Position numbers and translations under genes: made by a program
Shown: in pieces, positions 1-64,000 of the stretch
Layout: every line of letters begins with the position of its first letter
How positions within the stretch are numbered: position 1 is the first letter of the stretch
Source of the DNA: an uncultured Bacteroidota bacterium
GTDB taxonomy: Bacteria; Bacteroidota; Bacteroidia; AKYH767-A; 2013-40CM-41-45
Direction of reading: 5' to 3'
NCBI GenBank assembly: GCA_937871435.1
Contig: CALMQM010000026.1
Span: forward strand, 1-64,000
Length of the DNA: 64,000 bases
Notes under the pieces: generated by a model
The model's database searches: none
What the model was told of the DNA's origin: nothing
Seen by the model: only the letters and a program-made list of their open reading frames with translations

Positions 1-88
1 TTGTAGGCATGTGATTTTAAGAAGCTGTTTTGACACATCAAATTCTTTCCACATCTCCCCTCAAGTTTCCACAATTCAATAAATAGAT

Positions 89-118
89 TTTGTCTAATAA
101 AATAAACGTATAACTTAG
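89..118 (+). promoter_or_regulatory. Promoter of rnpB
   Basis: TTTG at 89-92 and TAACTTAG at 111-118 are separated by 18 bases. This fits the Bacteroidota sigma consensus (-33 TTTG, -7 TAnnTTTG) with one mismatch in the -7 box. Transcription would begin a few bases downstream, at the 5' end of the RNase P RNA. Confidence 0.6.
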
Positions 119-511
119 CGGACAGGTTGTATGCTACTCTATCGTTCTTGTACATAAACAGGGAAGGAAAGTCCGGACAATGCAGAGCACCGCACCACCT
201 AACGGGTGGGTTCTAAAGCAATTTAGAAACAGAAAGTGCCACAGAAAATAACCGTCCACATGGGTAACCTTCTGGATAAGGGTGAAAACGTGAGGTAAGA
301 GCTCACGGCACAGCCAGTGATGGTTGTGTGGGTAAACCTCAGGAGCTGAAAGACCAAATAAGTCAGGGCAGGTCGCAAGACCAAAAGGGCGGCTCGCCCG
401 ATTCCCTGACGGGTAGGTCGATAGAGGTAGCATGTGAATGTTATCCCAGATAAATGATAGAGACGCTGATGTTGAATCAGCGGACAGAACCCGGCTTAAA
501 AATCAACGCTC
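117..511 (+). ncRNA. rnpB: RNase P RNA (bacterial class A)
   Basis: This is the catalytic RNA that trims tRNA 5' leaders. The two universal P4 strands are visible: AGGAAAGTCCGG near 164-176 and ACAGAACCCGGCTTA near 484-498. Other helices can be drawn by hand. P2 pairs CTCTATC (137-143) with GATAGAG (456-462). P18 is GGTAGCAT and ATGTTATCC closed by a GTGA loop (about 427-446). A P19-like hairpin at 464-482 lies just before the 3' P4 strand. P1 probably pairs AGCG..GTTG (117-129) with CAACGCT (504-510). A strong terminator follows directly. The exact ends are estimated from P1 and could be off by several bases. Confidence 0.93.
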
Positions 512-512
512 T

Positions 513-546
513 AAAACGTCTTCCCTTAAGGAAGACGTTTTTATTT
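513..546 (+). terminator. Rho-independent terminator of rnpB
   Basis: A perfect 12-bp stem (513-524 with 530-541) closes a CTTAA loop and runs into a T-rich stretch. It directly follows the RNase P RNA. Confidence 0.9.
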
Positions 547-589
547 TAATTGACTCTGTACATTTTGGGTAAAAGAGTAAATGATTATA

Positions 590-718
590 GAGGGACGAGG
601 GGCGAGGGGCGAGGGACGATCGAAGAGTGACGAGGGACGAGTGGCGAGGGACGATCGAAGAGGGACTCGGGGCGAGGGGCGAGGGACGGTTGAAGATGCA
701 GATAGGACGAGTGGCGAA
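590..718. repeat. G-rich 35-nt tandem repeat, three units plus a decayed fourth
   Basis: Units at 590-624, 625-659 and 660-694 are each exactly 35 nt and differ at a few positions. A degenerate partial copy follows at 695-718. Each unit is built from the sub-motif GAGGGACGA or GAGGGGCGA and ends in CGATCGAA or a near variant. There is no reading frame of note. The rest of the 300-nt gap between rnpB and the next gene holds only the tract at 728-771 and a promoter. Confidence 0.85.
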
Positions 719-727
719 TTTTAAATA

Positions 728-771
728 CCACGAACACGAAACCCGAAACCCAAAACCAGGAACCAGAAACC
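728..771. repeat. A/C-rich GAAACC-type low-complexity tract
   Basis: Short degenerate copies of GAAACC and GAACCC run through this stretch, directly after the G-rich tandem repeat and before the promoter of the next gene. No coding or structured element is visible. Confidence 0.55.
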
Positions 772-809
772 TAAAGAAATAATAACTTCAAACATCCGTT
801 TTCATTCCA

Positions 810-817
810 TATCTTTA
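810..817 (+). promoter_or_regulatory. Candidate -7 box of the VWA-type gene
   Basis: TATCTTTA matches TAnnTTTG at seven of eight positions and ends ten bases before the ATG at 828. No clear -33 element is seen. Confidence 0.4.
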
Positions 818-827
818 CCGTCCCGGT

Positions 828-2915
828 ATGAAATTTCAGCTGATTACAGAACAACCACTTTGGTGGCTTTTATTTTGCTTTGCGCTCGGTGTCGGATATG
901 CCGTTTTGTTGTATCGAAACGAAAAAAGTCTGGAGTCCCTTCGTCCCTGGTTACGTAAACTTTTATTCGGATTTCGTACAGTTGTTATCACTCTGCTGGC
1001 GTTTCTTTTACTCACGCCATTGATTAAAATCAATAGCCGCGAAACTGAGAAGCCAATTCTCATTGTGGCGCAGGATAATTCCAGAAGTATTCTTATAAAT
1101 AAGGATTCTCTTTTTTATAAAAATTCTTATCCGGAACAAGTTCGAAAGTTCGCAGATGCTTTAAAAGACAAGTACGATGTCAAAACAATTTCATGGGGCG
1201 ATAGAATTTCTGAAAAATTAGACTTTTCATATAACTATCAACAAACAGATTTCTCTGCTCTTTTGGATGAGGTCAATGTACGTTATGGAAACAGAAATGT
1301 TGGAGCTATGGTAGTGGCTAGTGACGGATTATATAACAAAGGAAGCAATCCGGTTTATTCCACTGCTTCTTTGAAAATACCAATCTATACACTGGCTCTG
1401 GGTGATACCAGTGTACAGAAAGACTTGCTGATTCGTAATGTAGCATTCAACAAGAGAGTTTATTTAGGCAATTCATTTCCTCTTCAGATCATAGTTGCTG
1501 CAAAGCAATGTGCAGGCGCTCAAACAATAGTGAGTGTAAAGCAGGATTCTGTACAGGTCTTTTCGAGAAATCTGACAATAAACGGAAATGTATTTTCACA
1601 GGAAATTCCGGTAATTCTGGACGCGAAGAAAAAAGGAATTTATCATTTGTCTATTGATCTCTCAGCTGTGAATGGAGAAATCACTCTCGCAAATAATCAT
1701 CGTGATATTTATGTCGAAGTGCTGGAAAGTAAACAGAAGATTTATCTGGTGGGCGATGGACCGCATCCGGATTTGGGAGCACTTAAATCAAGTATAGAAG
1801 GCTCACAGAATTATACAGTAAAAATCGGAAGTCCTGAGGATAATGAATCCCTGAATGAATACAATCTGTTCATTCTTCACAATTTGCCTTCAAATAAACA
1901 TGATGGATCTGCTATCTTGAAAAAAGCTGCTTCCCTTAAAATTCCTGTCCTCTATATTCTTGGAACGCAGACCAATGTTCGTGCATTCAATGCGCTGAAT
2001 ACAGGTTTAACTATTCAGGCAAATTTGGATAAATCCAATCCGGTGATAGCGAATGTCAATCCATCATTTAGCTTATTTACTTTAAGCGATGAAACCCGGC
2101 ATGCATTACCTGAATTTCCTCCCTTGCTCACTCCATTCGGTCGCTACTCTTTGAATACTGCGAATTCGATACTGCTCAATCAGCAGATTGGCGCCGTACG
2201 GACGGATGATCCTTTGCTGGTATTCTTTGAATCCGGGGACATGAAGACAGGTGTTTTGTGTGGCGAAGGAATCTGGCGTTGGAAATTGGCAGATTACCGC
2301 CAGCATGATCAGTGGAATGTCTTCAATGAAATTGTAGTAAAGACGGTTCAGAATTTATGTGTAAGGGAAAACAAATCACATTTCAAAATAAATTCGAAAA
2401 ACAGTTTTGCGGAGAATGAACCTGTCTCTTTTGATGCTGAAGTATACAACGACAGCTATGAACTGATCAATACGCCTGATATTAACATGAGTATAATTAA
2501 CTCGGACGGAAAATCATTTCCTTATACCTTCTCCAAAACAGAAAGAGCCTATACTTTGAATGCAGGATTTCTTAACAGTGGCGAATATCGATATAAAGCG
2601 AATGTAAAATTGGGCGATAAAGCATATACTGGTGAGGGAGCATTTACTGTGAGTGCATTGCAGGCTGAACAAACCGAAACAACAGCGGATCATCAGTTAC
2701 TTTATGCTTTTGCTCACAAAAATGGAGGAGAATTGTTTTATCCGACTGAGTTGAATCAATTGCAACAAAAATTATTGTCGAGAGAAGATATCAAATCCGT
2801 TTCGTATTCCCATTACAAATTGCAGGACCTGGTAAATGTTAAACTCGTATTTTTTCTACTTCTGCTTTTGCTGAGCTTTGAATGGTTCCTGCGAAAAAGA
2901 GCAGGTGCTTATTGA
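828..2915 (+). CDS. VWA-domain-like membrane protein
   Basis: A 695-residue protein of unknown precise role. Two N-terminal membrane segments (about 10-30 and 48-66) are followed by PILIVAQDNSRSI, where DNSRS (about 82-86) resembles the D-x-S-x-S metal site of von Willebrand A domains. A long extracytoplasmic region with beta-rich, Ig-like character follows. A last hydrophobic segment near 672-690 ends in a basic tail. This layout is common in Bacteroidota membrane proteins related to BatA/B-type or glutamine-amidotransferase-like proteins. No MoxR ATPase or other Bat genes are nearby, so a Bat role is not supported. The stop lies 7 nt before the next start, so the two genes are probably cotranscribed. 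Confidence 0.75.
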   Translation: MKFQLITEQPLWWLLFCFALGVGYAVLLYRNEKSLESLRPWLRKLLFGFRTVVITLLAFLLLTPLIKINSRETEKPILIVAQDNSRSILINKDSLFYKNSYPEQVRKFADALKDKYDVKTISWGDRISEKLDFSYNYQQTDFSALLDEVNVRYGNRNVGAMVVASDGLYNKGSNPVYSTASLKIPIYTLALGDTSVQKDLLIRNVAFNKRVYLGNSFPLQIIVAAKQCAGAQTIVSVKQDSVQVFSRNLTINGNVFSQEIPVILDAKKKGIYHLSIDLSAVNGEITLANNHRDIYVEVLESKQKIYLVGDGPHPDLGALKSSIEGSQNYTVKIGSPEDNESLNEYNLFILHNLPSNKHDGSAILKKAASLKIPVLYILGTQTNVRAFNALNTGLTIQANLDKSNPVIANVNPSFSLFTLSDETRHALPEFPPLLTPFGRYSLNTANSILLNQQIGAVRTDDPLLVFFESGDMKTGVLCGEGIWRWKLADYRQHDQWNVFNEIVVKTVQNLCVRENKSHFKINSKNSFAENEPVSFDAEVYNDSYELINTPDINMSIINSDGKSFPYTFSKTERAYTLNAGFLNSGEYRYKANVKLGDKAYTGEGAFTVSALQAEQTETTADHQLLYAFAHKNGGELFYPTELNQLQQKLLSREDIKSVSYSHYKLQDLVNVKLVFFLLLLLLSFEWFLRKRAGAY

Positions 2916-2922
2916 TTTTCCT

Positions 2923-4149
2923 ATGCAGACCATGCTTATTATTATGTTGTGTATTCTGATCGGAGATGCTCTGTTTGAATTTATTCTGGATGTACTGAAT
3001 CTCAAAAACCTTAAACCGGAATTACCCGAAGAAGGCACGGGAATTTATGATCCTGAGAAATACGCAAGAAGTCAGCAATATTACAAAGCCAACCAAACCT
3101 TTTCCTGGATAGTAAGTGCGACATCCTTGTTGGGTACTTTGGCTATGCTTCTTCTGGGAGGATTCGGTTGGCTTGATTTATGGCTAAGAAATCATACAAA
3201 CAATCCTGTATTCCTTGCTCTGCTCTTCTTTGGAGTTCTGATGCTTGTTTCAGGGCTTTTGCAATTGCCATTTCAGCTCTATAAAATTTTTGTTATAGAA
3301 GAAAAATTTGGTTTTAATAAAATGTCCATTAGAACCTTTGTCACGGACAAAATTAAAGGACTGATTATTGGTGGAATTATCAGTGGACTTTTATTGTCTT
3401 TATTAGTGATGATTTATGAAAATACAGGAAACTATTTCTGGATCTTGTCGTGGGTAACTGTTTCAGTTGTTATGCTTTTTGCGACAATGTTTTATGCCAG
3501 CTGGATATTGCCAATGTTTAACAAACTTTCACCCTTACCTGAAGGGTCATTAAGAACCGCTATTGAAGAATACAGCCGGAAAACAGGATTTCAGGTTCAG
3601 AATATTTTTGTAATGGATGGATCGAAAAGAAGTGCAAAAGCAAATGCTTTTTTCAGTGGGCTGGGTAAGAAGAAAAAGATTGTTCTGTTTGATACGCTTA
3701 TTCAGAATCATACAACTGAAGAACTGGTAGCTGTTCTTGCACACGAAACAGGACATTACCGTTTGAAACATACCCGCACCGGATTATTGCTTGGTCTGTT
3801 GCAAACAGGTTTGATGTTTTACATGCTTTCATTTTTTTTAGGAAATGTGAATCTTGCACATGCTCTTGGAGCAGAAACCCCGTCCTTTCATTTGAATATA
3901 CTTGCTTTTGGAATTTTATACACACCTGTTTCACATGTGTTGAGTATTTTTATGAATATGAACTCAAGAAAACATGAGTTTGAAGCGGATGGTTTTGCTA
4001 AAAAAACGAGCGATGCGAATGCAATGATAAGTGCATTAAAAAAATTATCCGTTGACAATCTCAGCAATCTGACCCCGCATCCGGCCTATGTTTTTGTGCA
4101 TTATTCTCATCCTCCTTTATTGGAACGGATAAAGGCTTTGCAATCCTGA
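2923..4149 (+). CDS. M48 family (Ste24/CAAX-prenyl-protease-like) metallopeptidase
   Basis: A multi-pass membrane zinc protease of 408 residues. The zinc motif HETGH lies at about 274-278. SRKHEFEAD near 348-356 provides the third ligand, E352, in the SRxxExxAD pattern of Ste24 enzymes. Several hydrophobic helices flank the catalytic part, as in eukaryotic Ste24. Bacterial members are thought to act in membrane-protein or envelope quality control, but the substrate here is unknown. An upstream in-frame ATG at 2878 would overlap the previous gene by 38 nt. The ATG at 2923 gives a clean hydrophobic N-terminus and is preferred. The gene converges on the next one with only 3 nt between stops. Confidence 0.88.
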   Translation: MQTMLIIMLCILIGDALFEFILDVLNLKNLKPELPEEGTGIYDPEKYARSQQYYKANQTFSWIVSATSLLGTLAMLLLGGFGWLDLWLRNHTNNPVFLALLFFGVLMLVSGLLQLPFQLYKIFVIEEKFGFNKMSIRTFVTDKIKGLIIGGIISGLLLSLLVMIYENTGNYFWILSWVTVSVVMLFATMFYASWILPMFNKLSPLPEGSLRTAIEEYSRKTGFQVQNIFVMDGSKRSAKANAFFSGLGKKKKIVLFDTLIQNHTTEELVAVLAHETGHYRLKHTRTGLLLGLLQTGLMFYMLSFFLGNVNLAHALGAETPSFHLNILAFGILYTPVSHVLSIFMNMNSRKHEFEADGFAKKTSDANAMISALKKLSVDNLSNLTPHPAYVFVHYSHPPLLERIKALQS

Positions 4150-4152
4150 AAT

Positions 4153-5238
4153 TTATTCTTTGTTGATTTTTTTAAAAGTCTGATAAAATCTCCGGATGTC
4201 AACTTCCGGATGTAAATTCGAATTGTTCTCAACGTGATCAATCAATTGCTGTGCGAAGTAGGGGCCAAGTGAAACACCTTTTGTGCCGAGCCCATTAAAA
4301 AGATACACGTGTTCAAATTCCGGATGCTTACCAAGCAATGGTCTTCGGTCTTTCACAGTTGGTCTTACTCCGGCCTTTTGATTCACTACACGATACGGAA
4401 TTTTCAGCGTGGCATCCAGTTCTGATGTAAGCTGATGCAAAGCTCCTTCCGTTGTGATTTCATCTAATGGTGACCAGGAATATGTTGCACCTACCCGGAA
4501 TAGTTCGTTCCCAATCGGCACTATAAATATTTTTTTCAGGAGAATATTTTCTTGTGGTAATCCCGGCGCTTCAATGGTCAAAATCTCTCCTTTTGCGGGC
4601 AACATTGGAACCCAGGACCAGATGGGATTATCGGAGATTTTGTATCCTTCACAAAAAATAATTTTGTCTGCACGAATGTTTTTGTATTCGATTCCTTCTG
4701 CTTTTACGTGCATCAAGTTGATATCAAAAGTATCTTCCAGGATTGCTTCCTGATCTTTCAGATGGTTTTTGACCATAAATAAAAATCCGGGGATATTCAG
4801 CCATCCGCTGTTTTGGACAGGAATAAAGTGAAGAAATTCCTGCAGACATTCCTTATACTTTCCTTCATCAATCGCATCACCGATCAATCCTTCTATTTCA
4901 GGATCTGATTTTCTTGCAGTCCAATCATTCCATTGTTTAGCCGTCTGAATAATTTCAAGAATAGTCATTGGGTGGAAAAAAGATGTACCACTTTCTTTCT
5001 CCAATTCCTGATAAAACCTAAATGCATAAGGAAATGCAATATCCGCCATCCATGTTTTTACCAGTCTTCTTCCGGTAATTGGATGCACCAATCCGGCGGC
5101 TATTTGAGATGAAGAAGAAAAGGAACCGGAATCAATGACGAGAATCTTTTTGCCTTTTTTCATCAACATCCAGGCAAACAAAGAACCTGCGATCCCTTGT
5201 CCGACGATCAGGTAATCAATTACATTATTCCGGTTCAT
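4153..5238 (-). CDS. FAD-dependent oxidoreductase (DAO family)
   Basis: A 361-residue flavoprotein. The N-terminal Rossmann motif VGQGIAGS (G13-x-G15-x-x-G18) is followed by an acidic residue at the end of strand 2 (LVIDSG). Near the C-terminus, AGVRPTVKDRRPLLGKHP and FNGLGTKGVSLGP match the second FAD-binding part of the glycine/D-amino-acid oxidase (DAO) fold. Members oxidise amines or amino acids. The substrate cannot be read from sequence. The start codon overlaps the stop of the upstream PD40 gene by 4 nt, so it is the last gene of a three-gene operon. Confidence 0.85.
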   Translation of the reverse strand: MNRNNVIDYLIVGQGIAGSLFAWMLMKKGKKILVIDSGSFSSSSQIAAGLVHPITGRRLVKTWMADIAFPYAFRFYQELEKESGTSFFHPMTILEIIQTAKQWNDWTARKSDPEIEGLIGDAIDEGKYKECLQEFLHFIPVQNSGWLNIPGFLFMVKNHLKDQEAILEDTFDINLMHVKAEGIEYKNIRADKIIFCEGYKISDNPIWSWVPMLPAKGEILTIEAPGLPQENILLKKIFIVPIGNELFRVGATYSWSPLDEITTEGALHQLTSELDATLKIPYRVVNQKAGVRPTVKDRRPLLGKHPEFEHVYLFNGLGTKGVSLGPYFAQQLIDHVENNSNLHPEVDIRRFYQTFKKINKE

Positions 5239-6122
5239 GGTTTTTCTCCGGTGAAGGCTACAAGTGCAAGCTGAGTACCATCAGCATTCACAACTATCCG
5301 GTAAAATGAACGCACTGTTGAACTCAAATCAGCTGCTTCTGTCCAGTTTTCCGTTTTGTTTTTGTTCCATTGAAATAATTTGCCTGCGCTTCCAAGTAAA
5401 AATGTTCCATCCGGCATCACTGCAAAATCTTCATTCCCTTCAATCAATTGAATCACTCTTTCTGTTTTTAGAGTGAGAATATTCATTGCATAAATGAACC
5501 ATTCCTTTTCATTTCCTTTGATTACAAAATATAAACTCTTTTGATCCGGCGATATTTTCAGACAACGACCAATGTCACTCGCAACCAATGTTCGTATTCC
5601 TGAATATACATTCAATACTTGTAATGTATTGGATGGACCAAGGATAAACATAGCCAACAAAGAATCATTCAGCCAACAGAAATATCCAATGGAATCAGTT
5701 CCATGGATCAACTTTGGAGATTTTATATCTGCAAGAGGCAATTCATAGGCTCGTTGACCGGAGTCTTTGTCTACGCGTACTACAGTAAGGTTTTTTCCTT
5801 CCGGACTGAATGTCGGAGAATATTCACTGACATCTGTGGCAGTAAGCTGTGCAGTTTTTTTGGTTTTCAAATCATATGAATATACGTCTGATTGAGTAGT
5901 ATCAATGATACTCACAAAGAGGACAGATTTTCCATCTTTTCCGAAGCAAGGCTGGTTGTCGTATCCTTTTCTATGGGTGATATTTTCAGGTGTTCCAAAT
6001 ATCAGTTTATCTTTTTCTTTTTTTATTCCAACAAGAAATATATCAGTGTCCGGCAATTGTCCGAATGTACCTGAATGATGAATGAACAAGAATAATGAGA
6101 AAATGATGGATATTTTTTTCAT
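5235..6122 (-). CDS. Exported PD40/TolB-like beta-propeller protein
   Basis: A 295-residue protein with a signal peptide (about 1-21, ending near TFGQ). WD40-like PD40 repeats follow, for example PCFGKDGKSVLFVS, SPTFSPEGKNLTVVR and LKISPDQKSLYFV. These propellers usually mediate binding rather than catalysis. The gene sits 7 nt after the upstream membrane-protein gene and overlaps the downstream oxidoreductase by 4 nt, so the three are probably translationally coupled. What it binds is unknown. Confidence 0.75.
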   Translation of the reverse strand: MKKISIIFSLFLFIHHSGTFGQLPDTDIFLVGIKKEKDKLIFGTPENITHRKGYDNQPCFGKDGKSVLFVSIIDTTQSDVYSYDLKTKKTAQLTATDVSEYSPTFSPEGKNLTVVRVDKDSGQRAYELPLADIKSPKLIHGTDSIGYFCWLNDSLLAMFILGPSNTLQVLNVYSGIRTLVASDIGRCLKISPDQKSLYFVIKGNEKEWFIYAMNILTLKTERVIQLIEGNEDFAVMPDGTFLLGSAGKLFQWNKNKTENWTEAADLSSTVRSFYRIVVNADGTQLALVAFTGEKP

Positions 6123-6129
6123 ACTGTTT

Positions 6130-6804
6130 TTATAAATGATAATCTATATCTGATCTTTTTTTTGAAGCGAGTGAAATATCAATTTCTGTGCTGTCAATTT
6201 CTGTACTAACATAGGTTTCTTTAGCTGCATAACCACGAATTCGAATACTGCTACCTGGAATAAATTCAAGTAATTTTACGCTGTCCAATTCACCATTGAA
6301 ATTGAGATCTCTTGCAAGTGTTTCTCTGTACAAACCTCTTTTCCTGACTAACTTATAATGAGGACCATTGTCTTCTCTGGATATTGTGCTCTGTGATTCT
6401 AGCCAGATATTTCCCTGGACAAGAAACTTTGGTCCGAATGAATCAGTGTAATGACTTGTCAACAGGAAATTCACCATCATAGAAGGGGAGAACAGAAACA
6501 TCGGAAATCCGATGATGAAAATTGAAAAGTAAATTCGAAGCGCAAGTGTTATTTCAATTCGCCAAACCCAACCACACAGCATGACTCCGGTACAAAAGTA
6601 GATGAGAAAAAAATAGTTAAATACAGATGAAGGAGTGGATGCAGGTCGGAGCATGAGAGAAGCAAGGAATCCCAAAAGCAGTATGCCATGCATGGATGCA
6701 CTTAACAGAAACCTGCTTCTTCCAAGATTTTTCCCCAAAATCATCAAAACCAAGGCAATGACGACAGAAGAAATAAAACAAATAATCGCGAGGTAGAAGG
6801 ACAT
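6130..6804 (-). CDS. Hypothetical membrane protein, four helices plus soluble tail
   Basis: A 224-residue protein I do not recognise. Four hydrophobic segments fill the first half (about 3-25, 33-52, 62-82 and 88-113). They are followed by a hydrophilic C-terminal part with charged beta-like stretches and a repeated EIDSTEIDIS segment. It is the first gene of the operon that continues with the PD40 and FAD genes. Its start faces the divergent PNGase F-like gene across a 46-nt gap. Confidence 0.6.
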   Translation of the reverse strand: MSFYLAIICFISSVVIALVLMILGKNLGRSRFLLSASMHGILLLGFLASLMLRPASTPSSVFNYFFLIYFCTGVMLCGWVWRIEITLALRIYFSIFIIGFPMFLFSPSMMVNFLLTSHYTDSFGPKFLVQGNIWLESQSTISREDNGPHYKLVRKRGLYRETLARDLNFNGELDSVKLLEFIPGSSIRIRGYAAKETYVSTEIDSTEIDISLASKKRSDIDYHL

Positions 6805-6820
6805 TTGATTCGGAATTATT

Positions 6821-6828
6821 TAAATTTG
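6821..6828 (+). promoter_or_regulatory. Candidate -7 box of the PNGase F-like gene
   Basis: TAAATTTG is a perfect TAnnTTTG and ends 22 nt before the ATG at 6851. A TTTG at 6804-6807 is too close (13 nt) to be an ideal -33 element. Confidence 0.5.
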
Positions 6829-6850
6829 ATCCGACATCAAAGCTAAGAAC

Positions 6851-9100
6851 ATGAATCAAATTATTCACTCAACCCGGACCATCTTTTTGTTTTTTTTTCT
6901 AATCAGTAGCATTTTTTCCAGTCATTCTACCTGCGCAGGAACCGGTGACACTACTGTGGTTCACGGCTTTAATGCATTTCTTCATCAAAATTGTAATTCC
7001 GGAACAGGCACATTTGCTTTTCCTGCGGATTCTTTCAAGACATACAAAGTGTTGTTGAAGTATCAGCTTAGCTGTCCTTCTTTCGGGTGTGATATTTATG
7101 ATCGGATTGCTACGCTGAAAGTATTGAGTCATACCGGACGCATGGATTCAACTCTGACTCTTGCTCCGAATTTTTTACTCAATGGAGTTACAGCAGATTC
7201 AGTTTGGTTCATGAATGACACATCTTACCAGTATTCTTATAATTCAACTACTTCATCAGTCGATTCAGTTCCTTTTCCTTCCATGCAGGTAATTCTGTTT
7301 GGAGATTCTGCCAATCCGACACAAGCTACCGATACACTTACTGTTTGGCCCTCGTATTACAATCAATATGTTTTTGATGTGAATGGTGTGGCTACAGATT
7401 CTGTCGCAGTTGCTCCTGATTCGATGATTTATTACTCACCCGATTCACTTTATTCTACACCTTTTGAAATTCTGGATCCGGTGGAAATTGCCCGTGCCAT
7501 CACACCTTATGGTATGGCAGTTGATTTGTGGTTTGATGTCAGTGATTACAAACCTTTGTTGCACGACAGTGTTGCTTTATACACTGCTGTATGTGGCTAC
7601 AGCAATGGTTGGTTGGTTACGACTGATTTTTATTTTATTGAAGGGGATGCTCCCGTTCATCCATTCAAAGTCACCAATCTCTGGAACGGAACTTTTCCAT
7701 ACGGAAACACTTCGAATCCGATAGAAAGCCATTTACAACCTTTGAGTATACCTGTGGATACGCAGACAGTTTTTTCTAAAGTAAGACTGATCACTACAGG
7801 TCATGGTTTTGGCGGTTATCCGAATCAGGATGTAGCTGAATTTTATGATGTCACTCATACTTTCATTGCAGGATCTGATACCATGCCACAACATTTGTGG
7901 AGATCTGATTGTGGATTGAATCCCTTATATCCGCAGGGAGCTCCCGGATACACAAGTACCTGGTTTTACAAGCGTGCAAACTGGTGTCCCGGTTCTTATG
8001 TTACTCCCCATGATTATAACGTCACTGCTGAGGCTATTCCCGGTGATACACTGCATATTGATTACAACATGCAACCCTACACAGTTACCGGTGGTCCTTC
8101 CGGTTGGTATCCTCCGGAGTATTACATTCAATCACAGGCTATCTTTTATGATCATCTGAATTATGTGAATAATGCGGCAATTCTTGAAGTGCGTAAGCCC
8201 AACAATGCCTTTGAATTTAATAGACTGAATCCAATGTGTGAAGGCTCCTCACCGGAGATCTTAATAAAAAATTATGGAACTGCTCCGCTCACAAGTCTGA
8301 TGTTTCATTATGGTATTGATGGTGTAACTACTAATAGTCAGCAATGGACAGGTAATCTGGAGTTTCTTGACACAATTTCAATTACTCTTCCGCCAATCAC
8401 TTTTGGCCCTGGTTCACATTCATTTTTTATCTATTGTGATCAACCTAATTCTACTACTGATGAATATACTTTCGATGACACTTTGCATACTCAGTTTGTT
8501 GCCAACAATGTGATCAATTCAAATGGTTTCTGGATTCAGGTCAAAAATGACGGTTCACCTAATGAAGTCAGCTGGGATATTCGGGATGTTAGTGGAGTTG
8601 TTCTTGAGTCCCGGTCAGGATTTTCTACTGCTTACGCATTGTATAATGATACAGTTTATTTGCCCAATGGTTGTTATTCCGTGAATGTGTATGATAGCTA
8701 TGGTGACGGATTGTGCTGCTATGGTGGCGGTCAGGGATTTTTTGCAGTGAACAATATTGATGGAAATTCTATTTGGGCAGTAAGGGATTTTGGAGCGCAA
8801 TTTAGTATCAACCTTACACTGGATTATATTAATGGGGTGGATGAGTTGACAAAAGATGCAAAAATATTCACTCATCCCAATCCTGCACACGACCAACTCA
8901 GACTGAATACATCAATAGAAAATGCGACAGGTGAGATTTCCATCACGGATATCAGCGGTAGAATTGTGTATCACGATGAAAACTTAATAATCAATGAACA
9001 TCTTGCTGACATTTCATTGACAGGAATTGCGCAGGGAGTTTATTTTCTGCGTTTGTTGGCAGATGGAAAATGGATGTCCGGTAAATTTGTAGTAGAGTAG
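6851..9100 (+). CDS. Secreted PNGase F-like glycoamidase with T9SS sorting domain
   Basis: A 749-residue protein with a signal peptide (about 1-30). The core, about residues 35-395, resembles peptide-N-glycosidase F, which cleaves N-glycans from asparagine. It has SFGCDIYDRIATLKV, which looks like the strand carrying the catalytic aspartate of PNGase F (D60 there). It also has EIARAITPYG, the conserved loop LITTGHGFG, and the typical YKRANWCPG near the end of the second jelly-roll domain. A middle beta-sandwich region follows. The last 75 residues (from HPNPAHDQLRL to GKFVVE) form a type A T9SS sorting domain, so the enzyme should be surface-anchored or released. Catalytic residues were matched from memory, not by alignment. 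A bidirectional terminator follows. Confidence 0.82.
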   Translation: MNQIIHSTRTIFLFFFLISSIFSSHSTCAGTGDTTVVHGFNAFLHQNCNSGTGTFAFPADSFKTYKVLLKYQLSCPSFGCDIYDRIATLKVLSHTGRMDSTLTLAPNFLLNGVTADSVWFMNDTSYQYSYNSTTSSVDSVPFPSMQVILFGDSANPTQATDTLTVWPSYYNQYVFDVNGVATDSVAVAPDSMIYYSPDSLYSTPFEILDPVEIARAITPYGMAVDLWFDVSDYKPLLHDSVALYTAVCGYSNGWLVTTDFYFIEGDAPVHPFKVTNLWNGTFPYGNTSNPIESHLQPLSIPVDTQTVFSKVRLITTGHGFGGYPNQDVAEFYDVTHTFIAGSDTMPQHLWRSDCGLNPLYPQGAPGYTSTWFYKRANWCPGSYVTPHDYNVTAEAIPGDTLHIDYNMQPYTVTGGPSGWYPPEYYIQSQAIFYDHLNYVNNAAILEVRKPNNAFEFNRLNPMCEGSSPEILIKNYGTAPLTSLMFHYGIDGVTTNSQQWTGNLEFLDTISITLPPITFGPGSHSFFIYCDQPNSTTDEYTFDDTLHTQFVANNVINSNGFWIQVKNDGSPNEVSWDIRDVSGVVLESRSGFSTAYALYNDTVYLPNGCYSVNVYDSYGDGLCCYGGGQGFFAVNNIDGNSIWAVRDFGAQFSINLTLDYINGVDELTKDAKIFTHPNPAHDQLRLNTSIENATGEISITDISGRIVYHDENLIINEHLADISLTGIAQGVYFLRLLADGKWMSGKFVVE

Positions 9101-9117
9101 AGAGCAGGCAAAGACAA

Positions 9118-9142
9118 AAAAAATGCCCGAAGGCATTTTTTA
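9118..9142. terminator. Bidirectional terminator between convergent genes
   Basis: TGCC (9124-9127) and GGCA (9132-9135) close a CGAA loop, flanked by an A run and a T run that extend the stem. It can serve both the PNGase F-like gene and the response-regulator gene. Confidence 0.8.
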
Positions 9143-9161
9143 ATTTTTTGTATATGAGATT

Positions 9162-9863
9162 TCAACTGGCGGCATTGTCGATCAAACGAAATCCTTTACC
9201 GTGTATATTGATGATATCCAGTGACGGATCATCTTTCAGGTATTTTCTCAGTTTCGTTATGAACACATCCATACTGCGTGCATTGAAATAATTGTCATCG
9301 CCCCAGATTTCTTTGAGTGCTTTTTGGCGAGGCAGCAATTCATTTTTATAAATGCAGAGCATGCGTAACAAATCGGCTTCTTTCGGACTTAATTTCTGTG
9401 ATTCGTTATTTATACTGATGCTTCGGTGGTCATAGTTGAAATGGTATTTCCCAACGGTAAATTCTTTTTGAGAAGGATCATGACCTTTTTCTGCACTTCG
9501 TTTCAGGATTGCTTTCAGTTTATAAAGCAGTACTTCCGAATCAAACGGTTTGGTCACATAATCATCTGCGCCAACACGGAATCCATTGAGCATGTCTTCT
9601 TTCATAGTCTTTGCAGTGAGAAAAATGATGGGAATATGTTCATCTTTTTCTCTGATTTCTTTGGCAAGAGTAAATCCATCCTTTCGAGGCATCATGACAT
9701 CCAGAATACAAATGTCAAACTTACCGGAAACAAACTGATCATATCCGGCAAAACCATCTGTACAGAGTTTTACATCGTATTCGTTTAATTCAAGATAATT
9801 TTTCAGAACAGAACCGAAGTTGGGGTCATCTTCTACAAGGAGGATTTTTGATTTTGTGTTCAT
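9162..9863 (-). CDS. OmpR/PhoB-type response regulator
   Basis: A 233-residue two-component regulator. The receiver domain has the acidic pair ED at 11-12, the phospho-acceptor D55 in LDVMMPRKDG, and K85 in FLTAK. The C-terminal winged-helix domain (about 130-230) shows the Trans_Reg_C pattern with SPKEADLLRMLC and ARSMDVFITKLRKYL. The gene follows its sensor kinase by 20 nt in the same operon. It resembles Bacteroidota RprY by family and arrangement, but I do not assign the symbol. Phased TTAAC repeats upstream of the kinase gene are a plausible binding site. Confidence 0.93.
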   Translation of the reverse strand: MNTKSKILLVEDDPNFGSVLKNYLELNEYDVKLCTDGFAGYDQFVSGKFDICILDVMMPRKDGFTLAKEIREKDEHIPIIFLTAKTMKEDMLNGFRVGADDYVTKPFDSEVLLYKLKAILKRSAEKGHDPSQKEFTVGKYHFNYDHRSISINNESQKLSPKEADLLRMLCIYKNELLPRQKALKEIWGDDNYFNARSMDVFITKLRKYLKDDPSLDIINIHGKGFRLIDNAAS

Positions 9864-9883
9864 ATAACAGAAGGGTTGGGGGT

Positions 9884-11536
9884 TTATTTAAAGGGGATGA
9901 AAAATTCAAAGCTGCTTCCTTTGTTCGGTTCGCTTTCTACGACAATCCAGCCATTGTGTTTTTCTACGATAGCTTTCACATAACTCAATCCCAATCCAAA
10001 TCCTTTGATGTCGTGAATATTTCCTGTAGGAACGCGATAGAATTTTTCAAATATTTTTTTCTGTGTATCTTTTGACATACCAATTCCCTGATCACTCACT
10101 TTTACACTTAATCCGTCTTTCAGGTTTTCAGTTTGCACCAAAATAACGGGATGTTCGGGAGAATATTTATTCGCGTTATCCAACAAATTGAATATCACAT
10201 TGGATAAATGAATAGGATCACCCTGTACCATTGGAAGTTCAGCATTCAGTTTACACTCGATGTGTCCTTCCTTACTTTCAACCTGCAGGCTGATCAGGTC
10301 AACAGCCTTTTGAATCAGGTCATGCACATTCACGTCTTCATGACGAATGTTCAATTCGCCTTTTTCAATTTGTGCCATTTGCAGGACATGTTCTACCTGC
10401 ACATTCATTCGCCTGTTTTCTTCCCGGATAATGCGGGTAAAATACGCCATCTTTTCAGGATTGCTGACTACCCGGGAATCTTTGATGGAATCTACCGCCA
10501 AAGATATGGTTGCAATCGGAGTTTTGAATTCATGGGTCATATTATTTATAAAATCCGTCTTAATATCTGATAATTTTTTCTGACGAAAAATCACCTGTAT
10601 CGTATATGCAAAACCGAAAAGAATAATTAAGGTAAATAATGTCGAACTTATTAGCATGAGCCACATGGAAGCTAACAGGTATTTAATTGTATTTGGAAAG
10701 TTAAGTACAAGAAAATCTGGTTTAGCTACAATATCGTTCGGGAATAATAAAGTTCTAAACTTCGAATTGGAAAGATCTTCCGCTTTTTCTTTGTTGCGGG
10801 TCAGGACAAATGAATTACTCTGTCCGTTTAATACTCCAAAATTGTAATCAATGTCCAACCCTCTGTTTTTTAATTCATAACCGACAAGGGAATCCAGGTT
10901 TTTAGGATTGATACGTTTTCGTATATCATCATCCTGACCCGCAAATTCAACAGCCATTTTATGCATGACCTCGTTTAATTTATCCAGTCGGGCTTTGATT
11001 TTTTCTTCATTTTGTTTGATAATCACTTCGGCTGAATCACCATACAATCGCATGATCTGAGATGACCTGACGGTATGCTGGGAAATGGAGTCTTTGTGAA
11101 TATAATTTCTTCTTTGAAGGCGAAGAAAAGTCTGACTGCTTCCAGGACGATGAAATTCGATATTGATGTCTGCATTGTCCAGATCTTCCCAGATTGGTGG
11201 ATGTGGGTTTAATGGAATATCTGGAATTTCAATACTTGTATCTGTAATTGTGATTGGGACAGGATCCTGAACATCTTCGACATTCATCGTATCATTCATC
11301 ATCATCCTGCTGATTTTCGCCGGATCAATGTCGAAAATCCTGTCGTGCAGGATATTCATCGCCTCATTTGTTTCAATCCTGTCTACAATGGCACTCATTG
11401 CCTGAGTAACAGTTTGCTCAAACTGCTGTTCTTTCAGCTGAATATCGTGCATAATCCAATAGACCTGCAGTGTAATGATACCCAACAGGGCAATGCTCAT
11501 TAGTGCAATTATCCATCGAATCCTGTGTTTGTTCAT
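9884..11536 (-). CDS. Membrane sensor histidine kinase
   Basis: A 550-residue kinase. TM1 is at about 10-29, a long extracytoplasmic sensor region at about 30-285, and TM2 at about 286-315. The dimerisation/phospho-acceptor motif NNMTHEFKTP carries H335. The ATPase domain has the N box NVIFNLLDNANKYS, the G1 box VSDQGIGM, the F box FEKFYRV and the G2 box GFGLGLSYVK. It is the first gene of the operon with the response regulator. A candidate -7 box, TATTTTTA (complement of 11543-11550), ends only 6 nt before the ATG, so the transcript may be leaderless. The signal is unknown. The sensor region has no named domain I can see. Confidence 0.93.
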   Translation of the reverse strand: MNKHRIRWIIALMSIALLGIITLQVYWIMHDIQLKEQQFEQTVTQAMSAIVDRIETNEAMNILHDRIFDIDPAKISRMMMNDTMNVEDVQDPVPITITDTSIEIPDIPLNPHPPIWEDLDNADINIEFHRPGSSQTFLRLQRRNYIHKDSISQHTVRSSQIMRLYGDSAEVIIKQNEEKIKARLDKLNEVMHKMAVEFAGQDDDIRKRINPKNLDSLVGYELKNRGLDIDYNFGVLNGQSNSFVLTRNKEKAEDLSNSKFRTLLFPNDIVAKPDFLVLNFPNTIKYLLASMWLMLISSTLFTLIILFGFAYTIQVIFRQKKLSDIKTDFINNMTHEFKTPIATISLAVDSIKDSRVVSNPEKMAYFTRIIREENRRMNVQVEHVLQMAQIEKGELNIRHEDVNVHDLIQKAVDLISLQVESKEGHIECKLNAELPMVQGDPIHLSNVIFNLLDNANKYSPEHPVILVQTENLKDGLSVKVSDQGIGMSKDTQKKIFEKFYRVPTGNIHDIKGFGLGLSYVKAIVEKHNGWIVVESEPNKGSSFEFFIPFK

Positions 11537-11557
11537 TGGGTGTAAAAATACGGAGCC

Positions 11558-11614
11558 TTAACACTTGAACGTCGAATTTAACCAAATATTAACAGCTATT
11601 AACCCCGATTTAAC
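11558..11614. promoter_or_regulatory. Phased TTAAC direct repeats, candidate response-regulator site
   Basis: TTAAC occurs at 11558, 11578, 11589, 11599 and 11610. The last four are spaced 11, 10 and 11 bases, so they fall on one face of the helix. OmpR/PhoB-family regulators bind tandem direct repeats with about 11-bp periodicity. The array lies between the kinase/regulator operon and the divergent secreted-protein gene. That it is bound by this regulator is inference. Confidence 0.5.
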
Positions 11615-11636
11615 TGGCATGATATGCTTCCGACTA

Positions 11637-11644
11637 TACTTTTG
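11637..11644 (+). promoter_or_regulatory. -7 box of the divergent secreted-protein gene
   Basis: TACTTTTG is a perfect TAnnTTTG, 28 nt before the ATG at 11673. No good -33 element is present at the right distance. The last TTAAC repeat (11610-11614) sits close to that position, as for an activator-dependent promoter. Confidence 0.5.
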
Positions 11645-11672
11645 ATTCATTCTCACAATTCAAGACAAAACT

Positions 11673-12725
11673 ATGACACGTCACCCCAAAGAATTACTCG
11701 CATGGATTGCGCTTGTTTTCGCGGTTATGCTCCTGGGTGTTTCACTTGCAATTGCTCAGGAAGGATCTGATAAAAAGAACTCCAAAGAGGATGGTTCACT
11801 CAGACTGAAAATTTCTAAAACCGAAAATGGAAAAACAGTGAAAGTGGATACCACACTAAGTTTGAACAATTTGTCGGAGCTTGATAAAATACTGGATCAA
11901 CTGGGCGTTGAACATGATTTTCAATTCGATTCCCGTGAGAATGAGAATGCCAAAGAACCCGGAAAAAGGGCACACCACAAAAAAGACAAGGTTGTAATAT
12001 ATCACAACTTTGATTTTTCGGATAAGAAGCAGGAGGAAATTGAGAAGGAGATGGAATCTGCTATGAAGAATGCTGAAAAGGAGTGGGAAAAGGCAGGGCA
12101 GGAAATGCGCAATATTCATATTGAAATAAACGGTAATGACACCAGTAATTTCAATTTTGATTTTGAAATGCCTCCCATGCCACCAATTCCGGAAATGCCT
12201 GATGTTTCTGATTTGATGAAAGATTGCGAAGTATACAAAAACCGGAACGGCAGGTTTTTCAAAGAAGACTATATGGATCAATTTGATGGATTGGACAGCC
12301 TGAGTGATTCCGATCACATTATTTTCTTTGGAGATGAGGATGAAAAAGCACCTGTATTGGAAAAAGAAATCATCGGTAAAAACGGACAAAAGGTATTTGT
12401 TTTCAAAAGGAGCAACGATTCTCCTTCCGTTTCTAAAGACGAAGATGGAGCATCCACTTTCAGTAAAGATGAATTGAAACATCTGCGTTATTACCCAAAT
12501 CCAAGTCGTGGTAAATTCGATCTTGATTTTAATGTCAGCACCAAAGGGGATGTGGAAATTTTAGTACTCACTCCGAATGGTGAAACAGTTTACAGCGAGA
12601 ATTTGAAAAACTTCAGCGGTGAATATTCAAATCAAATTAATCTTAGCGAAAAGGGAAAAGGAAATTATTTGCTCAAGATTACCCAAAACGGGAAGCATAT
12701 CACAAAAAAGATTATTGTGGAATAA
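11673..12725 (+). CDS. Secreted acidic/charged protein with T9SS sorting domain
   Basis: A 350-residue protein without a recognised catalytic domain. A signal peptide (about 1-29, ending near AIAQ) leads into a highly charged, probably partly disordered middle. This contains a Lys/Glu-rich helix (about 110-150) and a proline-methionine patch PPMPPIPEMPD. The C-terminal 75 residues, starting at RYYPNPSRGKFDLDF and ending KKIIVE, form a type A T9SS sorting domain. It is transcribed away from the two-component operon over a shared 136-nt region with phased TTAAC repeats, which suggests it is a target of that system. Function unknown. Confidence 0.78.
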   Translation: MTRHPKELLAWIALVFAVMLLGVSLAIAQEGSDKKNSKEDGSLRLKISKTENGKTVKVDTTLSLNNLSELDKILDQLGVEHDFQFDSRENENAKEPGKRAHHKKDKVVIYHNFDFSDKKQEEIEKEMESAMKNAEKEWEKAGQEMRNIHIEINGNDTSNFNFDFEMPPMPPIPEMPDVSDLMKDCEVYKNRNGRFFKEDYMDQFDGLDSLSDSDHIIFFGDEDEKAPVLEKEIIGKNGQKVFVFKRSNDSPSVSKDEDGASTFSKDELKHLRYYPNPSRGKFDLDFNVSTKGDVEILVLTPNGETVYSENLKNFSGEYSNQINLSEKGKGNYLLKITQNGKHITKKIIVE

Positions 12726-12821
12726 AGAAGAGAGACAATCCACACACAACATCCTGCTGGGTCGCAGGATACCATAAAAGCAAATTCTTGGTAGAGTAGC
12801 TTTGATTGGTTAAACAGAAGG

Positions 12822-12851
12822 TCCTCCCGTTCATTCGGGGGGATTTTTTTT
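12822..12851 (+). terminator. Rho-independent terminator
   Basis: TCCTCCCG (12822-12829) pairs with CGGGGGGA (12836-12843), with one T-G wobble, around a TTCATT loop and before eight T residues. A second hairpin without a T run (12751-12757 with 12764-12770) lies upstream. No gene is seen between 12726 and 12893. Confidence 0.75.
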
Positions 12852-12893
12852 CTAATGGAATCAAAAATTTGTTGAACGATCCAAAGTCATCAA

Positions 12894-13460
12894 TCAGATT
12901 GCTGCAAAGGAATTCGATTGCATGATTTTTTGAGCCTGATGAATATGTCTTTCTTCATGTCCGTTAAGAATGAGCAGACAGTCTTTTAAAGAATATGTAA
13001 TCAATTCCGCAGCAGGGGAGCTGACAAAGATCTTTTCCGGATCGATATGTTCCACACTTTTTACTTTTTTCCGGAGTTGATCCTGATGCAGAAGAAAATC
13101 ATTCACAATCGAAGCACGGATTGGTTTAGGTGACGGGGCAAATAATTTGGGTGCCTGAAATGGTTTGATCACTTTTGGGCCAAGAGACTCCACCATTTTT
13201 TTGCCGGTATATTTTGCAAGAGGATTGTATCTTTCCCAAAAAGACATCCGGTGGTTTTTGTTGACTAGTCTATCAAGTATGGGAAAATACCTTTGATTAC
13301 TCACAATCAAATGATCCAGGCATTGTCCGATACTCCAGCTTTTATCATTTGATTTCCAGTTTAGCTGTCGGACATTCAATAAACTAAACTCTTCCTTCAC
13401 ACGTTCATCGATGGAGTGTGAACGAAGTAACCAAAGAGCATAAAATTCGGAAGCAGACAT
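12894..13460 (-). CDS. DinB-like (DinB_2) family protein
   Basis: A 188-residue four-helix-bundle protein of the DinB/YfiT-like superfamily. Members bind a divalent metal through three histidines and include thiol-dependent transferases. Candidate ligands are H50 in QCLDHLIVS and the histidines of GHEERHIHQ near the C-terminus (about 167-174). The phrase NDKSWSIGQCLDHL is typical of Bacteroidota members. The reaction cannot be predicted. It follows the LEA-type lipoprotein gene by 14 nt in the same direction. Confidence 0.8.
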   Translation of the reverse strand: MSASEFYALWLLRSHSIDERVKEEFSLLNVRQLNWKSNDKSWSIGQCLDHLIVSNQRYFPILDRLVNKNHRMSFWERYNPLAKYTGKKMVESLGPKVIKPFQAPKLFAPSPKPIRASIVNDFLLHQDQLRKKVKSVEHIDPEKIFVSSPAAELITYSLKDCLLILNGHEERHIHQAQKIMQSNSFAAI

Positions 13461-13474
13461 GGGATTGATTGTAT

Positions 13475-13960
13475 TCAGAAAACAGATTTCAGTGCTTTGC
13501 TGTCGAGTTTTTGTTTCAGTTCAAATGGATATTTCTTTCGGAAAATAAATTTCCCAAAAGTAATTTTCCCGCTAACAATTGCATCCATGCTTTGACTCCC
13601 GAGGAGAACTCCCAAACTTCCCGGTAGAAGGTTCAATAATTCCTGTGTTGTCGTGCTGATACGTATTGGTAATCCTGCATCAGATTTTCTTTTGATTTTG
13701 AAATTCTTTGGTAGTTCTACTTTTCCAAGAGGATGTTGATCAATTTGAATCGCTGTTTCGACATTCACAATTTTAAATCCCCAATTGTTGGGATTGTGTA
13801 ACATGAGATCAAAGCTAATGTCCGCATTGTTCCCTGTACTATTTACATTCAGTCTGTCAATTTTCCTGATTTCCACAGGCAATGTGCTGAAACAACCTGT
13901 AAAAAAAGGAAAGCATAATGCCAGAAACAGACTGGAAATTCTAAACGGAATGATTTTCAT
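13475..13960 (-). CDS. LEA14-like lipoprotein
   Basis: A 161-residue protein with a lipoprotein signal ending in the lipobox FTGC (Cys about 22). The rest matches the LEA type 2 / WHy fold: SFDLMLHNPNNWGFKIVNVETAIQID followed by SDAGLPIRISTTTQELL. Such proteins are small Ig-like beta sandwiches of unknown role at the membrane. It lies upstream of the DinB-like gene and is probably cotranscribed with it. Confidence 0.78.
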   Translation of the reverse strand: MKIIPFRISSLFLALCFPFFTGCFSTLPVEIRKIDRLNVNSTGNNADISFDLMLHNPNNWGFKIVNVETAIQIDQHPLGKVELPKNFKIKRKSDAGLPIRISTTTQELLNLLPGSLGVLLGSQSMDAIVSGKITFGKFIFRKKYPFELKQKLDSKALKSVF

Positions 13961-14122
13961 TGATCAGCTAATTCTTTTGCATTCCAGTGTAAAACGTATC
14001 AATACATCGCTTTACTCTGGAAGCATTTTTTCTATTCAGAAATAATATTCCCCGGCAGAAAATAAGAAGCAGCTTGTATGTCGGGTTTTAAATTTCCTGT
14101 AAAGTACTTCGCAGATGAGAAA

Positions 14123-14884
14123 TTACTTATTAAGGTATTGAAAAAAAGTATCGCTTCTCAATCCAATACGTAATGCTTCAACAGCGATGACTTCGTTAGG
14201 AGCAATATTTCCGAGATTCACATTTGCGCCGAGTAATTTGATGAAATAGGTTTGACCTCCTTTGTTCGGAGCTTCCCAAATCATTCGTTCCGGTGAAACT
14301 TTTGAAATGATTTTATTGATGAGAACAACATGGGCTTTCCCGCTTGGTCTGTAAATCCCGACAGTTCCGCTTTCGCGGGCTTCTGCAATCACTTTCCAGG
14401 CGCCTGCCTGTACTTCACTTTCAATCATTTCAATCCATTTGTTTGGATGAATAATGATTCCTTCTTCCTTTGATCCAACCTCTGTGATAACAGTTACATG
14501 CTTAGACAGCTTTTGGATATATTCCAGTTTTTTGGAATGAGGAAGTGAAATACTTCCATCGCTCACTTCGGCATGTGTAAGTTTCAGCTTTTCAATAAAT
14601 CTGAGGTAATCATCAAATTTATTTCGGATGATAAAGGCTTCCAGTAAAGTACCTCCTAAATAGACCGGAATTCCTGCAGCACGATACACATCGATTTTCT
14701 TCTCCAGATTGGGTGTGATGAGAGAACTTCCAAAACCCAATTTCACAATGTCAATGAATTCCTCTGCGGATTCAATAAAATCTTCTGTTTGTCTGACTCC
14801 GAGTCCTTTATCCATAACCATGGTCAATCCATGTTCACGCGGCTTGGTAGTTCTTTGTGGTACCTGATCCAGAATAAAATTCAT
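14123..14884 (-). CDS. comA: Phosphosulfolactate synthase family protein
   Basis: A 253-residue TIM-barrel protein. ComA joins sulfite to phosphoenolpyruvate to give (2R)-phospho-3-sulfolactate. Family features visible are KPREHGLTMVMDKGLG at the N-terminus, DIVKLGFGSS, GIPVYLGGTLLEAFI, and VSDGSISLPHSKKLEYI, which carry the conserved Lys and Asp. In methanogens the product feeds coenzyme M. In Bacteroidota that pathway is absent, and a role in sulfonate or sulfonolipid precursor supply is possible but not shown here. The start overlaps the stop of the upstream TPR gene by 4 nt. Confidence 0.85.
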   Translation of the reverse strand: MNFILDQVPQRTTKPREHGLTMVMDKGLGVRQTEDFIESAEEFIDIVKLGFGSSLITPNLEKKIDVYRAAGIPVYLGGTLLEAFIIRNKFDDYLRFIEKLKLTHAEVSDGSISLPHSKKLEYIQKLSKHVTVITEVGSKEEGIIIHPNKWIEMIESEVQAGAWKVIAEARESGTVGIYRPSGKAHVVLINKIISKVSPERMIWEAPNKGGQTYFIKLLGANVNLGNIAPNEVIAVEALRIGLRSDTFFQYLNK

Positions 14885-16296
14885 ATTCGATTTTTGTAAT
14901 GATCAATCAAATCCAGCACATTCCGGTCGTTTTCCATTCCCGGAGCATATTCAAAAATTGCGTGGCAAAGGTGAGGATTTTTATCGAGAGCTGCTTCAAG
15001 AGTTTGATATGATTCACGAATGTGTCCTGTGCTGTAATGATAGCAGGCCATCCTGTACAAAATTTCTGCATCATCAGGATGGTAAACAAGTCCGTTTTCA
15101 ATGAGTTCCAGTGCTTCCTCAGCACGGTTGTCGACCATGAGTAAATGAGAATACTCTAACCAGATGTCATGATTTTCAGGTTCAAGTTCGAGAACTTTTT
15201 GATAGGCCTGTTCCGCGACTTTATAGTTTTCCACGTGGTATTCAGCATCTCCCAGCGCGAACCAGAATTCCGCGTTGTGATCATCCAGTTCAAGCGCTTT
15301 TTTGATATAACGTGTCGCTTCGAACCAACGCTCTTCACTTTGAAGCGTGATACCGATACCTAACCATGCCTCAGCCAGGTTGGGGTCAAGTTTTGTCGCT
15401 TTCTTATAATAATCACGGGCACGGTGAAGATCCTCCAGTTGTTCATAGCATTCGCCTATATTATAATAGGTTAACGCATCAGGAGCTTCAAATTCAAAAG
15501 TCTTTTTATAACATTCGATGGCATCTGCATATCTGTTCAGATTGGCCAGCGTATTTCCCTTATTGAAATAAGCAGAAGAAAAATCGTCCTTGATAACAAG
15601 ACAGTAATCGTATGCCGTCAATGCATCTTCAAAACGACTCATTCTGTTATATACATTTCCAAGGTTGTACCATGCAGGAAATGAATAGGGCTGCATATCG
15701 ATGAACTTCTTGTAAAAGTCTATGCTGTCCTGATAGCGTTCGGTAAATTCAAAACAAAAAGCCAGCTCATACAATGCGACCTCATTCTCCGGATTATCTT
15801 CCAGACACAATGTGAGGTAATTGATCGCTTTGTCATAATCTCCCCAGCTTTCATAAACATAAGCTAAGTTCAGATATAACAAGTCAAGTTCATCAGCAAG
15901 CGGAATAGCCTTATTAAAATTCTCAATCGCCAGTTCAAACTTTTGCTGTTGAGAATAAATACTTCCACGAATCATATACAAATCCGGATCAGTAGGAGTG
16001 AGGCGTTCTGCTTTGTCAAGAATCGCCAATGCTTCAGTATATCTGTCTACCATGGCAAGCAACTGTGCCTCACGAAGCAAAAACTCCATAGAAGCCGGAT
16101 GCTGTTCTTGTGCAAATTCAACTACCTGTAAAGCCTTGACCGGATCATTTCGTTCGATATAATAATCGATAATGCTTAAAAACGCTTCTACATCAAAGAA
16201 GTATGCATCTTTGTTGCGAATCATTTGCTCGTACCGTTCAATGGAATGACGAACCAGGTTGTTCTCGTCGCGCGGATTCAGAAATTCTTCTTCCAT
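14881..16296 (-). CDS. Tetratricopeptide-repeat protein
   Basis: A 471-residue soluble protein made almost wholly of TPR units from about residue 30 to 450, around a dozen copies. Examples are AWYNLGNVYNRMSRFEDALTAYDYCL and AEAWLGIGITLQSEERWFEATRYIKKAL. No signal peptide is evident, so it is probably a cytoplasmic scaffold. It overlaps the comA-like gene by 4 nt and is first in the pair. The partner protein is unknown. Confidence 0.88.
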   Translation of the reverse strand: MEEEFLNPRDENNLVRHSIERYEQMIRNKDAYFFDVEAFLSIIDYYIERNDPVKALQVVEFAQEQHPASMEFLLREAQLLAMVDRYTEALAILDKAERLTPTDPDLYMIRGSIYSQQQKFELAIENFNKAIPLADELDLLYLNLAYVYESWGDYDKAINYLTLCLEDNPENEVALYELAFCFEFTERYQDSIDFYKKFIDMQPYSFPAWYNLGNVYNRMSRFEDALTAYDYCLVIKDDFSSAYFNKGNTLANLNRYADAIECYKKTFEFEAPDALTYYNIGECYEQLEDLHRARDYYKKATKLDPNLAEAWLGIGITLQSEERWFEATRYIKKALELDDHNAEFWFALGDAEYHVENYKVAEQAYQKVLELEPENHDIWLEYSHLLMVDNRAEEALELIENGLVYHPDDAEILYRMACYHYSTGHIRESYQTLEAALDKNPHLCHAIFEYAPGMENDRNVLDLIDHYKNRI

Positions 16297-16483
16297 GCAA
16301 AAGGATTAAATCTCTGTGAAGAGATTGCTTTAGTCCAAAGATAAGTATTTGCCACGAAATTCGATTTCAGACATTCCAAGTTATTCACAAGAACTGGTTA
16401 ATTCAGCAGAATTCAACACTTTTTTAAAATCCTTTATCCGGCAGCGCTAGTTTCCGGCTTCCTGTGTACCTTCGCAAACACGC

Positions 16484-17611
16484 ATGTTTCTTAGAAAACT
16501 CACACTTGTCAACTTCCGGAATTACCCTGAAGCAGAACTCAATCTGGATCCGTTTGCCAATGCATTTACCGGCGGAAATGGCGAAGGAAAAACCAACCTT
16601 TTGGATGCGGTCCATTATCTGTCAATGTGCAAAAGTTATTTCAATCCTATTGACGCGCAAAGCATCCGGTTTGGTGAAGATTTTTTTATGATACAGGGTA
16701 GTTTTGAGCTGAATCAAAATACCGAGAATATTCATTGTGGTATAAAGCGCAATCAGAAAAAAGTTTTTAAGAGAAATCAAAAAGAATATGATCGTCTGGC
16801 TGATCATATCGGATTGTTGCCCGTGGTTATGGTGTCGCCAACAGATACCAGCCTGATTACAGAAGGGAGTGAAGAAAGAAGAAAATTTCTGGATAGCATC
16901 ATTTCACAATACGATAAATTGTATCTGGATGATTTAATTCTCTATTCCCGTGTGCTTACCCAACGCAATGCCATTTTGAAACAAGCAGCACAATCACGAA
17001 CGTTTGAACAGGAAGCCATTTCTCCATGGGATTTACAATTGATCCGTCTTGCAGAAAAAATACATTTCGTAAGGAAGAAATTCATTGCTGAACTCATCCC
17101 GATTTTCCAGCATTATTATTCCTTCATTTCCGGTGCAAAAGAAAATGTAGAAGTACATTATGAATCACAATTGAATGCAGGTGATTTTGCTGTCTTGCTC
17201 GAAAAGTCAATAGGAAAAGACAGGGCATTGCAGTATACAAGTGTGGGAATTCATAAGGATGACCTGGCATTCCATATTCACGGAGTTCCGGTTAAAAGAT
17301 TTGCTTCTCAAGGACAACAGAAATCATTTTTGATAGCGCTCAAACTGGCGCAGTTTGATTTTATCCGGAACATCAAAGGCATTAAACCCATCTTATTACT
17401 GGATGATATTTTTGACAAACTTGATGATCTTCGTGTTGCACGATTGATGGAACTGGTCAGTAAGGACAATTTTGGTCAATTGCTCATTAGTGACACGCAT
17501 CCGGAAAGAATCCGGAAAATTTTCGAAGATATCGGACGTTCGATTCGTTGTTTTTCTGTGGAATCAGGGACGGTGAAAGCTGATGAGAATTCAATAGCGG
17601 AAAAAATATAA
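16484..17611 (+). CDS. recF: DNA replication and repair protein RecF
   Basis: A 375-residue SMC-like ATPase that helps load RecA at gaps. Walker A is GGNGEGKTNLLDAV (about 25-38), the ABC-type signature is FASQGQQKSFLIALKLAQ (about 270-287), and Walker B is ILLLDDIFDKLD (about 304-315). Length is usual for the family. A possible -7 box, TACCTTCG (16467-16474), precedes the ATG by 9 nt. The DUF721 gene follows by 23 nt, a frequent neighbour of recF in bacteria. Confidence 0.96.
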   Translation: MFLRKLTLVNFRNYPEAELNLDPFANAFTGGNGEGKTNLLDAVHYLSMCKSYFNPIDAQSIRFGEDFFMIQGSFELNQNTENIHCGIKRNQKKVFKRNQKEYDRLADHIGLLPVVMVSPTDTSLITEGSEERRKFLDSIISQYDKLYLDDLILYSRVLTQRNAILKQAAQSRTFEQEAISPWDLQLIRLAEKIHFVRKKFIAELIPIFQHYYSFISGAKENVEVHYESQLNAGDFAVLLEKSIGKDRALQYTSVGIHKDDLAFHIHGVPVKRFASQGQQKSFLIALKLAQFDFIRNIKGIKPILLLDDIFDKLDDLRVARLMELVSKDNFGQLLISDTHPERIRKIFEDIGRSIRCFSVESGTVKADENSIAEKI

Positions 17612-17634
17612 TAGAATTGATCTGGATAAAGTCT

Positions 17635-17928
17635 ATGAGCAAAAGAACAAACGACAGACCCATTAAAGCAGCGATAGAGGACATGTTGCAGCAGTTTCAT
17701 CTGAAAGAACCAATGAACAAGGTTCAGCTGCTGAATTCATGGGAAAGAGTCATGGGTCCGGCAGTTGCTCACAGAACAACCGAGATCATGATTATTGATC
17801 GTAAGCTTTTTGTAAATCTGAACTCAGCATCACTTCGACAGGAGTTGGTTCAAAACAGGGATAAAATAACACAGCTCCTGAACAAAGAAGCAGGAGCTGA
17901 AGTTATTGATGATATTGTGTTTCGATGA
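17635..17928 (+). CDS. DUF721 (DciA-like) protein
   Basis: A 97-residue protein of the DUF721 family. Members include DciA, a loader or operator of the replicative helicase. Family features are AIEDMLQQFHLKEPMNKVQLLNSWERVMGPAVAHRT and the KH-like core IIDRKLFVNLNSASLRQEL. An ATG 18 nt upstream is possible, but MSKRTNDRP is the more usual start. Placement right after recF supports a DNA-replication role. Confidence 0.85.
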   Translation: MSKRTNDRPIKAAIEDMLQQFHLKEPMNKVQLLNSWERVMGPAVAHRTTEIMIIDRKLFVNLNSASLRQELVQNRDKITQLLNKEAGAEVIDDIVFR

Positions 17929-17957
17929 GATAATTTCTTATCCACAAAAGCAGAGAA

Positions 17958-18374
17958 TCAGAATCTTTCTGTCATTGAGAAAAAGAAACTTCCTTCAATG
18001 GCTGCATTCTCATCGCTGTCACTACCATGAACCGCATTGGCTTCGATGGATTTCGCAAACAGATTGCGAATAGTTCCGGGAGCTGCTTTAGCAGGATCAG
18101 TAGATCCAATGAGTGTACGGAAATCTTCAACAGCATTTGATTTTTCCAGGATTGCTGCAACGATAGGACCACTCGACATATATTTTACGAGGTCATTATA
18201 AAACGGACGCTGGCTGTGAACAGCGTAGAACTGGCCGGCCTGATCAGGAGTCAGTCGGGTGTATTTCATCGCGATAATGCGGAAACCTGCTTCGTTAATT
18301 TTGGCTAAAATTGGACCGATGTAGTTGTTCGCAACTCCATCCGGTTTGATCATGGTAAAGGTTCTGTTTGACAT
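17958..18374 (-). CDS. ndk: Nucleoside-diphosphate kinase
   Basis: A 138-residue enzyme that moves the gamma phosphate from ATP to other nucleoside diphosphates. It has [10 protein letters not shown] at the start, [15 protein letters not shown], and the active-site histidine H116 in NAVHGSDS. Length is typical. A promoter -7 box, TAATTTTG, lies 25 nt upstream. It converges with the DUF721 gene. Confidence 0.97.
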
Positions 18375-18399
18375 ACGTCTGATATATTTATTAAGGCTG

Positions 18400-18407
18400 C
18401 AAAATTA
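18400..18407 (-). promoter_or_regulatory. -7 box of ndk
   Basis: On the minus strand this reads TAATTTTG, a perfect TAnnTTTG, 25 nt before the ndk start. No matching -33 element is evident. Confidence 0.5.
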
Positions 18408-18557
18408 GAAAAAATACAAAGAAAGGGAAGACCGAATTCCGGATATTATTCACGATCAGTTGATAAGACCAAGTACATGAAAAAAGAATCAAGCACACTG
18501 TATACCAGTGGATTAAGAGCAAATGATTAAAGAGGAAAAGCCAACCGGCAATCCTTA

Positions 18558-19940
18558 TTACAGTGTTTTCAGTTCTGTAACGAGTTTAGTAAGCGCGTCC
18601 TTGGCATCACCAAACAACATGCTGGTTTTCGGATTGTAAAAAAGTTCGTTGTCGATACCGGCATAACCGGCATTCATGCTTCGCTTATTGATGATGATAT
18701 GATGTGAATTTTCTACTTCGAGAATTGGCATTCCATAAATAGGAGAGGAAGAATCGTTTTTCGCAGCCGGATTCACTACATCATTCGCTCCAACAACCAA
18801 CACTACATCTGTATTGGAGAACTCAGGATTTACTTCTTCCATCTCGGCCAATTTACTGTAGTCCACATTACTTTCTGCAAGCAATACGTTCATGTGTCCG
18901 GGCATACGTCCGGCAACAGGGTGGATCGCATATTTCACATCAACGCCTCGTTCTTCCAGCAATTTTTCCAATTCATGAATTACGTGCTGAGCCTGTGCTA
19001 CAGCAAGTCCATAACCCGGAACGATGATTACTTTTTTCGAATAGTTCATCAACACTGCCGCATCACTGATGCTGATATCTTTAATTGTACCACCGGTTTT
19101 ACTTCCACCGGTTGTTGCAGCGGTTTCACCGAAAGCTCCGAATATTACATTGAACAAAGGACGATTCATCGCGGTACACATGGCAAGGGTAAGGAGAGTT
19201 CCGGCTGATCCAACCAGAATACCTCCGGTGAGCATCACCTGATTGTTGTACAGGAATCCACCGAATGCCGCAGCCAGACCGGTAAAGGAATTGAGTAGAG
19301 AAATTACCACAGGCATATCCGCGCCACCGATAGGAGCAACAAAGAATACTCCATATACCAAAGCGAGTGCAAATACTCCCAGAAGAAGACCAATACTTTC
19401 AGAACCACTTACTGTCAGGAATACTCCGGCAGCAATAGTGACAAACATGAGAACTGTATTGATCATATTGTAATGGGGGAGGCGGATAGATTTTTTCAAA
19501 GTTCCATTCAATTTCATGAAGGCGATTATGGAACCGGAGAAAGAAACGCTACCAATAATCATTCCTGCCATGATAATGCCGACTCTTCCGGGTTGACCAA
19601 CATTGTGGTGAAATTCCAACAAAGAAATCAATGCTGCACAAGCTCCGCCCATACCGTTAAAGAGCGAAACCAGCTCTGGCATCGCGGTCATTTTTACTCT
19701 TTTTGCAGTGATCCATCCGATGACGGTTCCAACGGCGATAGCTCCCAAAATCAATGCGTATATCACAGGAGAAACGGTGTCATGCATGACAATGGTTCCG
19801 ACAACTGCGAGCGTCATCCCAAAAGCAGCCCACAGATTTCCGCGACGGGCAGTCTGAGGATTGCTGAGCATTTTCAATCCGATCACGAAAGTGACAGAAG
19901 CAATCAGGTAAATAATATCGAGAATGTATTTTTGATTCAT
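18558..19940 (-). CDS. pntB: NAD(P) transhydrogenase subunit beta
   Basis: A 460-residue membrane subunit of the proton-translocating transhydrogenase, which uses the proton gradient to make NADPH from NADH. The first half has eight or more membrane helices (domain II). The last ~180 residues are the NADP-binding domain III, with VIIVPGYGLAVAQAQ, HPVAGRMPGHMNVLLAE and VVLVVGANDVVNPAA. The frame stays open another 135 nt upstream, but the ATG at 19940 (MNQKYILDIIYLIA) gives the family-typical N-terminus. It is last in the pnt operon. Confidence 0.95.
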   Translation of the reverse strand: MNQKYILDIIYLIASVTFVIGLKMLSNPQTARRGNLWAAFGMTLAVVGTIVMHDTVSPVIYALILGAIAVGTVIGWITAKRVKMTAMPELVSLFNGMGGACAALISLLEFHHNVGQPGRVGIIMAGMIIGSVSFSGSIIAFMKLNGTLKKSIRLPHYNMINTVLMFVTIAAGVFLTVSGSESIGLLLGVFALALVYGVFFVAPIGGADMPVVISLLNSFTGLAAAFGGFLYNNQVMLTGGILVGSAGTLLTLAMCTAMNRPLFNVIFGAFGETAATTGGSKTGGTIKDISISDAAVLMNYSKKVIIVPGYGLAVAQAQHVIHELEKLLEERGVDVKYAIHPVAGRMPGHMNVLLAESNVDYSKLAEMEEVNPEFSNTDVVLVVGANDVVNPAAKNDSSSPIYGMPILEVENSHHIIINKRSMNAGYAGIDNELFYNPKTSMLFGDAKDALTKLVTELKTL

Positions 19941-19983
19941 AACTATGAAATTCAATCGGGTTACCAGAGGATAAGCAATGAAT

Positions 19984-20298
19984 TTATTTTTTTTCTTTCT
20001 TCTTGAACATTTCAAGCATACGGTCGGTAACCACAAAACCTCCAACCACATTGAGTGTTCCGAGTACAACGGCAACGAAACCGAGACTCAACAACAGAAT
20101 ATTTTCAGGTTCTGTGTTCAGCATCACGATGATAGAACCAACGATCACCACACCGTGAATCGCATTGGCACCGGACATCAGAGGAGTATGCAATACAGAT
20201 GGAACTTTACTGATCACTTCCACACCAACGAAGATGGAAAGGATGACGATGTAAATCATCTGAATGTTTTCACCAAGAAAGGCAAGAATAGAACTCAT
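19984..20298 (-). CDS. pntA: NAD(P) transhydrogenase subunit alpha, part 2 (membrane part)
   Basis: A 104-residue protein with three hydrophobic helices, corresponding to the C-terminal membrane portion of E. coli PntA. VFVGVEVISKVPSVLHTPLMSGANAIHG is the conserved helix segment, with SNAIHG here replaced by GANAIHG. A split alpha subunit is common outside enterobacteria. It lies between the unknown helical gene (5-nt gap) and pntB. Confidence 0.93.
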   Translation of the reverse strand: MSSILAFLGENIQMIYIVILSIFVGVEVISKVPSVLHTPLMSGANAIHGVVIVGSIIVMLNTEPENILLLSLGFVAVVLGTLNVVGGFVVTDRMLEMFKKKEKK

Positions 20299-20303
20299 GT
20301 TTT

Positions 20304-20666
20304 TTAGTTTATAGATTCCTGGTATTTTATGACTCTCAGAGCAGATTCCAGGACATCAATCATGCTTTTACCCTGACTTAATATTAATTGTGAGTTATTT
20401 AAATTTACCTGTTCATATTCAAGTGAACGTTCGTACCAATAAAGTGTATTCTTTGCCTCCTGAATAAAAATGCACAAGGCATGATAGAATTCCATCGGCG
20501 AAGAAACATTGTGAATTCTGGAACAAATCTCGTCGAGTGATTTCACGGAATCTTTGAGTTTCATGTGGAGAAATAATGCCGCATGATGATTTCCGGAATC
20601 AATAGCCGAGGAGAGAATAGCCTGCGTGAAATTCTCTGTCCAGTTTTTGAAATTTAAATCTTGCAT
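20304..20666 (-). CDS. Small helical protein inside the pnt operon
   Basis: A 120-residue, mostly alpha-helical, soluble protein. The segment SPMEFYHALCIFIQEAKNTLYWYERSL resembles helix 3 of the four-helix-bundle proteins first seen in 23S rRNA intervening sequences (S23-like). The match is weak and from memory. It sits 20 nt after pntA part 1 and 5 nt before pntA part 2, so it is cotranscribed with both. A longer open frame (to 20780) would run back into pntA. The ATG at 20666 is preferred. Function unknown. Confidence 0.65.
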   Translation of the reverse strand: MQDLNFKNWTENFTQAILSSAIDSGNHHAALFLHMKLKDSVKSLDEICSRIHNVSSPMEFYHALCIFIQEAKNTLYWYERSLEYEQVNLNNSQLILSQGKSMIDVLESALRVIKYQESIN

Positions 20667-20686
20667 AAAGTCTGCGAAAAATAATT

Positions 20687-21817
20687 TTAAGCGGGAACTA
20701 CCTGGGCAACGGATGGGTGTACCGCGACTCCTTTGTGCACAATCAAAGATCCTTTTGTAATTTCTTCTTCCAGTTCCCACTTGAATGCATCTTTCGTGGC
20801 CAGATGAGTAAGGAAAGCTGAAATGTTCTTTGCATACAATTCGCTCGCATTCAACGGCAGCAGACTTGGAAGGTTTCCTTCACCGATGATTGTTACTCCG
20901 TATTTTACAACCTGTTTGTTGAGTTCACTGAGTGTGCAATTACCTCCTTGTTCCACAGCCATATCTACAATAACGGATCCCATCTTCATGGCTTTAACCA
21001 TGTCTTCGGTTACCAACACCGGAGCTTTTTTCCCGGGTATCAATGCTGTAGTAATTACGAGGTCAGCTTCAGAAATATGTTTGGCAATCAATGCCTGTTG
21101 ATTTTTCAGAAAATCCTCTGAAACATTTTTTACATAACCACCTTCTAATTTCACAGATGCATCTCCTTTAAGCATGATGAATTTGCCGCCCAGAGATTCA
21201 ACCTGTTCTTTGGTTTCAGGACGGATATCCGAAACTTCCACAATCGCACCCAGACGTTTCGCGGTTGCAATAGCCTGCAAACCTGCAACACCCGCTCCCA
21301 TGATCACTACTTTCGCCGGCTTAAGGGTTCCGGCGGCAGTCATCAGCAAAGGAAAAATTTTACCCAAAGCAGCAGCTCCGATAATCACCGCTTTGTAACC
21401 GGCGAGGTTGGCCTGAGAACTCAGCACATCCATTTTTTGAGCACGTGAAATACGAGGAATAGCATCCATAGAAAATGCGGAAATTCCCTGCTTTACACAA
21501 GCATCAACAAGATCGGGATTGGTAGCTGCATACATCAGAGAGATTAACACAGAGTCTTTTTTCATCCAGCTTACTTCCTCTACAGAAGGTGCATTCACTT
21601 TGAGGACAATATCTGCCTGGCTGTATAATTCTTTGTTGTTGCTGATAATTTTTGCTCCGGCGCTTTCATAAGCGCTATCCGCAAAATAGGATTGGATCCC
21701 TGCGTCTTTTTCAACGAGGCATTCAAATCCGGCTTTCACCAATGAGGCTGCTACATCCGGTGATAATGACACGCGTCGTTCGCGATCTTTCGTTTCTTTT
21801 GGTATGATAACTTTCAC
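20687..21817 (-). CDS. pntA: NAD(P) transhydrogenase subunit alpha, part 1 (NAD-binding)
   Basis: A 376-residue soluble domain I that binds NAD(H). It starts IPKETKDRERRVSLSPDV, the alanine-dehydrogenase-like N-terminus, and carries the dinucleotide fold VVIMGAGVAGLQAIATAKRLGAIVEVSDIR. The frame is open to a TTG at 21847, but that codon is the last part of a TTTCTTTG promoter-like box. The GTG at 21817 (then KVIIPKE) fits both the promoter and the family N-terminus. It is the first gene of the pnt operon. Confidence 0.93.
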   Translation of the reverse strand: MKVIIPKETKDRERRVSLSPDVAASLVKAGFECLVEKDAGIQSYFADSAYESAGAKIISNNKELYSQADIVLKVNAPSVEEVSWMKKDSVLISLMYAATNPDLVDACVKQGISAFSMDAIPRISRAQKMDVLSSQANLAGYKAVIIGAAALGKIFPLLMTAAGTLKPAKVVIMGAGVAGLQAIATAKRLGAIVEVSDIRPETKEQVESLGGKFIMLKGDASVKLEGGYVKNVSEDFLKNQQALIAKHISEADLVITTALIPGKKAPVLVTEDMVKAMKMGSVIVDMAVEQGGNCTLSELNKQVVKYGVTIIGEGNLPSLLPLNASELYAKNISAFLTHLATKDAFKWELEEEITKGSLIVHKGVAVHPSVAQVVPA

Positions 21818-21917
21818 TTCACAAGTGTTTTCAGTTGAAGGTTGCAAAGAAAGGAATTAATTCCATTCGGTGGAAAAACTGTGGTCATGCGATGGTTCTT
21901 CAATTCATACTAAAACC

Positions 21918-21925
21918 TATATTTG
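21918..21925 (+). promoter_or_regulatory. -7 box abutting the next start codon
   Basis: TATATTTG is a perfect TAnnTTTG and ends 4 nt before the ATG at 21930. With Bacteroidota spacing, transcription would start at or next to the ATG, so the mRNA may be leaderless. Confidence 0.5.
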
Positions 21926-21929
21926 CAAC

Positions 21930-22214
21930 ATGGTAAAACTCACACAACATACACTGGATAAACTCGAAGAATTGCTCACTTTGGCTGGCTATAAGATCAG
22001 AAATGAGAAAGGGAATTTTAAGTCAGGAAGTTGTGTCATAGAACATTCCAAGATCATTGTTCTCAACAAGTTCGCTCCGGTTGAAGCCAAAGTTTCCTAC
22101 CTGGTTGAAGCCATTCAGTCACTGACTTTGGATGAGTCTTTGCTGGATGAAAAATACCAGCGTTTTTTGCAGGAAGTCCGACAAACAGAGATCAAATTTT
22201 CAGATGCTGAGTAA
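21930..22214 (+). CDS. Small conserved hypothetical protein
   Basis: A 94-residue protein without a known function. It has an N-terminal helix (TLDKLEELLTLAGYKIRNEKG), a small beta part (GSCVIEHSKIIVLNKFAPVEAKVSYLVEAI) and an acidic tail. The phrase KIRNEKGNFKSGSC recalls a family of small Bacteroidota proteins, from memory only. A longer frame starts at 21870, but the -7 box at 21918-21925 lies inside it, so the ATG at 21930 is chosen. It lies 18 nt before the MBL hydrolase gene and is probably cotranscribed with it. Confidence 0.72.
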   Translation: MVKLTQHTLDKLEELLTLAGYKIRNEKGNFKSGSCVIEHSKIIVLNKFAPVEAKVSYLVEAIQSLTLDESLLDEKYQRFLQEVRQTEIKFSDAE

Positions 22215-22232
22215 TCATTAACAGGTGCACAC

Positions 22233-22997
22233 ATGATAAGAATCACATTCCTTGGCACAGGTACTTCTCAAGGTGTACCAATGATTGCCTGTGATTGTGA
22301 TGTCTGTACATCCACAGATCCGAAGGATAAAAGACTGCGGACATCGATCCTGGTGGAATCAGAGGAAGCTACTATTGTCATTGATGCCGGACCGGATTTT
22401 CGCCAACAAATGTTGCGGGAATCTGTTACCAAACTGGATGCAGTCCTTTTCACGCATGAACACAAAGATCACATAGCAGGACTGGATGATGTAAGAGCAT
22501 ACAATTACATCAGTGGGAAGCCAATGGATGTATTTGCTACAAGCAGAGTTCAGGAGGCTCTGAAACGTGAGTTTTTCTATGTCTTTTCCGGCGCGCAATA
22601 TCCGGGCATTCCTAAACTGAATCTGCACACCATCCACAATGTTCCTTTTGAAATAAAAGGGATTCGATTTGAGCCGATTGAAGTGATGCACCTGAACCTC
22701 TCTGTATTTGGATTCAGGATCGGAGATTTTACCTACATCACGGATGCCAATTTTATTGCTGATTCAGAAAAGGAAAAAATTAAAGGCTCCAGATATCTGG
22801 TACTTAATGCATTAAGGAGAGAAAAACACGTATCTCATTTTACCCTAAAGGAAGCAGTTGATATCATTGATGAACTCAAACCGGAAAAAGCCTGGATCAT
22901 CCATTTGAGCCATCAAATGGGAAAACATGCTGAAATTAATCAGGAATTACCAGAATACATTCAATGCGCCTATGATGGCTTAAAAATAGAGGTATAG
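22233..22997 (+). CDS. MBL-fold metallo-hydrolase (PhnP-like)
   Basis: A 254-residue metallo-beta-lactamase-fold hydrolase. The N-terminal motif LGTGTSQGVPMIACDCDVC resembles PhnP and its relatives, which cleave cyclic phosphodiesters. The metal motif THEHKDHIAG has H75, H77, D79 and H80. FTYITDANF and HLSHQMGKH supply the later ligands. The native substrate is unknown. No phn genes are present, so a phosphonate role is not supported. Confidence 0.88.
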   Translation: MIRITFLGTGTSQGVPMIACDCDVCTSTDPKDKRLRTSILVESEEATIVIDAGPDFRQQMLRESVTKLDAVLFTHEHKDHIAGLDDVRAYNYISGKPMDVFATSRVQEALKREFFYVFSGAQYPGIPKLNLHTIHNVPFEIKGIRFEPIEVMHLNLSVFGFRIGDFTYITDANFIADSEKEKIKGSRYLVLNALRREKHVSHFTLKEAVDIIDELKPEKAWIIHLSHQMGKHAEINQELPEYIQCAYDGLKIEV

Positions 22998-23088
22998 AAA
23001 GAAAAATCCCCTTTCTTTTTCTAATTTTACGTCCCGATTACCTGATCCAATTATTCTGGTAAAAACGGATTAAATCCTCGAAATCAAT

Positions 23089-24423
23089 ATGTTTGAAAAT
23101 CTTAGCGATAAACTTGAACGGGCCTTTAAAGTACTGAAAGGTGAAGGGAAAATTTCCGAAATCAATGTTGCTGAAACGCTGAAAGAAGTCCGGAAAGCGT
23201 TGCTGGATGCTGACGTGAATTTCAAAGTTGCCAAGCAATTTACTGATACAGTCAAGGAAAAAGCTCTGGGTCAGAATGTACTCACTGCTGTTTCTCCCGG
23301 TCAATTGATGATCAAGATTGCCCACGATGAGTTAACTCAATTGATGGGTGGTCAGAAAGAGGATATCAACCTGAGCGGAAATCCTACCGTCATCCTCATG
23401 TCTGGTTTGCAAGGTTCCGGTAAAACGACACTTTCAGGTAAACTTGCCAATTACCTTAAATCAAAAAAACAAAAACACCCATTGTTGGTTGCCTGCGACG
23501 TGTATCGTCCGGCGGCGATTGATCAGTTGAAAGTTCTCGGTGAACAAATTGAAGTTCCGGTCTACAGTGAAGATGGAAATAAAAATCCGGTTGAGATTGC
23601 GCTGAAAGGAATTCAGCATGCCCGTGATACGCACAAGAATGTTGTGATCATTGACACAGCCGGTCGTTTGGCGATTGATGAGCAAATGATGGATGAAATC
23701 GCGGCGATTAAGCAAGCGATTAATCCGCATGAAATTCTGTTTGTGGTGGATGCCATGACTGGACAAGATGCAGTGAATACAGCGAAAGCTTTCAATGACC
23801 GACTGAATTTTGATGGCGTTGTTTTGACCAAACTCGACGGTGATACACGAGGTGGAGCAGCTTTGTCAATCAAGTCAGTTGTACACAAACCGATTAAGTT
23901 TGTCGGTACAGGTGAAAAGCTGGATGCGCTTGATGTGTTTTACCCTGAACGGATGTCGGATCGAATCCTCGGGATGGGTGATATCGTTTCTCTCGTAGAA
24001 AAAGCACAGGAACAATTTGATGAAGCGGAAGCTGCAAAGCTCCAGAAGAAAATCGCGAAAAATCAATTTGGCTTTAATGATTTCCTGAATCAAATTCAGC
24101 AAATCAAAAAGATGGGGAACATGAAGGATTTGCTCGGAATGATTCCCGGAGTTGGTAAAGCAATTCGTGATATTGATATCAGCAACGATTCCTTCAAACA
24201 TATTGAAGCCATCATTCAATCCATGACTCATCAGGAGAGAGAAAATCCGGCTCTGATTAACGGCAGCAGAAGAAATCGCATCGCGAAAGGAAGCGGAACG
24301 ACTGTTCAGGATGTGAACCGATTGCTCAAACAATTTGAAGAGATGCGAAAAATGATGCGTGTCTTTTCAAACAAAGATCAGGCGGCAAAGATGATGCGCA
24401 ATATGCCGGGCATGCGACGATAG
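23089..24423 (+). CDS. ffh: Signal recognition particle protein Ffh
   Basis: A 444-residue GTPase that binds 4.5S RNA and signal sequences and targets nascent chains to FtsY and SecYEG. The N domain is at 1-~95. The G domain has GLQGSGKTT (106-114), DTAGRL and [14 protein letters not shown]. The methionine-rich M domain from about 300 has [15 protein letters not shown] and the RNA-binding region [17 protein letters not shown], ending [10 protein letters not shown]. Length is typical. Confidence 0.97.
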
Positions 24424-24472
24424 ATTCCGGAATCCATGTGCGATCACACGGGTTTCACATTACATACATACC

Positions 24473-25375
24473 ATGATTCTTCTCGACGGTAAAGTTACTT
24501 CTGCAAGTGCCAAAGCACGGATTCGTTCAGAAGTAAATACCCTGCTTGCAAACGGAAAAAGACCACCGCATTTATGTGCTATCCTTGTAGGAACAGACGG
24601 AGCTTCTGAAACCTATGTTTCCAGCAAGGCGAGAAATTGTGATGAAGTTGGATTCAGATCCACTTTATTGCGTTATCCGGATTCCATTTCAGAAGAAGCA
24701 TTACTCGAAAAAATCCGGGAGATTAATGATGATCCTGAAATCGACGGATTAATTGTTCAACTTCCTTTGCCACGACACATTTCTGTACAAAAAGTTACAG
24801 AAACAATTTCTCCCAGAAAAGATGTAGATGGATTTCATCCAATCAATGTAGGGAGAATGGTACTGAATCAACCCTGTTATCTGCCCGCAACACCTTACGG
24901 TATTCTGTTGATGCTCGAATATTACAATATTGAAACAGCGGGAAAGAAATGTGTTGTCGTTGGTCGCAGCAATATTGTCGGATTACCTATGAGTATTTTA
25001 CTCACACGTAATAATAACCCGGGAAATTGTACGGTTACTATTTGTCACAGCAAAACAAAAAATATTGAAGAGATCACACGTTCCGCTGATATTCTGATTG
25101 CTGCACTCGGTAAACCAAAGTTTATCAAGGCTTCAATGGTGAAAGAAGGAGCGGTGGTGATCGATGTTGGTATTACACGTGAAGTTTCCGATAAAACAAA
25201 AAGTGGCTATGCCTTAAGCGGTGATGTGGATTTTAAAAACGTAGCCGAACACACTTCTTACATCAGTCCCGTTCCGGGTGGAGTCGGATTGATGACAATC
25301 GTCGGACTTTTGCAAAATACTTTACGTGCGGCCAAAGGAGAAGTGGAATATGTAAAAAGCGAATTCATCTCCTGA
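24473..25375 (+). CDS. folD: Bifunctional methylenetetrahydrofolate dehydrogenase/cyclohydrolase
   Basis: A 300-residue enzyme that interconverts 5,10-methylene-, methenyl- and 10-formyl-tetrahydrofolate. It has [14 protein letters not shown] with the catalytic lysine, [24 protein letters not shown], the NADP loop [17 protein letters not shown], and the C-terminal [18 protein letters not shown]. It lies 49 nt after ffh on the same strand. Length is usual. Confidence 0.97.
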
Positions 25376-25426
25376 AAGATTCTACCATTTCTGAATCGCA
25401 TTTTTTTTAACGATATCAACAAACGT

Positions 25427-26041
25427 ATGCCCCCAGAATCCGCTCTCATATTTCCAGTGATGGAATATTTTTATACCGTTCAGGGAGAAGGTGCGAATAC
25501 CGGGAAGGCGGCATTTTTTCTCCGACTTGCCGGATGTGATGTCGGCTGTGTGTGGTGTGACGTAAAAGAATCATGGGATGCCGGTAAGCATTCTTCCATG
25601 CCTATTTCCGCTATGGTTGAAGCGGTAAAAGCTTCCGGAGCTGTTCGGGTAGTTATCACCGGTGGTGAACCTGCCATGTATAATTTGGATGAACTGACTC
25701 AACAATTGCATGTAGCTGGAATCGAATGTTATCTTGAAACTTCCGGAGCCTATCCACTGACAGGTGAGTGGGACTGGGTGTGTGTTTCGCCGAAAAAATT
25801 TAAGAAACCTCTCGACAGCGCACTTGCATCCGCTGATGAATTGAAGATCATCGTTTACAATGAAAGTGATTTTTCATGGGCTGAAGAATACCAACAGAAA
25901 GTCGGAACTGCCTGCCAGCTCTTTTTGCAACCTGAATATTCAGCTTTCAATAAAATGGTTCCATCCATCGTTGAGTTTGTGAAAAGTCATCCGGAGTGGA
26001 CCATCTCGCTTCAAACCCATAAGATCATGCACATTCCCTGA
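25427..26041 (+). CDS. queE: 7-carboxy-7-deazaguanine synthase (radical SAM)
   Basis: A 204-residue radical-SAM enzyme of queuosine biosynthesis. It converts carboxytetrahydropterin to 7-carboxy-7-deazaguanine. YTVQGEGANTGKAAFFLRL is the QueE N-terminal signature. The 4Fe-4S cysteines are C37, C41 and C44 (CX3CX2C, GCDVGCVWC). VITGGEPAMY is the SAM-binding GGEP motif. It follows folD by 51 nt. The other que genes are not in the window. Confidence 0.93.
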   Translation: MPPESALIFPVMEYFYTVQGEGANTGKAAFFLRLAGCDVGCVWCDVKESWDAGKHSSMPISAMVEAVKASGAVRVVITGGEPAMYNLDELTQQLHVAGIECYLETSGAYPLTGEWDWVCVSPKKFKKPLDSALASADELKIIVYNESDFSWAEEYQQKVGTACQLFLQPEYSAFNKMVPSIVEFVKSHPEWTISLQTHKIMHIP

Positions 26042-26140
26042 AGATCCACTGACAAATCATGTTTTGACCATCAGTAAATGATAGTTGAAAAGTCGGTGAT
26101 GAATTCTTCAGAGCTTTTTCTTGAGTTGTATTCCCGGCAG

Positions 26141-26148
26141 TATATTTG
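26141..26148 (+). promoter_or_regulatory. -7 box of the OmpA-family gene
   Basis: TATATTTG is a perfect TAnnTTTG, 24 nt before the ATG at 26173. It overlaps an in-frame TTG at 26146, which argues that translation begins at 26173. Confidence 0.55.
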
Positions 26149-26172
26149 TTTCAGCCAGCAGGCATATCTATT

Positions 26173-28143
26173 ATGAAATTGAATCCTCTCAAATTCTGCT
26201 TCCTTTTATTTTATTGTTTGTTTTCGGTCTTCACCGCTACTGCACAACAGGAATATACTTCTTCCGTTCCGCGGGCTGTTAAACAGTTTGATGCAGCACT
26301 TCAGTTTTATGATGCCCGCAAGAATAAGCAGGCTCTCGAAGCAGTAGATCAGGCTCTGGAAGCAGATCCCAAATTTATTGAAGCTTATATGCTTCGGGCG
26401 AATATTTATTCTGATATGAAAAATCATGAACAGGCTATTCTTGCATACAATGAAGCAATCAGATTAAACCCGGATTTTTTTCCAAATAATTATTTTTCAC
26501 TGGCAAAATCAGAATATCTCTCCGGCCATTACGGTGATGCAAAAATTCATTATCAGAAATTTCTGACTTATCCCAAAATCAAAGCGAACCTGGCTGCAAA
26601 CGCTAAACAAATGGTGGAGAACTGCGCATTTGCAGAACAAGCTGTGAAAAATCCCGTTCCGTTCAACCCGATAAATATGGGAGACAGTATCAATACTGGT
26701 GAAGAAGAATATTTTCCTGCCATCACTGCAGATGCGAAAACTTTTCTGTTCACACGAAGAATACGCATGAAGTATACATCCGGTAGAACAAGTCAGCAGG
26801 AGGATTTTTACGTCAGTCATTATGAAAATGGTCACTGGACACAGGCAACTCCTGTAACAGAGATCAATACTTCCGGAAACGAAGGTGCGCCATCACTTTC
26901 TGCAGACGGACAATATTTGTTTTTCACTGCCTGTCAGGAGATGTTTGAAGAAAGTGATGCACGCAAAACAAATGGAAGCTGTGATATTTTCATCGCTAAA
27001 AAAGTTGGAGACAAATATACTGCTCCAAGAAACCTTGAGATTCCGATTAACACTGGTGCATGGGAAAGTCAGCCGTCTTTCTCATCTGACGGCAGATCAT
27101 TGTACTTTGTACGTGCCATCAAAGGGAGCGATGGCAGAACACAACGGGACATCATGGTATCAAGAATCGGAGACAATTCATCCTGGAGTGAACCAGTTTC
27201 AGTTTCTGATAAGATCAATACTACCGGTGATGAAATGTCTGTCTTTATTCACCCGGATGATCAGACCCTTTATTTTTCATCGGATGGACATCCGGGCATG
27301 GGCGGACTCGACATTTTCATGAGTAAAAAAACTCCTCTGGGAGAATGGGGTGAGCCGGTAAACCTTGGCTATCCGATTAATACTCCGGCGGATGAAAACT
27401 CCTTGCTTGTGAGTCCGAACGGCGAACTCGCTTTTTTTGCTTCAGATCGTCCAGGAGGAAAAGGTCAACTTGATTTATATCAGTTTGCTTTGCCCGAAGC
27501 GATGCGGCCACAGCCTGTGACCTATATGAAGGGAAAAGTATTTGACATTGAAACCAAGAAAGTATTGTCTGCAAATTTTGAATTGATTGATCTTGCTAGC
27601 GGAAAAACTGTCGTGAGTTCATCGTCAAATGTTGGCAATGGTGAATTTTTAGTTTGTCTTCCAACAGGAAAGAAATATGCATTGAATGTATCCAAAGACG
27701 GGTATTTATTTTATTCTGAAAACTTCCAGTTGCAGGATTCCAAATCTTCAAAAGACCCTGTATTAAAAGATGTTGGAATGAAACCAATTAAAGTCGGCCA
27801 GAGCGTAGTCCTCAAAAATATTTTTTATGATTTTGATAAATATGATTTGAAAGATGAATCGATGGCTGAATTGGGAAAATTGATTTTGTTCCTTACTAAA
27901 AATCCGAAGATCAGGATTGAAGTAGGGGGGCATACTGACAATGTAGGAGGGAAGCAATACAACCAGCAATTATCTGAAAAACGTGCGAAATCAGTATTCG
28001 ATTATCTTATTCAGAAAAACATTCCGGCAACACGTTTGGAATTTAAAGGCTATGGTGACAGCAAGCCTGTGGCGGATAATTCAAGTGAACAAGGCCGATC
28101 GCAAAACCGCAGAACTGAATTTACCATTCTTTCGGTAGATTAA
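26173..28143 (+). CDS. OmpA-family outer-membrane protein with TPR and PD40 propeller
   Basis: A 656-residue envelope protein. A signal peptide (about 1-25, ending TATAQ) is followed by TPR-like repeats (about 30-140). A WD40-like PD40 propeller spans about 165-440, with repeats such as PSLSADGQYLFFTA and PSFSSDGRSLYFV. A short carboxypeptidase-regulatory-like domain precedes the C-terminal OmpA peptidoglycan-binding domain (about 545-655), which has IRIEVGGHTDNVGG, LSEKRAKSVFDYL and GRSQNRRTEF. This architecture is shared with the T9SS-associated PorE-type proteins. A link to T9SS or to wall anchoring is inferred. Confidence 0.9.
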   Translation: MKLNPLKFCFLLFYCLFSVFTATAQQEYTSSVPRAVKQFDAALQFYDARKNKQALEAVDQALEADPKFIEAYMLRANIYSDMKNHEQAILAYNEAIRLNPDFFPNNYFSLAKSEYLSGHYGDAKIHYQKFLTYPKIKANLAANAKQMVENCAFAEQAVKNPVPFNPINMGDSINTGEEEYFPAITADAKTFLFTRRIRMKYTSGRTSQQEDFYVSHYENGHWTQATPVTEINTSGNEGAPSLSADGQYLFFTACQEMFEESDARKTNGSCDIFIAKKVGDKYTAPRNLEIPINTGAWESQPSFSSDGRSLYFVRAIKGSDGRTQRDIMVSRIGDNSSWSEPVSVSDKINTTGDEMSVFIHPDDQTLYFSSDGHPGMGGLDIFMSKKTPLGEWGEPVNLGYPINTPADENSLLVSPNGELAFFASDRPGGKGQLDLYQFALPEAMRPQPVTYMKGKVFDIETKKVLSANFELIDLASGKTVVSSSSNVGNGEFLVCLPTGKKYALNVSKDGYLFYSENFQLQDSKSSKDPVLKDVGMKPIKVGQSVVLKNIFYDFDKYDLKDESMAELGKLILFLTKNPKIRIEVGGHTDNVGGKQYNQQLSEKRAKSVFDYLIQKNIPATRLEFKGYGDSKPVADNSSEQGRSQNRRTEFTILSVD

Positions 28144-28171
28144 ACTATTCTGTTTTCTTTGAAGGAAATTT

Positions 28172-29635
28172 TTACTCTGTTTTTACTAATCGGACATTTC
28201 TGGTTTTTCCCTGAGCATCCTGAATTTGCAACAGGTAAATGCCGGCACTTAATTCCGGGCAGGAAATACTGCATTCATTTTCTGTGGTACTGAAGTTTTG
28301 CAACAAATTTCCTGTCGAAGAAAATAGACGAATCGTATTCAGATTTTTTCCGGAAAATAAATCTTGTTTCAGATTGATGTTTATCTTATCTCTGAATGGA
28401 TTCGGATAAACATTTAAGGTAAATGAATTCTCAATTTCTCCTACATTGATCGTAACCACATTGGTTGTTGTCAGGCTTCTGTTTGTTTTAACCAACATGA
28501 CAGACTGAAAGGAAGGACCAAAGGATTTTGTGGTGCCTACCAATGCAAATCCGGTATCTGCCGTCGGAGTGAAATGATAGCAGATTTCATCGTCATTTCC
28601 TCCCCAATTGGTTGCAAAGAGATAATTACCCATCGAATCAATTCGCATGAAATGATAATCTTGATTTCCGGATCCAAACGTAGAAGTGCTTCCTCCTGTA
28701 TAAATCTGATCATTTAAAATGCACAAATGATTGAAGCCTTCTGTTTTTCCATTTTCATGAAAATAATGTTGCCAGTGTTCTGTTCCGGAAGGGGTGAGGC
28801 CTAACACGAATTCATCTTTATTGGTATCGGCTTCTAAAAATAGATAACCGCAAAATGCAAGGCTACCCGAACTGAATTCACCGGAAGAATATAAGCGTGT
28901 AGCATTCGGGCCATGATAATAATATGTCCAGAGCGTATCACCGAAGAATCCATCAATCTTCACCGCAAAAGCTTGTTCCCTGTTCGGGACAGGATCTTTG
29001 TAATATCCGCATGCAACAAAATTTCCATCTTGTGTTGGGATAATGTTTGTCAATGAAATGTCTACTGATAAATTCAATAAATTTTCCCACAAGATATTTC
29101 CAAGAGTATCCGTTTTGATGATCCATCCCGTCGGATGCCCGTCAGAAGTAGCATAACTGGTACCGGCAGCAACATACGCGTTATCTGAAGTTTCAACAAC
29201 ACTTTCAAGTAATTCCCAACTTGTAGTTCCAAACGACCTTGACCATTTTTCATTTCCCATTGAATCTGTCCTTACGAAATACGCGTCATAATCATTGTTC
29301 AAACTAAAACTGTTAGTGTATCCTGCGAGGAGAAATCCTTTGTCGGATAATTGAATGGAAGATTTACACTGATCAATATTATTTCCGCCATACAAATGAG
29401 ACCATAAATATGCTCCGGTTGAATCTGTACGCATGAGATACATATCCGGAATTTCATTCCAGCTTCCGGTAGTTGAACCGGTAATCGCATAACCTTTGTC
29501 TGCCGTTTGAGTAACAGCATATGCCTCATTCATTCTTCCGAAACCAAATGTTTTGATGAATATACTTTGCCCTTGCAAGTGCGAGACAATAAGAAAACTC
29601 ATCAATAGAATAACAAGACCGGTTTTATTTTTCAT
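28172..29635 (-). CDS. Secreted repeat (propeller-like) protein with T9SS sorting domain
   Basis: A 487-residue protein. A signal peptide (about 1-22) is followed by about seven repeats of roughly 50 residues. Each has a core like DKGYAITGSTTG...MYLMRTDSTGAYLWSHLYGG, the delta-60/PQQ-like type that should fold as a beta propeller. The C-terminal 75 residues (VYPNPFRDKININL to VRLVKTE) are a type A T9SS sorting domain. Its start overlaps the stop of kdsA by 4 nt, an odd pairing with a core lipopolysaccharide gene. Ligand unknown. Confidence 0.85.
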   Translation of the reverse strand: MKNKTGLVILLMSFLIVSHLQGQSIFIKTFGFGRMNEAYAVTQTADKGYAITGSTTGSWNEIPDMYLMRTDSTGAYLWSHLYGGNNIDQCKSSIQLSDKGFLLAGYTNSFSLNNDYDAYFVRTDSMGNEKWSRSFGTTSWELLESVVETSDNAYVAAGTSYATSDGHPTGWIIKTDTLGNILWENLLNLSVDISLTNIIPTQDGNFVACGYYKDPVPNREQAFAVKIDGFFGDTLWTYYYHGPNATRLYSSGEFSSGSLAFCGYLFLEADTNKDEFVLGLTPSGTEHWQHYFHENGKTEGFNHLCILNDQIYTGGSTSTFGSGNQDYHFMRIDSMGNYLFATNWGGNDDEICYHFTPTADTGFALVGTTKSFGPSFQSVMLVKTNRSLTTTNVVTINVGEIENSFTLNVYPNPFRDKININLKQDLFSGKNLNTIRLFSSTGNLLQNFSTTENECSISCPELSAGIYLLQIQDAQGKTRNVRLVKTE

Positions 29636-30450
29636 GAGTTTTGAATTGCCTTCTGAATGTTGATCAGTTTCCGGAGCATGACTTCCAGATTATCCAGATG
29701 TAACATGTTTGCACCATCAGACAAAGCGTGTTGTGGATCAGGATGTGTTTCTACAAAAATACCATCGGCACCTGCAGCAATTCCTGCTTTGGCAATTAGT
29801 TCGATCAGTTCCGGTTTTCCGCCAGTTACTCCGGTGCTTTGGTTCGGTTGCTGAAGAGAGTGGGTGATGTCCATTACAACAGGAACCTTGTTCATTTTCA
29901 TCGCAGGAATACTTCTGTAATCCACAATCAGATCCTGATAACCGAACATACTTCCTCTTTCAGTGAGCATGACCAGTTCGTTTCCGGTTTCACGAACCTT
30001 AGTTACGGCAAACTTCATCGCGTCAGCGGATAAAAATTGTCCTTTCTTGATGTTCACTGTTTTTCCCGTCTTTCCTGCTGCTACGAGAAGATCAGTCTGC
30101 CTGCAGAGAAATGCCGGTATTTGCAAAACATCAGCTACCTGAGCTGCAAATGCAGCTTCGTGACTTTCGTGTATATCAGTCACGATAGGGACACCTACTT
30201 CTTTTTTTACCATGGCTAAAACATCCAATGCCTCCTGATCACCGATGCCGGTGAACGAATCCAATCGGGTACGGTTTGCTTTGCGGTAGCTTGCTTTGAA
30301 AATATATGGAATGGATAAACGATCAGTGATGTCTTTCACCTTCCTAGCAATGTTGAGACACATTTCAGGACTTTCAACAACGCAGGGACCTGCCATTAAA
30401 AAGAAGTTCCCTGAATCAAGATGATGAAGGTTGGGAATTTTGTTTAACAT
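29632..30450 (-). CDS. kdsA: 3-deoxy-8-phosphooctulonate synthase
   Basis: A 272-residue TIM-barrel enzyme that condenses phosphoenolpyruvate with arabinose-5-phosphate to make KDO-8-phosphate for lipopolysaccharide. It has MAGPCVVES, IFKASYRKANRTR, IVTDIHE, QIPAFLCRQTDLL, VNIKKGQF, MLTERGSMFGYQ and VVMDITHSLQQPN. Length is standard. It lies 2 nt after the beta-barrel gene and overlaps the T9SS protein gene by 4 nt. Confidence 0.96.
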   Translation of the reverse strand: MLNKIPNLHHLDSGNFFLMAGPCVVESPEMCLNIARKVKDITDRLSIPYIFKASYRKANRTRLDSFTGIGDQEALDVLAMVKKEVGVPIVTDIHESHEAAFAAQVADVLQIPAFLCRQTDLLVAAGKTGKTVNIKKGQFLSADAMKFAVTKVRETGNELVMLTERGSMFGYQDLIVDYRSIPAMKMNKVPVVMDITHSLQQPNQSTGVTGGKPELIELIAKAGIAAGADGIFVETHPDPQHALSDGANMLHLDNLEVMLRKLINIQKAIQNS

Positions 30451-30452
30451 AA

Positions 30453-31745
30453 TTATAAATATTTTGACAAAGATACGAAAGCTCCCTGAGCCCGTCCTTT
30501 CTTTGTATTTAACCAGCCACTTAGGGATGAACTTTGAATTTGGAACAACCAGGTTTTAGCAAATTTTACCTGATAGCTTAATCCCGCCTGCCACACAGTA
30601 TATCCACCGTATCCGAGCATTAGTCCAAGTTTGTGACGATTGTGAATACGATGTTCCAGGTTGCACCAACCGTGAGGTAAATAGGAGCTATAGAAGACCT
30701 GATCCAATCCAATTTGAATACCATTGCATTCTCCTAATTTTCGATAATAAGATATCTGAAATTGAGCCGGCAGTTGATAGGTGTAGGATTCCTTTTTCCG
30801 CCCGGAGAGAAAACTCTGCACATAGGCACTATCAGAAGAGATGTCTGTTTTAATCGTATCTGAAAAATGAAATAATGGAGTGGCATCTATCCCTTCAAAA
30901 CGAAATATACTGTCGGCTGGAATCAAATAAGATTGATTGTTGAATTGGATGAAACCCAGATTTCTGATACTGACAGCAAATTCATTTTCTTCTTCATCCT
31001 TGATTGATACTGCCAGTTGAACAGAACCGCCCGTTCCGTTCATTGCACCCAAATCGCTTTTCGCGGAATCACTTCCTCGCAACTGAATGTCGAAATCAAG
31101 ATCAAGATACTCTCCGTCAGCAGATGTGAACAGATTCGCTTTGTTGGAATGAATACTTTGGAATTTTTGTCCCTTATTAAAACTGAGACCTGCTTCCCAT
31201 CGAATGGAATAATTTTTCCGAATAGATTCTCTCGACAAACCAAGAGTCAATTGCTGATAGTGAAGCAAACTCAAATCGAATTTTCCCAGTTCAGCCAACT
31301 TTCCTGAGTAAGCAGCGTTTCCTTTAAAATAAATTTCAAATGCATCTTTGGTAAATAAAGAATGCAAATGGTTTTGATCCGCAAGAGAAACATTCCAGCT
31401 GAAACCTGTTTTACCGAAAAATGTTTTGCATTTTTTTTCATACAACAGTGAATACCCGGCATCAGCTCCAAAACGGTTAACCGGATATGCCTGTGAACTC
31501 ACATCATTTTTCATTTCAGGAGAAATGAAACCAGCCAGAAAATAAGTCTTTGCAATCCGGTTTGTAATAGCATCACTCGCGAATGAATAACCGGTATTAA
31601 TTACAACTCTGGATGAATTTTCTTTCCAAAGATCAAATGGATCAGTGGGCGAATCTGCCTTCAAAAGTGAGGAAAAAAGGAAAAAGAAAAAAAGTAGTAT
31701 TCCTGCCTTCACAAAATTATCGGATTGAATAAATTCCATCTGCAA
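30453..31745 (-). CDS. Putative outer-membrane beta-barrel protein (DUF5723-like)
   Basis: A 430-residue protein. A long hydrophobic signal (about 14-30) is followed by alternating amphipathic strands and aromatic-ended turns, for example FDLSLLHYQQLTLGLSRESI and HKLGLMLGYGGYTVWQAGLSYQV. It ends in a strand with a hydrophobic last residue (FVSLSKYL), as outer-membrane barrels do. It resembles the Bacteroidota DUF5723 proteins, from memory. It overlaps the upstream lipoprotein gene by 29 nt and precedes kdsA by 2 nt, so expression is coupled. Function unknown. Confidence 0.65.
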   Translation of the reverse strand: MQMEFIQSDNFVKAGILLFFFFLFSSLLKADSPTDPFDLWKENSSRVVINTGYSFASDAITNRIAKTYFLAGFISPEMKNDVSSQAYPVNRFGADAGYSLLYEKKCKTFFGKTGFSWNVSLADQNHLHSLFTKDAFEIYFKGNAAYSGKLAELGKFDLSLLHYQQLTLGLSRESIRKNYSIRWEAGLSFNKGQKFQSIHSNKANLFTSADGEYLDLDFDIQLRGSDSAKSDLGAMNGTGGSVQLAVSIKDEEENEFAVSIRNLGFIQFNNQSYLIPADSIFRFEGIDATPLFHFSDTIKTDISSDSAYVQSFLSGRKKESYTYQLPAQFQISYYRKLGECNGIQIGLDQVFYSSYLPHGWCNLEHRIHNRHKLGLMLGYGGYTVWQAGLSYQVKFAKTWLFQIQSSSLSGWLNTKKGRAQGAFVSLSKYL

Positions 31746-33315
31746 TTAATTTCAAATCTAAGTGGTAATCCGAGTACATCTGTACAAGGGAAGGATAAGA
31801 AGGAGTAGTGAAGGTTGCCCTGATCGCCATTCTTCGTGCATCCAGTAAATGTTGTTTTCTCACAGCATCAACCGGAATCAGTATTTTGGTTCTTACTGAT
31901 TGAGTCACCCGTAAATTCCCATCTACTAAAGCCTGATCAATCAATGAGGGAACAAGCAAAGAATCGGTCATCACTCCTTGTTCATTTATCAGAAACAATT
32001 GTAATTTGAGTGAAAATGGAAAATGATTATCGGCAATCAAGGTGAATATTGATGGACCAACAGGATCGAGATTTAATACATCACCAGTTGCAATTTCCTG
32101 TGTGTCAACAAGTGCAATCTGATTGAGACCGAAACGAAGAGGAAAACCAACCCGCAAATGTGTGTTCACGAGGTGGTCACGATACAGAAAATCATTACTG
32201 CCGGAAATATTTCCCAATGGATTTAATCCAAAATCAAAATCATAAATGAATCGATCCGGAAGATTCTCCAGCAATGAAATCAAATTGCTGTTGGAATTAT
32301 CAAGATGAATCGAGGTGTGAGTTGGCTGCACCGGATCCGCCTCGTTTCCGGTTTCAGAAGCTCTGTTGAGATTAATTACATGGTTGATAACAGAAGGAGC
32401 AACCAGATTCACTGAATTTCCTGTATGCTCATTAGATGATTGAAACGAAGTAAGAATAGCTTGTAATTCCGCTCCTAATCCATTTTCAATTTCCATATCC
32501 ATCGTGATACTGTCGAGATTTACAGTTCCGCTCTGGATAATATTTCCAATGCCGACAAAAGACGTACTGGACTGGTGTATGTTTTTTTGTCCGAGGTAGC
32601 CTTTTCCATATTCAGGTTTGAGTTGGAGAATGGTAGAATTCAAATTGATCAATGTATCCCCGGCATGAATTTGAAAAGTAATACCATTCGGATCTGATAA
32701 CGCTTCAACATTGTAGTAAGCGGTATTGGTTTGATTTCCGGAAGCGCCTGTTAGATCAATTCTGTATCCATCCAGATCATAGGTTCCGCTAAAAATTCCG
32801 GGATCACTCACTGATCCGGAATCTACATACTCCTGAACTTTAAATGGCAATCCGTTTTTAATTGCTTTCGGAATAATATAAGTTACCAGAACTTTGCTTG
32901 GCAATGTATTCCTGATGTCCAGTTTTATTTTTCCGGAACGAATCAATACTTCCAACAATTGCGGACCGGCAATGCCAAGCTGAATATTATTATTACTTGA
33001 AAAGAATGAACTTCCCGGAACAACGTTGTATGGAATGAATTGCCAGATGTTCAGTGTCTTTAATGTTGTATCCGGAATTCTGAACAATGAATCAGGATCA
33101 AGTTTGAAAACATCCGATTCATATAAAATATTTACCGAACCATCAGGATTTATCTGTTGCAATGAATCTGCAATGAGCTGATCGAGCGTTAAGCTGGCTT
33201 TGAGTAAAGGCCCTTTAATGGCAATGTCCCATTGTGGACTTTCATTTTCTTTTTTGCAGCCCAAATGGAGAAATAACTGGCAGACAAAAAGCAGGAGGAA
33301 GGTGTATTTTTTCAC
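31717..33315 (-). CDS. Hypothetical lipoprotein
   Basis: A 532-residue protein of unknown function. The lipobox LHLGC (Cys about 20) is followed by KKENESPQWDIAIKGPLLKASLTLDQLI. Long beta-rich stretches follow with few charged clusters. No catalytic motif is visible. It is the first gene of a four-gene string (lipoprotein, barrel, kdsA, T9SS repeat protein) with overlaps of 29 nt, a 2-nt gap and a 4-nt overlap. The pairing with a barrel suggests that the two act together at the outer membrane. Confidence 0.7.
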   Translation of the reverse strand: MKKYTFLLLFVCQLFLHLGCKKENESPQWDIAIKGPLLKASLTLDQLIADSLQQINPDGSVNILYESDVFKLDPDSLFRIPDTTLKTLNIWQFIPYNVVPGSSFFSSNNNIQLGIAGPQLLEVLIRSGKIKLDIRNTLPSKVLVTYIIPKAIKNGLPFKVQEYVDSGSVSDPGIFSGTYDLDGYRIDLTGASGNQTNTAYYNVEALSDPNGITFQIHAGDTLINLNSTILQLKPEYGKGYLGQKNIHQSSTSFVGIGNIIQSGTVNLDSITMDMEIENGLGAELQAILTSFQSSNEHTGNSVNLVAPSVINHVINLNRASETGNEADPVQPTHTSIHLDNSNSNLISLLENLPDRFIYDFDFGLNPLGNISGSNDFLYRDHLVNTHLRVGFPLRFGLNQIALVDTQEIATGDVLNLDPVGPSIFTLIADNHFPFSLKLQLFLINEQGVMTDSLLVPSLIDQALVDGNLRVTQSVRTKILIPVDAVRKQHLLDARRMAIRATFTTPSYPSLVQMYSDYHLDLKLIADGIYSIR

Positions 33316-33420
33316 AAGAATATCTCTGTGTAAATATGCGAAAAATTAATGTATAGTTGGTACCAGCCTGTCACGAAAAAGTCATCTCGTTAAGAATTCA
33401 AAAGAAACACAAAAAGTAAT

Positions 33421-34704
33421 TCAATACTTGTATTTATCCTTCCATAACGATGAAAGAAAGACCCGCAATTCATTTTCCCGGGCATTGTGTCCAGGCTCAT
33501 AGAGTTTAGAGCCAGATATTTCTTTTGGTAAAAATTCCTGTCCAGCAAAATTCCCTTCTTTCGAATGATCGTAATCGTAACCGTGACCATATCCTAATTC
33601 TTTCATCAGCTTCGTTGGTGCGTTGCGAATGTTCAATGGAACTGCAAGGTCACCGGTTTTGTCAACCAATGCAAGTGCTTCTTCAATAGCCATGTAAGAT
33701 GCATTGCTTTTGGCAGAAGAAGCAAGATAAATGGCAGTTTGTGAAAGAATAATTCTGCTTTCAGGAGAACCAATTTTCTGACATGCTTCAAAGCAGGCGT
33801 TCGCGATAACCAAAGCAGTTGGATTCGCGTTGCCAATATCTTCGGAAGCCAGGATAACCATTCTTCTGGCAATAAACAACGGATCTTCCCCTCCGCGAAT
33901 CATTCGTGCCAGCCAATAAACAGCTGCATTTGGATCCGAACCCCGCATGGATTTGATAAAGGCACTGATGATATCGTAATGTTGCTCACCGCCTTTATCG
34001 TACAATGCAGTTTTCTCCTGAGCAATTTCCTGAACAATAGAATTTGTTATCAGGATGTCGTCATTTTCTGCAAATGAACTTACAACCAATTCAAAGAGAT
34101 TCAGCAATTTTCTGGCATCACCGCCTGAAAGCCGAAACAAGGATTCAGTTTCTTTTAATTCAATTTTTTTCTTACTGAAAATTATATCCTGTTTCATCAC
34201 CTGATTCAGAATTCTCAGCAAATCGTCTTTCGACAATTCTTTCAGTACATATACCTGGCTTCTTGAAAGGAGAGGAGAGATCACTTCAAAAGAAGGATTC
34301 TCTGTTGTCGCGCCAATGAGTGTAACGAGTCCCTTTTCAACAGCTGCTAACAAGGAGTCCTGCTGACTTTTGCTGAATCGATGGATTTCGTCGATGAATA
34401 AAATCGGACTTCCCGGAACTTCTTTAATTTCTGTCGCATAACGTGCAGCCTTTTCAATCACTTCACGAACATCTTTTACTCCGGAGCTCACCGCACTCAA
34501 TACATAAAATGGTCTTTTTAATTGTCTGGCTATGATTCCTGCTAATGTAGTTTTACCGACTCCGGGCGGTCCCCAAAGAATAATAGATGGAATACTGTTG
34601 GCAAGAATAGATCGTCTGAGTGCAGCATTCTCACCTACTAAATGCTCCTGACCAATATAATGATCAAGATCCATCGGACGCATTCTTTCAGCTATGGGAA
34701 TCAT
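33421..34704 (-). CDS. rarA: Replication-associated recombination protein A (MgsA)
   Basis: A 427-residue AAA+ ATPase related to clamp loaders that acts at stalled forks. RPMDLDHYIGQEHLVG is the family N-terminus. Walker A is LWGPPGVGKTT (K51), Walker B is ILFIDEIHRFSKSQQD, and sensor 1 is GATTENPSF. The C-terminal tetramerisation region has MRGSDPNAAVYWLARMI and ASEDIGNANP. An ATG 141 nt upstream is in frame, but MIPIAERMRP is the family start. Another TAnnTTTG-like box (TATATTTA, complement of 34721-34728) precedes it. Confidence 0.96.
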   Translation of the reverse strand: MIPIAERMRPMDLDHYIGQEHLVGENAALRRSILANSIPSIILWGPPGVGKTTLAGIIARQLKRPFYVLSAVSSGVKDVREVIEKAARYATEIKEVPGSPILFIDEIHRFSKSQQDSLLAAVEKGLVTLIGATTENPSFEVISPLLSRSQVYVLKELSKDDLLRILNQVMKQDIIFSKKKIELKETESLFRLSGGDARKLLNLFELVVSSFAENDDILITNSIVQEIAQEKTALYDKGGEQHYDIISAFIKSMRGSDPNAAVYWLARMIRGGEDPLFIARRMVILASEDIGNANPTALVIANACFEACQKIGSPESRIILSQTAIYLASSAKSNASYMAIEEALALVDKTGDLAVPLNIRNAPTKLMKELGYGHGYDYDHSKEGNFAGQEFLPKEISGSKLYEPGHNARENELRVFLSSLWKDKYKY

Positions 34705-34940
34705 AATTTTATTTAAAGTGTAAATATAAATCAATCTGTATAAACTTTTATTGACTTGTATAAATAGCGGAAGATGAGAGCGAAAACCAATCCGGACGAG
34801 AAGCTTGTACTTCTTCACTATTCGAGATAACATTGATTGAAGCACATTCCTTGATATGCTTAAATTTTTGTTAATGATTAATCCTTTTAACTTGAGATCA
34901 TTCAGATCGGTAGTTCATGCCTTACTCATCGCAAAAACGT

Positions 34941-34948
34941 TATCTTTA
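34941..34948 (+). promoter_or_regulatory. -7 box abutting the receptor start codon
   Basis: TATCTTTA matches TAnnTTTG at seven of eight positions and ends 5 nt before the ATG at 34954, so the transcript may be nearly leaderless. The 34705-34953 gap holds this and the rarA promoter, and nothing else I can see. Confidence 0.4.
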
Positions 34949-34953
34949 CACCA

Positions 34954-37467
34954 ATGAAAAAATCGTGTGTGTTGATCAGATTCGTTCTGATCATTTTTTC
35001 TTTTGTAGCAGCAACTTCTTTGTATGCACAGGATAATGGACCTTCTCACCGGCAAAGAAATGATTCTTTGATGAAAGCAATGCCTAAGATTGGCAAAGTG
35101 TCTGGAAAGATCATTGATTCAAAATCAAAAAAGCCAGTTGAATATGCATCTGTAGCGGTGATTGCGAATCGGGATTCATCAATTGCAGGTGGAGCACTCA
35201 CGGATACCAAAGGAAATTTTCTTGTAGAGGAATTGCCGATGGGAAAATTCAAATTACGTATTACAATTTTGGGATATGGAACTCTTTTTACAGATCCATT
35301 CCTTGTCATTCCTTCAAATCCGGAATCAGATGCCGGTGTGATTTCAATCGATCCTACAGCTGCAAGTTTGAAACAGGTAGACATTTCAGCGGAGCGTCCG
35401 GATTTGATCAACTCTCTGGACAAAAAAGTCTATAACGTAGATAAAAACATTGTCAACACGGGTGGAACAGTAACTGAAGTGCTGTCCAATATCCCTTCAG
35501 TTTCTGTTGATATGGATGGAAAAGTTAGTCTGCGTGGAACAGAAAATGTAACGATTCTGATTGACGGAAAACCGAGCGGAATACTTGGCGGCGACCGAAA
35601 AGCTGTGTTACAGCAAATTCCGGCTTCCGCAGTGGATCAAATCGAGGTAATTACAAATCCATCCGCTAAATACGATGCCGATGGAATGGGAGGAATCATT
35701 AATATTAAAACGAAGAAAGGAAAGTTGAAGGGTCTGAATGGAAATGTGACAGGAGGAATTGGAACAAATAACAAATACAATTTTTCCCTTGGTCTCAATA
35801 ACCGAACCTCCAAAATGAATATGTATGCCAACTACAGCATGCGTTCTGAAAAACGAAGTAATTCAGGTTACGGAGATCAGGACAATTTTTTTCCGGGTCA
35901 GAATCCATATTCTTATTCCTATGATACACACAGCAACAACACCTCACTGTTTCATACAGGTAAATTGGGCGTAGATTTTTATTTGAATAAAAACAATACA
36001 CTGGGAATTAACGGATCGTTAACCAGAAGAAGCGGCAGTGCACCTTCTCAGTCCTTTTATTCTTTCATAGATAATCAGGGGAATGAATTCAATAATTTTC
36101 GTACGCAATCTACAGATGAAGATAAAAATCTAAGTGCTGACGCAGGATTGGATTACAAAAAAACATGGACCGGTTCAAAAAGGGAATTGACTGCCAACCT
36201 GAGCTATTCACAGAATGAAAGGAACGAAAACGGAAGCCTTTCTAACAGTATTTATGGCATTGAAGATAAAGCATACCAATTAAATGAAGACCTGAACAAG
36301 TTTCATACTCTGATCAGTCAGATCGATTTTATACAACCTGTAAAAGAAAACGGAAAGTTTGAAGCCGGAGTAAAAAATACCAACCGACAAATGGACAATG
36401 ATCAGGTAATTTCATCATTGGATTCAACCGGATTAAATTATTTTGAGAATCCATTGAAGACGGATCATTTTATCTATAACGAACAGGTTCTCGCAGCCTA
36501 TTCCATGTACACCGGAAAATGGAAATCATTTGAATACAATGCAGGGTTGAGAGCAGAACAAACACTATCAGACGGGGAATCACGCAGTCAATCCATTCAT
36601 TTCAACAATAATTATTTTGCTCTTTTCCCAAGCGCATTTGTTAAATATGCTCTCACTAATAGCCAGGATCTTCAATTGTCATACAGCAGAAGAGTAAACC
36701 GTCCGGAAACAAGATCACTGAATCCATTTATTGATTATTCCGATTCACTATTCTTAAGAAAAGGGAATCCTGAGCTGAAACCCGAATATATCCATTCAAT
36801 GGAACTGGCTTATTCAACAACATTAAAGAACTTGAGCCTCACTGCAACTCTTTATTACAGGCATACCGATGATCTTATCTCACGTTTCAGGACGGTAGAC
36901 GGAAGCACAGGAGTTTCTACGATGACATTTATTAATTACAGTTCCAGTGAAAATAAAGGCGGTGAAATTGTTCTCCGTTATCAGTTTGAGAAAGCCGGTA
37001 ATGTAATGGCCAGTTTTAATGTTTACAGAAATTCTATTAATGGAAAAAACATTGAATCAGATCTTCAGAGTGCTTCTACTCAGTGGTCCGGTAGATTAAA
37101 TGTAAATCTTCGATTTGGTAAAACGACGGGAGGTCAGATTACCGGAAATTATATGTCTCCATCAACTTCACCTGTTTCCCGTTTTAAAGGTATGAGTGGA
37201 ATTGATGCCGGTATACGTCAGGATTTATGGAAAGGAAAAGGATCATTGAGTCTGAACATCACTGATATTTTCAACACCAGGAAGATGGACATTACTACCT
37301 TCAATGATTTTTATACTTCACATATGTATCGGACCCGAGAGAGTCGCGTTGCGTCAATTACTCTCACTTATAGATTCGGGAATCAGGATGCATCGCTTTT
37401 CCAACGCAAGAAAAATCAGCGCAATCAGATGCCACAAAATGATACTCCTGAAATGATTGATTTCTGA
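34954..37467 (+). CDS. TonB-dependent-receptor-like outer-membrane protein
   Basis: An 837-residue outer-membrane protein. After the signal peptide (about 1-25) comes a carboxypeptidase-regulatory-like domain (about 48-125; GKIIDSKSKKPVEYASVAV and LVEELPMGKFKLRI). A plug domain follows (about 150-250), with VLSNIPSVSVDMDGKVSLRG, ILIDGKPSG and VITNPSAKYDADGMGGIINIK. A long beta-barrel of the OMP_b-brl_3 type completes it. The final residue is phenylalanine. This subfamily does not always show a TonB box, and the substrate is unknown. No SusD partner is adjacent, so a polysaccharide-uptake locus is not indicated. Confidence 0.9.
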   Translation: MKKSCVLIRFVLIIFSFVAATSLYAQDNGPSHRQRNDSLMKAMPKIGKVSGKIIDSKSKKPVEYASVAVIANRDSSIAGGALTDTKGNFLVEELPMGKFKLRITILGYGTLFTDPFLVIPSNPESDAGVISIDPTAASLKQVDISAERPDLINSLDKKVYNVDKNIVNTGGTVTEVLSNIPSVSVDMDGKVSLRGTENVTILIDGKPSGILGGDRKAVLQQIPASAVDQIEVITNPSAKYDADGMGGIINIKTKKGKLKGLNGNVTGGIGTNNKYNFSLGLNNRTSKMNMYANYSMRSEKRSNSGYGDQDNFFPGQNPYSYSYDTHSNNTSLFHTGKLGVDFYLNKNNTLGINGSLTRRSGSAPSQSFYSFIDNQGNEFNNFRTQSTDEDKNLSADAGLDYKKTWTGSKRELTANLSYSQNERNENGSLSNSIYGIEDKAYQLNEDLNKFHTLISQIDFIQPVKENGKFEAGVKNTNRQMDNDQVISSLDSTGLNYFENPLKTDHFIYNEQVLAAYSMYTGKWKSFEYNAGLRAEQTLSDGESRSQSIHFNNNYFALFPSAFVKYALTNSQDLQLSYSRRVNRPETRSLNPFIDYSDSLFLRKGNPELKPEYIHSMELAYSTTLKNLSLTATLYYRHTDDLISRFRTVDGSTGVSTMTFINYSSSENKGGEIVLRYQFEKAGNVMASFNVYRNSINGKNIESDLQSASTQWSGRLNVNLRFGKTTGGQITGNYMSPSTSPVSRFKGMSGIDAGIRQDLWKGKGSLSLNITDIFNTRKMDITTFNDFYTSHMYRTRESRVASITLTYRFGNQDASLFQRKKNQRNQMPQNDTPEMIDF

Positions 37468-37477
37468 GAATTCAGAT

Positions 37478-38770
37478 TCAATGAAAGTTTGTAGCGAAGC
37501 GTTCAAATGCTGCTTTGTCCAGCATCTCCCGGTCATCAGGATGCGCAATATCAATCAATGCCTGTGCACGTTGACGGAGATTTTTCCCAAGTAAAAATGC
37601 CACTCCATATTCAGTCACAACATAGTGTACATGTGCACGTGTTGTAACAACTCCGGCTCCTTGTTTAAGAAAGGGAACAATACGTGAAGTCCCTTTGTGT
37701 GTTCTGGATGCCAGTGCAATGATAGGTTTGCCACCTTCTGATAATGCAGCTCCACGCATAAAGTCCATCTGACCGCCAACACCGGAGTATTGATAGGTGC
37801 CAATGGAATCGGAACAAATTTGTCCTGTTAAATCGATTTCAATACAGCTATTGATTGCATGAACTTTTGGATTCTGGCGGATAACAGAAACTTCATTCAC
37901 ATAGTCTATATCATGAAATGCAAAGGAAGGATTGTCATGTACATAATCATATAATCTTCTGGAACCCAAACAGAATCCTGTCACTGTTCTTCCCGGATGT
38001 TTGGTTTTAAATTTATTGTTGATCACATCACTTTCTATGAGATCAATCACACCATCGGAAAACATCTCTGTGTGAATTCCCAGATTTTTATGATTCCCGA
38101 GAAAACTAAGCACAGCATCCGGAATCGCTCCGATACCCATTTGTAAAGTGGCTTTATCCGGAATTAATTCAGCAATATATGCTCCGATTTTTTTCTCTTC
38201 ATCACTTACTCGCTGACCGAATGTCATTTCGTGAATTGGTTCATCCGCATACACCAAAGCATGAAAGGCATCTACGTGAATCATTCCATCTCCGTGTGTG
38301 CGCGGCATTTGCGGATTGACCTGTGCAATAACATGCTTCGCACGGTTCACAGCCGTGCGTGCGATATCGACCGAAACTCCGAGTGAACAATATCCATGAT
38401 CATCCGGAATCGATACCTGAACGATAGCCACATCCAATGGAAGTATGTTGTTGCGAAAGAGATCCGGGATCTCACTCAGGAAAACAGGGACATAATCGGC
38501 TCTACCTTCATGCACTGCTTTTCGGATAGGTTCAGAAACAAAGAGTGAATTTGTATAAAAACTTTTAGCGAATGCCGGATCAGCGACCGGGAAATCTCCC
38601 AAAACAGAAATGCAAACCAATTCAACATTGGATAACTGCGGAGCACGGTCCACTAATTTTCTCAACATAAAAGTCGGAGTGGCAGCACTTCCATGAATGA
38701 AAACCCGTTGTCCGCTTTTAATGACACTAAGTGCGTCTTCGGCCTTTGAATAGGTAAATCTGTCAACCAT
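37478..38770 (-). CDS. Acetyl-CoA hydrolase/CoA-transferase family protein
   Basis: A 430-residue enzyme of the Cat1/4-hydroxybutyrate CoA-transferase family, which moves CoA between acetate and another acid. Family features are FIHGSAATPTFMLRKL, VSIPDDHGYCSLGVSVD, LQMGIGAIPDAVLSFL, and GIHTEMFSDGV, where the glutamate is the expected covalent acceptor. KPIIALASRTHKGTSRIVP and YVVTEYGVAFLLGK complete the second domain. The actual acid substrate is not predictable. It converges with the receptor gene 10 nt away. Confidence 0.9.
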   Translation of the reverse strand: MVDRFTYSKAEDALSVIKSGQRVFIHGSAATPTFMLRKLVDRAPQLSNVELVCISVLGDFPVADPAFAKSFYTNSLFVSEPIRKAVHEGRADYVPVFLSEIPDLFRNNILPLDVAIVQVSIPDDHGYCSLGVSVDIARTAVNRAKHVIAQVNPQMPRTHGDGMIHVDAFHALVYADEPIHEMTFGQRVSDEEKKIGAYIAELIPDKATLQMGIGAIPDAVLSFLGNHKNLGIHTEMFSDGVIDLIESDVINNKFKTKHPGRTVTGFCLGSRRLYDYVHDNPSFAFHDIDYVNEVSVIRQNPKVHAINSCIEIDLTGQICSDSIGTYQYSGVGGQMDFMRGAALSEGGKPIIALASRTHKGTSRIVPFLKQGAGVVTTRAHVHYVVTEYGVAFLLGKNLRQRAQALIDIAHPDDREMLDKAAFERFATNFH

Positions 38771-38888
38771 ACAATGAATATTTTCCGGAGCAAAGGAAAG
38801 AAAAGTTTTTGTTCACCGGCAATCTCATTCCTGAGATTCATCAGTATCAGACAGGATTTAAGTCATAAATATTTTCAATAATCAGATT

Positions 38889-39626
38889 TCACAATTTTGT
38901 TTCAGAAAGCAACTGATCTTTTTCGATGTAACCATTATGTTTCCAGATCAGCTTCCCGTCTTTATACAATTCCAAAACAGGGATGGCATCAATACCTTTT
39001 GCCTTCAACAAACCTTTGTTTTTATCCGCATCAATTTTTATAAAAGTAAGTTTATCGGATTTTTCCTTAGCAAGCTGCTCCAACACCGGCATCATTTTCA
39101 TGCATGGAGCACACCAGGTGGCATTGTAATCAACCAGAATAAACTTATCACCTTTCAATTGAGAATTGAACTCCACAAGACTCAGTCCCGGAGAAGCAGC
39201 TGCGTCATCCGGACTGTCAACAGGTTTTCCGGCGGCATTCCATTTCATAATTCCACCTTCCATATTGTATACTTCTTTGAATCCAAGAGCAGCCATCTCT
39301 TTTGCAGCAGATCCGGATCTACCTCCTGACAAGCAATACACGAAAGTGGGTTTGTCTTTATCCAATGTGGAAATTAATTTGGAAAATTCCTGACTCCTGT
39401 AATCCATGTTCATCGCCTGTTTCAAATGTCCTCCTTTATATTCATCCGGAGTTCGGACATCCACCAATTGCACATTGGCTTTTTCTTTCATCAACTTCTC
39501 AAAATCATTTACATTAATGTTTGAGTTAATGATTGAATTGGCACCTGCAACTTTTGAATGCTGCTGACAGGAAGCAGATAGCGCAAGTGTGAGGAATAAA
39601 ATGAAATAAGTGCTGATTTTTTTCAT
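38889..39626 (-). CDS. Rhodanese-thioredoxin fusion lipoprotein
   Basis: A 245-residue two-domain exported protein. The signal ends in a lipobox LSASC (C20), so it should be membrane-anchored on the periplasmic side. A rhodanese domain (about 38-135) has the active cysteine C98 in YCLSGGRS. A thioredoxin domain (about 148-245) has WCAPC at 171-175. Such a protein could move sulfane sulfur from the rhodanese cysteine to the thioredoxin pair. That reaction is inferred. It is the last gene of the seven-gene thiol locus and overlaps osmC by 4 nt. Confidence 0.88.
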   Translation of the reverse strand: MKKISTYFILFLTLALSASCQQHSKVAGANSIINSNINVNDFEKLMKEKANVQLVDVRTPDEYKGGHLKQAMNMDYRSQEFSKLISTLDKDKPTFVYCLSGGRSGSAAKEMAALGFKEVYNMEGGIMKWNAAGKPVDSPDDAAASPGLSLVEFNSQLKGDKFILVDYNATWCAPCMKMMPVLEQLAKEKSDKLTFIKIDADKNKGLLKAKGIDAIPVLELYKDGKLIWKHNGYIEKDQLLSETKL

Positions 39627-40069
39627 AGCATCTCAGGGACGAGAAGTTTTGGTTTAAAAATTATTTTTGATTTAACTGAGTTGGAAATTAAACAAGCAGC
39701 TTCAGATTTTTGTAAAATCCTTCCGGCTTTCTCTTCGTCATCTGATGAAATGATTCTTAATACCGGACTTAATTCAATTTCAGAAATCATAAATTTACCT
39801 TCAACAATTTCCAACTTGCCTTTGGCAGAAGATTCAAAACTGATAAAAGCCAATTTTGAATTTTCCGCTATCGCGAGAAATGTGGTCATCAGACAACTGT
39901 TCACTGCCGCTACCAGCAAATGTTCCGGTGACCAGATACCTGGCATCCCCTTGGGGAATTCAGGCGGTGTGGCCACTTCCAGAGGATCATTGAGAACAGG
40001 GGAGGACATGGTACCTTTTCGGTCTGCATCCCATTTCAAATTTACATCATAATAATGAACCTTTTCCAT
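39623..40069 (-). CDS. OsmC/Ohr family protein
   Basis: A 148-residue protein of the OsmC family, which reduces organic hydroperoxides through a pair of cysteines. The two cysteines are in AVNSCLMTTFLA (about 58) and EAACLISNSVK (about 125), the usual positions. TPPEFPKGMPGIWSPEHLLVAAV is the typical middle segment. It sits 6 nt after trxA and overlaps the rhodanese-thioredoxin gene by 4 nt. Context suggests a role in peroxide or persulfide handling. Confidence 0.88.
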   Translation of the reverse strand: MEKVHYYDVNLKWDADRKGTMSSPVLNDPLEVATPPEFPKGMPGIWSPEHLLVAAVNSCLMTTFLAIAENSKLAFISFESSAKGKLEIVEGKFMISEIELSPVLRIISSDDEEKAGRILQKSEAACLISNSVKSKIIFKPKLLVPEML

Positions 40070-40075
40070 AATGTA

Positions 40076-40372
40076 TCAATTATATTGTGAAAGTATACCA
40101 GTTAAATGATCTGCAGGAACAACACCGGATTGACGCCATTTAATTTCGCCGTGATGAAATAAAATTAATGTTGGTACACCTTGAATGTGATATGCTCCGG
40201 CTGCTCCCGGATTTTTATCGACATCTACTTTGATGATGACAACTTTGTCGCCTAAACTGGATTTTACCTGTTCAAGAATGGGCGACATCATTTTGCATGG
40301 TCCACACCATTCTGCGGAAAAATCTACAAGTACCGGTTTATCTGAATTAATTAGTTCTTGAAATGTTGACAT
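40076..40372 (-). CDS. trxA: Thioredoxin
   Basis: A 98-residue thioredoxin with the standard WCGPC active site (residues 22-26) and VPTLILFHHGE with the cis-proline. No signal peptide is present, so it is cytoplasmic. It follows the DUF2892 gene by 48 nt and precedes osmC by 6 nt. It is probably a dedicated member of the thiol locus rather than the general thioredoxin. That is inferred from context only. Confidence 0.93.
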   Translation of the reverse strand: MSTFQELINSDKPVLVDFSAEWCGPCKMMSPILEQVKSSLGDKVVIIKVDVDKNPGAAGAYHIQGVPTLILFHHGEIKWRQSGVVPADHLTGILSQYN

Positions 40373-40420
40373 AGCTGTAATTTTTTTTTAAGTATTCTCA
40401 CTAAGTTGAATAATCAGTTT

Positions 40421-40699
40421 TTATTTTAATTCATTTTCTTGATTTTGTCTGGCTTTGATTTCAATATATTCAGGATTCAAATTTGAATCTTCAGAGGTAT
40501 TCTGGCTTACATTACCACAGTTACTCACTCCGCAACAACCTGTATTTGTAATGGCCTGGAAAAGCAGAAATCCGCCAATTACACCAGAAAATAAATCCTT
40601 GTTTTGAATAGTCTGCACCAGCAGGGTAATGCCAAGTATTAGTCGTAAAACCCTGACAAAATTCCAGGTACTCAGATATAGCAGCGTTCGGGAAATCAT
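40421..40699 (-). CDS. DUF2892 small membrane protein
   Basis: A 92-residue protein with two hydrophobic helices (about 14-30 and 35-51) followed by a cysteine cluster GCCGVSNCG (C55, C56, C61) and a polar tail. DUF2892 is the membrane part of YgaP, in which it is fused to a rhodanese. Here it overlaps a separate rhodanese gene by 4 nt, a split version of the same pair. The ATG at 40699 is chosen over a longer frame that runs through the rhodanese gene. Confidence 0.88.
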   Translation of the reverse strand: MISRTLLYLSTWNFVRVLRLILGITLLVQTIQNKDLFSGVIGGFLLFQAITNTGCCGVSNCGNVSQNTSEDSNLNPEYIEIKARQNQENELK

Positions 40700-41010
40700 T
40701 TTACAAATCTTTTTAAACTGTGCCAACCACCGGCATTGTGTACATGGAGAAATCCTTTTGATTTTAATATGTGTTTGGCGGATGAACTTCTCATTCCTGA
40801 TGCACAACAGGTGAGAATCAGTTTATCCTTTGGTACTTTAGATAATTGCCCCGGCAGTGCATTCAAAGGAACATTGATCGATCCTTTGATATGTCCTGTT
40901 TGAAATTCATCTTTTGTACGTACATCCACGATGATTGCCCCTTTGTGAATCCAGTCTTGAACATCAACGGATGGACTGATACCAAATACTTTTTTTATGA
41001 GAGATAACAT
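40696..41010 (-). CDS. Single-domain rhodanese
   Basis: A 104-residue sulfurtransferase-like protein. The active loop is CCASGMRS, with catalytic C69 and R74, and IVDVRTKDEFQTGHIKGSINVPL is the typical first half. Rhodaneses carry a persulfide on the loop cysteine. It overlaps the DUF2892 gene by 4 nt, so together they match a split YgaP. It lies 85 nt after the first rhodanese gene. Confidence 0.92.
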   Translation of the reverse strand: MLSLIKKVFGISPSVDVQDWIHKGAIIVDVRTKDEFQTGHIKGSINVPLNALPGQLSKVPKDKLILTCCASGMRSSSAKHILKSKGFLHVHNAGGWHSLKRFVK

Positions 41011-41095
41011 AGCGTAAATAGTGATGAGTGAATAGTGAACAGAGAAAGAAGTTGAAGTATTGATACTTTTTTTGGGTAATTTATTCTGAAACCGG

Positions 41096-41374
41096 TCAGG
41101 AGTTTTGCAGATAATTCACATCGAGCCATGAACCGGCATTTACGCAGGGGATTCCACTTGCATTTAGAAAGTCTGCGACCATTCCACTTCGGTTTCCGCT
41201 TGCACAACACAGTACAAGATTTCTCATATTGCGCAATTCTTCCATTCGTTCTTCGATTTCATCCATAGGAAAATTGATGCTGCCGGCAGCATTTCCACCC
41301 ATAAATTCCATCCGGCTACGCACATCCACTACTGTGGCATCTCCCGCTTTTATCCGGGCTAAAATTTGATTCAT
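41096..41374 (-). CDS. Single-domain rhodanese
   Basis: A 92-residue rhodanese with the loop CCASGNRS (C57 to R62) and VVDVRSRMEFMGGNAAGSINFP. It is the first structural gene after the Crp/Fnr-type regulator. A palindromic candidate operator lies 36-55 nt upstream of its start. The loop sequence is nearly the same as in the second rhodanese, so the two may be diverged duplicates. Confidence 0.92.
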   Translation of the reverse strand: MNQILARIKAGDATVVDVRSRMEFMGGNAAGSINFPMDEIEERMEELRNMRNLVLCCASGNRSGMVADFLNASGIPCVNAGSWLDVNYLQNS

Positions 41375-41409
41375 AGATTTCCTGTTATTTTAATGCAAAT
41401 GTCGCATCA

Positions 41410-41429
41410 TCACAGGGTCTGACCTGTGA
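41410..41429. promoter_or_regulatory. Palindromic candidate operator of the thiol locus
   Basis: TCACAGG (41410-41416) and CCTGTGA (41423-41429) form a perfect inverted repeat with a 6-nt spacer. Crp/Fnr dimers bind inverted repeats of this size. On the minus strand a -7-like GACATTTG (complement of 41396-41403) lies just downstream, about 20 nt before the first rhodanese start. The 132-nt gap to the regulator gene holds no other clear element. Confidence 0.55.
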
Positions 41430-41506
41430 CATTTGTTGGATAATTGAAAAAAATGAGGAAAACCCTGAGAAACAGGTGGAAAAATCTTATCTGAAGAAAA
41501 AATATC

Positions 41507-42124
41507 TTAATCTGTGAGTAGTTCAATGGTATTCCTTCCGAGAACCACCATTTTCTTTTCTTCCATTGTACGCAGCAATCGGGAAACTACTTCCCGATGT
41601 GTGTGTAGCTCATCCGCGATTTCCTGATGAGTTACATACAATGCCTTTGTATTTACTGCCCTCGCTCTTTGTTGCAGGTAATTTAAAAGTTGTTTATCAA
41701 GATTATGAAATGCAATCAGGTCTATCACCTGTAAAAGTTCGGTGAATCGTGTTCCATAAGTGATGTTGATAAATGATCTCCATTCAGGATATTTGAACCA
41801 CTCTTCGATTTGCTGAACAGGTATCAGAGCAATTTCAGTAGTGTCTTCGGCAATTGCCTTTACCATACTTTTCTTACCCGATTGACAACAGTTTAAAGCC
41901 ATGGCACAGGTTTGTCCGGGATACAAATGATAAAGAAACACTTCCTTTCCATCACTATCCTGACGAACAATTCTCAATACACCATTTTGAACAACCGGAA
42001 TAAACTGAATCGTATCTCCGGTTTCCATCAATACATCATCTTTATTCAGCTTCTTTAACCTTGAGTACTTTTCAATTTCTGCAACAAGTTGTGTGTCTTT
42101 AAAAAAAGTCGAAATCGTATTCAT
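41507..42124 (-). CDS. Crp/Fnr family transcriptional regulator
   Basis: A 205-residue regulator. A cyclic-nucleotide-binding-type beta barrel (about 25-120) is followed by the helix-turn-helix domain (about 145-200), with THQEIADELHTHREVVSRLLRTME. Three cysteines sit in the barrel (C73, C79, C80 in TCAMALNCCQSGKK). The cAMP-binding pattern of true Crp is not seen. The cysteines and the adjoining sulfur-transfer genes suggest redox or sulfide sensing, which is inference. A promoter -7 box (TATCTTTG) lies about 50 nt upstream. Confidence 0.92.
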   Translation of the reverse strand: MNTISTFFKDTQLVAEIEKYSRLKKLNKDDVLMETGDTIQFIPVVQNGVLRIVRQDSDGKEVFLYHLYPGQTCAMALNCCQSGKKSMVKAIAEDTTEIALIPVQQIEEWFKYPEWRSFINITYGTRFTELLQVIDLIAFHNLDKQLLNYLQQRARAVNTKALYVTHQEIADELHTHREVVSRLLRTMEEKKMVVLGRNTIELLTD

Positions 42125-42172
42125 TGAATGAGTTTTGTTGCAGAAATTTCAATTCTGGTGGTTAATTCGTTT

Positions 42173-42180
42173 CAAAGATA
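42173..42180 (-). promoter_or_regulatory. -7 box of the Crp/Fnr regulator gene
   Basis: On the minus strand this reads TATCTTTG, a perfect TAnnTTTG, 48 nt before the regulator start. A short inverted repeat, AATTGA and TCAATT (42194-42218), lies just upstream. Confidence 0.5.
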
Positions 42181-42254
42181 TTCAGAAAATGAGAATTGAT
42201 TAATGTGATGATTCAATTTTGATCCTTGATGCCTGGTTGAATAGAATTCGAGAT

Positions 42255-43655
42255 TTACTTTCCGATACAAAATTTCGAGAAAATATTTTCGAGCAAGTCA
42301 TCGGTGGTAATCTTTCCTGTGATTTCGCCCAGGTAATGGAGAGCAATGCGGACATCACCGGTAATAAAATCCATGGTGACTTTGGATTGGATTCCTGTAC
42401 GTACCCGATTCAACGCTTCCGAGGTTTTGTGAAGCGCATCTGCATGACGGGCATTCGCAACAGCCGTATCAGTTCCTTTCAACAAGCCTGATTTGAATTT
42501 ATCTACCAGCAATTGCCGGAGTTCATTCACATTCTTCTTTTCTTTTGCAGAAATAAAAAGAATGCCTGGAATTCCGGAAAATTCAGCATGGATTTTAATG
42601 AAATCATGTTTGTCAATTTTATTCGCGACAGGAATCAGCTTGAACTCGGACGAAACATGCGATCTCAAATCTTCAAGATCGGATTGAAGAGAAGATACTG
42701 TGGTATCGTTAATGTCAAACATGTACAAAATAACCGGACTTTCTTTTATTTTCTCGAGCGTTTTTTGAACTCCTATTCTTTCAATCGCGTCGCTGGTTTC
42801 ACGGATGCCCGCAGTATCTATAAAACGGAATTTGATTCCGCTGACAAATATTTCTTCTTCAATAGTGTCGCGGGTAGTTCCGGCAATGTCACTCACGATG
42901 GCGCGTTCTTCATTCAGGAGCACGTTCAGCAAAGTCGATTTGCCGACATTCGGTTTACCGGCTATGACAACAGGAATACCTGTCTTGATAACATTGCCGG
43001 CTTCAAAGGAATCTATCAGAGACTGAATTTCACTTTCCAGTTTTTCAATCGTATGTATCAGTTCAGTCCTTGAAGCGAACTCCACATCTTCCTCTGCAAA
43101 ATCAAGTTCAAGTTCCAACAAAGAAGCAAAGTGAATTAACTCCTGTCTGAGTTTTTCTATCTCCCCGGAAAATCCTCCACGCATTTGTTTGAGAGCCAGC
43201 TGATGCGAAAATTCAGAATCAGATGCAATCAAATCAGCCACAGCCTCTGCCTGTGACAAATCCATTTTCCCATTCAGAAAAGCCCGCAGTGTAAATTCTC
43301 CCGCCTCTGCCATGCGGACACCTTTCTTTAAAAATGCAGAGATGATTTGTTGTTGGATAAACGGTGAACCATGACAGCTGATTTCAACCGTGTCTTCACC
43401 TGTATAAGAATGGGGACCTTTGAAAACGGAAACCAACACTTCATCCAAAAGAAGTCCATCTGATTGCAGCATTCCAAAATGCATGGTATGAGATGCTACA
43501 TTTGAGAGAGACAGAGTTTTCTTTTTCAGTGATTTAAACAGAGAATCAACAATTCGTATAGAGTCCTTTCCGGAAATACGCAAAACTGCGATAGCTCCTG
43601 TTCCAGGTGCTGTTGCCAGAGCAATGATGGGGTCGTTTTTGTGTGCTTTCTGCAT
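42255..43655 (-). CDS. mnmE: tRNA modification GTPase MnmE
   Basis: A 466-residue GTPase that works with MnmG to modify U34 of tRNAs. The N-terminal formyl-THF domain begins ATAPGTGAIAVLRISG. The inserted G domain has GKPNVGKSTLLN, DIAGTTRDTIEE, DTAG and ANKID. The C-terminal CIGK motif (FSKFCIGK) is intact. An ATG at 43682 is in frame, but codons 2-4 from there form the -7 box TAAATTTG, so the ATG at 43655 is preferred. Confidence 0.97.
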   Translation of the reverse strand: MQKAHKNDPIIALATAPGTGAIAVLRISGKDSIRIVDSLFKSLKKKTLSLSNVASHTMHFGMLQSDGLLLDEVLVSVFKGPHSYTGEDTVEISCHGSPFIQQQIISAFLKKGVRMAEAGEFTLRAFLNGKMDLSQAEAVADLIASDSEFSHQLALKQMRGGFSGEIEKLRQELIHFASLLELELDFAEEDVEFASRTELIHTIEKLESEIQSLIDSFEAGNVIKTGIPVVIAGKPNVGKSTLLNVLLNEERAIVSDIAGTTRDTIEEEIFVSGIKFRFIDTAGIRETSDAIERIGVQKTLEKIKESPVILYMFDINDTTVSSLQSDLEDLRSHVSSEFKLIPVANKIDKHDFIKIHAEFSGIPGILFISAKEKKNVNELRQLLVDKFKSGLLKGTDTAVANARHADALHKTSEALNRVRTGIQSKVTMDFITGDVRIALHYLGEITGKITTDDLLENIFSKFCIGK

Positions 43656-43669
43656 GTTGAAAAAGAGCC

Positions 43670-43677
43670 CAAATTTA
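43670..43677 (-). promoter_or_regulatory. -7 box of mnmE
   Basis: On the minus strand this reads TAAATTTG, a perfect TAnnTTTG, 14 nt before the ATG at 43655. It decides against the longer start at 43682. Confidence 0.5.
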
Positions 43678-43814
43678 TCCATTTTCCCATCATTTCTTGG
43701 CAGAAAATATCTATTTTCGCAGGCATCTTAAAGAGTTGATTTTTCGGTTTTCTCCTTAATCGAAACTCTGTTTGCGTTTCTTCTGAATAAATAATCATCA
43801 ATAATATTCATACA

Positions 43815-44696
43815 ATGAGTGTTTTAGTTAACAAATCAAGCAAAGTAATCGTGCAAGGCTTCACAGGAAGTGAAGGAACTTTTCATGCAACTCAAATGAT
43901 TGAATACGGAACCAATGTGGTGGGAGGGGTAACTCCGGGTAAAGGAGGCACTTCTCATTTGGATCGTCCGGTCTTCAACACAGTTGCAGATGCTGTCCAA
44001 AAAACCGGTGCGGATGTGTCCATCGTTTTTGTTCCGCCGGCATTTGCAGCGGATGCAATCATGGAAGCTGCCGATGCAGGAATACGTTTGATTGTTACTA
44101 TCACCGAAGGTATTCCAACGAAAGATATGATCATGGTGAAAGAATATCTACGGGATAAAGATACCAGACTCATTGGCCCGAATTGTCCGGGAGTAATTAC
44201 CGCAGGAGAATGCAAAGTGGGTATTATGCCGGGTTTCGTTTTTAAGCCGGGTAAGATTGGTATTGTATCAAAGTCAGGAACTCTTACTTATGAAGCGGCG
44301 GATCAGGTTGTAAAAGCCGGTTTGGGGATTTCTACGGCTATTGGAATAGGTGGTGATCCTATCATTGGTACTACAACCAAAGAAGCGGTTGAATTATTTA
44401 TGAATGATCCGGCAACAGAAGGAATTATTATGATTGGTGAGATTGGTGGTAGTCTGGAAGCTGAAGCAGCTCGTTGGATAAAAGCCAATGGAACCAAACC
44501 TGTTGTGGGTTTTATCGCAGGTCAGACAGCTCCTGCAGGACGTCGTATGGGACATGCCGGCGCGATCATCGGTGGAGCAGAAGATACTGCTGCTGCCAAA
44601 ATGCAAATCATGCGTGAATGCGGAATTACCGTAGTGGATTCTCCGGCTGTCATTGGTCTTACAATGGCTGCAACGCTGAAAAAAGTTCCTGCCTGA
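43815..44696 (+). CDS. sucD: Succinate-CoA ligase subunit alpha
   Basis: A 293-residue TCA-cycle subunit that carries the phosphohistidine intermediate. It has [47 protein letters not shown] and [12 protein letters not shown] with the active histidine H247. Length is normal. The beta subunit is not adjacent and is not in the window. Confidence 0.97.
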
Positions 44697-44774
44697 GATC
44701 CATGCTGTGCGTTTTTATATTTTGAGTAGAATTGCTTAACCATTTCTGTCGTATTCTCAGCTGACAATAGATAT

Positions 44775-45524
44775 ATGGAAAAACTTCTCCAGGGAAAAAC
44801 GGCCCTCATTACAGGTGCTTCAAAAGGAATTGGCAGATCAATCGCTTTGCATCTTGCAAAACATGGAGCCAATGTTGCGTTTACTTATTTGTCGTCCGTA
44901 GAAAAAGGACAAGCCCTGGAAGCAGAATTGCAACAGTTGGGTGTGAAAGCAAAAGGCTATCGTTCTGATGCTGCTGATATGAAAGCCGCTGAAGAACTTG
45001 TGAATGCTGTCATTGCTGCATACGGTTCTTTGGATGTTGTTGTAAACAATGCAGGAATTACCCGTGATGGATTGTTGATGCGTATGACCGAAGAAAATTT
45101 TAATGATGTAATCCGAACCAATTTAAATTCGGTATTCAACATCACGAAATGCTGTCAGCGACAAATGTTAAAGCAAAAAAGCGGAAGCATTATTAATATC
45201 AGCAGTGTAGTAGGAGTGAAGGGAAATGCAGGACAGGCGAATTATGCTGCTTCAAAAGCAGGAATCATCGGCTTCACCAAATCCATTGCACTTGAGCTTG
45301 GTTCGAGAAATATTCGGTGCAATGCTATCGCTCCCGGTTTTATTGAAACGGAAATGACTGCAGTGCTCGCTGAAGATACTGTAAAACAATGGAGGGAAGC
45401 TATTCCGTTAAAACGTGGCGGGACTCCTGACGATGTTGCCAATGCAGTAATTTTCCTGGCTTCGGACATGTCTACTTATATAACTGGTCAGGTACTGAAC
45501 GTAGATGGTGGAATGCTTACTTAA
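44775..45524 (+). CDS. fabG: 3-oxoacyl-ACP reductase
   Basis: A 249-residue short-chain dehydrogenase. ITGASKGIGRS is the cofactor loop, NNAGITRDGLLMRM is typical of FabG, and the catalytic set is N116, S143 or S144, Y157 and K161 (NYAASKAG). RCNAIAPGFIETEMT and YITGQVLNVDGGM complete the pattern. It reduces 3-ketoacyl-ACP in fatty acid elongation. A short hairpin over the stop (TTAATCC/GGATTAA) has no T run, so it is a weak terminator at best. Confidence 0.93.
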   Translation: MEKLLQGKTALITGASKGIGRSIALHLAKHGANVAFTYLSSVEKGQALEAELQQLGVKAKGYRSDAADMKAAEELVNAVIAAYGSLDVVVNNAGITRDGLLMRMTEENFNDVIRTNLNSVFNITKCCQRQMLKQKSGSIINISSVVGVKGNAGQANYAASKAGIIGFTKSIALELGSRNIRCNAIAPGFIETEMTAVLAEDTVKQWREAIPLKRGGTPDDVANAVIFLASDMSTYITGQVLNVDGGMLT

Positions 45525-45536
45525 TCCTTTTTCGGA

Positions 45537-46082
45537 TTAAAAACATAGTTCAATTTTGTCGATGTCTTTTGAATACATCTGCAGCTTGAAAATTTTGTGA
45601 TCCGCATCAAACCAGATCAATAGAAATCCATAACTTTTTTTGTAGAAGAACACAGTTTGCATCGGAGCACCGTCAAATTCCTGCACATCTGTTACTCTTA
45701 CCGGTTCGCCCAATACAGATTGCAGATATTCTTCGTCATGACCAAATAACTGATAATTCATTTCTCCGATAAATCCTTTTCTGATTTCAAAGTAATCCTG
45801 ATCAGTATAGATGGAGAAATTCAGATTTTCGTAAATAAGCCCGGCACCGCATTTTGATTCGGATCCCTCTGCAATTTCTTCTGAATAACACGGAAAATAC
45901 TTTTTCAAGGTGTCAGGTAAAGCATCCGGTCTGAGTTTATTTACCAGTCCAGAATCCAGATTTGCTTTCAACGTATCACAAAGAATTTTATCTTTTTCCG
46001 CAAATGAGAGAGCTGGCAGGATAAGAAGCAAAACTGTTGTAAAAAATGGAATGAACCGCGTGAATGACTTATTGTACTTCAT
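45537..46082 (-). CDS. Hypothetical exported protein
   Basis: A 181-residue protein. A signal peptide (about 1-28, ending LSFA) is followed by a soluble domain with four cysteines (C35, C65, C78, C180) that could form disulfides. The tail contains MQTVFFYKKSYGFLLIWFDADHKIFKLQMYSKDIDKIELC. I recognise no family. It is convergent with fabG, with 12 nt between stops. Confidence 0.65.
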   Translation of the reverse strand: MKYNKSFTRFIPFFTTVLLLILPALSFAEKDKILCDTLKANLDSGLVNKLRPDALPDTLKKYFPCYSEEIAEGSESKCGAGLIYENLNFSIYTDQDYFEIRKGFIGEMNYQLFGHDEEYLQSVLGEPVRVTDVQEFDGAPMQTVFFYKKSYGFLLIWFDADHKIFKLQMYSKDIDKIELCF

Positions 46083-46180
46083 GTTAAGAAAGCTTAATTT
46101 TCTGTAAAGATAAAATTTGTTCCTTGATTCGTATTGACGGAATAGTTGATAGTTTCTACCTTCACCGCAAAATCTGGAAT

Positions 46181-48235
46181 ATGAAGAATAATCGGATGCT
46201 TATCGCTGGTCTGCTTTGTATGCTGACCACAGCCACCTTTGCACAACAAACACTCACACCGGAATCCCTTTGGAAATTGGGTCGTGTTTCTGATCCACAA
46301 CTTTCTCCTGCCGGAGATAAAGTTTTGTACAACATTCGAAATTTTAATCTTGCCGCCAACAAAGGAAATACGGATATCTGGATTTACGATATAAAGAAAA
46401 ACCAGGCGAGTTCCATAGCATCCGATAGTTCCAATGAAACTATGCCTCGCTGGAATACGGATGGTACAAGAGTATTTTACCTCAATGACGCAGGTAGCAG
46501 CAATCAACTTTGGAGTATGAATGTTGATGGTTCTGATAAAAAACAAGTCTCCAAACTCGACAATGACATCAATTTATTTGGTTTGTCTCCTACCGGAAAC
46601 ATGATCTGGATTGCTCAGGATGTGAAGCTGGATAATTTTTTTGGAAGAGATAAATATGAGGATTTGCAGAAAACTACCGGTAAAGTGTACAATGATCTGA
46701 TGATGCGTCATTGGGACTCATGGGCGGATGGAACGTATAGCCACATTTTTGTCGGCTCAATTGAAGGCGGAAAGATTTCAAAGCTCACAGACATCATGAA
46801 GGATGAGCGTTTTGATTCTCCTAAAAAACCTGATGGAGGTGAAGAGCAAATCAGTTGGAGACCGGATGGAAAAATGATCGCGTATACCTGCAAGAAGGTT
46901 ACAGGAAGAGAATATGCGATGAATACCAATTCTGATATTTATCTCTATGATGTAGAAACGAAAAAAACTACAAACCTTACGGAAGGTATGGTTGGATACG
47001 ATATCAATCCGGCATTTTCTCCGAATGGATCGCAAATCATTTGGGAAAGTCTGGCTGAAAACGGAAACGAAGCCGACCGCCACAGATTGTTCCTATATGA
47101 TTTCACGATGCAGGCGAAACGGGAACTCAGCGTTGGTTTTGATTTCAATGTAGAGAATCCGGTATGGGGTAGTAATGGAAGAAGAATTTATTTCCGTGCT
47201 GATATACAGGCAACAGACCAGATTTTCTTCTATGATATGTATAATAAATCAGCTTCCCCTTTGCACCAGTTGACAAAAGATGTTGCTGACTATAATGGAA
47301 TGAGTGTTGCAAGTTTTCCGGCTAAGCAGGACATCATCGTGGCATCGCGTATGTCCATGTCTGAGCCAACCGAATTATTTTTAGTAGATGCAAAATCCGG
47401 TGTTTCCACTCAAATTACGTTCACGAACAAAGACTTTTTGGCGGGATTTAAATTGGCTGAAGTGAAAAAACGAATGGTGAAATCTACAGATGGAAAAGAA
47501 ATCCTAACCTGGGTGATTTATCCGCCCGATTTCGATGCGACAAAAAAATATCCAACATTATTGTATTGCCAGGGTGGACCCGAATCTACAGTGAGTCAGT
47601 TTTTTTCATACAGATGGAATTTCCAGCTGATGGCTGCCAATGGTTATATTGTTGTAGCTCCGAATCGCAGAGGCTTACCGGGATTTGGTGTGAAATGGAA
47701 TGATGATATCATTGGTGATTGGGGAGGTCAACCTATGCGTGATTTGTTGAGTGCAATTGATGATGTGTCCAAAGAACCTTATGTGAACAAAGACAAACTC
47801 GGTGCAGTTGGAGCAAGTTACGGTGGCTTCTCTGTTTTCTGGTTAGCGGGACATCATGAGAAACGATTCAAAGCTTTTATATCTCATTGTGGTGTTTTCA
47901 ATTTTGAAGCGATGTATGGTACTGAAGAATTATTTTTTCAGAATAAAGAATTCGAAGGACCGTATTGGCAAACTCCTGTTCCAAAAAGTTACACAGAATT
48001 TTCTCCGAACAGATTTGTACAAAACTGGGATACACCGATATTTATCATTTCAAATGAAAGAGATTATAGAATTCCCTATTCCCAGGGATTGGAAGCTTTC
48101 TCCGCCGCCCGGATGAAAAATATTCCTGCAAGATTCCTGTGTTTCCCGGATGAAGGACATTGGGTTTTGAAACCTCAAAACAGTGTGATGTGGCAAAGAG
48201 AATTTTATGATTGGCTGGATACTTACCTTAAATAA
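46181..48235 (+). CDS. S9 family peptidase (prolyl-oligopeptidase-like)
   Basis: A 684-residue exported serine peptidase. A signal peptide (about 1-21, ending TFAQ) and a WD40-like propeller (about 25-400) precede an alpha/beta-hydrolase domain. The catalytic set is S546 in GASYGGF, D628 in NERDYRIPY and H660 in DEGHW. These enzymes cleave peptides in the periplasm, often after proline or with dipeptidyl activity, and the exact specificity is unknown. A longer frame exists upstream, but the ATG at 46181 gives the signal peptide. A bidirectional terminator follows. Confidence 0.93.
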   Translation: MKNNRMLIAGLLCMLTTATFAQQTLTPESLWKLGRVSDPQLSPAGDKVLYNIRNFNLAANKGNTDIWIYDIKKNQASSIASDSSNETMPRWNTDGTRVFYLNDAGSSNQLWSMNVDGSDKKQVSKLDNDINLFGLSPTGNMIWIAQDVKLDNFFGRDKYEDLQKTTGKVYNDLMMRHWDSWADGTYSHIFVGSIEGGKISKLTDIMKDERFDSPKKPDGGEEQISWRPDGKMIAYTCKKVTGREYAMNTNSDIYLYDVETKKTTNLTEGMVGYDINPAFSPNGSQIIWESLAENGNEADRHRLFLYDFTMQAKRELSVGFDFNVENPVWGSNGRRIYFRADIQATDQIFFYDMYNKSASPLHQLTKDVADYNGMSVASFPAKQDIIVASRMSMSEPTELFLVDAKSGVSTQITFTNKDFLAGFKLAEVKKRMVKSTDGKEILTWVIYPPDFDATKKYPTLLYCQGGPESTVSQFFSYRWNFQLMAANGYIVVAPNRRGLPGFGVKWNDDIIGDWGGQPMRDLLSAIDDVSKEPYVNKDKLGAVGASYGGFSVFWLAGHHEKRFKAFISHCGVFNFEAMYGTEELFFQNKEFEGPYWQTPVPKSYTEFSPNRFVQNWDTPIFIISNERDYRIPYSQGLEAFSAARMKNIPARFLCFPDEGHWVLKPQNSVMWQREFYDWLDTYLK

Positions 48236-48266
48236 AAAGGAGTACGAAAATTTCTAGCAAAAAAAA

Positions 48267-48299
48267 TCCCTTCGAAATATATCGAAGGGATTTTTTTTT
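48267..48299. terminator. Bidirectional terminator
   Basis: TCCCTTCGA (48267-48275) and TCGAAGGGA (48282-48290) form a perfect 9-bp stem, with an A run before it and nine T residues after it. It can end both the peptidase gene and the minus-strand tRNAs. Confidence 0.88.
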
Positions 48300-48300
48300 G

Positions 48301-48384
48301 TGCCCGAAGTGAGACTCGAACTCACAAGGATATAACTCCAACGGCTTCTGAGACCGCAACGTTTACCAATTTCGCCATCCGGGC
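48301..48384 (-). tRNA. tRNA-Leu(CAG)
   Basis: The acceptor stem pairs GCCCGGA with TTCGGGC, with discriminator A. The T arm has GTTCGAGTC. The anticodon loop CTCAGAA gives CAG for CUG codons, and a long variable arm fits leucine. CCA is not encoded. It is 58 nt downstream of the other tRNA-Leu on the same strand. Confidence 0.93.
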
Positions 48385-48442
48385 AAATTTCGGCTCTACG
48401 AGCCAGGAAAATTGCTTGTACAAATTACCCCGGTAAACGGTG

Positions 48443-48522
48443 TGCGCAGAGCGAGACTCGAACTCGCACGGTTGCCCGCCACCCCCTCAAAGTGGTGCGT
48501 CTACCAATTTCGCCACCTGCGC
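48443..48522 (-). tRNA. tRNA-Leu(GAG)
   Basis: The acceptor stem pairs GCGCAGG with TCTGCGC, with discriminator A. The anticodon stem CCACT/GGTGG closes the loop TTGAGGG, which gives GAG for CUU and CUC. CCA is not encoded. It is the promoter-proximal member of the pair. Confidence 0.93.
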
Positions 48523-48600
48523 ATGATTCATTTAAATCTGATAATCAGCAAATTGACCTTAGTCAATGAAGAGTATCAAAATAAATTGAGGATAGGGCTG

Positions 48601-48629
48601 CAAAAGTATAATTTTTCCCGGATTTCAAG
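48601..48629 (-). promoter_or_regulatory. Promoter of the tRNA-Leu pair
   Basis: On the minus strand CTTG (complement of 48626-48629), 17 bases, and TACTTTTG (complement of 48601-48608) fit the -33/-7 pattern. GCAGCCC follows the -7 box, a context I associate with stable-RNA promoters in this phylum. It lies about 79 nt before the first tRNA. Confidence 0.5.
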
Positions 48630-49084
48630 AATGTTTCCTTCTTTTTTCTGATAATCTACTGGCATTCCGGACGAATGTGGAATTGACATCTTTCTCTTTT
48701 TCAGGATTTGTCTTAAATCCGGAGATTGAATTTGGAGCTTTTCAACACTGAAATCATTCACCATTCCTGAAATTCCAGTCATCGAAAATGTAAGACTTTT
48801 CATGAAGTTCTAAGGTATCTGTATTTGTTTTGGTTTCTGAATGAAATCGGAATTAGTTCAACAGAATTTTATTTTTCATCTCAACTATCAGTAAAGCCAA
48901 AGTATCGTGAATTTGAAAAAAGATTGAACAATTCACAGACATTCTGGATTTCTTTCTCAACAAATTTCAGAATGTCATTAAACTTCCGGCTAAATCTTAC
49001 AGTTGACAGGTGCATACGATTGAGTAAATAACTATCAGGGTTCTGATCTTATATAAGAGTCTGGATAAATCAAAAATCAATCTT
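48630..49084. other. Gene-poor stretch with one inverted repeat
   Basis: No convincing gene is seen. A perfect 9-bp inverted repeat (48938-48946 with 48968-48976, 21-nt loop, arms GACATTCTG and CAGAATGTC) is the only structure noticed. A 75-codon minus-strand frame (48576-48803) is discounted because its end covers the tRNA promoter. Confidence 0.4.
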
Positions 49085-50797
49085 ATGAAAAAGCTATTTA
49101 CTATTATCGCCCTGGTGGTATTGAATCTGGCAGTAGTGATGATCGCAGGAGCTCATACGGGAGATGTTTCTACGAATCAAACTGCTGTTTCAGTTGGACC
49201 TGTTGCAGGACCTGCTGCTGTTTGTTTAAATCAAACCGGAGTTGTGTATTCGGTAGAACCTGTGATTGGCGTATTGGATTACAATTGGTCTGTTCCTGCC
49301 GGAGCAAGTATCAGTTCCGGACAAGGTACAAATTCCATCACTGTAGATTTCGCAAGCACTTACGGAGATGTGTGTGTAACAGCGGATGATGGTAGCGGTC
49401 CCGGAGCACCTTCTTGTCTTACGACATTCCTTGCTCCGAGTAAACCTTATACTCCTACAGCTATCATCGGTCCTACCACAACAGTATGTCCTAATCATGT
49501 GTATACTTATTCAGTGGCTGTTGATCCTTTAGCTGCTACCTATAATTGGGTTGTCCCAAATTACATGAGCATCATCGATGGACAAGGAACAAACACAATC
49601 AACGTTTCGGTAGCCAATGGATTCATCTGGGGCTATCTTCGCGTATCTCTTTCTAATTGTCGTGGTACTACCGGTCAATACACTATCGGAGTATTTTCAG
49701 CACCGGGTCGCCCCGGCGCTGTAACCGGACCAGCTGTTGGTGCCTGCCCTGGTGGAACATACAGTTATTCTGTAGCACCTGTTGTTGGCGCAACTTCTTA
49801 TACATGGTTCGCACCTTCAGGATGTGTTATCAGTACTGCAGCTGCAAGTGGCAATCCGCTTACATCAAGCACGAATACTGTTGATATTACTTTCCCTGCA
49901 GGATTTACTTATGGTTCATTGTTTGTTTCTGCCAACAGTGGTTGTAATTCCAGCCCTCGTCGCGAATTAAAAATTCGTTCTGTTCCTCCGAAGCCCGGTG
50001 CTATTCACGGACCATTCTATGGTGTGTGTGATATGTCTTCAGTGATGTATTGGGTGGATTCAGTTCCGGGTGCAACTTCGTATTCATGGAGTTTCACTCC
50101 GGGTACATACACTACGATATCCGGTAATGGTAACGATACAATTTATGTTGATTTCAATTCAGCTTTCCGTCAGGCAACTTTGTGTGTGACTGCAGACAAT
50201 TCATGCGGAAGCAGTGTTGCTCGTTGTGGAGTTGTATTTGCCCGTCCTCAAACACCTGGTTTAGTGGATGGTCCAACAGGCGCATGTAATTCCAACCCTC
50301 TCATCAGTCAGGCCTTCTACGAAGTACAGCCGGTGTTTGGTGCAACAGAATATATCTGGACAGTTCCTCCCGGAGCATCTATTTTAATTGGTCAGGGAAC
50401 AACACAAATCACTGTAGAATACCTTGGAGCTAGTTCAGGTGATGTTACTGTGGCAGCACAAAATGATTGCGGTATCAGTCCTCCTCGTGTAGTGGGTGTT
50501 ATTGTAAACCCATGTCGTGTCGCTGACGATGGAAGTATCATTCCATTCAGTAACGTATCGGTATTCCCGAATCCGGCAAAAGATAAACTGGTTGTTCAAT
50601 TTGAAGGTGCCGAACATGAACAATATGACATACGCATGTTGGATATGACAGGAAGAGAAGTAGTTTCCTTCAAACGTGAATCTGTTTCAGGTATTAATAA
50701 TGAAATAATCGACCTCAGCGGTTTTGCAAAAGGACTGTATATACTTGATGTAAATCGGGTAGAAGGTCATCAAAAGATAAAAGTGGTAATCGAGTAA
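49085..50797 (+). CDS. Secreted Ig/PKD-like repeat protein with T9SS sorting domain
   Basis: A 570-residue protein. A signal peptide (about 1-22, ending MIAGA) is followed by five PKD/Ig-like repeats of about 85-95 residues. Each begins GPA..VC....YSV.PV.GA..Y.W..P.G, has a core GQGT..I.V.F, and ends with V.V.A.N.CG. The C-terminal 75 residues (VFPNPAKDKLVVQF to KIKVVIE) are a type A T9SS sorting domain. It is probably a surface adhesin or structural protein. Ligand unknown. Confidence 0.85.
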   Translation: MKKLFTIIALVVLNLAVVMIAGAHTGDVSTNQTAVSVGPVAGPAAVCLNQTGVVYSVEPVIGVLDYNWSVPAGASISSGQGTNSITVDFASTYGDVCVTADDGSGPGAPSCLTTFLAPSKPYTPTAIIGPTTTVCPNHVYTYSVAVDPLAATYNWVVPNYMSIIDGQGTNTINVSVANGFIWGYLRVSLSNCRGTTGQYTIGVFSAPGRPGAVTGPAVGACPGGTYSYSVAPVVGATSYTWFAPSGCVISTAAASGNPLTSSTNTVDITFPAGFTYGSLFVSANSGCNSSPRRELKIRSVPPKPGAIHGPFYGVCDMSSVMYWVDSVPGATSYSWSFTPGTYTTISGNGNDTIYVDFNSAFRQATLCVTADNSCGSSVARCGVVFARPQTPGLVDGPTGACNSNPLISQAFYEVQPVFGATEYIWTVPPGASILIGQGTTQITVEYLGASSGDVTVAAQNDCGISPPRVVGVIVNPCRVADDGSIIPFSNVSVFPNPAKDKLVVQFEGAEHEQYDIRMLDMTGREVVSFKRESVSGINNEIIDLSGFAKGLYILDVNRVEGHQKIKVVIE

Positions 50798-50823
50798 AGA
50801 GTGGTTTTTGGTTAGACGAGAAG

Positions 50824-50861
50824 CCCCGTCCAGGTTCTATCCTGGCGGGGTTTTCTTTTTT
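50824..50861 (+). terminator. Rho-independent terminator
   Basis: CCCCG and CCAGG pair with CCTGG and CGGGG around a TTCTAT loop, with one bulged T. The stem is followed by a T-rich tail (50851-50861). It closes the preceding gene. Confidence 0.88.
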
Positions 50862-51044
50862 GAAAAAGCTTTTTAAAAATAAGCAGAACTGTTTATTCTT
50901 AGTTTTTCTTTAGAATAGAAGGATTTTCAATCAGATTCACCTGTAAAAGGTACTTTTTTCAGCCATTTTCAGCCTTGACAAAGGCTTCATTCACCAATGA
51001 AATGCTGGTTCATTCCAACAGAAACCGGTCGTTTACCAAACAGA

Positions 51045-51076
51045 ATTGAACTCCACACACTGCTCGTTTACATTTG
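51045..51076 (+). promoter_or_regulatory. Promoter of the 83-residue gene
   Basis: ATTG (51045-51048), 20 bases, and TACATTTG (51069-51076, a perfect TAnnTTTG) precede the ATG at 51112 by 35 nt. The rest of the 50862-51044 gap shows nothing clear. Confidence 0.5.
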
Positions 51077-51111
51077 TTTTCATATTCACTCACCCTAAAA
51101 CAAAAAACACA

Positions 51112-51363
51112 ATGAGTATTCGAGAAATGCAGAATCTGATTAGTCAAACCGGTAAATTCACTTTTATCGACGGAAACACAGACGAAGGAATGATTGTCTC
51201 CCGCTACAATATTCCGGAAGCAAGAATTGAATATTATTTCATCCCGGCAAAAAATGTTGTCGCTTATCAGTCAGCTCGCTCACATCATGAAATGGATGCT
51301 CACATTAAACTGGGCATGCCTGTGAATGAGACAACGATTTTGATGGCGCACATGATAAACTAA
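51112..51363 (+). CDS. Small hypothetical protein
   Basis: An 83-residue soluble protein of unknown family (MSIREMQNLISQTGKFTFIDG...). It is weakly acidic, with a beta-rich middle and the histidine-rich stretch SARSHHEMDAHIK. The frame is open for 66 nt further upstream, but the promoter at 51045-51076 covers that part, so the ATG at 51112 is chosen. It is followed after 6 nt by a 49-codon membrane-peptide gene, with a terminator after both. Confidence 0.6.
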   Translation: MSIREMQNLISQTGKFTFIDGNTDEGMIVSRYNIPEARIEYYFIPAKNVVAYQSARSHHEMDAHIKLGMPVNETTILMAHMIN

Positions 51364-51369
51364 ATAGCC

Positions 51370-51519
51370 ATGAAAAAGTTAAGCACGTTCAACCTGATGT
51401 TCATTCTGTTTTGTATCGCCTTGATGGTATTCATCTTTATGCTGGTACCTCACGAAGGATCAATGAAGTCGCAGTCTTCAGACAAATATCAAAACGAATA
51501 CATGGAACAACACAACTGA
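51370..51519 (+). CDS. Very small single-pass membrane protein
   Basis: A 49-residue open frame, MKKLSTFNLMFILFCIALMVFIFMLV followed by a polar tail ending YMEQHN. It has one hydrophobic helix (about 9-27) after a basic start, so an N-in or signal-anchor topology is likely. It begins 6 nt after the stop of the 83-residue gene and ends just before a strong terminator, which supports a real two-gene transcript. No family is recognised. Confidence 0.55.
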   Translation: MKKLSTFNLMFILFCIALMVFIFMLVPHEGSMKSQSSDKYQNEYMEQHN

Positions 51520-51534
51520 TTTTCTAAAATCATA

Positions 51535-51573
51535 AAAAAAGTCCTGCTGTATTTACAGCAGGACTTTTTTTTA
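51535..51573. terminator. Bidirectional terminator
   Basis: GTCCTGCTGT (51541-51550) and ACAGCAGGAC (51555-51564) form a perfect 10-bp stem with an ATTT loop, flanked by an A run and a T run. It serves the small-gene pair and dnaN. Confidence 0.9.
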
Positions 51574-51587
51574 TTTCATGAGAATGA

Positions 51588-52712
51588 TTAATTGTTCAAC
51601 ATCACCGGCATCACTAACATAAGGATATCTTCATCCTTATTTTCCGGATTCGCAGGAACAAGAATTCCTGCTCTGTTAGGAGCCGACATTTCTACAGTCA
51701 CATCTTCGCATTCCAGATTGCTCAACATGTCAGCCAGGAACCGAGCATTGAAACCAATTTCCATGTCTTCACCCGAATACTGACAACTCAATCGCTCATT
51801 CGCTTCGTTTGCAAAATCAAGGTCTTCAGCACTTATATGTAATTCGCTGCCGTTTATTCTCAATCGAACCTGGTGTGTTGTTTTATTGGAGAATATAGAT
51901 ACACGACGAACAGAATTGAGTATGGCAAGTCTGCTGATGGTTAGCTTGTTTGGATTGTCAACAGGAATTACAGCTTCGTAATTTGGATACCTTCCATCTA
52001 TCAATCGACAGATTAAAGAAAAATTTCCGAACTCAAAAAAAGCATTGCTGTCGGTATAACTGATTTTGATTTTTTCTTCAGGATTGGAAATAATATTCTT
52101 CAGTAGGTTCAATGGTTTTTTAGGTACAATGAATGCACCTTCTGACTTCGACTTTGAATCAGTACGTTTGTATCGAACAAGTTTGTGCGCATCCGTGGCA
52201 ACAAAAGTGATGCTGTCTTTACTAAGCTGACAAAATACTCCGGACATAACAGGGCGTAACTCGTCATTACCTGTGGCAAACAAAGTCTTGGCAATCGCAT
52301 TCTGCATTACACCACCGGCAATCTCCAACGATTTTCCTCCGTCCATCGAAGGAACTTTTGGAAATTCTTCTCCGTCAAATCCGGTTAGTTTGTATTTCCC
52401 GAAATCAGAAACAATTTCAATGGCATGTGACTTATCATCTATGATAAATGTGAGTGGCTGCTCCGGAAATGTTTTCAAAGTCTCCAGCAATATTTTGGCC
52501 GGCACTGCAATTTTCCCGCTTTGTTTTCCTTCAATCAGACTGATCTGAGTGGTCATGGTGCTTTCCAGATCAGAAGCAGAAATCATCAGACTGCCTTTTT
52601 CGACTACGAATAGAAAATTGTCGAGGATAGGTAAAGGATTGCTGGAATTTAATACGCCGCTAATCTGCTGTAATTGTTTCAGGAGCGTCTGACTCGATAC
52701 GATGAATTTCAT
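51588..52712 (-). CDS. dnaN: DNA polymerase III subunit beta (sliding clamp)
   Basis: A 374-residue clamp. MKFIVSSQTLLKQLQQISGVLNSSNPLPILDNFLFV is the family N-terminus. FVATDAHKLVRYKR and the C-terminal LMLVMPVML (the clamp-partner pocket region) are present. Three clamp domains of about 125 residues fit the length. No dnaA is adjacent, and recF lies 34 kb away, so this is not the usual origin cluster. The 52713-52911 gap shows no gene. Confidence 0.97.
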   Translation of the reverse strand: MKFIVSSQTLLKQLQQISGVLNSSNPLPILDNFLFVVEKGSLMISASDLESTMTTQISLIEGKQSGKIAVPAKILLETLKTFPEQPLTFIIDDKSHAIEIVSDFGKYKLTGFDGEEFPKVPSMDGGKSLEIAGGVMQNAIAKTLFATGNDELRPVMSGVFCQLSKDSITFVATDAHKLVRYKRTDSKSKSEGAFIVPKKPLNLLKNIISNPEEKIKISYTDSNAFFEFGNFSLICRLIDGRYPNYEAVIPVDNPNKLTISRLAILNSVRRVSIFSNKTTHQVRLRINGSELHISAEDLDFANEANERLSCQYSGEDMEIGFNARFLADMLSNLECEDVTVEMSAPNRAGILVPANPENKDEDILMLVMPVMLNN

Positions 52713-52911
52713 TTTTCTCTTATAATTTTAATTCTCCAATCCCGATAACATTTCTGTTTAGGAACTAAAAGGAAGGCAGAAATGGATTGAAAATGAGTTG
52801 AAATAAGCTTGTTATTTCATGATTACAAACCTAATTCATTCGACCTAAACTGCAAAGAAAAGAAGTGAGCTATAATGCTAAAATATCAACAAATGCAGAT
52901 TACAGAACAAC

Positions 52912-53973
52912 TCATGGTCTGGTACCCTGCAGTTTTAATATCCGCTTGCGAATTACTTCCGAATCAAAATCTTCGGGAGAACGAAAAATGCGATCGAATG
53001 TATAGTGTTGAATAACAACCCATTCGCCAGTATTTTGAAAATAACCGATCATTCTGTCTACATCGTATTTCAAAGGTTTGCCTAATGAATCCTGCAGAGT
53101 CAGCGACTTTTCATTCACTGGCATAGGATAAATATCGATGCTTATTTGCTGATTTTTTATGTCGGTCACAGACACCGAGCAAAGTGTGTTGGTTTGTTTC
53201 AATGAATCATGTTGGGCCGGACTGAGTGTAGTCTCTAAACTTTCATAAGACAAGGATTTAAAGAGATCAAGATAATTATCTATCGCAACAGAATCTACTT
53301 GTTGAACAGATGATGCTCCGGATTTTCCTGAAATCTGAAAGCTGTTTTTATTCCTGATCAATTCAAAACTCCTTTGTGGGAAAGCGGTATATGAAACTGA
53401 AATTTTCTGAATTTCAGCAGGAGTGTAGCTGAATATTATAGGTTCTTTCCAGTCAGTTGGAGAAACACAATATCTCGGCGTCAGGTATCCGTTGAATCCA
53501 GGAATTTCTGTGATGTATGGAACCCTTGAATCTTCCATCCACATATATGTTCCCAAATCATCCGGAGTGGCACCACCAACATAATAAACTTTAGATGGAG
53601 TGGATTCATTGTTTAAATAAATCTCACATTTTATTCCTGTCGAAGAAAGCGTTTTTATCACGTTGTTGTATGCGCTCTTTGCTACATTCTCTTTCACATC
53701 TACTTTATAAATCACATCCATCAAACTTTTGATCATATCTTTTCTTGGAGAAAGACTGTCATTAAAAAACCATTTGCCTTCCGGATTTTTATGAAGTGTG
53801 ACAGATTTTCCATTTCTGTCAGCAAGAAATATTTTTGTAATAGCAGCTGTATCCTTCACTGAAAAATCCCGCAAAGCCGTTTTAAAGCTGGAGCTGTTAT
53901 CTTTCATTAAAAAATAAGTTGCCAGTCCTCCCAGCACTACAGTTAATATTATTAAAGTTTTGTTTTTTTTCAT
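52912..53973 (-). CDS. DUF4340 domain protein
   Basis: A 353-residue exported or membrane-anchored protein. One N-terminal helix (about 5-22, KTLIILTVVLGGLATYFL) is followed by the beta-rich DUF4340 repeats. Examples are TKIFLADRNGKSVTLHKNPEGKWFFNDSLSPRKDMIKSLMDVI and YYVGGATPDDLGTYMW. DUF4340 genes often stand next to ABC-2 permease and GldG-type genes. Here it follows gldG by 28 nt. It may be an accessory subunit of that ABC complex, by inference. Confidence 0.85.
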   Translation of the reverse strand: MKKNKTLIILTVVLGGLATYFLMKDNSSSFKTALRDFSVKDTAAITKIFLADRNGKSVTLHKNPEGKWFFNDSLSPRKDMIKSLMDVIYKVDVKENVAKSAYNNVIKTLSSTGIKCEIYLNNESTPSKVYYVGGATPDDLGTYMWMEDSRVPYITEIPGFNGYLTPRYCVSPTDWKEPIIFSYTPAEIQKISVSYTAFPQRSFELIRNKNSFQISGKSGASSVQQVDSVAIDNYLDLFKSLSYESLETTLSPAQHDSLKQTNTLCSVSVTDIKNQQISIDIYPMPVNEKSLTLQDSLGKPLKYDVDRMIGYFQNTGEWVVIQHYTFDRIFRSPEDFDSEVIRKRILKLQGTRP

Positions 53974-54001
53974 ACGAGAATAATCGTGTTTCGTCAATCA
54001 A

Positions 54002-55690
54002 TCAATTGCTGCCATATTTTCTTTTTCTAAACCACAATCTGAATATTCCGTAAAGAAGTATTATTAAAATAGGGCTGAGGACATTGAACCATCCAATAGA
54101 AGCTTCTTCTGAAGTTTTTGAAGAGTCCAGTAAGCGAAGTTTGAATTCTTTTCCACGCAATTCCAGAATACCTGAATCATCACAGAGATAATCCACACAA
54201 TTCAGAATGAAATTTTTATTTCCGTATGTCTGCTGAGTGTATCGATCATATCCCAATGGATAAATGGTTCCTTTCTTACTGACATGACTTGCAATAATAT
54301 CTCCATCGGAGATCACAATCATTTTTGTGCTGTCACTTGAAGCTTTGAATCCGATCTCTTTCGAAGTCGCAATGGATTCAGGAATTCTATTGACAAAATT
54401 GCTACGAAATTTTCCCTCCAGCAATACAGCTACAGGCAGATACATTTTGTTGTATTCTCTTTGATCCGGTTGGTCCTGAAGCATATTCAGGCTGACGCGG
54501 GCAGGAGGAGCCTGAACTTTCGAATATTTTGAAGAAGTCAGAAGAATTGTTTTTCTGACATTCTCGGCTTCTACTGTATCAATTGTACTTACAAATTCTC
54601 CTTTTATTGCATTGAGATTATTAACGATCGGGTGTTTACTGATTGGATTGAACAACGGAAAATAATACCATGGAAAAAGATCCTGCTTTGGCTGGTTACC
54701 CACCATGCCGGTTACAATTGGAATCGGTGCAGACTGCAGATCCAGAATAAGGTTGGGGTTGACTCGAACTCCATAGCGAAACAACATATCGTCAAGATTC
54801 AGGTCATTTGCGATGGCGATATTGGTGCTGCTTTCAACCAGACTGTCCATATTCATTTCCATGCGGTCTATCAGCCACAAGACTCTTCCTCCATGCATGA
54901 TAAACTGATCAATTACAAACTTATCTTTTTCTGAAAACGCTGTGAGAGGCTTTGCGATAATTACAGCTTTGTAGTGCTTAAGTGCATCAAGCTTTCCGTC
55001 GATTTTAACTGTGTCCACATTGTAATATTCGCTCAATCCTTTGGCGATGTCGGTGATCTGTTTTGTGTTCAGTTCATCTTGTCCCTGTAAAAAAGTTACG
55101 CTTTGTGCAACATCATTGCTGATGCGTCTCAGGGTGCTGGTGATATCATATTCCAGGCCTTCGATGGAATTATTCAGCATTACTTCAGGATCCGCGCCTA
55201 TTTTACTTTTCAGAAGTTGAAGCGGAACCGTTCTTGACTTATAGGTGACTATTGCTCCGGGGAAAACCAATTTTTGTGAACGACCGCTTTTGTCTTTTTC
55301 CTCCAGGTTGGTGGGAGTGAGGCCTTTCTCATTGAGTTGTTTATACAATTGAACTCTTTCTTTGTCATCCGGATTGGCAGATGGATCAATGAATTCATAC
55401 TGTATATTTTCTCCGGCGTAGATTCTGTATTCATCCAGTAATTCTCTTGTACTGTTACGCAGACGTTTAAATGCAGGAGGTAAATCACCGTCGAGATATA
55501 TTTTAAATGAGACTACATCTTTTAAATCTGATGCAATTTTTTTTGAAGATTGAGAAAGAGAATATCTTTTTTCAGCAGTAAAATCAAAGCGCGTGAAGAG
55601 CGAAGAGGCGACTACATTGACGAAAACAAGAATCAGCAGCAGCAACAAGAGTTGCAGGATACTTTGATTTCTGAGATTTCGAGAGGCCAT
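54002..55690 (-). CDS. gldG: Gliding-motility ABC transporter accessory protein GldG
   Basis: A 562-residue membrane protein. One N-terminal helix (about 14-35) precedes FTAEKRYSLSQSSKKI, typical of GldG. A large periplasmic ABC_transp_aux/GldG domain follows, with the LIDRMEMNMDSL and GVRVNPNLILDLQS regions. A final helix lies near 535-555. GldG works with GldF and GldA in an ABC complex needed for gliding in Flavobacterium johnsoniae. The ATG at 55690 gives the family N-terminus. It lies 25 nt after gldF. Confidence 0.93.
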   Translation of the reverse strand: MASRNLRNQSILQLLLLLLILVFVNVVASSLFTRFDFTAEKRYSLSQSSKKIASDLKDVVSFKIYLDGDLPPAFKRLRNSTRELLDEYRIYAGENIQYEFIDPSANPDDKERVQLYKQLNEKGLTPTNLEEKDKSGRSQKLVFPGAIVTYKSRTVPLQLLKSKIGADPEVMLNNSIEGLEYDITSTLRRISNDVAQSVTFLQGQDELNTKQITDIAKGLSEYYNVDTVKIDGKLDALKHYKAVIIAKPLTAFSEKDKFVIDQFIMHGGRVLWLIDRMEMNMDSLVESSTNIAIANDLNLDDMLFRYGVRVNPNLILDLQSAPIPIVTGMVGNQPKQDLFPWYYFPLFNPISKHPIVNNLNAIKGEFVSTIDTVEAENVRKTILLTSSKYSKVQAPPARVSLNMLQDQPDQREYNKMYLPVAVLLEGKFRSNFVNRIPESIATSKEIGFKASSDSTKMIVISDGDIIASHVSKKGTIYPLGYDRYTQQTYGNKNFILNCVDYLCDDSGILELRGKEFKLRLLDSSKTSEEASIGWFNVLSPILIILLYGIFRLWFRKRKYGSN

Positions 55691-55715
55691 AGGTTGAATT
55701 AGATCCTGATAAACA

Positions 55716-56450
55716 TTACCATTTACGTTTCTCCAGAACGAATTTTGCCAGCACAAGGAAGAAAGCGGTGAGTGAAATAAAATACACTAAATCACGGGTA
55801 TCAATAACTCCTCTGCTGAGTGAAGCATAATGCCTGGATATTCCGAATAAAGAAAATATGCTTCCAGCTCCATTTGCCGAAAGTAATCCTGAAAAGAAAT
55901 CGAAGCCGGAATAAAAAAAGAAACAAAGCAATACTGCAACAATGAATGCAATGATTTGATTGTTTGTGAGTGAAGAAGAGAATACGCCAATTGCAGTGAA
56001 TCCGCTGCACAGAAAAATCAAACCGATATAAGAACCGAATATACTGGCGAGATCAATATTTCCATAAGGTGAAGCAAGCCGATAAATGGAAATACAATAG
56101 ATAAGCGTTGGAAGCAGTGAGAATAAAACCAGAATCACGGCTGCCAGGTATTTGGCTGTCACTATTTGCAAATCTTTCAGTGGCCTTGTGAGCAGTAATT
56201 CAATAGTTCCGGATTTGTTTTCTTCTGAAAACATTCTCATCGTGATAGCCGGAATCAAAAACAGAAAAAGCCAGGGTGCTAAAATAAAAAGTGCATCCAG
56301 GTTCGCGTATCCGTTGGAGAGAATATTAAAATCTGTTCCGGGAAATATCCAGAGAAACAGACCGGTGGTGAGAAGAAAGACAAGAATGACAACATACCCG
56401 ATAAGGGAATTCAGAAAGCTGTCGATTTCTTTTTTGAACAGGGCAAACAC
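55716..56450 (-). CDS. gldF: Gliding-motility ABC transporter permease GldF
   Basis: A 244-residue ABC-2 type permease with six hydrophobic helices. MFALFKKEIDSFLNSLIGYVVILVFLL and ITMRMFSEENKSGTIELLLTRPLKDLQIVTAKY are the GldF signature parts. It would form the membrane channel with GldG. The ATPase gldA is not in this window. It heads the gldF-gldG-DUF4340 operon. Confidence 0.93.
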   Translation of the reverse strand: MFALFKKEIDSFLNSLIGYVVILVFLLTTGLFLWIFPGTDFNILSNGYANLDALFILAPWLFLFLIPAITMRMFSEENKSGTIELLLTRPLKDLQIVTAKYLAAVILVLFSLLPTLIYCISIYRLASPYGNIDLASIFGSYIGLIFLCSGFTAIGVFSSSLTNNQIIAFIVAVLLCFFFYSGFDFFSGLLSANGAGSIFSLFGISRHYASLSRGVIDTRDLVYFISLTAFFLVLAKFVLEKRKW

Positions 56451-56602
56451 AGGTGGAAATTAGCCCTCAAAAGTAGTTTTTTTTGATGTATCAAAAATGA
56501 TTTGATTGAATCTTATACAAGGTTATTAACCGATTCTTGTCATTAAACTATCATTCGATTCCGGATTCAGAACTTATCAGAAATGACGAGTAAAATGCCT
56601 GG

Positions 56603-58234
56603 TTAACTTTTTATCAGTTTCTGAGAATAGACCTTATTTCCACACAGAACATTCACCAGATAAATTCCTGAAGGCAGATCCTGAATGTTGAATTCTTCTT
56701 TGATCAATGTGTTGGAATCGCTTATCCTGCTCGCAATCATATTTCCCCATCCTGTACAAATCTGAATGCTGACCGATTTTCTTTCAGGATTACTGAAGCT
56801 GATTAATGCAATTTCTTTGGCCGGATTTGGGAATACTTTTAATTCCTCAATTGACGAAACAGTATTCGAGGTTTCTCCTTTTCTTAATTCAACTGCATCA
56901 ATAGACTGGCAACCGAATTCATCAGTAACAAGAACAGAATACGTTCCGGCATTTTTTACTTCCAGATGATCATCTGAGCTGTTGTCTGACCATAAATAAC
57001 CAGCATAGCCGCCATTTGCTTTTAATGTAAACCCTGTACCCTCAGGTATTTCCCGGTCACCGCCTAAATCCACGACGGGCAATGCATGCAAATAGCCAAG
57101 TGATATCGGTATGAAGAAGGAACAACCGTTTTCTTCAGTCACAGAAACTGTATAGTTGCCTGCAGAAAGATGATCTGCATGAAGTGACGAACTGACTTCA
57201 GGTTCCCAATGCAGGCTATAAGCAGAATTGTTTCCTGACAAACTCAATTGAACAGATCCGTCTTCAGAATCTTCACAGGTTGCAGAATTCATTGAAGCCA
57301 GAGATAATTCGAGTCCTGTTCCGGGTACTTTTACCTGTGAAGAATTCATGCAACCATTCGCATCTTCAATATACAAAGTATGCCACCCGGCTTTTAACTG
57401 ATTGGCGATTGATTCATTTCCACCTTCCGGTGACCATGAATAGCGGTACGGCATTGCGCCTCCTGTGACTGTTGCCTCGACACTTCCGGTATTGCGTTTA
57501 CATTCTGTAGGATATACCTGTGTGCTAATTTCGATCGGTTTAGGTTCAGAAATAAAATAGTTCCGTCCAACCGAACAACCGAGGTCATCACTTATTTGGA
57601 CTGAATACATTCCGCCTGTTAAATTCTCTGCCAGTGCAGAATTCAGAGATGGGTTGCTCCAGGAAAAGGAATAGGGAGGTTCACCACCTTTTACAGTTAA
57701 ACTAATTTTTCCATCACTCTGCCCAAAGCAACTGACACCTTTGACAGTAGATGAAATTTCCAGTCTGACCACGAAAATGGAATAAACTCTGCTTTTTCTG
57801 ACAATTTCCGGATTAGAGGATTCTGATGTGTATACTGTGAAATGATAGGCTTCATCACGTGCATCCTTCAGGCCGGGAGTCCAGCAAAAATGGCCTACCG
57901 GTGCAGATTTCCCCTCAGTTGTGAAAGAAGCCCCCGGAATTGAATTATCCCATTTCATCAGGATGGATTGATCCTCTGACACCAGATCAGTGAATACATC
58001 GAAACAAAGGGCATTTCCAGGGCATACAGAGGCCACAAAATCATTTGTTCCATCTATTCCACTAATGCTCAGAGCCGGATGGTCAACCTCTGAAATATCG
58101 TTAAAACCCTTATTTTCAGTAATTTCCTTTGAATTAGCAAGGTTTCTGAAAAGTAACATGAAGCCCAATACCATCAAAATCAAAATGATAGGGTATGGTG
58201 TAGCAGTTTTTCTGTAATGAGAAATGTTTCGCAT
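56603..58234 (-). CDS. SprB-repeat surface protein with T9SS sorting domain
   Basis: A 543-residue protein. One N-terminal hydrophobic segment (about 13-31) acts as signal or anchor. Residues about 60-160 match a domain also present in the neighbouring 868-residue protein (CFDVFTDLVSEDQSILMKWDNSIPGASF, VGHFCWTPGLKDAR). Three SprB-type repeats follow (CFGQSDGKISLTVKGGEPPYSFSWS, CKRNTGSVEATVTGG). The C-terminal sorting domain starts VFPNPAKEIALISF and ends KVYSQKLIKS. It lacks the ~290-residue N-terminal domain of the neighbour, so it looks like a truncated paralogue. Confidence 0.85.
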   Translation of the reverse strand: MRNISHYRKTATPYPIILILMVLGFMLLFRNLANSKEITENKGFNDISEVDHPALSISGIDGTNDFVASVCPGNALCFDVFTDLVSEDQSILMKWDNSIPGASFTTEGKSAPVGHFCWTPGLKDARDEAYHFTVYTSESSNPEIVRKSRVYSIFVVRLEISSTVKGVSCFGQSDGKISLTVKGGEPPYSFSWSNPSLNSALAENLTGGMYSVQISDDLGCSVGRNYFISEPKPIEISTQVYPTECKRNTGSVEATVTGGAMPYRYSWSPEGGNESIANQLKAGWHTLYIEDANGCMNSSQVKVPGTGLELSLASMNSATCEDSEDGSVQLSLSGNNSAYSLHWEPEVSSSLHADHLSAGNYTVSVTEENGCSFFIPISLGYLHALPVVDLGGDREIPEGTGFTLKANGGYAGYLWSDNSSDDHLEVKNAGTYSVLVTDEFGCQSIDAVELRKGETSNTVSSIEELKVFPNPAKEIALISFSNPERKSVSIQICTGWGNMIASRISDSNTLIKEEFNIQDLPSGIYLVNVLCGNKVYSQKLIKS

Positions 58235-58436
58235 GTTCCAGGTTTGAATGAACACAGGCAAAGTAGCCTCGTGACAAGCCTGAATCAATTATCTTCTGTT
58301 TACCTTTTTAAATATGACGTAAACGACTGAAATTCTGGTGTGAATAACCCATTACTTAAAGTACTGAAATGATTTTTTTATTCAAAAAAACAATCTTTTC
58401 ATGATAATTTCATGTGCCCGAAATCGACGGATTGGG

Positions 58437-58471
58437 CAAAAAAAAGAGGCCGCTTTTTAGGGCGACCTCTT
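58437..58471 (-). terminator. Terminator of the 868-residue protein gene
   Basis: On the minus strand AAGAGGTCGC and GCGGCCTCTT pair (with one T-G wobble) around an 8-nt loop (complement of 58454-58461), followed by a run of T residues. Confidence 0.85.
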
Positions 58472-58492
58472 ACGATGATGAATTATTCAGAA

Positions 58493-61099
58493 TTATTCTT
58501 TTACAAGGCGAATAGTGTTCACCTGATCTGCATACTCAACTTTTACCATGTATACACCTGCAGGTAACTGGTGTACATCAATTGTTTTGTTGAAGTTATA
58601 ATCAGCAGTTTCAGTTGATGTGAATACTTTATTGCCAATAATATCAGAAATTGTCACTGTAACATCAGTGTCTTTGATTTTAGCAATTGCCAAGACAACA
58701 TTTCCACGTGCAGGGTTTGGAGACAATGTCAGAGCCTGTGAAGCAGCTGTGTGGTGATTTCCAACCGGACGTGCAGTTTGACATGTGATGAAAGTAACGT
58801 TTACAGCATCAAAATTCTCACATCCTGCAGCATTGCTAACCAATACTGAGTAAATTCCGTCAGCAGTTACATCCAGAGTTTGGTTGGTGCTGTTATCAGA
58901 CCACAGGTAAGAAGAGTAACCTGGACCTGCATCAAGGGTAACAGTTGTTCCCATACAAGCAACAGTGTCCGGACCAAGGTCAACTGATGGAGCTGCATTT
59001 GTATAACCAATAGTTACAGAAGCATAAGCGCTGCAACCTGTGTAGTCAGTAACCATTACTGAGTAAGTACCCGGAGACAAATTGCTCACGCAATCAGTTG
59101 TGTCACCATTTGGCATCCAAGAATAAGTGTAAGGAAGGATACCACCTGAACCTACCACACAAGCAGTACCATCTTCACCATTCTGACAAGTTGCATCAGT
59201 TGAAGAAGAGATAGTGGCAGTAATACCTGATGAGTTGTTTACGATAGTATTGAGGTTAATGACACATCCTGTTTGGTTATCAATTACATCAACAGCATAT
59301 GGACCTGCAGTCAGACCTGTAGCAGTAGGACCAGAACTAACATTTGGAGTCCAGTTGTAAGTAATGTTACCGCTACCACCCGTTACTGTTACAGTAACTG
59401 AACCGTCTGTTGCAAGACAGGTTGCAGGAGTAGAAGAGATAGTTGCTGAGATAAGAATACCGCCCATTACATCAACGTTTCCTGAAGCATGGCACTGGTG
59501 ATCATCAGTAACAGTTACTGCGTAATTTCCGGTTGTGAGTCCGGTAGCTGTGGCAGTGGTTTGTGCGGAAGCATCATTCCACAAGTATGTATAAGCGCCG
59601 GAACCACCAGTTGGAGTTACAGTTGCTTCTCCGAATAGATTACCACAACCTGCGTCAACACTTGTCAGACTCAATATAATCGGAGCCGGCTCAGTGATGG
59701 TGAAGTATTGCGTACCAACACAACCATTCGCATCAGTGATGTCAACTGAGTAGTTACCCGCATAGAGGTGAGAAATACTTTGTGTATACAACTCACCTGT
59801 TGGAGTAGTCCATACAAAACTGAGTGGATTATTTCCGGTAGCAGTAGCCATCGCGGTTCCGTTATGATCACCGTGACAAGCAACAGAAGGAGTAGACGTC
59901 ACATTCACTGTCATGTTAGACACAATGATCGAATAAGAATAAGTCTGTACACCATTTGATGGGCAGGCATTATCACGGACAGTTACAGTAAATGTATATG
60001 GTTGTGGACGTGCATCAGCAGGAGTAGGAGTCCAGCAGAAATGACCAACCGGACGAGGGCCACTCGTAGTGATGAATGTTGCACCAGGGATAGCCTGATT
60101 CCAGGACATTGTCAGAGTATCATTTGGATCAACGTCAGCAGAAATCACATCGAAACACAATTGACCGCCAATACAAGAAGTTGTATTGAAGTTGGTGGTT
60201 CCATTGATACCTGTTGCAGAAGGAAGAGTGTTGTTACACTGAACAGTGTAAATCTGCATATCACGCATTACACTACCAATCAGGACACCATTTCTCCATT
60301 CCTGAACGAGGATGGCGATTACACCGATTTCTGATTGTGTCGGGTGCAAAAAGATATCACCGGTAGTTTGGTTGATGCTTGCAGCAGGAACAGAAGTGAT
60401 AGGGTTTGCGATAGAATAAGTTGGGTTATAAGCCAACGGATCGTTCGCGTTGTTTTTTGGAGGAATGAAGAAGTAAACGAGAGAGTCACCATCGGCGTCA
60501 ATTACACCATGGTTATAAAAATTATCCTGTCCGATACATTCGAATGCAATTGGAACGTTTGAGAATGTTGGAGAGTTATTATCGAATATCGTGTTGTTGA
60601 GGTAAGCCTCAATGTACAGATTATCACCACTTGCATTTGCAATTGTAGTGATCGCCTGGTTACGGCAGCAGTCAGAAACACTGAACACCCAGTCCGGACA
60701 TTGTGCAGGAACAGTCACCGTAGTTTGGTAGACCCATTCCTGGATACCAGGAGCTGTACCGCCATTACATGTGGTCAGAGTACCATCACATGTGTAGGTG
60801 ATTTCTTGTCCTGTTCCCGGAATTGCATCCAGAGTAAAGAACTGAGAGAAGTTGTTACAGGTAGAGGAGCTCAATGTAAGAGACTCCGAAGTAGGTGCCG
60901 GGATACCGAAACAGTCCCGGTACAAGGTAAACGTAACGAGATATTGGCCATTGCCGACATACTCATACGTCAAATCAGCTCCTGCCATGTGACTGGCGAA
61001 GGAATTATTCGCGCTGAACACCGTGGCAACAAGAATCAACAGAGTCAGTTTTGTTCGCAGGACCCTGTTCATACATGCTTTGTAGATTGTTTTCATCAT
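58493..61099 (-). CDS. SprB-repeat surface protein with T9SS sorting domain
   Basis: An 868-residue protein. A signal peptide (about 1-36) precedes SHMAGADLTYEYVGNGQYLVTFTLYRDCFG, an N-terminal domain common in gliding Bacteroidota. It extends to about 290 and is rich in cysteines. A second domain (about 295-395) is shared with the 543-residue neighbour. Five SprB-type repeats of about 75 residues follow (CHGDHNGTAMATATGNNPLSFVWT, CQNGEDGTACVVGSGGILPYTYSW). A type A T9SS sorting domain (LSPNPARGNVVLAI to TIRLVKE) ends the protein. Its role is probably surface adhesion in gliding. Confidence 0.9.
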   Translation of the reverse strand: MMKTIYKACMNRVLRTKLTLLILVATVFSANNSFASHMAGADLTYEYVGNGQYLVTFTLYRDCFGIPAPTSESLTLSSSTCNNFSQFFTLDAIPGTGQEITYTCDGTLTTCNGGTAPGIQEWVYQTTVTVPAQCPDWVFSVSDCCRNQAITTIANASGDNLYIEAYLNNTIFDNNSPTFSNVPIAFECIGQDNFYNHGVIDADGDSLVYFFIPPKNNANDPLAYNPTYSIANPITSVPAASINQTTGDIFLHPTQSEIGVIAILVQEWRNGVLIGSVMRDMQIYTVQCNNTLPSATGINGTTNFNTTSCIGGQLCFDVISADVDPNDTLTMSWNQAIPGATFITTSGPRPVGHFCWTPTPADARPQPYTFTVTVRDNACPSNGVQTYSYSIIVSNMTVNVTSTPSVACHGDHNGTAMATATGNNPLSFVWTTPTGELYTQSISHLYAGNYSVDITDANGCVGTQYFTITEPAPIILSLTSVDAGCGNLFGEATVTPTGGSGAYTYLWNDASAQTTATATGLTTGNYAVTVTDDHQCHASGNVDVMGGILISATISSTPATCLATDGSVTVTVTGGSGNITYNWTPNVSSGPTATGLTAGPYAVDVIDNQTGCVINLNTIVNNSSGITATISSSTDATCQNGEDGTACVVGSGGILPYTYSWMPNGDTTDCVSNLSPGTYSVMVTDYTGCSAYASVTIGYTNAAPSVDLGPDTVACMGTTVTLDAGPGYSSYLWSDNSTNQTLDVTADGIYSVLVSNAAGCENFDAVNVTFITCQTARPVGNHHTAASQALTLSPNPARGNVVLAIAKIKDTDVTVTISDIIGNKVFTSTETADYNFNKTIDVHQLPAGVYMVKVEYADQVNTIRLVKE

Positions 61100-61319
61100 C
61101 GTTGTAATTGGGTTGGTTTGTTTTGCTTAATTACTGGAATATGTTGTAAAAGTAATTCTGAATTGGCTGAAGACTTAAATTCTTATGTAAAGCATTTCCT
61201 CTGATTGGCGAGTGGGAGAAAATTCCCTGTGAAAATAATGCATCCAAGAATTCTATTTTGTTTCAAATGTATCACAATAGTACCGATTAAATCCATGCCA
61301 GACAAGGCTTGCAGTAATT

Positions 61320-61619
61320 TTAACTACTTGTCGGCCAACTTTTCTCGAGGCTCAAAGCCACTGGTGGCGCAGAAAATAACACTTTTGTCTTCGCCCAGGT
61401 AGTTTTGAACAATGTTGAAAACCTGTAATGGTCGAGGCTTTCAGCATTCTCCCAGATACTATATGTAAAATAAACATTATCGGAATTCAGGGAATGCCAT
61501 AATTCCAAATGCTGACAACCGGGGAAAGAGCGGATCTTTTCACAGGCTGATGAAAAAACGCTTTCAAATTCAGCGGTTTTATCCGCATGAAATGTCATTT
61601 GCACAATTCTAACGATCAT
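61320..61619 (-). CDS. ABM-family (antibiotic biosynthesis monooxygenase-like) protein
   Basis: A 99-residue ferredoxin-like fold protein. IVRIVQMTFHADKTAEFESVFSSACEKIRSFPGCQHLELW and YFTYSIWENAESLDHYRFSTLF are the ABM pattern. Members include quinol monooxygenases and haem-degrading enzymes. No haem or quinone ligand can be assigned here. It overlaps the upstream SAM-hydrolase-like gene by 11 nt, so the two are translationally coupled. Confidence 0.82.
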   Translation of the reverse strand: MIVRIVQMTFHADKTAEFESVFSSACEKIRSFPGCQHLELWHSLNSDNVYFTYSIWENAESLDHYRFSTLFKTTWAKTKVLFSAPPVALSLEKSWPTSS

Positions 61620-62400
61620 AAAATTCGATTCGTATAGGATCCATCATTTTTAAACCAAGCAGCAATGCTGCTGAATCATGGTTTAGAGCGATTTCTAAAA
61701 ATCCTTGTCGGTTAAAAATTGCAACAATTTCCCCGATTTCTACTTCATGATAATGTGCACTGATCTTATTGATATCATATAGCTGCTTTCGCAAAAAGAT
61801 CGTAAAATCTCTATTTCTTCTTTCCCGTTCAAAAAGCTCTTTATCAACATTCACAATCACATTACCGAAAGAATCAATATACAATATCGTTGCCCGAATA
61901 CTGTCACTGTCAACAGTTGGTTGCGCCAGATAACTTTGATGCACTGATGGATGAGCTTCACCCAGCTCGGAAATTTTTGCCCCTTTTACCAAGGCTATCA
62001 AGGAATTCATCAGGATTGTCGATTGTTCTTCTTCCGAACAATTTACTGGCAGTACAATGCGGACAATTTCCATTGAAGTTTCACCAAGCAGCAAAGAAAA
62101 TATTCCGCTGTCCTGACCTACAAAATAGTGATCATTCGCAGATACTATCAACAAATCCGTATTCTGAGATTTTTGAGTGGAATCCGCCGCGTTCAATCCA
62201 ATATAGTGAATGGTTCCTTTTGGAAACCGCTTAAAAACACTCTTAAGAATAAATGATGCCTGAAGTATATTAAAATGTTCAACGTCATGCGTAACATCAA
62301 TCAGCTGAATTTCCTGATATAGCCCGATAAGTTCACCCTTGAATGCGGCAACATAATGATCTCTCAATCCCCAATCCGTAGTTAATGTCAGTAATGCCAT
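61609..62400 (-). CDS. SAM hydrolase/fluorinase-superfamily (DUF62) protein
   Basis: A 263-residue protein of the DUF62 family, whose characterised members hydrolyse S-adenosylmethionine to adenosine and methionine. LTLTTDWGLRDHYVAAFKGELIG is the N-terminal SAM-binding part, followed by FKRFPKGTIHYIGLNAADST. Where canonical members have VDPGVG with the catalytic Asp and Arg, this protein has LNAADST, so activity is uncertain. HYFVGQDSGIFSLLLG replaces the usual PDNG. A -7 box TACTTTTG (complement of 62453-62460) precedes it. Confidence 0.85.
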   Translation of the reverse strand: MALLTLTTDWGLRDHYVAAFKGELIGLYQEIQLIDVTHDVEHFNILQASFILKSVFKRFPKGTIHYIGLNAADSTQKSQNTDLLIVSANDHYFVGQDSGIFSLLLGETSMEIVRIVLPVNCSEEEQSTILMNSLIALVKGAKISELGEAHPSVHQSYLAQPTVDSDSIRATILYIDSFGNVIVNVDKELFERERRNRDFTIFLRKQLYDINKISAHYHEVEIGEIVAIFNRQGFLEIALNHDSAALLLGLKMMDPIRIEFYDR

Positions 62401-62527
62401 TGTGCCAATCGCTCAAACGTGCTGTGTTGATAACTTGTATTTTCAGCAGAGCCAAAAGTAACGAGTTTTAGGTAGTATTGAAACGTCGTATCTAAAGGGC
62501 TATTCACAATTCAGTGTTATTAGCCAA

Positions 62528-62575
62528 ATGGATTTTTTATTGATGTCTAACCCTAAACCTAAAAGCCTTGAGTGA
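62528..62575 (+). other. Mini-ORF overlapping the phoH start
   Basis: ATG at 62528 (and an in-frame ATG at 62543) opens a 15-codon frame whose TGA (62573-62575) overlaps the TTG start of phoH by 8 nt. It could be a leader peptide coupling translation, or the displaced true N-terminus of phoH if one base is wrong. Neither is proven. Confidence 0.3.
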
Positions 62576-63506
62576 AGTAATAATTCCTATCGATACCTTC
62601 AATCCTGTAGAATTTTTCGGAGTGAATGACAGTAATCTGGAAGTTATCCGACGCAATTTCCCCGAATTGAAACTGGTAGCCAGGGGAAATGAAATAAAAG
62701 TGATTGGAGATGAAAAAAACATTCATCTTTTTAGTGAAAAAATAAACCGACTTATACAGCATTATCAAAAATTCGGCAGTCTTACACCTGATAATGTGGA
62801 GCATTTTCTGGCCGATAAAAACGGTAAAGATGGCACGCCGCCGGCTCCGCCTACAGATGTACTTGTTTTCGGCCAGAACGGAATCATGGTCCGGGCACGT
62901 ACCGCCAACCAGAAGAAAATGGTTGAAAGCTCGGAGAAAAATGACATCGTTTTCGCCATTGGTCCGGCCGGAACCGGTAAGACATATACTGCAGTAGCTC
63001 TTGCAGTTCGGGCTTTAAAAAACAGAGAGATAAAAAGAATCATTCTGACCCGTCCCGCAGTTGAAGCCGGAGAAAATCTTGGTTTTCTTCCAGGCGATCT
63101 GAAGGAAAAAATTGATCCTTATTTGCGACCTTTGTATGACGCATTGTATGATATGATTCAAGGCGAGAAGGTGAAGAACTATGTGGAAAATGGAATCATT
63201 GAAGTTGCTCCGTTGGCTTTCATGCGCGGACGAACTCTCGATAACGCGTTTGTCATTCTCGATGAAGCTCAAAATGCAACTGAAAGTCAGTTGAAAATGT
63301 TCCTTACACGTATGGGTCCTTCTGCTAAATTTATTGTTACCGGTGATGTGACTCAAATTGACCTTCCACGGAATCAACCATCAGGATTGATTCAGGCAAT
63401 AAAAATTCTCTCCAATATCAAAGGCGTGGATTTTATTTACCTCGATTCTCAGGATGTCGTTCGACATAAACTCGTAAAAGAAATTATTGAAGCTTACAAT
63501 AAATAA
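62568..63506 (+). CDS. phoH: PhoH family ATPase
   Basis: A 312-residue ATPase. A small N-terminal KH-like region ([35 protein letters not shown]) precedes the PhoH domain with Walker [12 protein letters not shown] (K138) and Walker [15 protein letters not shown]. PhoH proteins such as YbeZ act with the endoribonuclease YbeY in rRNA metabolism, and YbeY is not in this window. The start is a TTG. The next in-frame ATG lies over 100 codons inside the protein, so the TTG is needed, unless the mini-ORF just upstream is the real N-terminus. purC follows 8 nt after the stop. Confidence 0.93.
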
Positions 63507-63514
63507 AGTTTGTA

Positions 63515-64000
63515 ATGAATACTACCATGAATACTGTGTCGGATGCTATCCGGGAAACAAATTTTCAATTCAAAGGACAAACTTCTTTCTACAAAGGAAA
63601 AGTAAGAGATGTCTACACGATTGAAAATAAATTCATGGTGATGGTGGTGAGCGACAGAATTTCAGCCTTTGATGTAGTACTGCCAAGAGCCATTCCTTTC
63701 AAAGGACAAGTGCTGAATGAAATTGCTGCTTACATGTTGCGATCTACCGCTGATGTTGTGCCTAATTGGGTTCTGGATGTGCCGGATCCCAATGTGACGA
63801 TAGGAAAGATGTGCACTCCGTTTAAAGTTGAAATGGTGATACGAGGATATTTATCCGGACATGCATGGAGGGAATACCAGAGCGGAAAGAGAGTGTTGTG
63901 CGGTGTGCGTATGCCGGATGGTATGAGGGAAAACGATAAGTTTCCGAATCCGATCATTACCCCAACAACAAAAGCTTCCTTCGGTCATGACATGGATATT
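63515..64000 (+). CDS. purC: Phosphoribosylaminoimidazole-succinocarboxamide synthase, 5' part
   Basis: The first 162 codons of a gene cut by the window edge. PurC joins aspartate to CAIR in purine synthesis. The protein reads [70 protein letters not shown] and [11 protein letters not shown], all typical. ATG 63515 is used; ATG 63527 is equally possible. It begins 8 nt after phoH. Confidence 0.93.

Follow-up and report, generated by a model that had tools for sequence, protein, structure and literature searches.

In Staphylococcus aureus, SaeR-P recognises the site GTTAAN6GTTAA, and the P1 promoter of sae is autoinduced (PMC5083920). RprY of P. gingivalis was found to bind its own promoter in an EMSA (PMC3646045). 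In flavobacteria, moreover, the primary sigma element is TAnnTTTG, located at -12 to -5 (PMC9723704). Our search of the open literature returned no report of a GTTAA motif or regulon for RprY, none of GTTAA in connection with Bacteroidetes, and little on the control of envelope stress in Bacteroidota.

The window analysed here is a 64-kb stretch of DNA in which an earlier note had described five TTAAC copies lying between a two-component operon and a secreted protein, and had proposed a tandem OmpR/PhoB-type operator with autoregulation. From sequence comparison, we consider it very probable that this array is the autoregulatory, activating operator of the RprX/RprY-like regulator encoded at 9162-9863, with an envelope-gene regulon in trans. 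The features concerned are as follows.

9162..9863, minus strand: OmpR-family response regulator, RprY-like, the proposed array binder (Pfam, NCBIfam, alignment and tree)
9884..11536, minus strand: sensor histidine kinase, RprX-like (Pfam HisKA and HATPase_c, orthologs and model)
11543..11550, minus strand: predicted -7 element of the kinase operon, TATTTTTA, with one mismatch to TAnnTTTG; position fixed by orthologs
11558..11562, minus strand: GTTAA copy 5, two turns past copy 4 and about 12 bp upstream of the -7 element
11578..11582, minus strand: GTTAA copy 4, proximal to the kinase promoter, starting 32 bp before the -7 element and predicted at about -44 to -40
11589..11593, minus strand: GTTAA copy 3
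11599..11603, minus strand: GTTAA copy 2
11610..11614, minus strand: GTTAA copy 1, distal to the kinase and proximal to the divergent gene
11637..11644, plus strand: predicted -7 element of the divergent secreted-protein gene, TACTTTTG, from sequence
11673..12725, plus strand: divergent secreted protein with a T9SS C-terminal sorting domain (Pfam Por_Secre_tail)

All five TTAAC copies are present where the earlier note had placed them (starting at 11558, 11578, 11589, 11599 and 11610), with steps of 20, 11, 10 and 11 bp. Read towards the kinase, the array consists of five GTTAA at -78, -67, -57, -46 and -26 from the ATG. The phased spacing of four copies proved real: this is the only run of at least four identical pentamers at 10/11-bp steps within the window, and 40 shuffled windows yielded no four-copy run of this kind. 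The intergenic region is AT-rich (35% GC) and TTAAC is a simple string, so that one may think of a chance or compositional repeat with no regulatory role, but the probability of this is negligible. Indeed, TTAAC is depleted in the window (73 occurrences on both strands against 139 expected), and the cluster is therefore not compositional; none of 20,000 dinucleotide shuffles of the 136-bp intergenic region contained three phased steps, and the phase is conserved across the phylum. Array frequencies no higher than chance were what the earlier note had named as counting against its idea, and the genome scans gave no such result. In the whole genome (4.36 Mb), TTAAC triples at 10/11-bp steps occur only at the window array and at C62:3965, ahead of the gene for a secreted protein that begins with a carboxypeptidase-regulatory-like part. 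Among the first 100 TTAAC pairs listed for this genome, 15 are spaced at 10 bp and 8 at 11 bp (23 together), against about 2.7 pairs for each of the other spacings. Conservation and the genome scans thus ruled out a chance origin.

Scanning for sigma-70 promoters was of no use in this phylum, and the Bacteroidota -7 box was taken instead. The kinase operon is predicted to start about 2 nt before the ATG. Given that TAnnTTTG lies at -12 to -5 according to the flavobacterial rule (PMC9723704), copies 1-4 would span about -75 to -40. In most relatives the -7 element begins 10-16 nt before the kinase ATG, and the kinase mRNA is thus predicted to be leaderless or nearly so. Another candidate for the kinase promoter, TAGTTTTG at 11671-11664 on the minus strand, was considered and set aside because orthologs put the -7 element beside the ATG.

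For phasing statistics, we pooled 89 upstream regions from kinase loci of the class and RprY-like loci of the phylum. The steps between GTTAA copies cluster at 10/11, 20/21, 31/32 and 41/42 bp, and the distances from GTTAA to TAnnTTTG at 32/33, 42/43, 52/53 and 63/64 bp. The copies are thus direct repeats at 10-11 bp in a fixed phase to the promoter, the arrangement of an OmpR-family operator. Together with the conservation described below, this fixed phase to the kinase -7 element lends strong support, at the level of sequence, to the tandem operator with autoregulation that had been proposed.

To follow the array beyond this genome, we fetched 30 kinase loci, our own and 29 from relatives in the family, order and class. 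Phased GTTAA pairs at 10/11-bp steps were found upstream of the kinase in all 30 (29/29 relatives), usually followed by TAnnTTTG at -10 to -16. Copy 5, located 19-20 bp past the array, is kept in most family members, including relatives L005-L010. A phylum sample of 296 genomes gave 60 RprY-like loci, 56 of them with a callable upstream open frame, and 42 of these 56 systems, from about 20 families, carry a GTTAA pair. In Bacteroides pyogenes, B. faecis and others, GTTAA lies at -77, -56 and -46 before rprX, and TAATTTTG is found 33 bp after the -46 copy.

Most Prevotella, Muribaculaceae and other non-Bacteroides Bacteroidales relatives have no canonical pair upstream of rprX; one was present in 14 of 77 kinase loci. 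In the phylum sample, families f26 and f27 and most of f29 possess an RprY-like regulator and no array. Since these groups depart from the pattern, the element is widespread and not universal. Prevotella and relatives (L313, L319, L326 and L335) show two GTTAA at a 9-bp step upstream of rprX instead of the 10/11-bp array. In f26 (L141, L145, L147, L153 and L164), several loci have an element resembling TTAACAAAAAATTA immediately ahead of the regulator gene.

The flanking genes are of the types that the earlier note had given, an OmpR-type regulator, a HisKA/HATPase kinase and a Por_Secre_tail protein (Pfam). The kinase has two transmembrane helices and a long periplasmic part; in its model (mean pLDDT 69), the periplasmic domain is mixed alpha/beta and contains a disordered insert, and the best structure matches are to kinase catalytic cores. 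The regulator combines a receiver with a Trans_reg_C winged helix and adjoins the kinase, as expected of the OmpR/PhoB family (Pfam). Against the NCBIfam RprY model (NF051850) it scores 315.4 bits, below the curated cut-off of 370, which only 2 of the 296 sampled genomes exceed. It is nevertheless the best RprY match of its own genome, at 315 bits, the runner-up reaching 240.8. In the alignment it shares about 52% identity with B. pyogenes RprY, and the segment NYFNARSMDVxITKLRKxLK is highly conserved; in the tree it falls among array-bearing relatives. Moreover, the kinase gene lies directly upstream of it, the neighbourhood expected for RprY. On its sequence, the regulator is RprY-like and is not filed as RprY. 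Identity as CpxR (NF008199) was rejected at 116.4 bits against a cut-off of 341.

Binding of the boxes by a different OmpR-type regulator, such as a phosphate regulator of the PhoB kind, is quite improbable. The genome encodes about nine OmpR-type regulators, Bacteroides PhoB is the window regulator's next-best NCBIfam match, and the boxes of cyanobacterial SphR, CTTAACCT with a 3-bp linker, look alike, with a TTAAC core at 11 bp (PMC1906773). However, identity of the window regulator as a Bacteroides-type PhoB (NF053854) was rejected at 169.1 bits against a cut-off of 270, and the genome's best PhoB match is a different gene, at C6:11679 (217.8 bits). No phosphate transport gene was recognised among 64 target genes, and the array travels with RprY-like operons across families. 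A second kinase-regulator operon of the same genome (C34:7000-14000, L381) has a single strict GTTAA site, which suggests a cascade or a shared operator; it lies next to a small secreted protein. Because this system carries the same site, more than one regulator might bind it.

As for the mechanism, the phosphorylated regulator would bind the GTTAA half-sites head-to-tail, one helical turn apart, and would cover about -75 to -40 of the kinase-regulator promoter, leading to its activation and thus to positive autoregulation. We infer here the binding by the window regulator, its dependence on phosphorylation, activation rather than repression, and the signal. Autoregulation is supported by the finding that P. 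gingivalis RprY binds its own promoter (PMC3646045), although repression is the reading preferred by the authors. Their work, in which RprY is described as a likely repressor and chaperone repression is argued for, counts against activation. The array could accordingly be read as a repression operator, with the bound regulator blocking the kinase promoter, the divergent promoter or both, and with copy 5, placed between the -33 region and the -7 element, serving to occlude; most family members have it 12 bp ahead of that element. We regard this reading as unlikely: a proximal copy that is conserved at about -44 to -40, in strict helical phase to the -7 element, fits activation, and the fifth copy is absent from most target promoters and from most relatives outside the family.

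The array that is proposed to activate the kinase operon also faces the divergent promoter and would probably control the secreted-protein gene too. The earlier note had put the last copy near -33 of a plus-strand promoter, which agrees with the TACTTTTG element at 11637-11644, 27 bp past that copy's start. The same 27-bp distance from TTAAC to the divergent -7 element was found in five loci, and in three more it is 38 bp. The divergent protein has orthologs in family members, and several genera of the order encode divergent secreted proteins whose N-terminal region is similar, K-ISL-I--E-NGK---IDTTF. This NGK...DTTF region, which has no Pfam match in the window protein, is common to L007, L009, L012, L019, L022 and L032 and is followed by proline-rich or T9SS parts; a T9SS tail is found in only some of the divergent secreted proteins. 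Elsewhere, the divergent gene encodes a DUF5916-like protein, a family also present in the predicted regulon. Several lineages keep the array where the divergent gene is unrelated or absent. Co-regulation of the divergent gene is likely and less secure than autoregulation, and of the two partners that the earlier note had given the array, the kinase promoter stands as the primary one and the surface protein does not. Another T9SS-sorted protein, with a peptide-N-glycosidase F C-terminal domain (PF09113), is encoded at 6851-9100.

We then searched for the strict pattern GTTAA-N5/6-GTTAA-N26-29-TAnnTTTG, as an exact match that misses degenerate sites and uses no weight matrix. It gave 101 matches in 61 genomes, compared to 12 for the reversed pattern and 6 when the copy step was changed to 13/14 bp (binomial tests). 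A control pattern shifted one turn further gave 34 matches and is not clean, since in about half of these a third copy makes the same arrays match. The window's own genome has 5 strict sites and 0 control sites. All five lie directly before genes in the right orientation. Two of these genes encode M13 peptidases; the others are the second kinase gene (C34), one for a MacB-like permease and a TolC-family gene with an efflux adaptor-like gene after it. When the last base of TAnnTTTG was freed, the window site was retrieved as the sixth site of this genome.

Strict sites were found in 73 of 96 genomes with an RprY-like match, and outside the class in 14 of 23, against 8 of 200 genomes without such a match; these counts include autoregulatory sites, and the co-occurrence is partly phylogenetic. 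We selected 65 sites across the phylum, most kinase promoters being left out, and, as the choice was not random, their gene contents are descriptions and not rates: a start codon lies within 110 bp of 63 of the 65 sites, the N-terminus is hydrophobic in 54 of 64 products, and 11 recurring families account for 43 genes. These are M13 peptidases (10), DegP (5), outer-membrane barrels (5), MacB-like (4) and DUF5916 (4) proteins, kinases (3), TolC (3), the DUF3108 group (3), DUF1573 (2), DsbD (2) and FKBP (2); family representatives were identified by Pfam, kinases excepted.

The surface-protein regulon that had been suggested thus turns out too narrow: besides surface proteins, the sites precede genes for proteases of the envelope and a chaperone-protease, for efflux, for disulfide and folding factors, and for outer-membrane proteins. 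In trans, copies with two half-sites at the same distance to the -7 element would control a set of such genes, namely those for M13 peptidases and DegP, for TolC and MacB-like parts of efflux systems, for folding factors and disulfide factors, and for outer-membrane proteins, and the RprX/RprY-like system would work as an envelope-care response with a layout similar to Cpx. With its fixed position relative to the promoter and its conservation from this genome as far as Bacteroides, the box opens the way to regulon prediction in many genomes, and the envelope-care sites together with the conserved switch define a testable stress-response network in these bacteria.

Compared with known systems, the operator type is a known one, since the half-site equals the SaeR box. 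SaeRS of S. aureus (PMC5083920) likewise has GTTAA repeated directly with a 6-bp gap (the length of two of the three consecutive gaps here, the other being 5 bp); the promoter of its regulator operon is autoinduced and has two sites, and an exported auxiliary protein, SaeP, is under the same control, an arrangement resembling the one proposed for the window locus. In contrast, SaeRS belongs to another phylum with another sigma factor and controls virulence exoproteins, and the arrays described here mix 10- and 11-bp steps, consist of two to five half-sites and keep a fixed distance to TAnnTTTG. The GTTAA repeat of SaeR thus recurs in another phylum, with a different regulator and gene set. With RprX/RprY of Bacteroides, the locus shares the kinase-regulator operon and the GTTAA pair at the same place before rprX, whereas the published RprY targets (groES, clpB, dnaK, ahpC and nqrA) differ from those predicted here. 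SphR boxes are likewise served by an OmpR-family regulator, of a different subfamily, and concern phosphate genes.

Cpx also relies on direct pentamer repeats at a 10-bp step (GTAAA-N5-GTAAA), is autoregulated, has target types such as DegP, a peptidyl-prolyl isomerase, a disulfide factor and efflux, and places an exported-protein gene divergent from the sensor-regulator operon (PMC12802237). Its half-site differs by one base, however, the window regulator is not CpxR, the divergent protein has no CpxP match in Pfam, and the gene order in the window is kinase then regulator. A phylum-wide Bacteroidota Cpx-like response acting through RprX/RprY-like GTTAA arrays, with the divergent protein as a CpxP/SaeP-like feedback adaptor of the kinase, is conceivable, if somewhat doubtful. 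By analogy, we take the parallels with SaeR, Cpx and RprY as likenesses in working, and not as membership of these systems.
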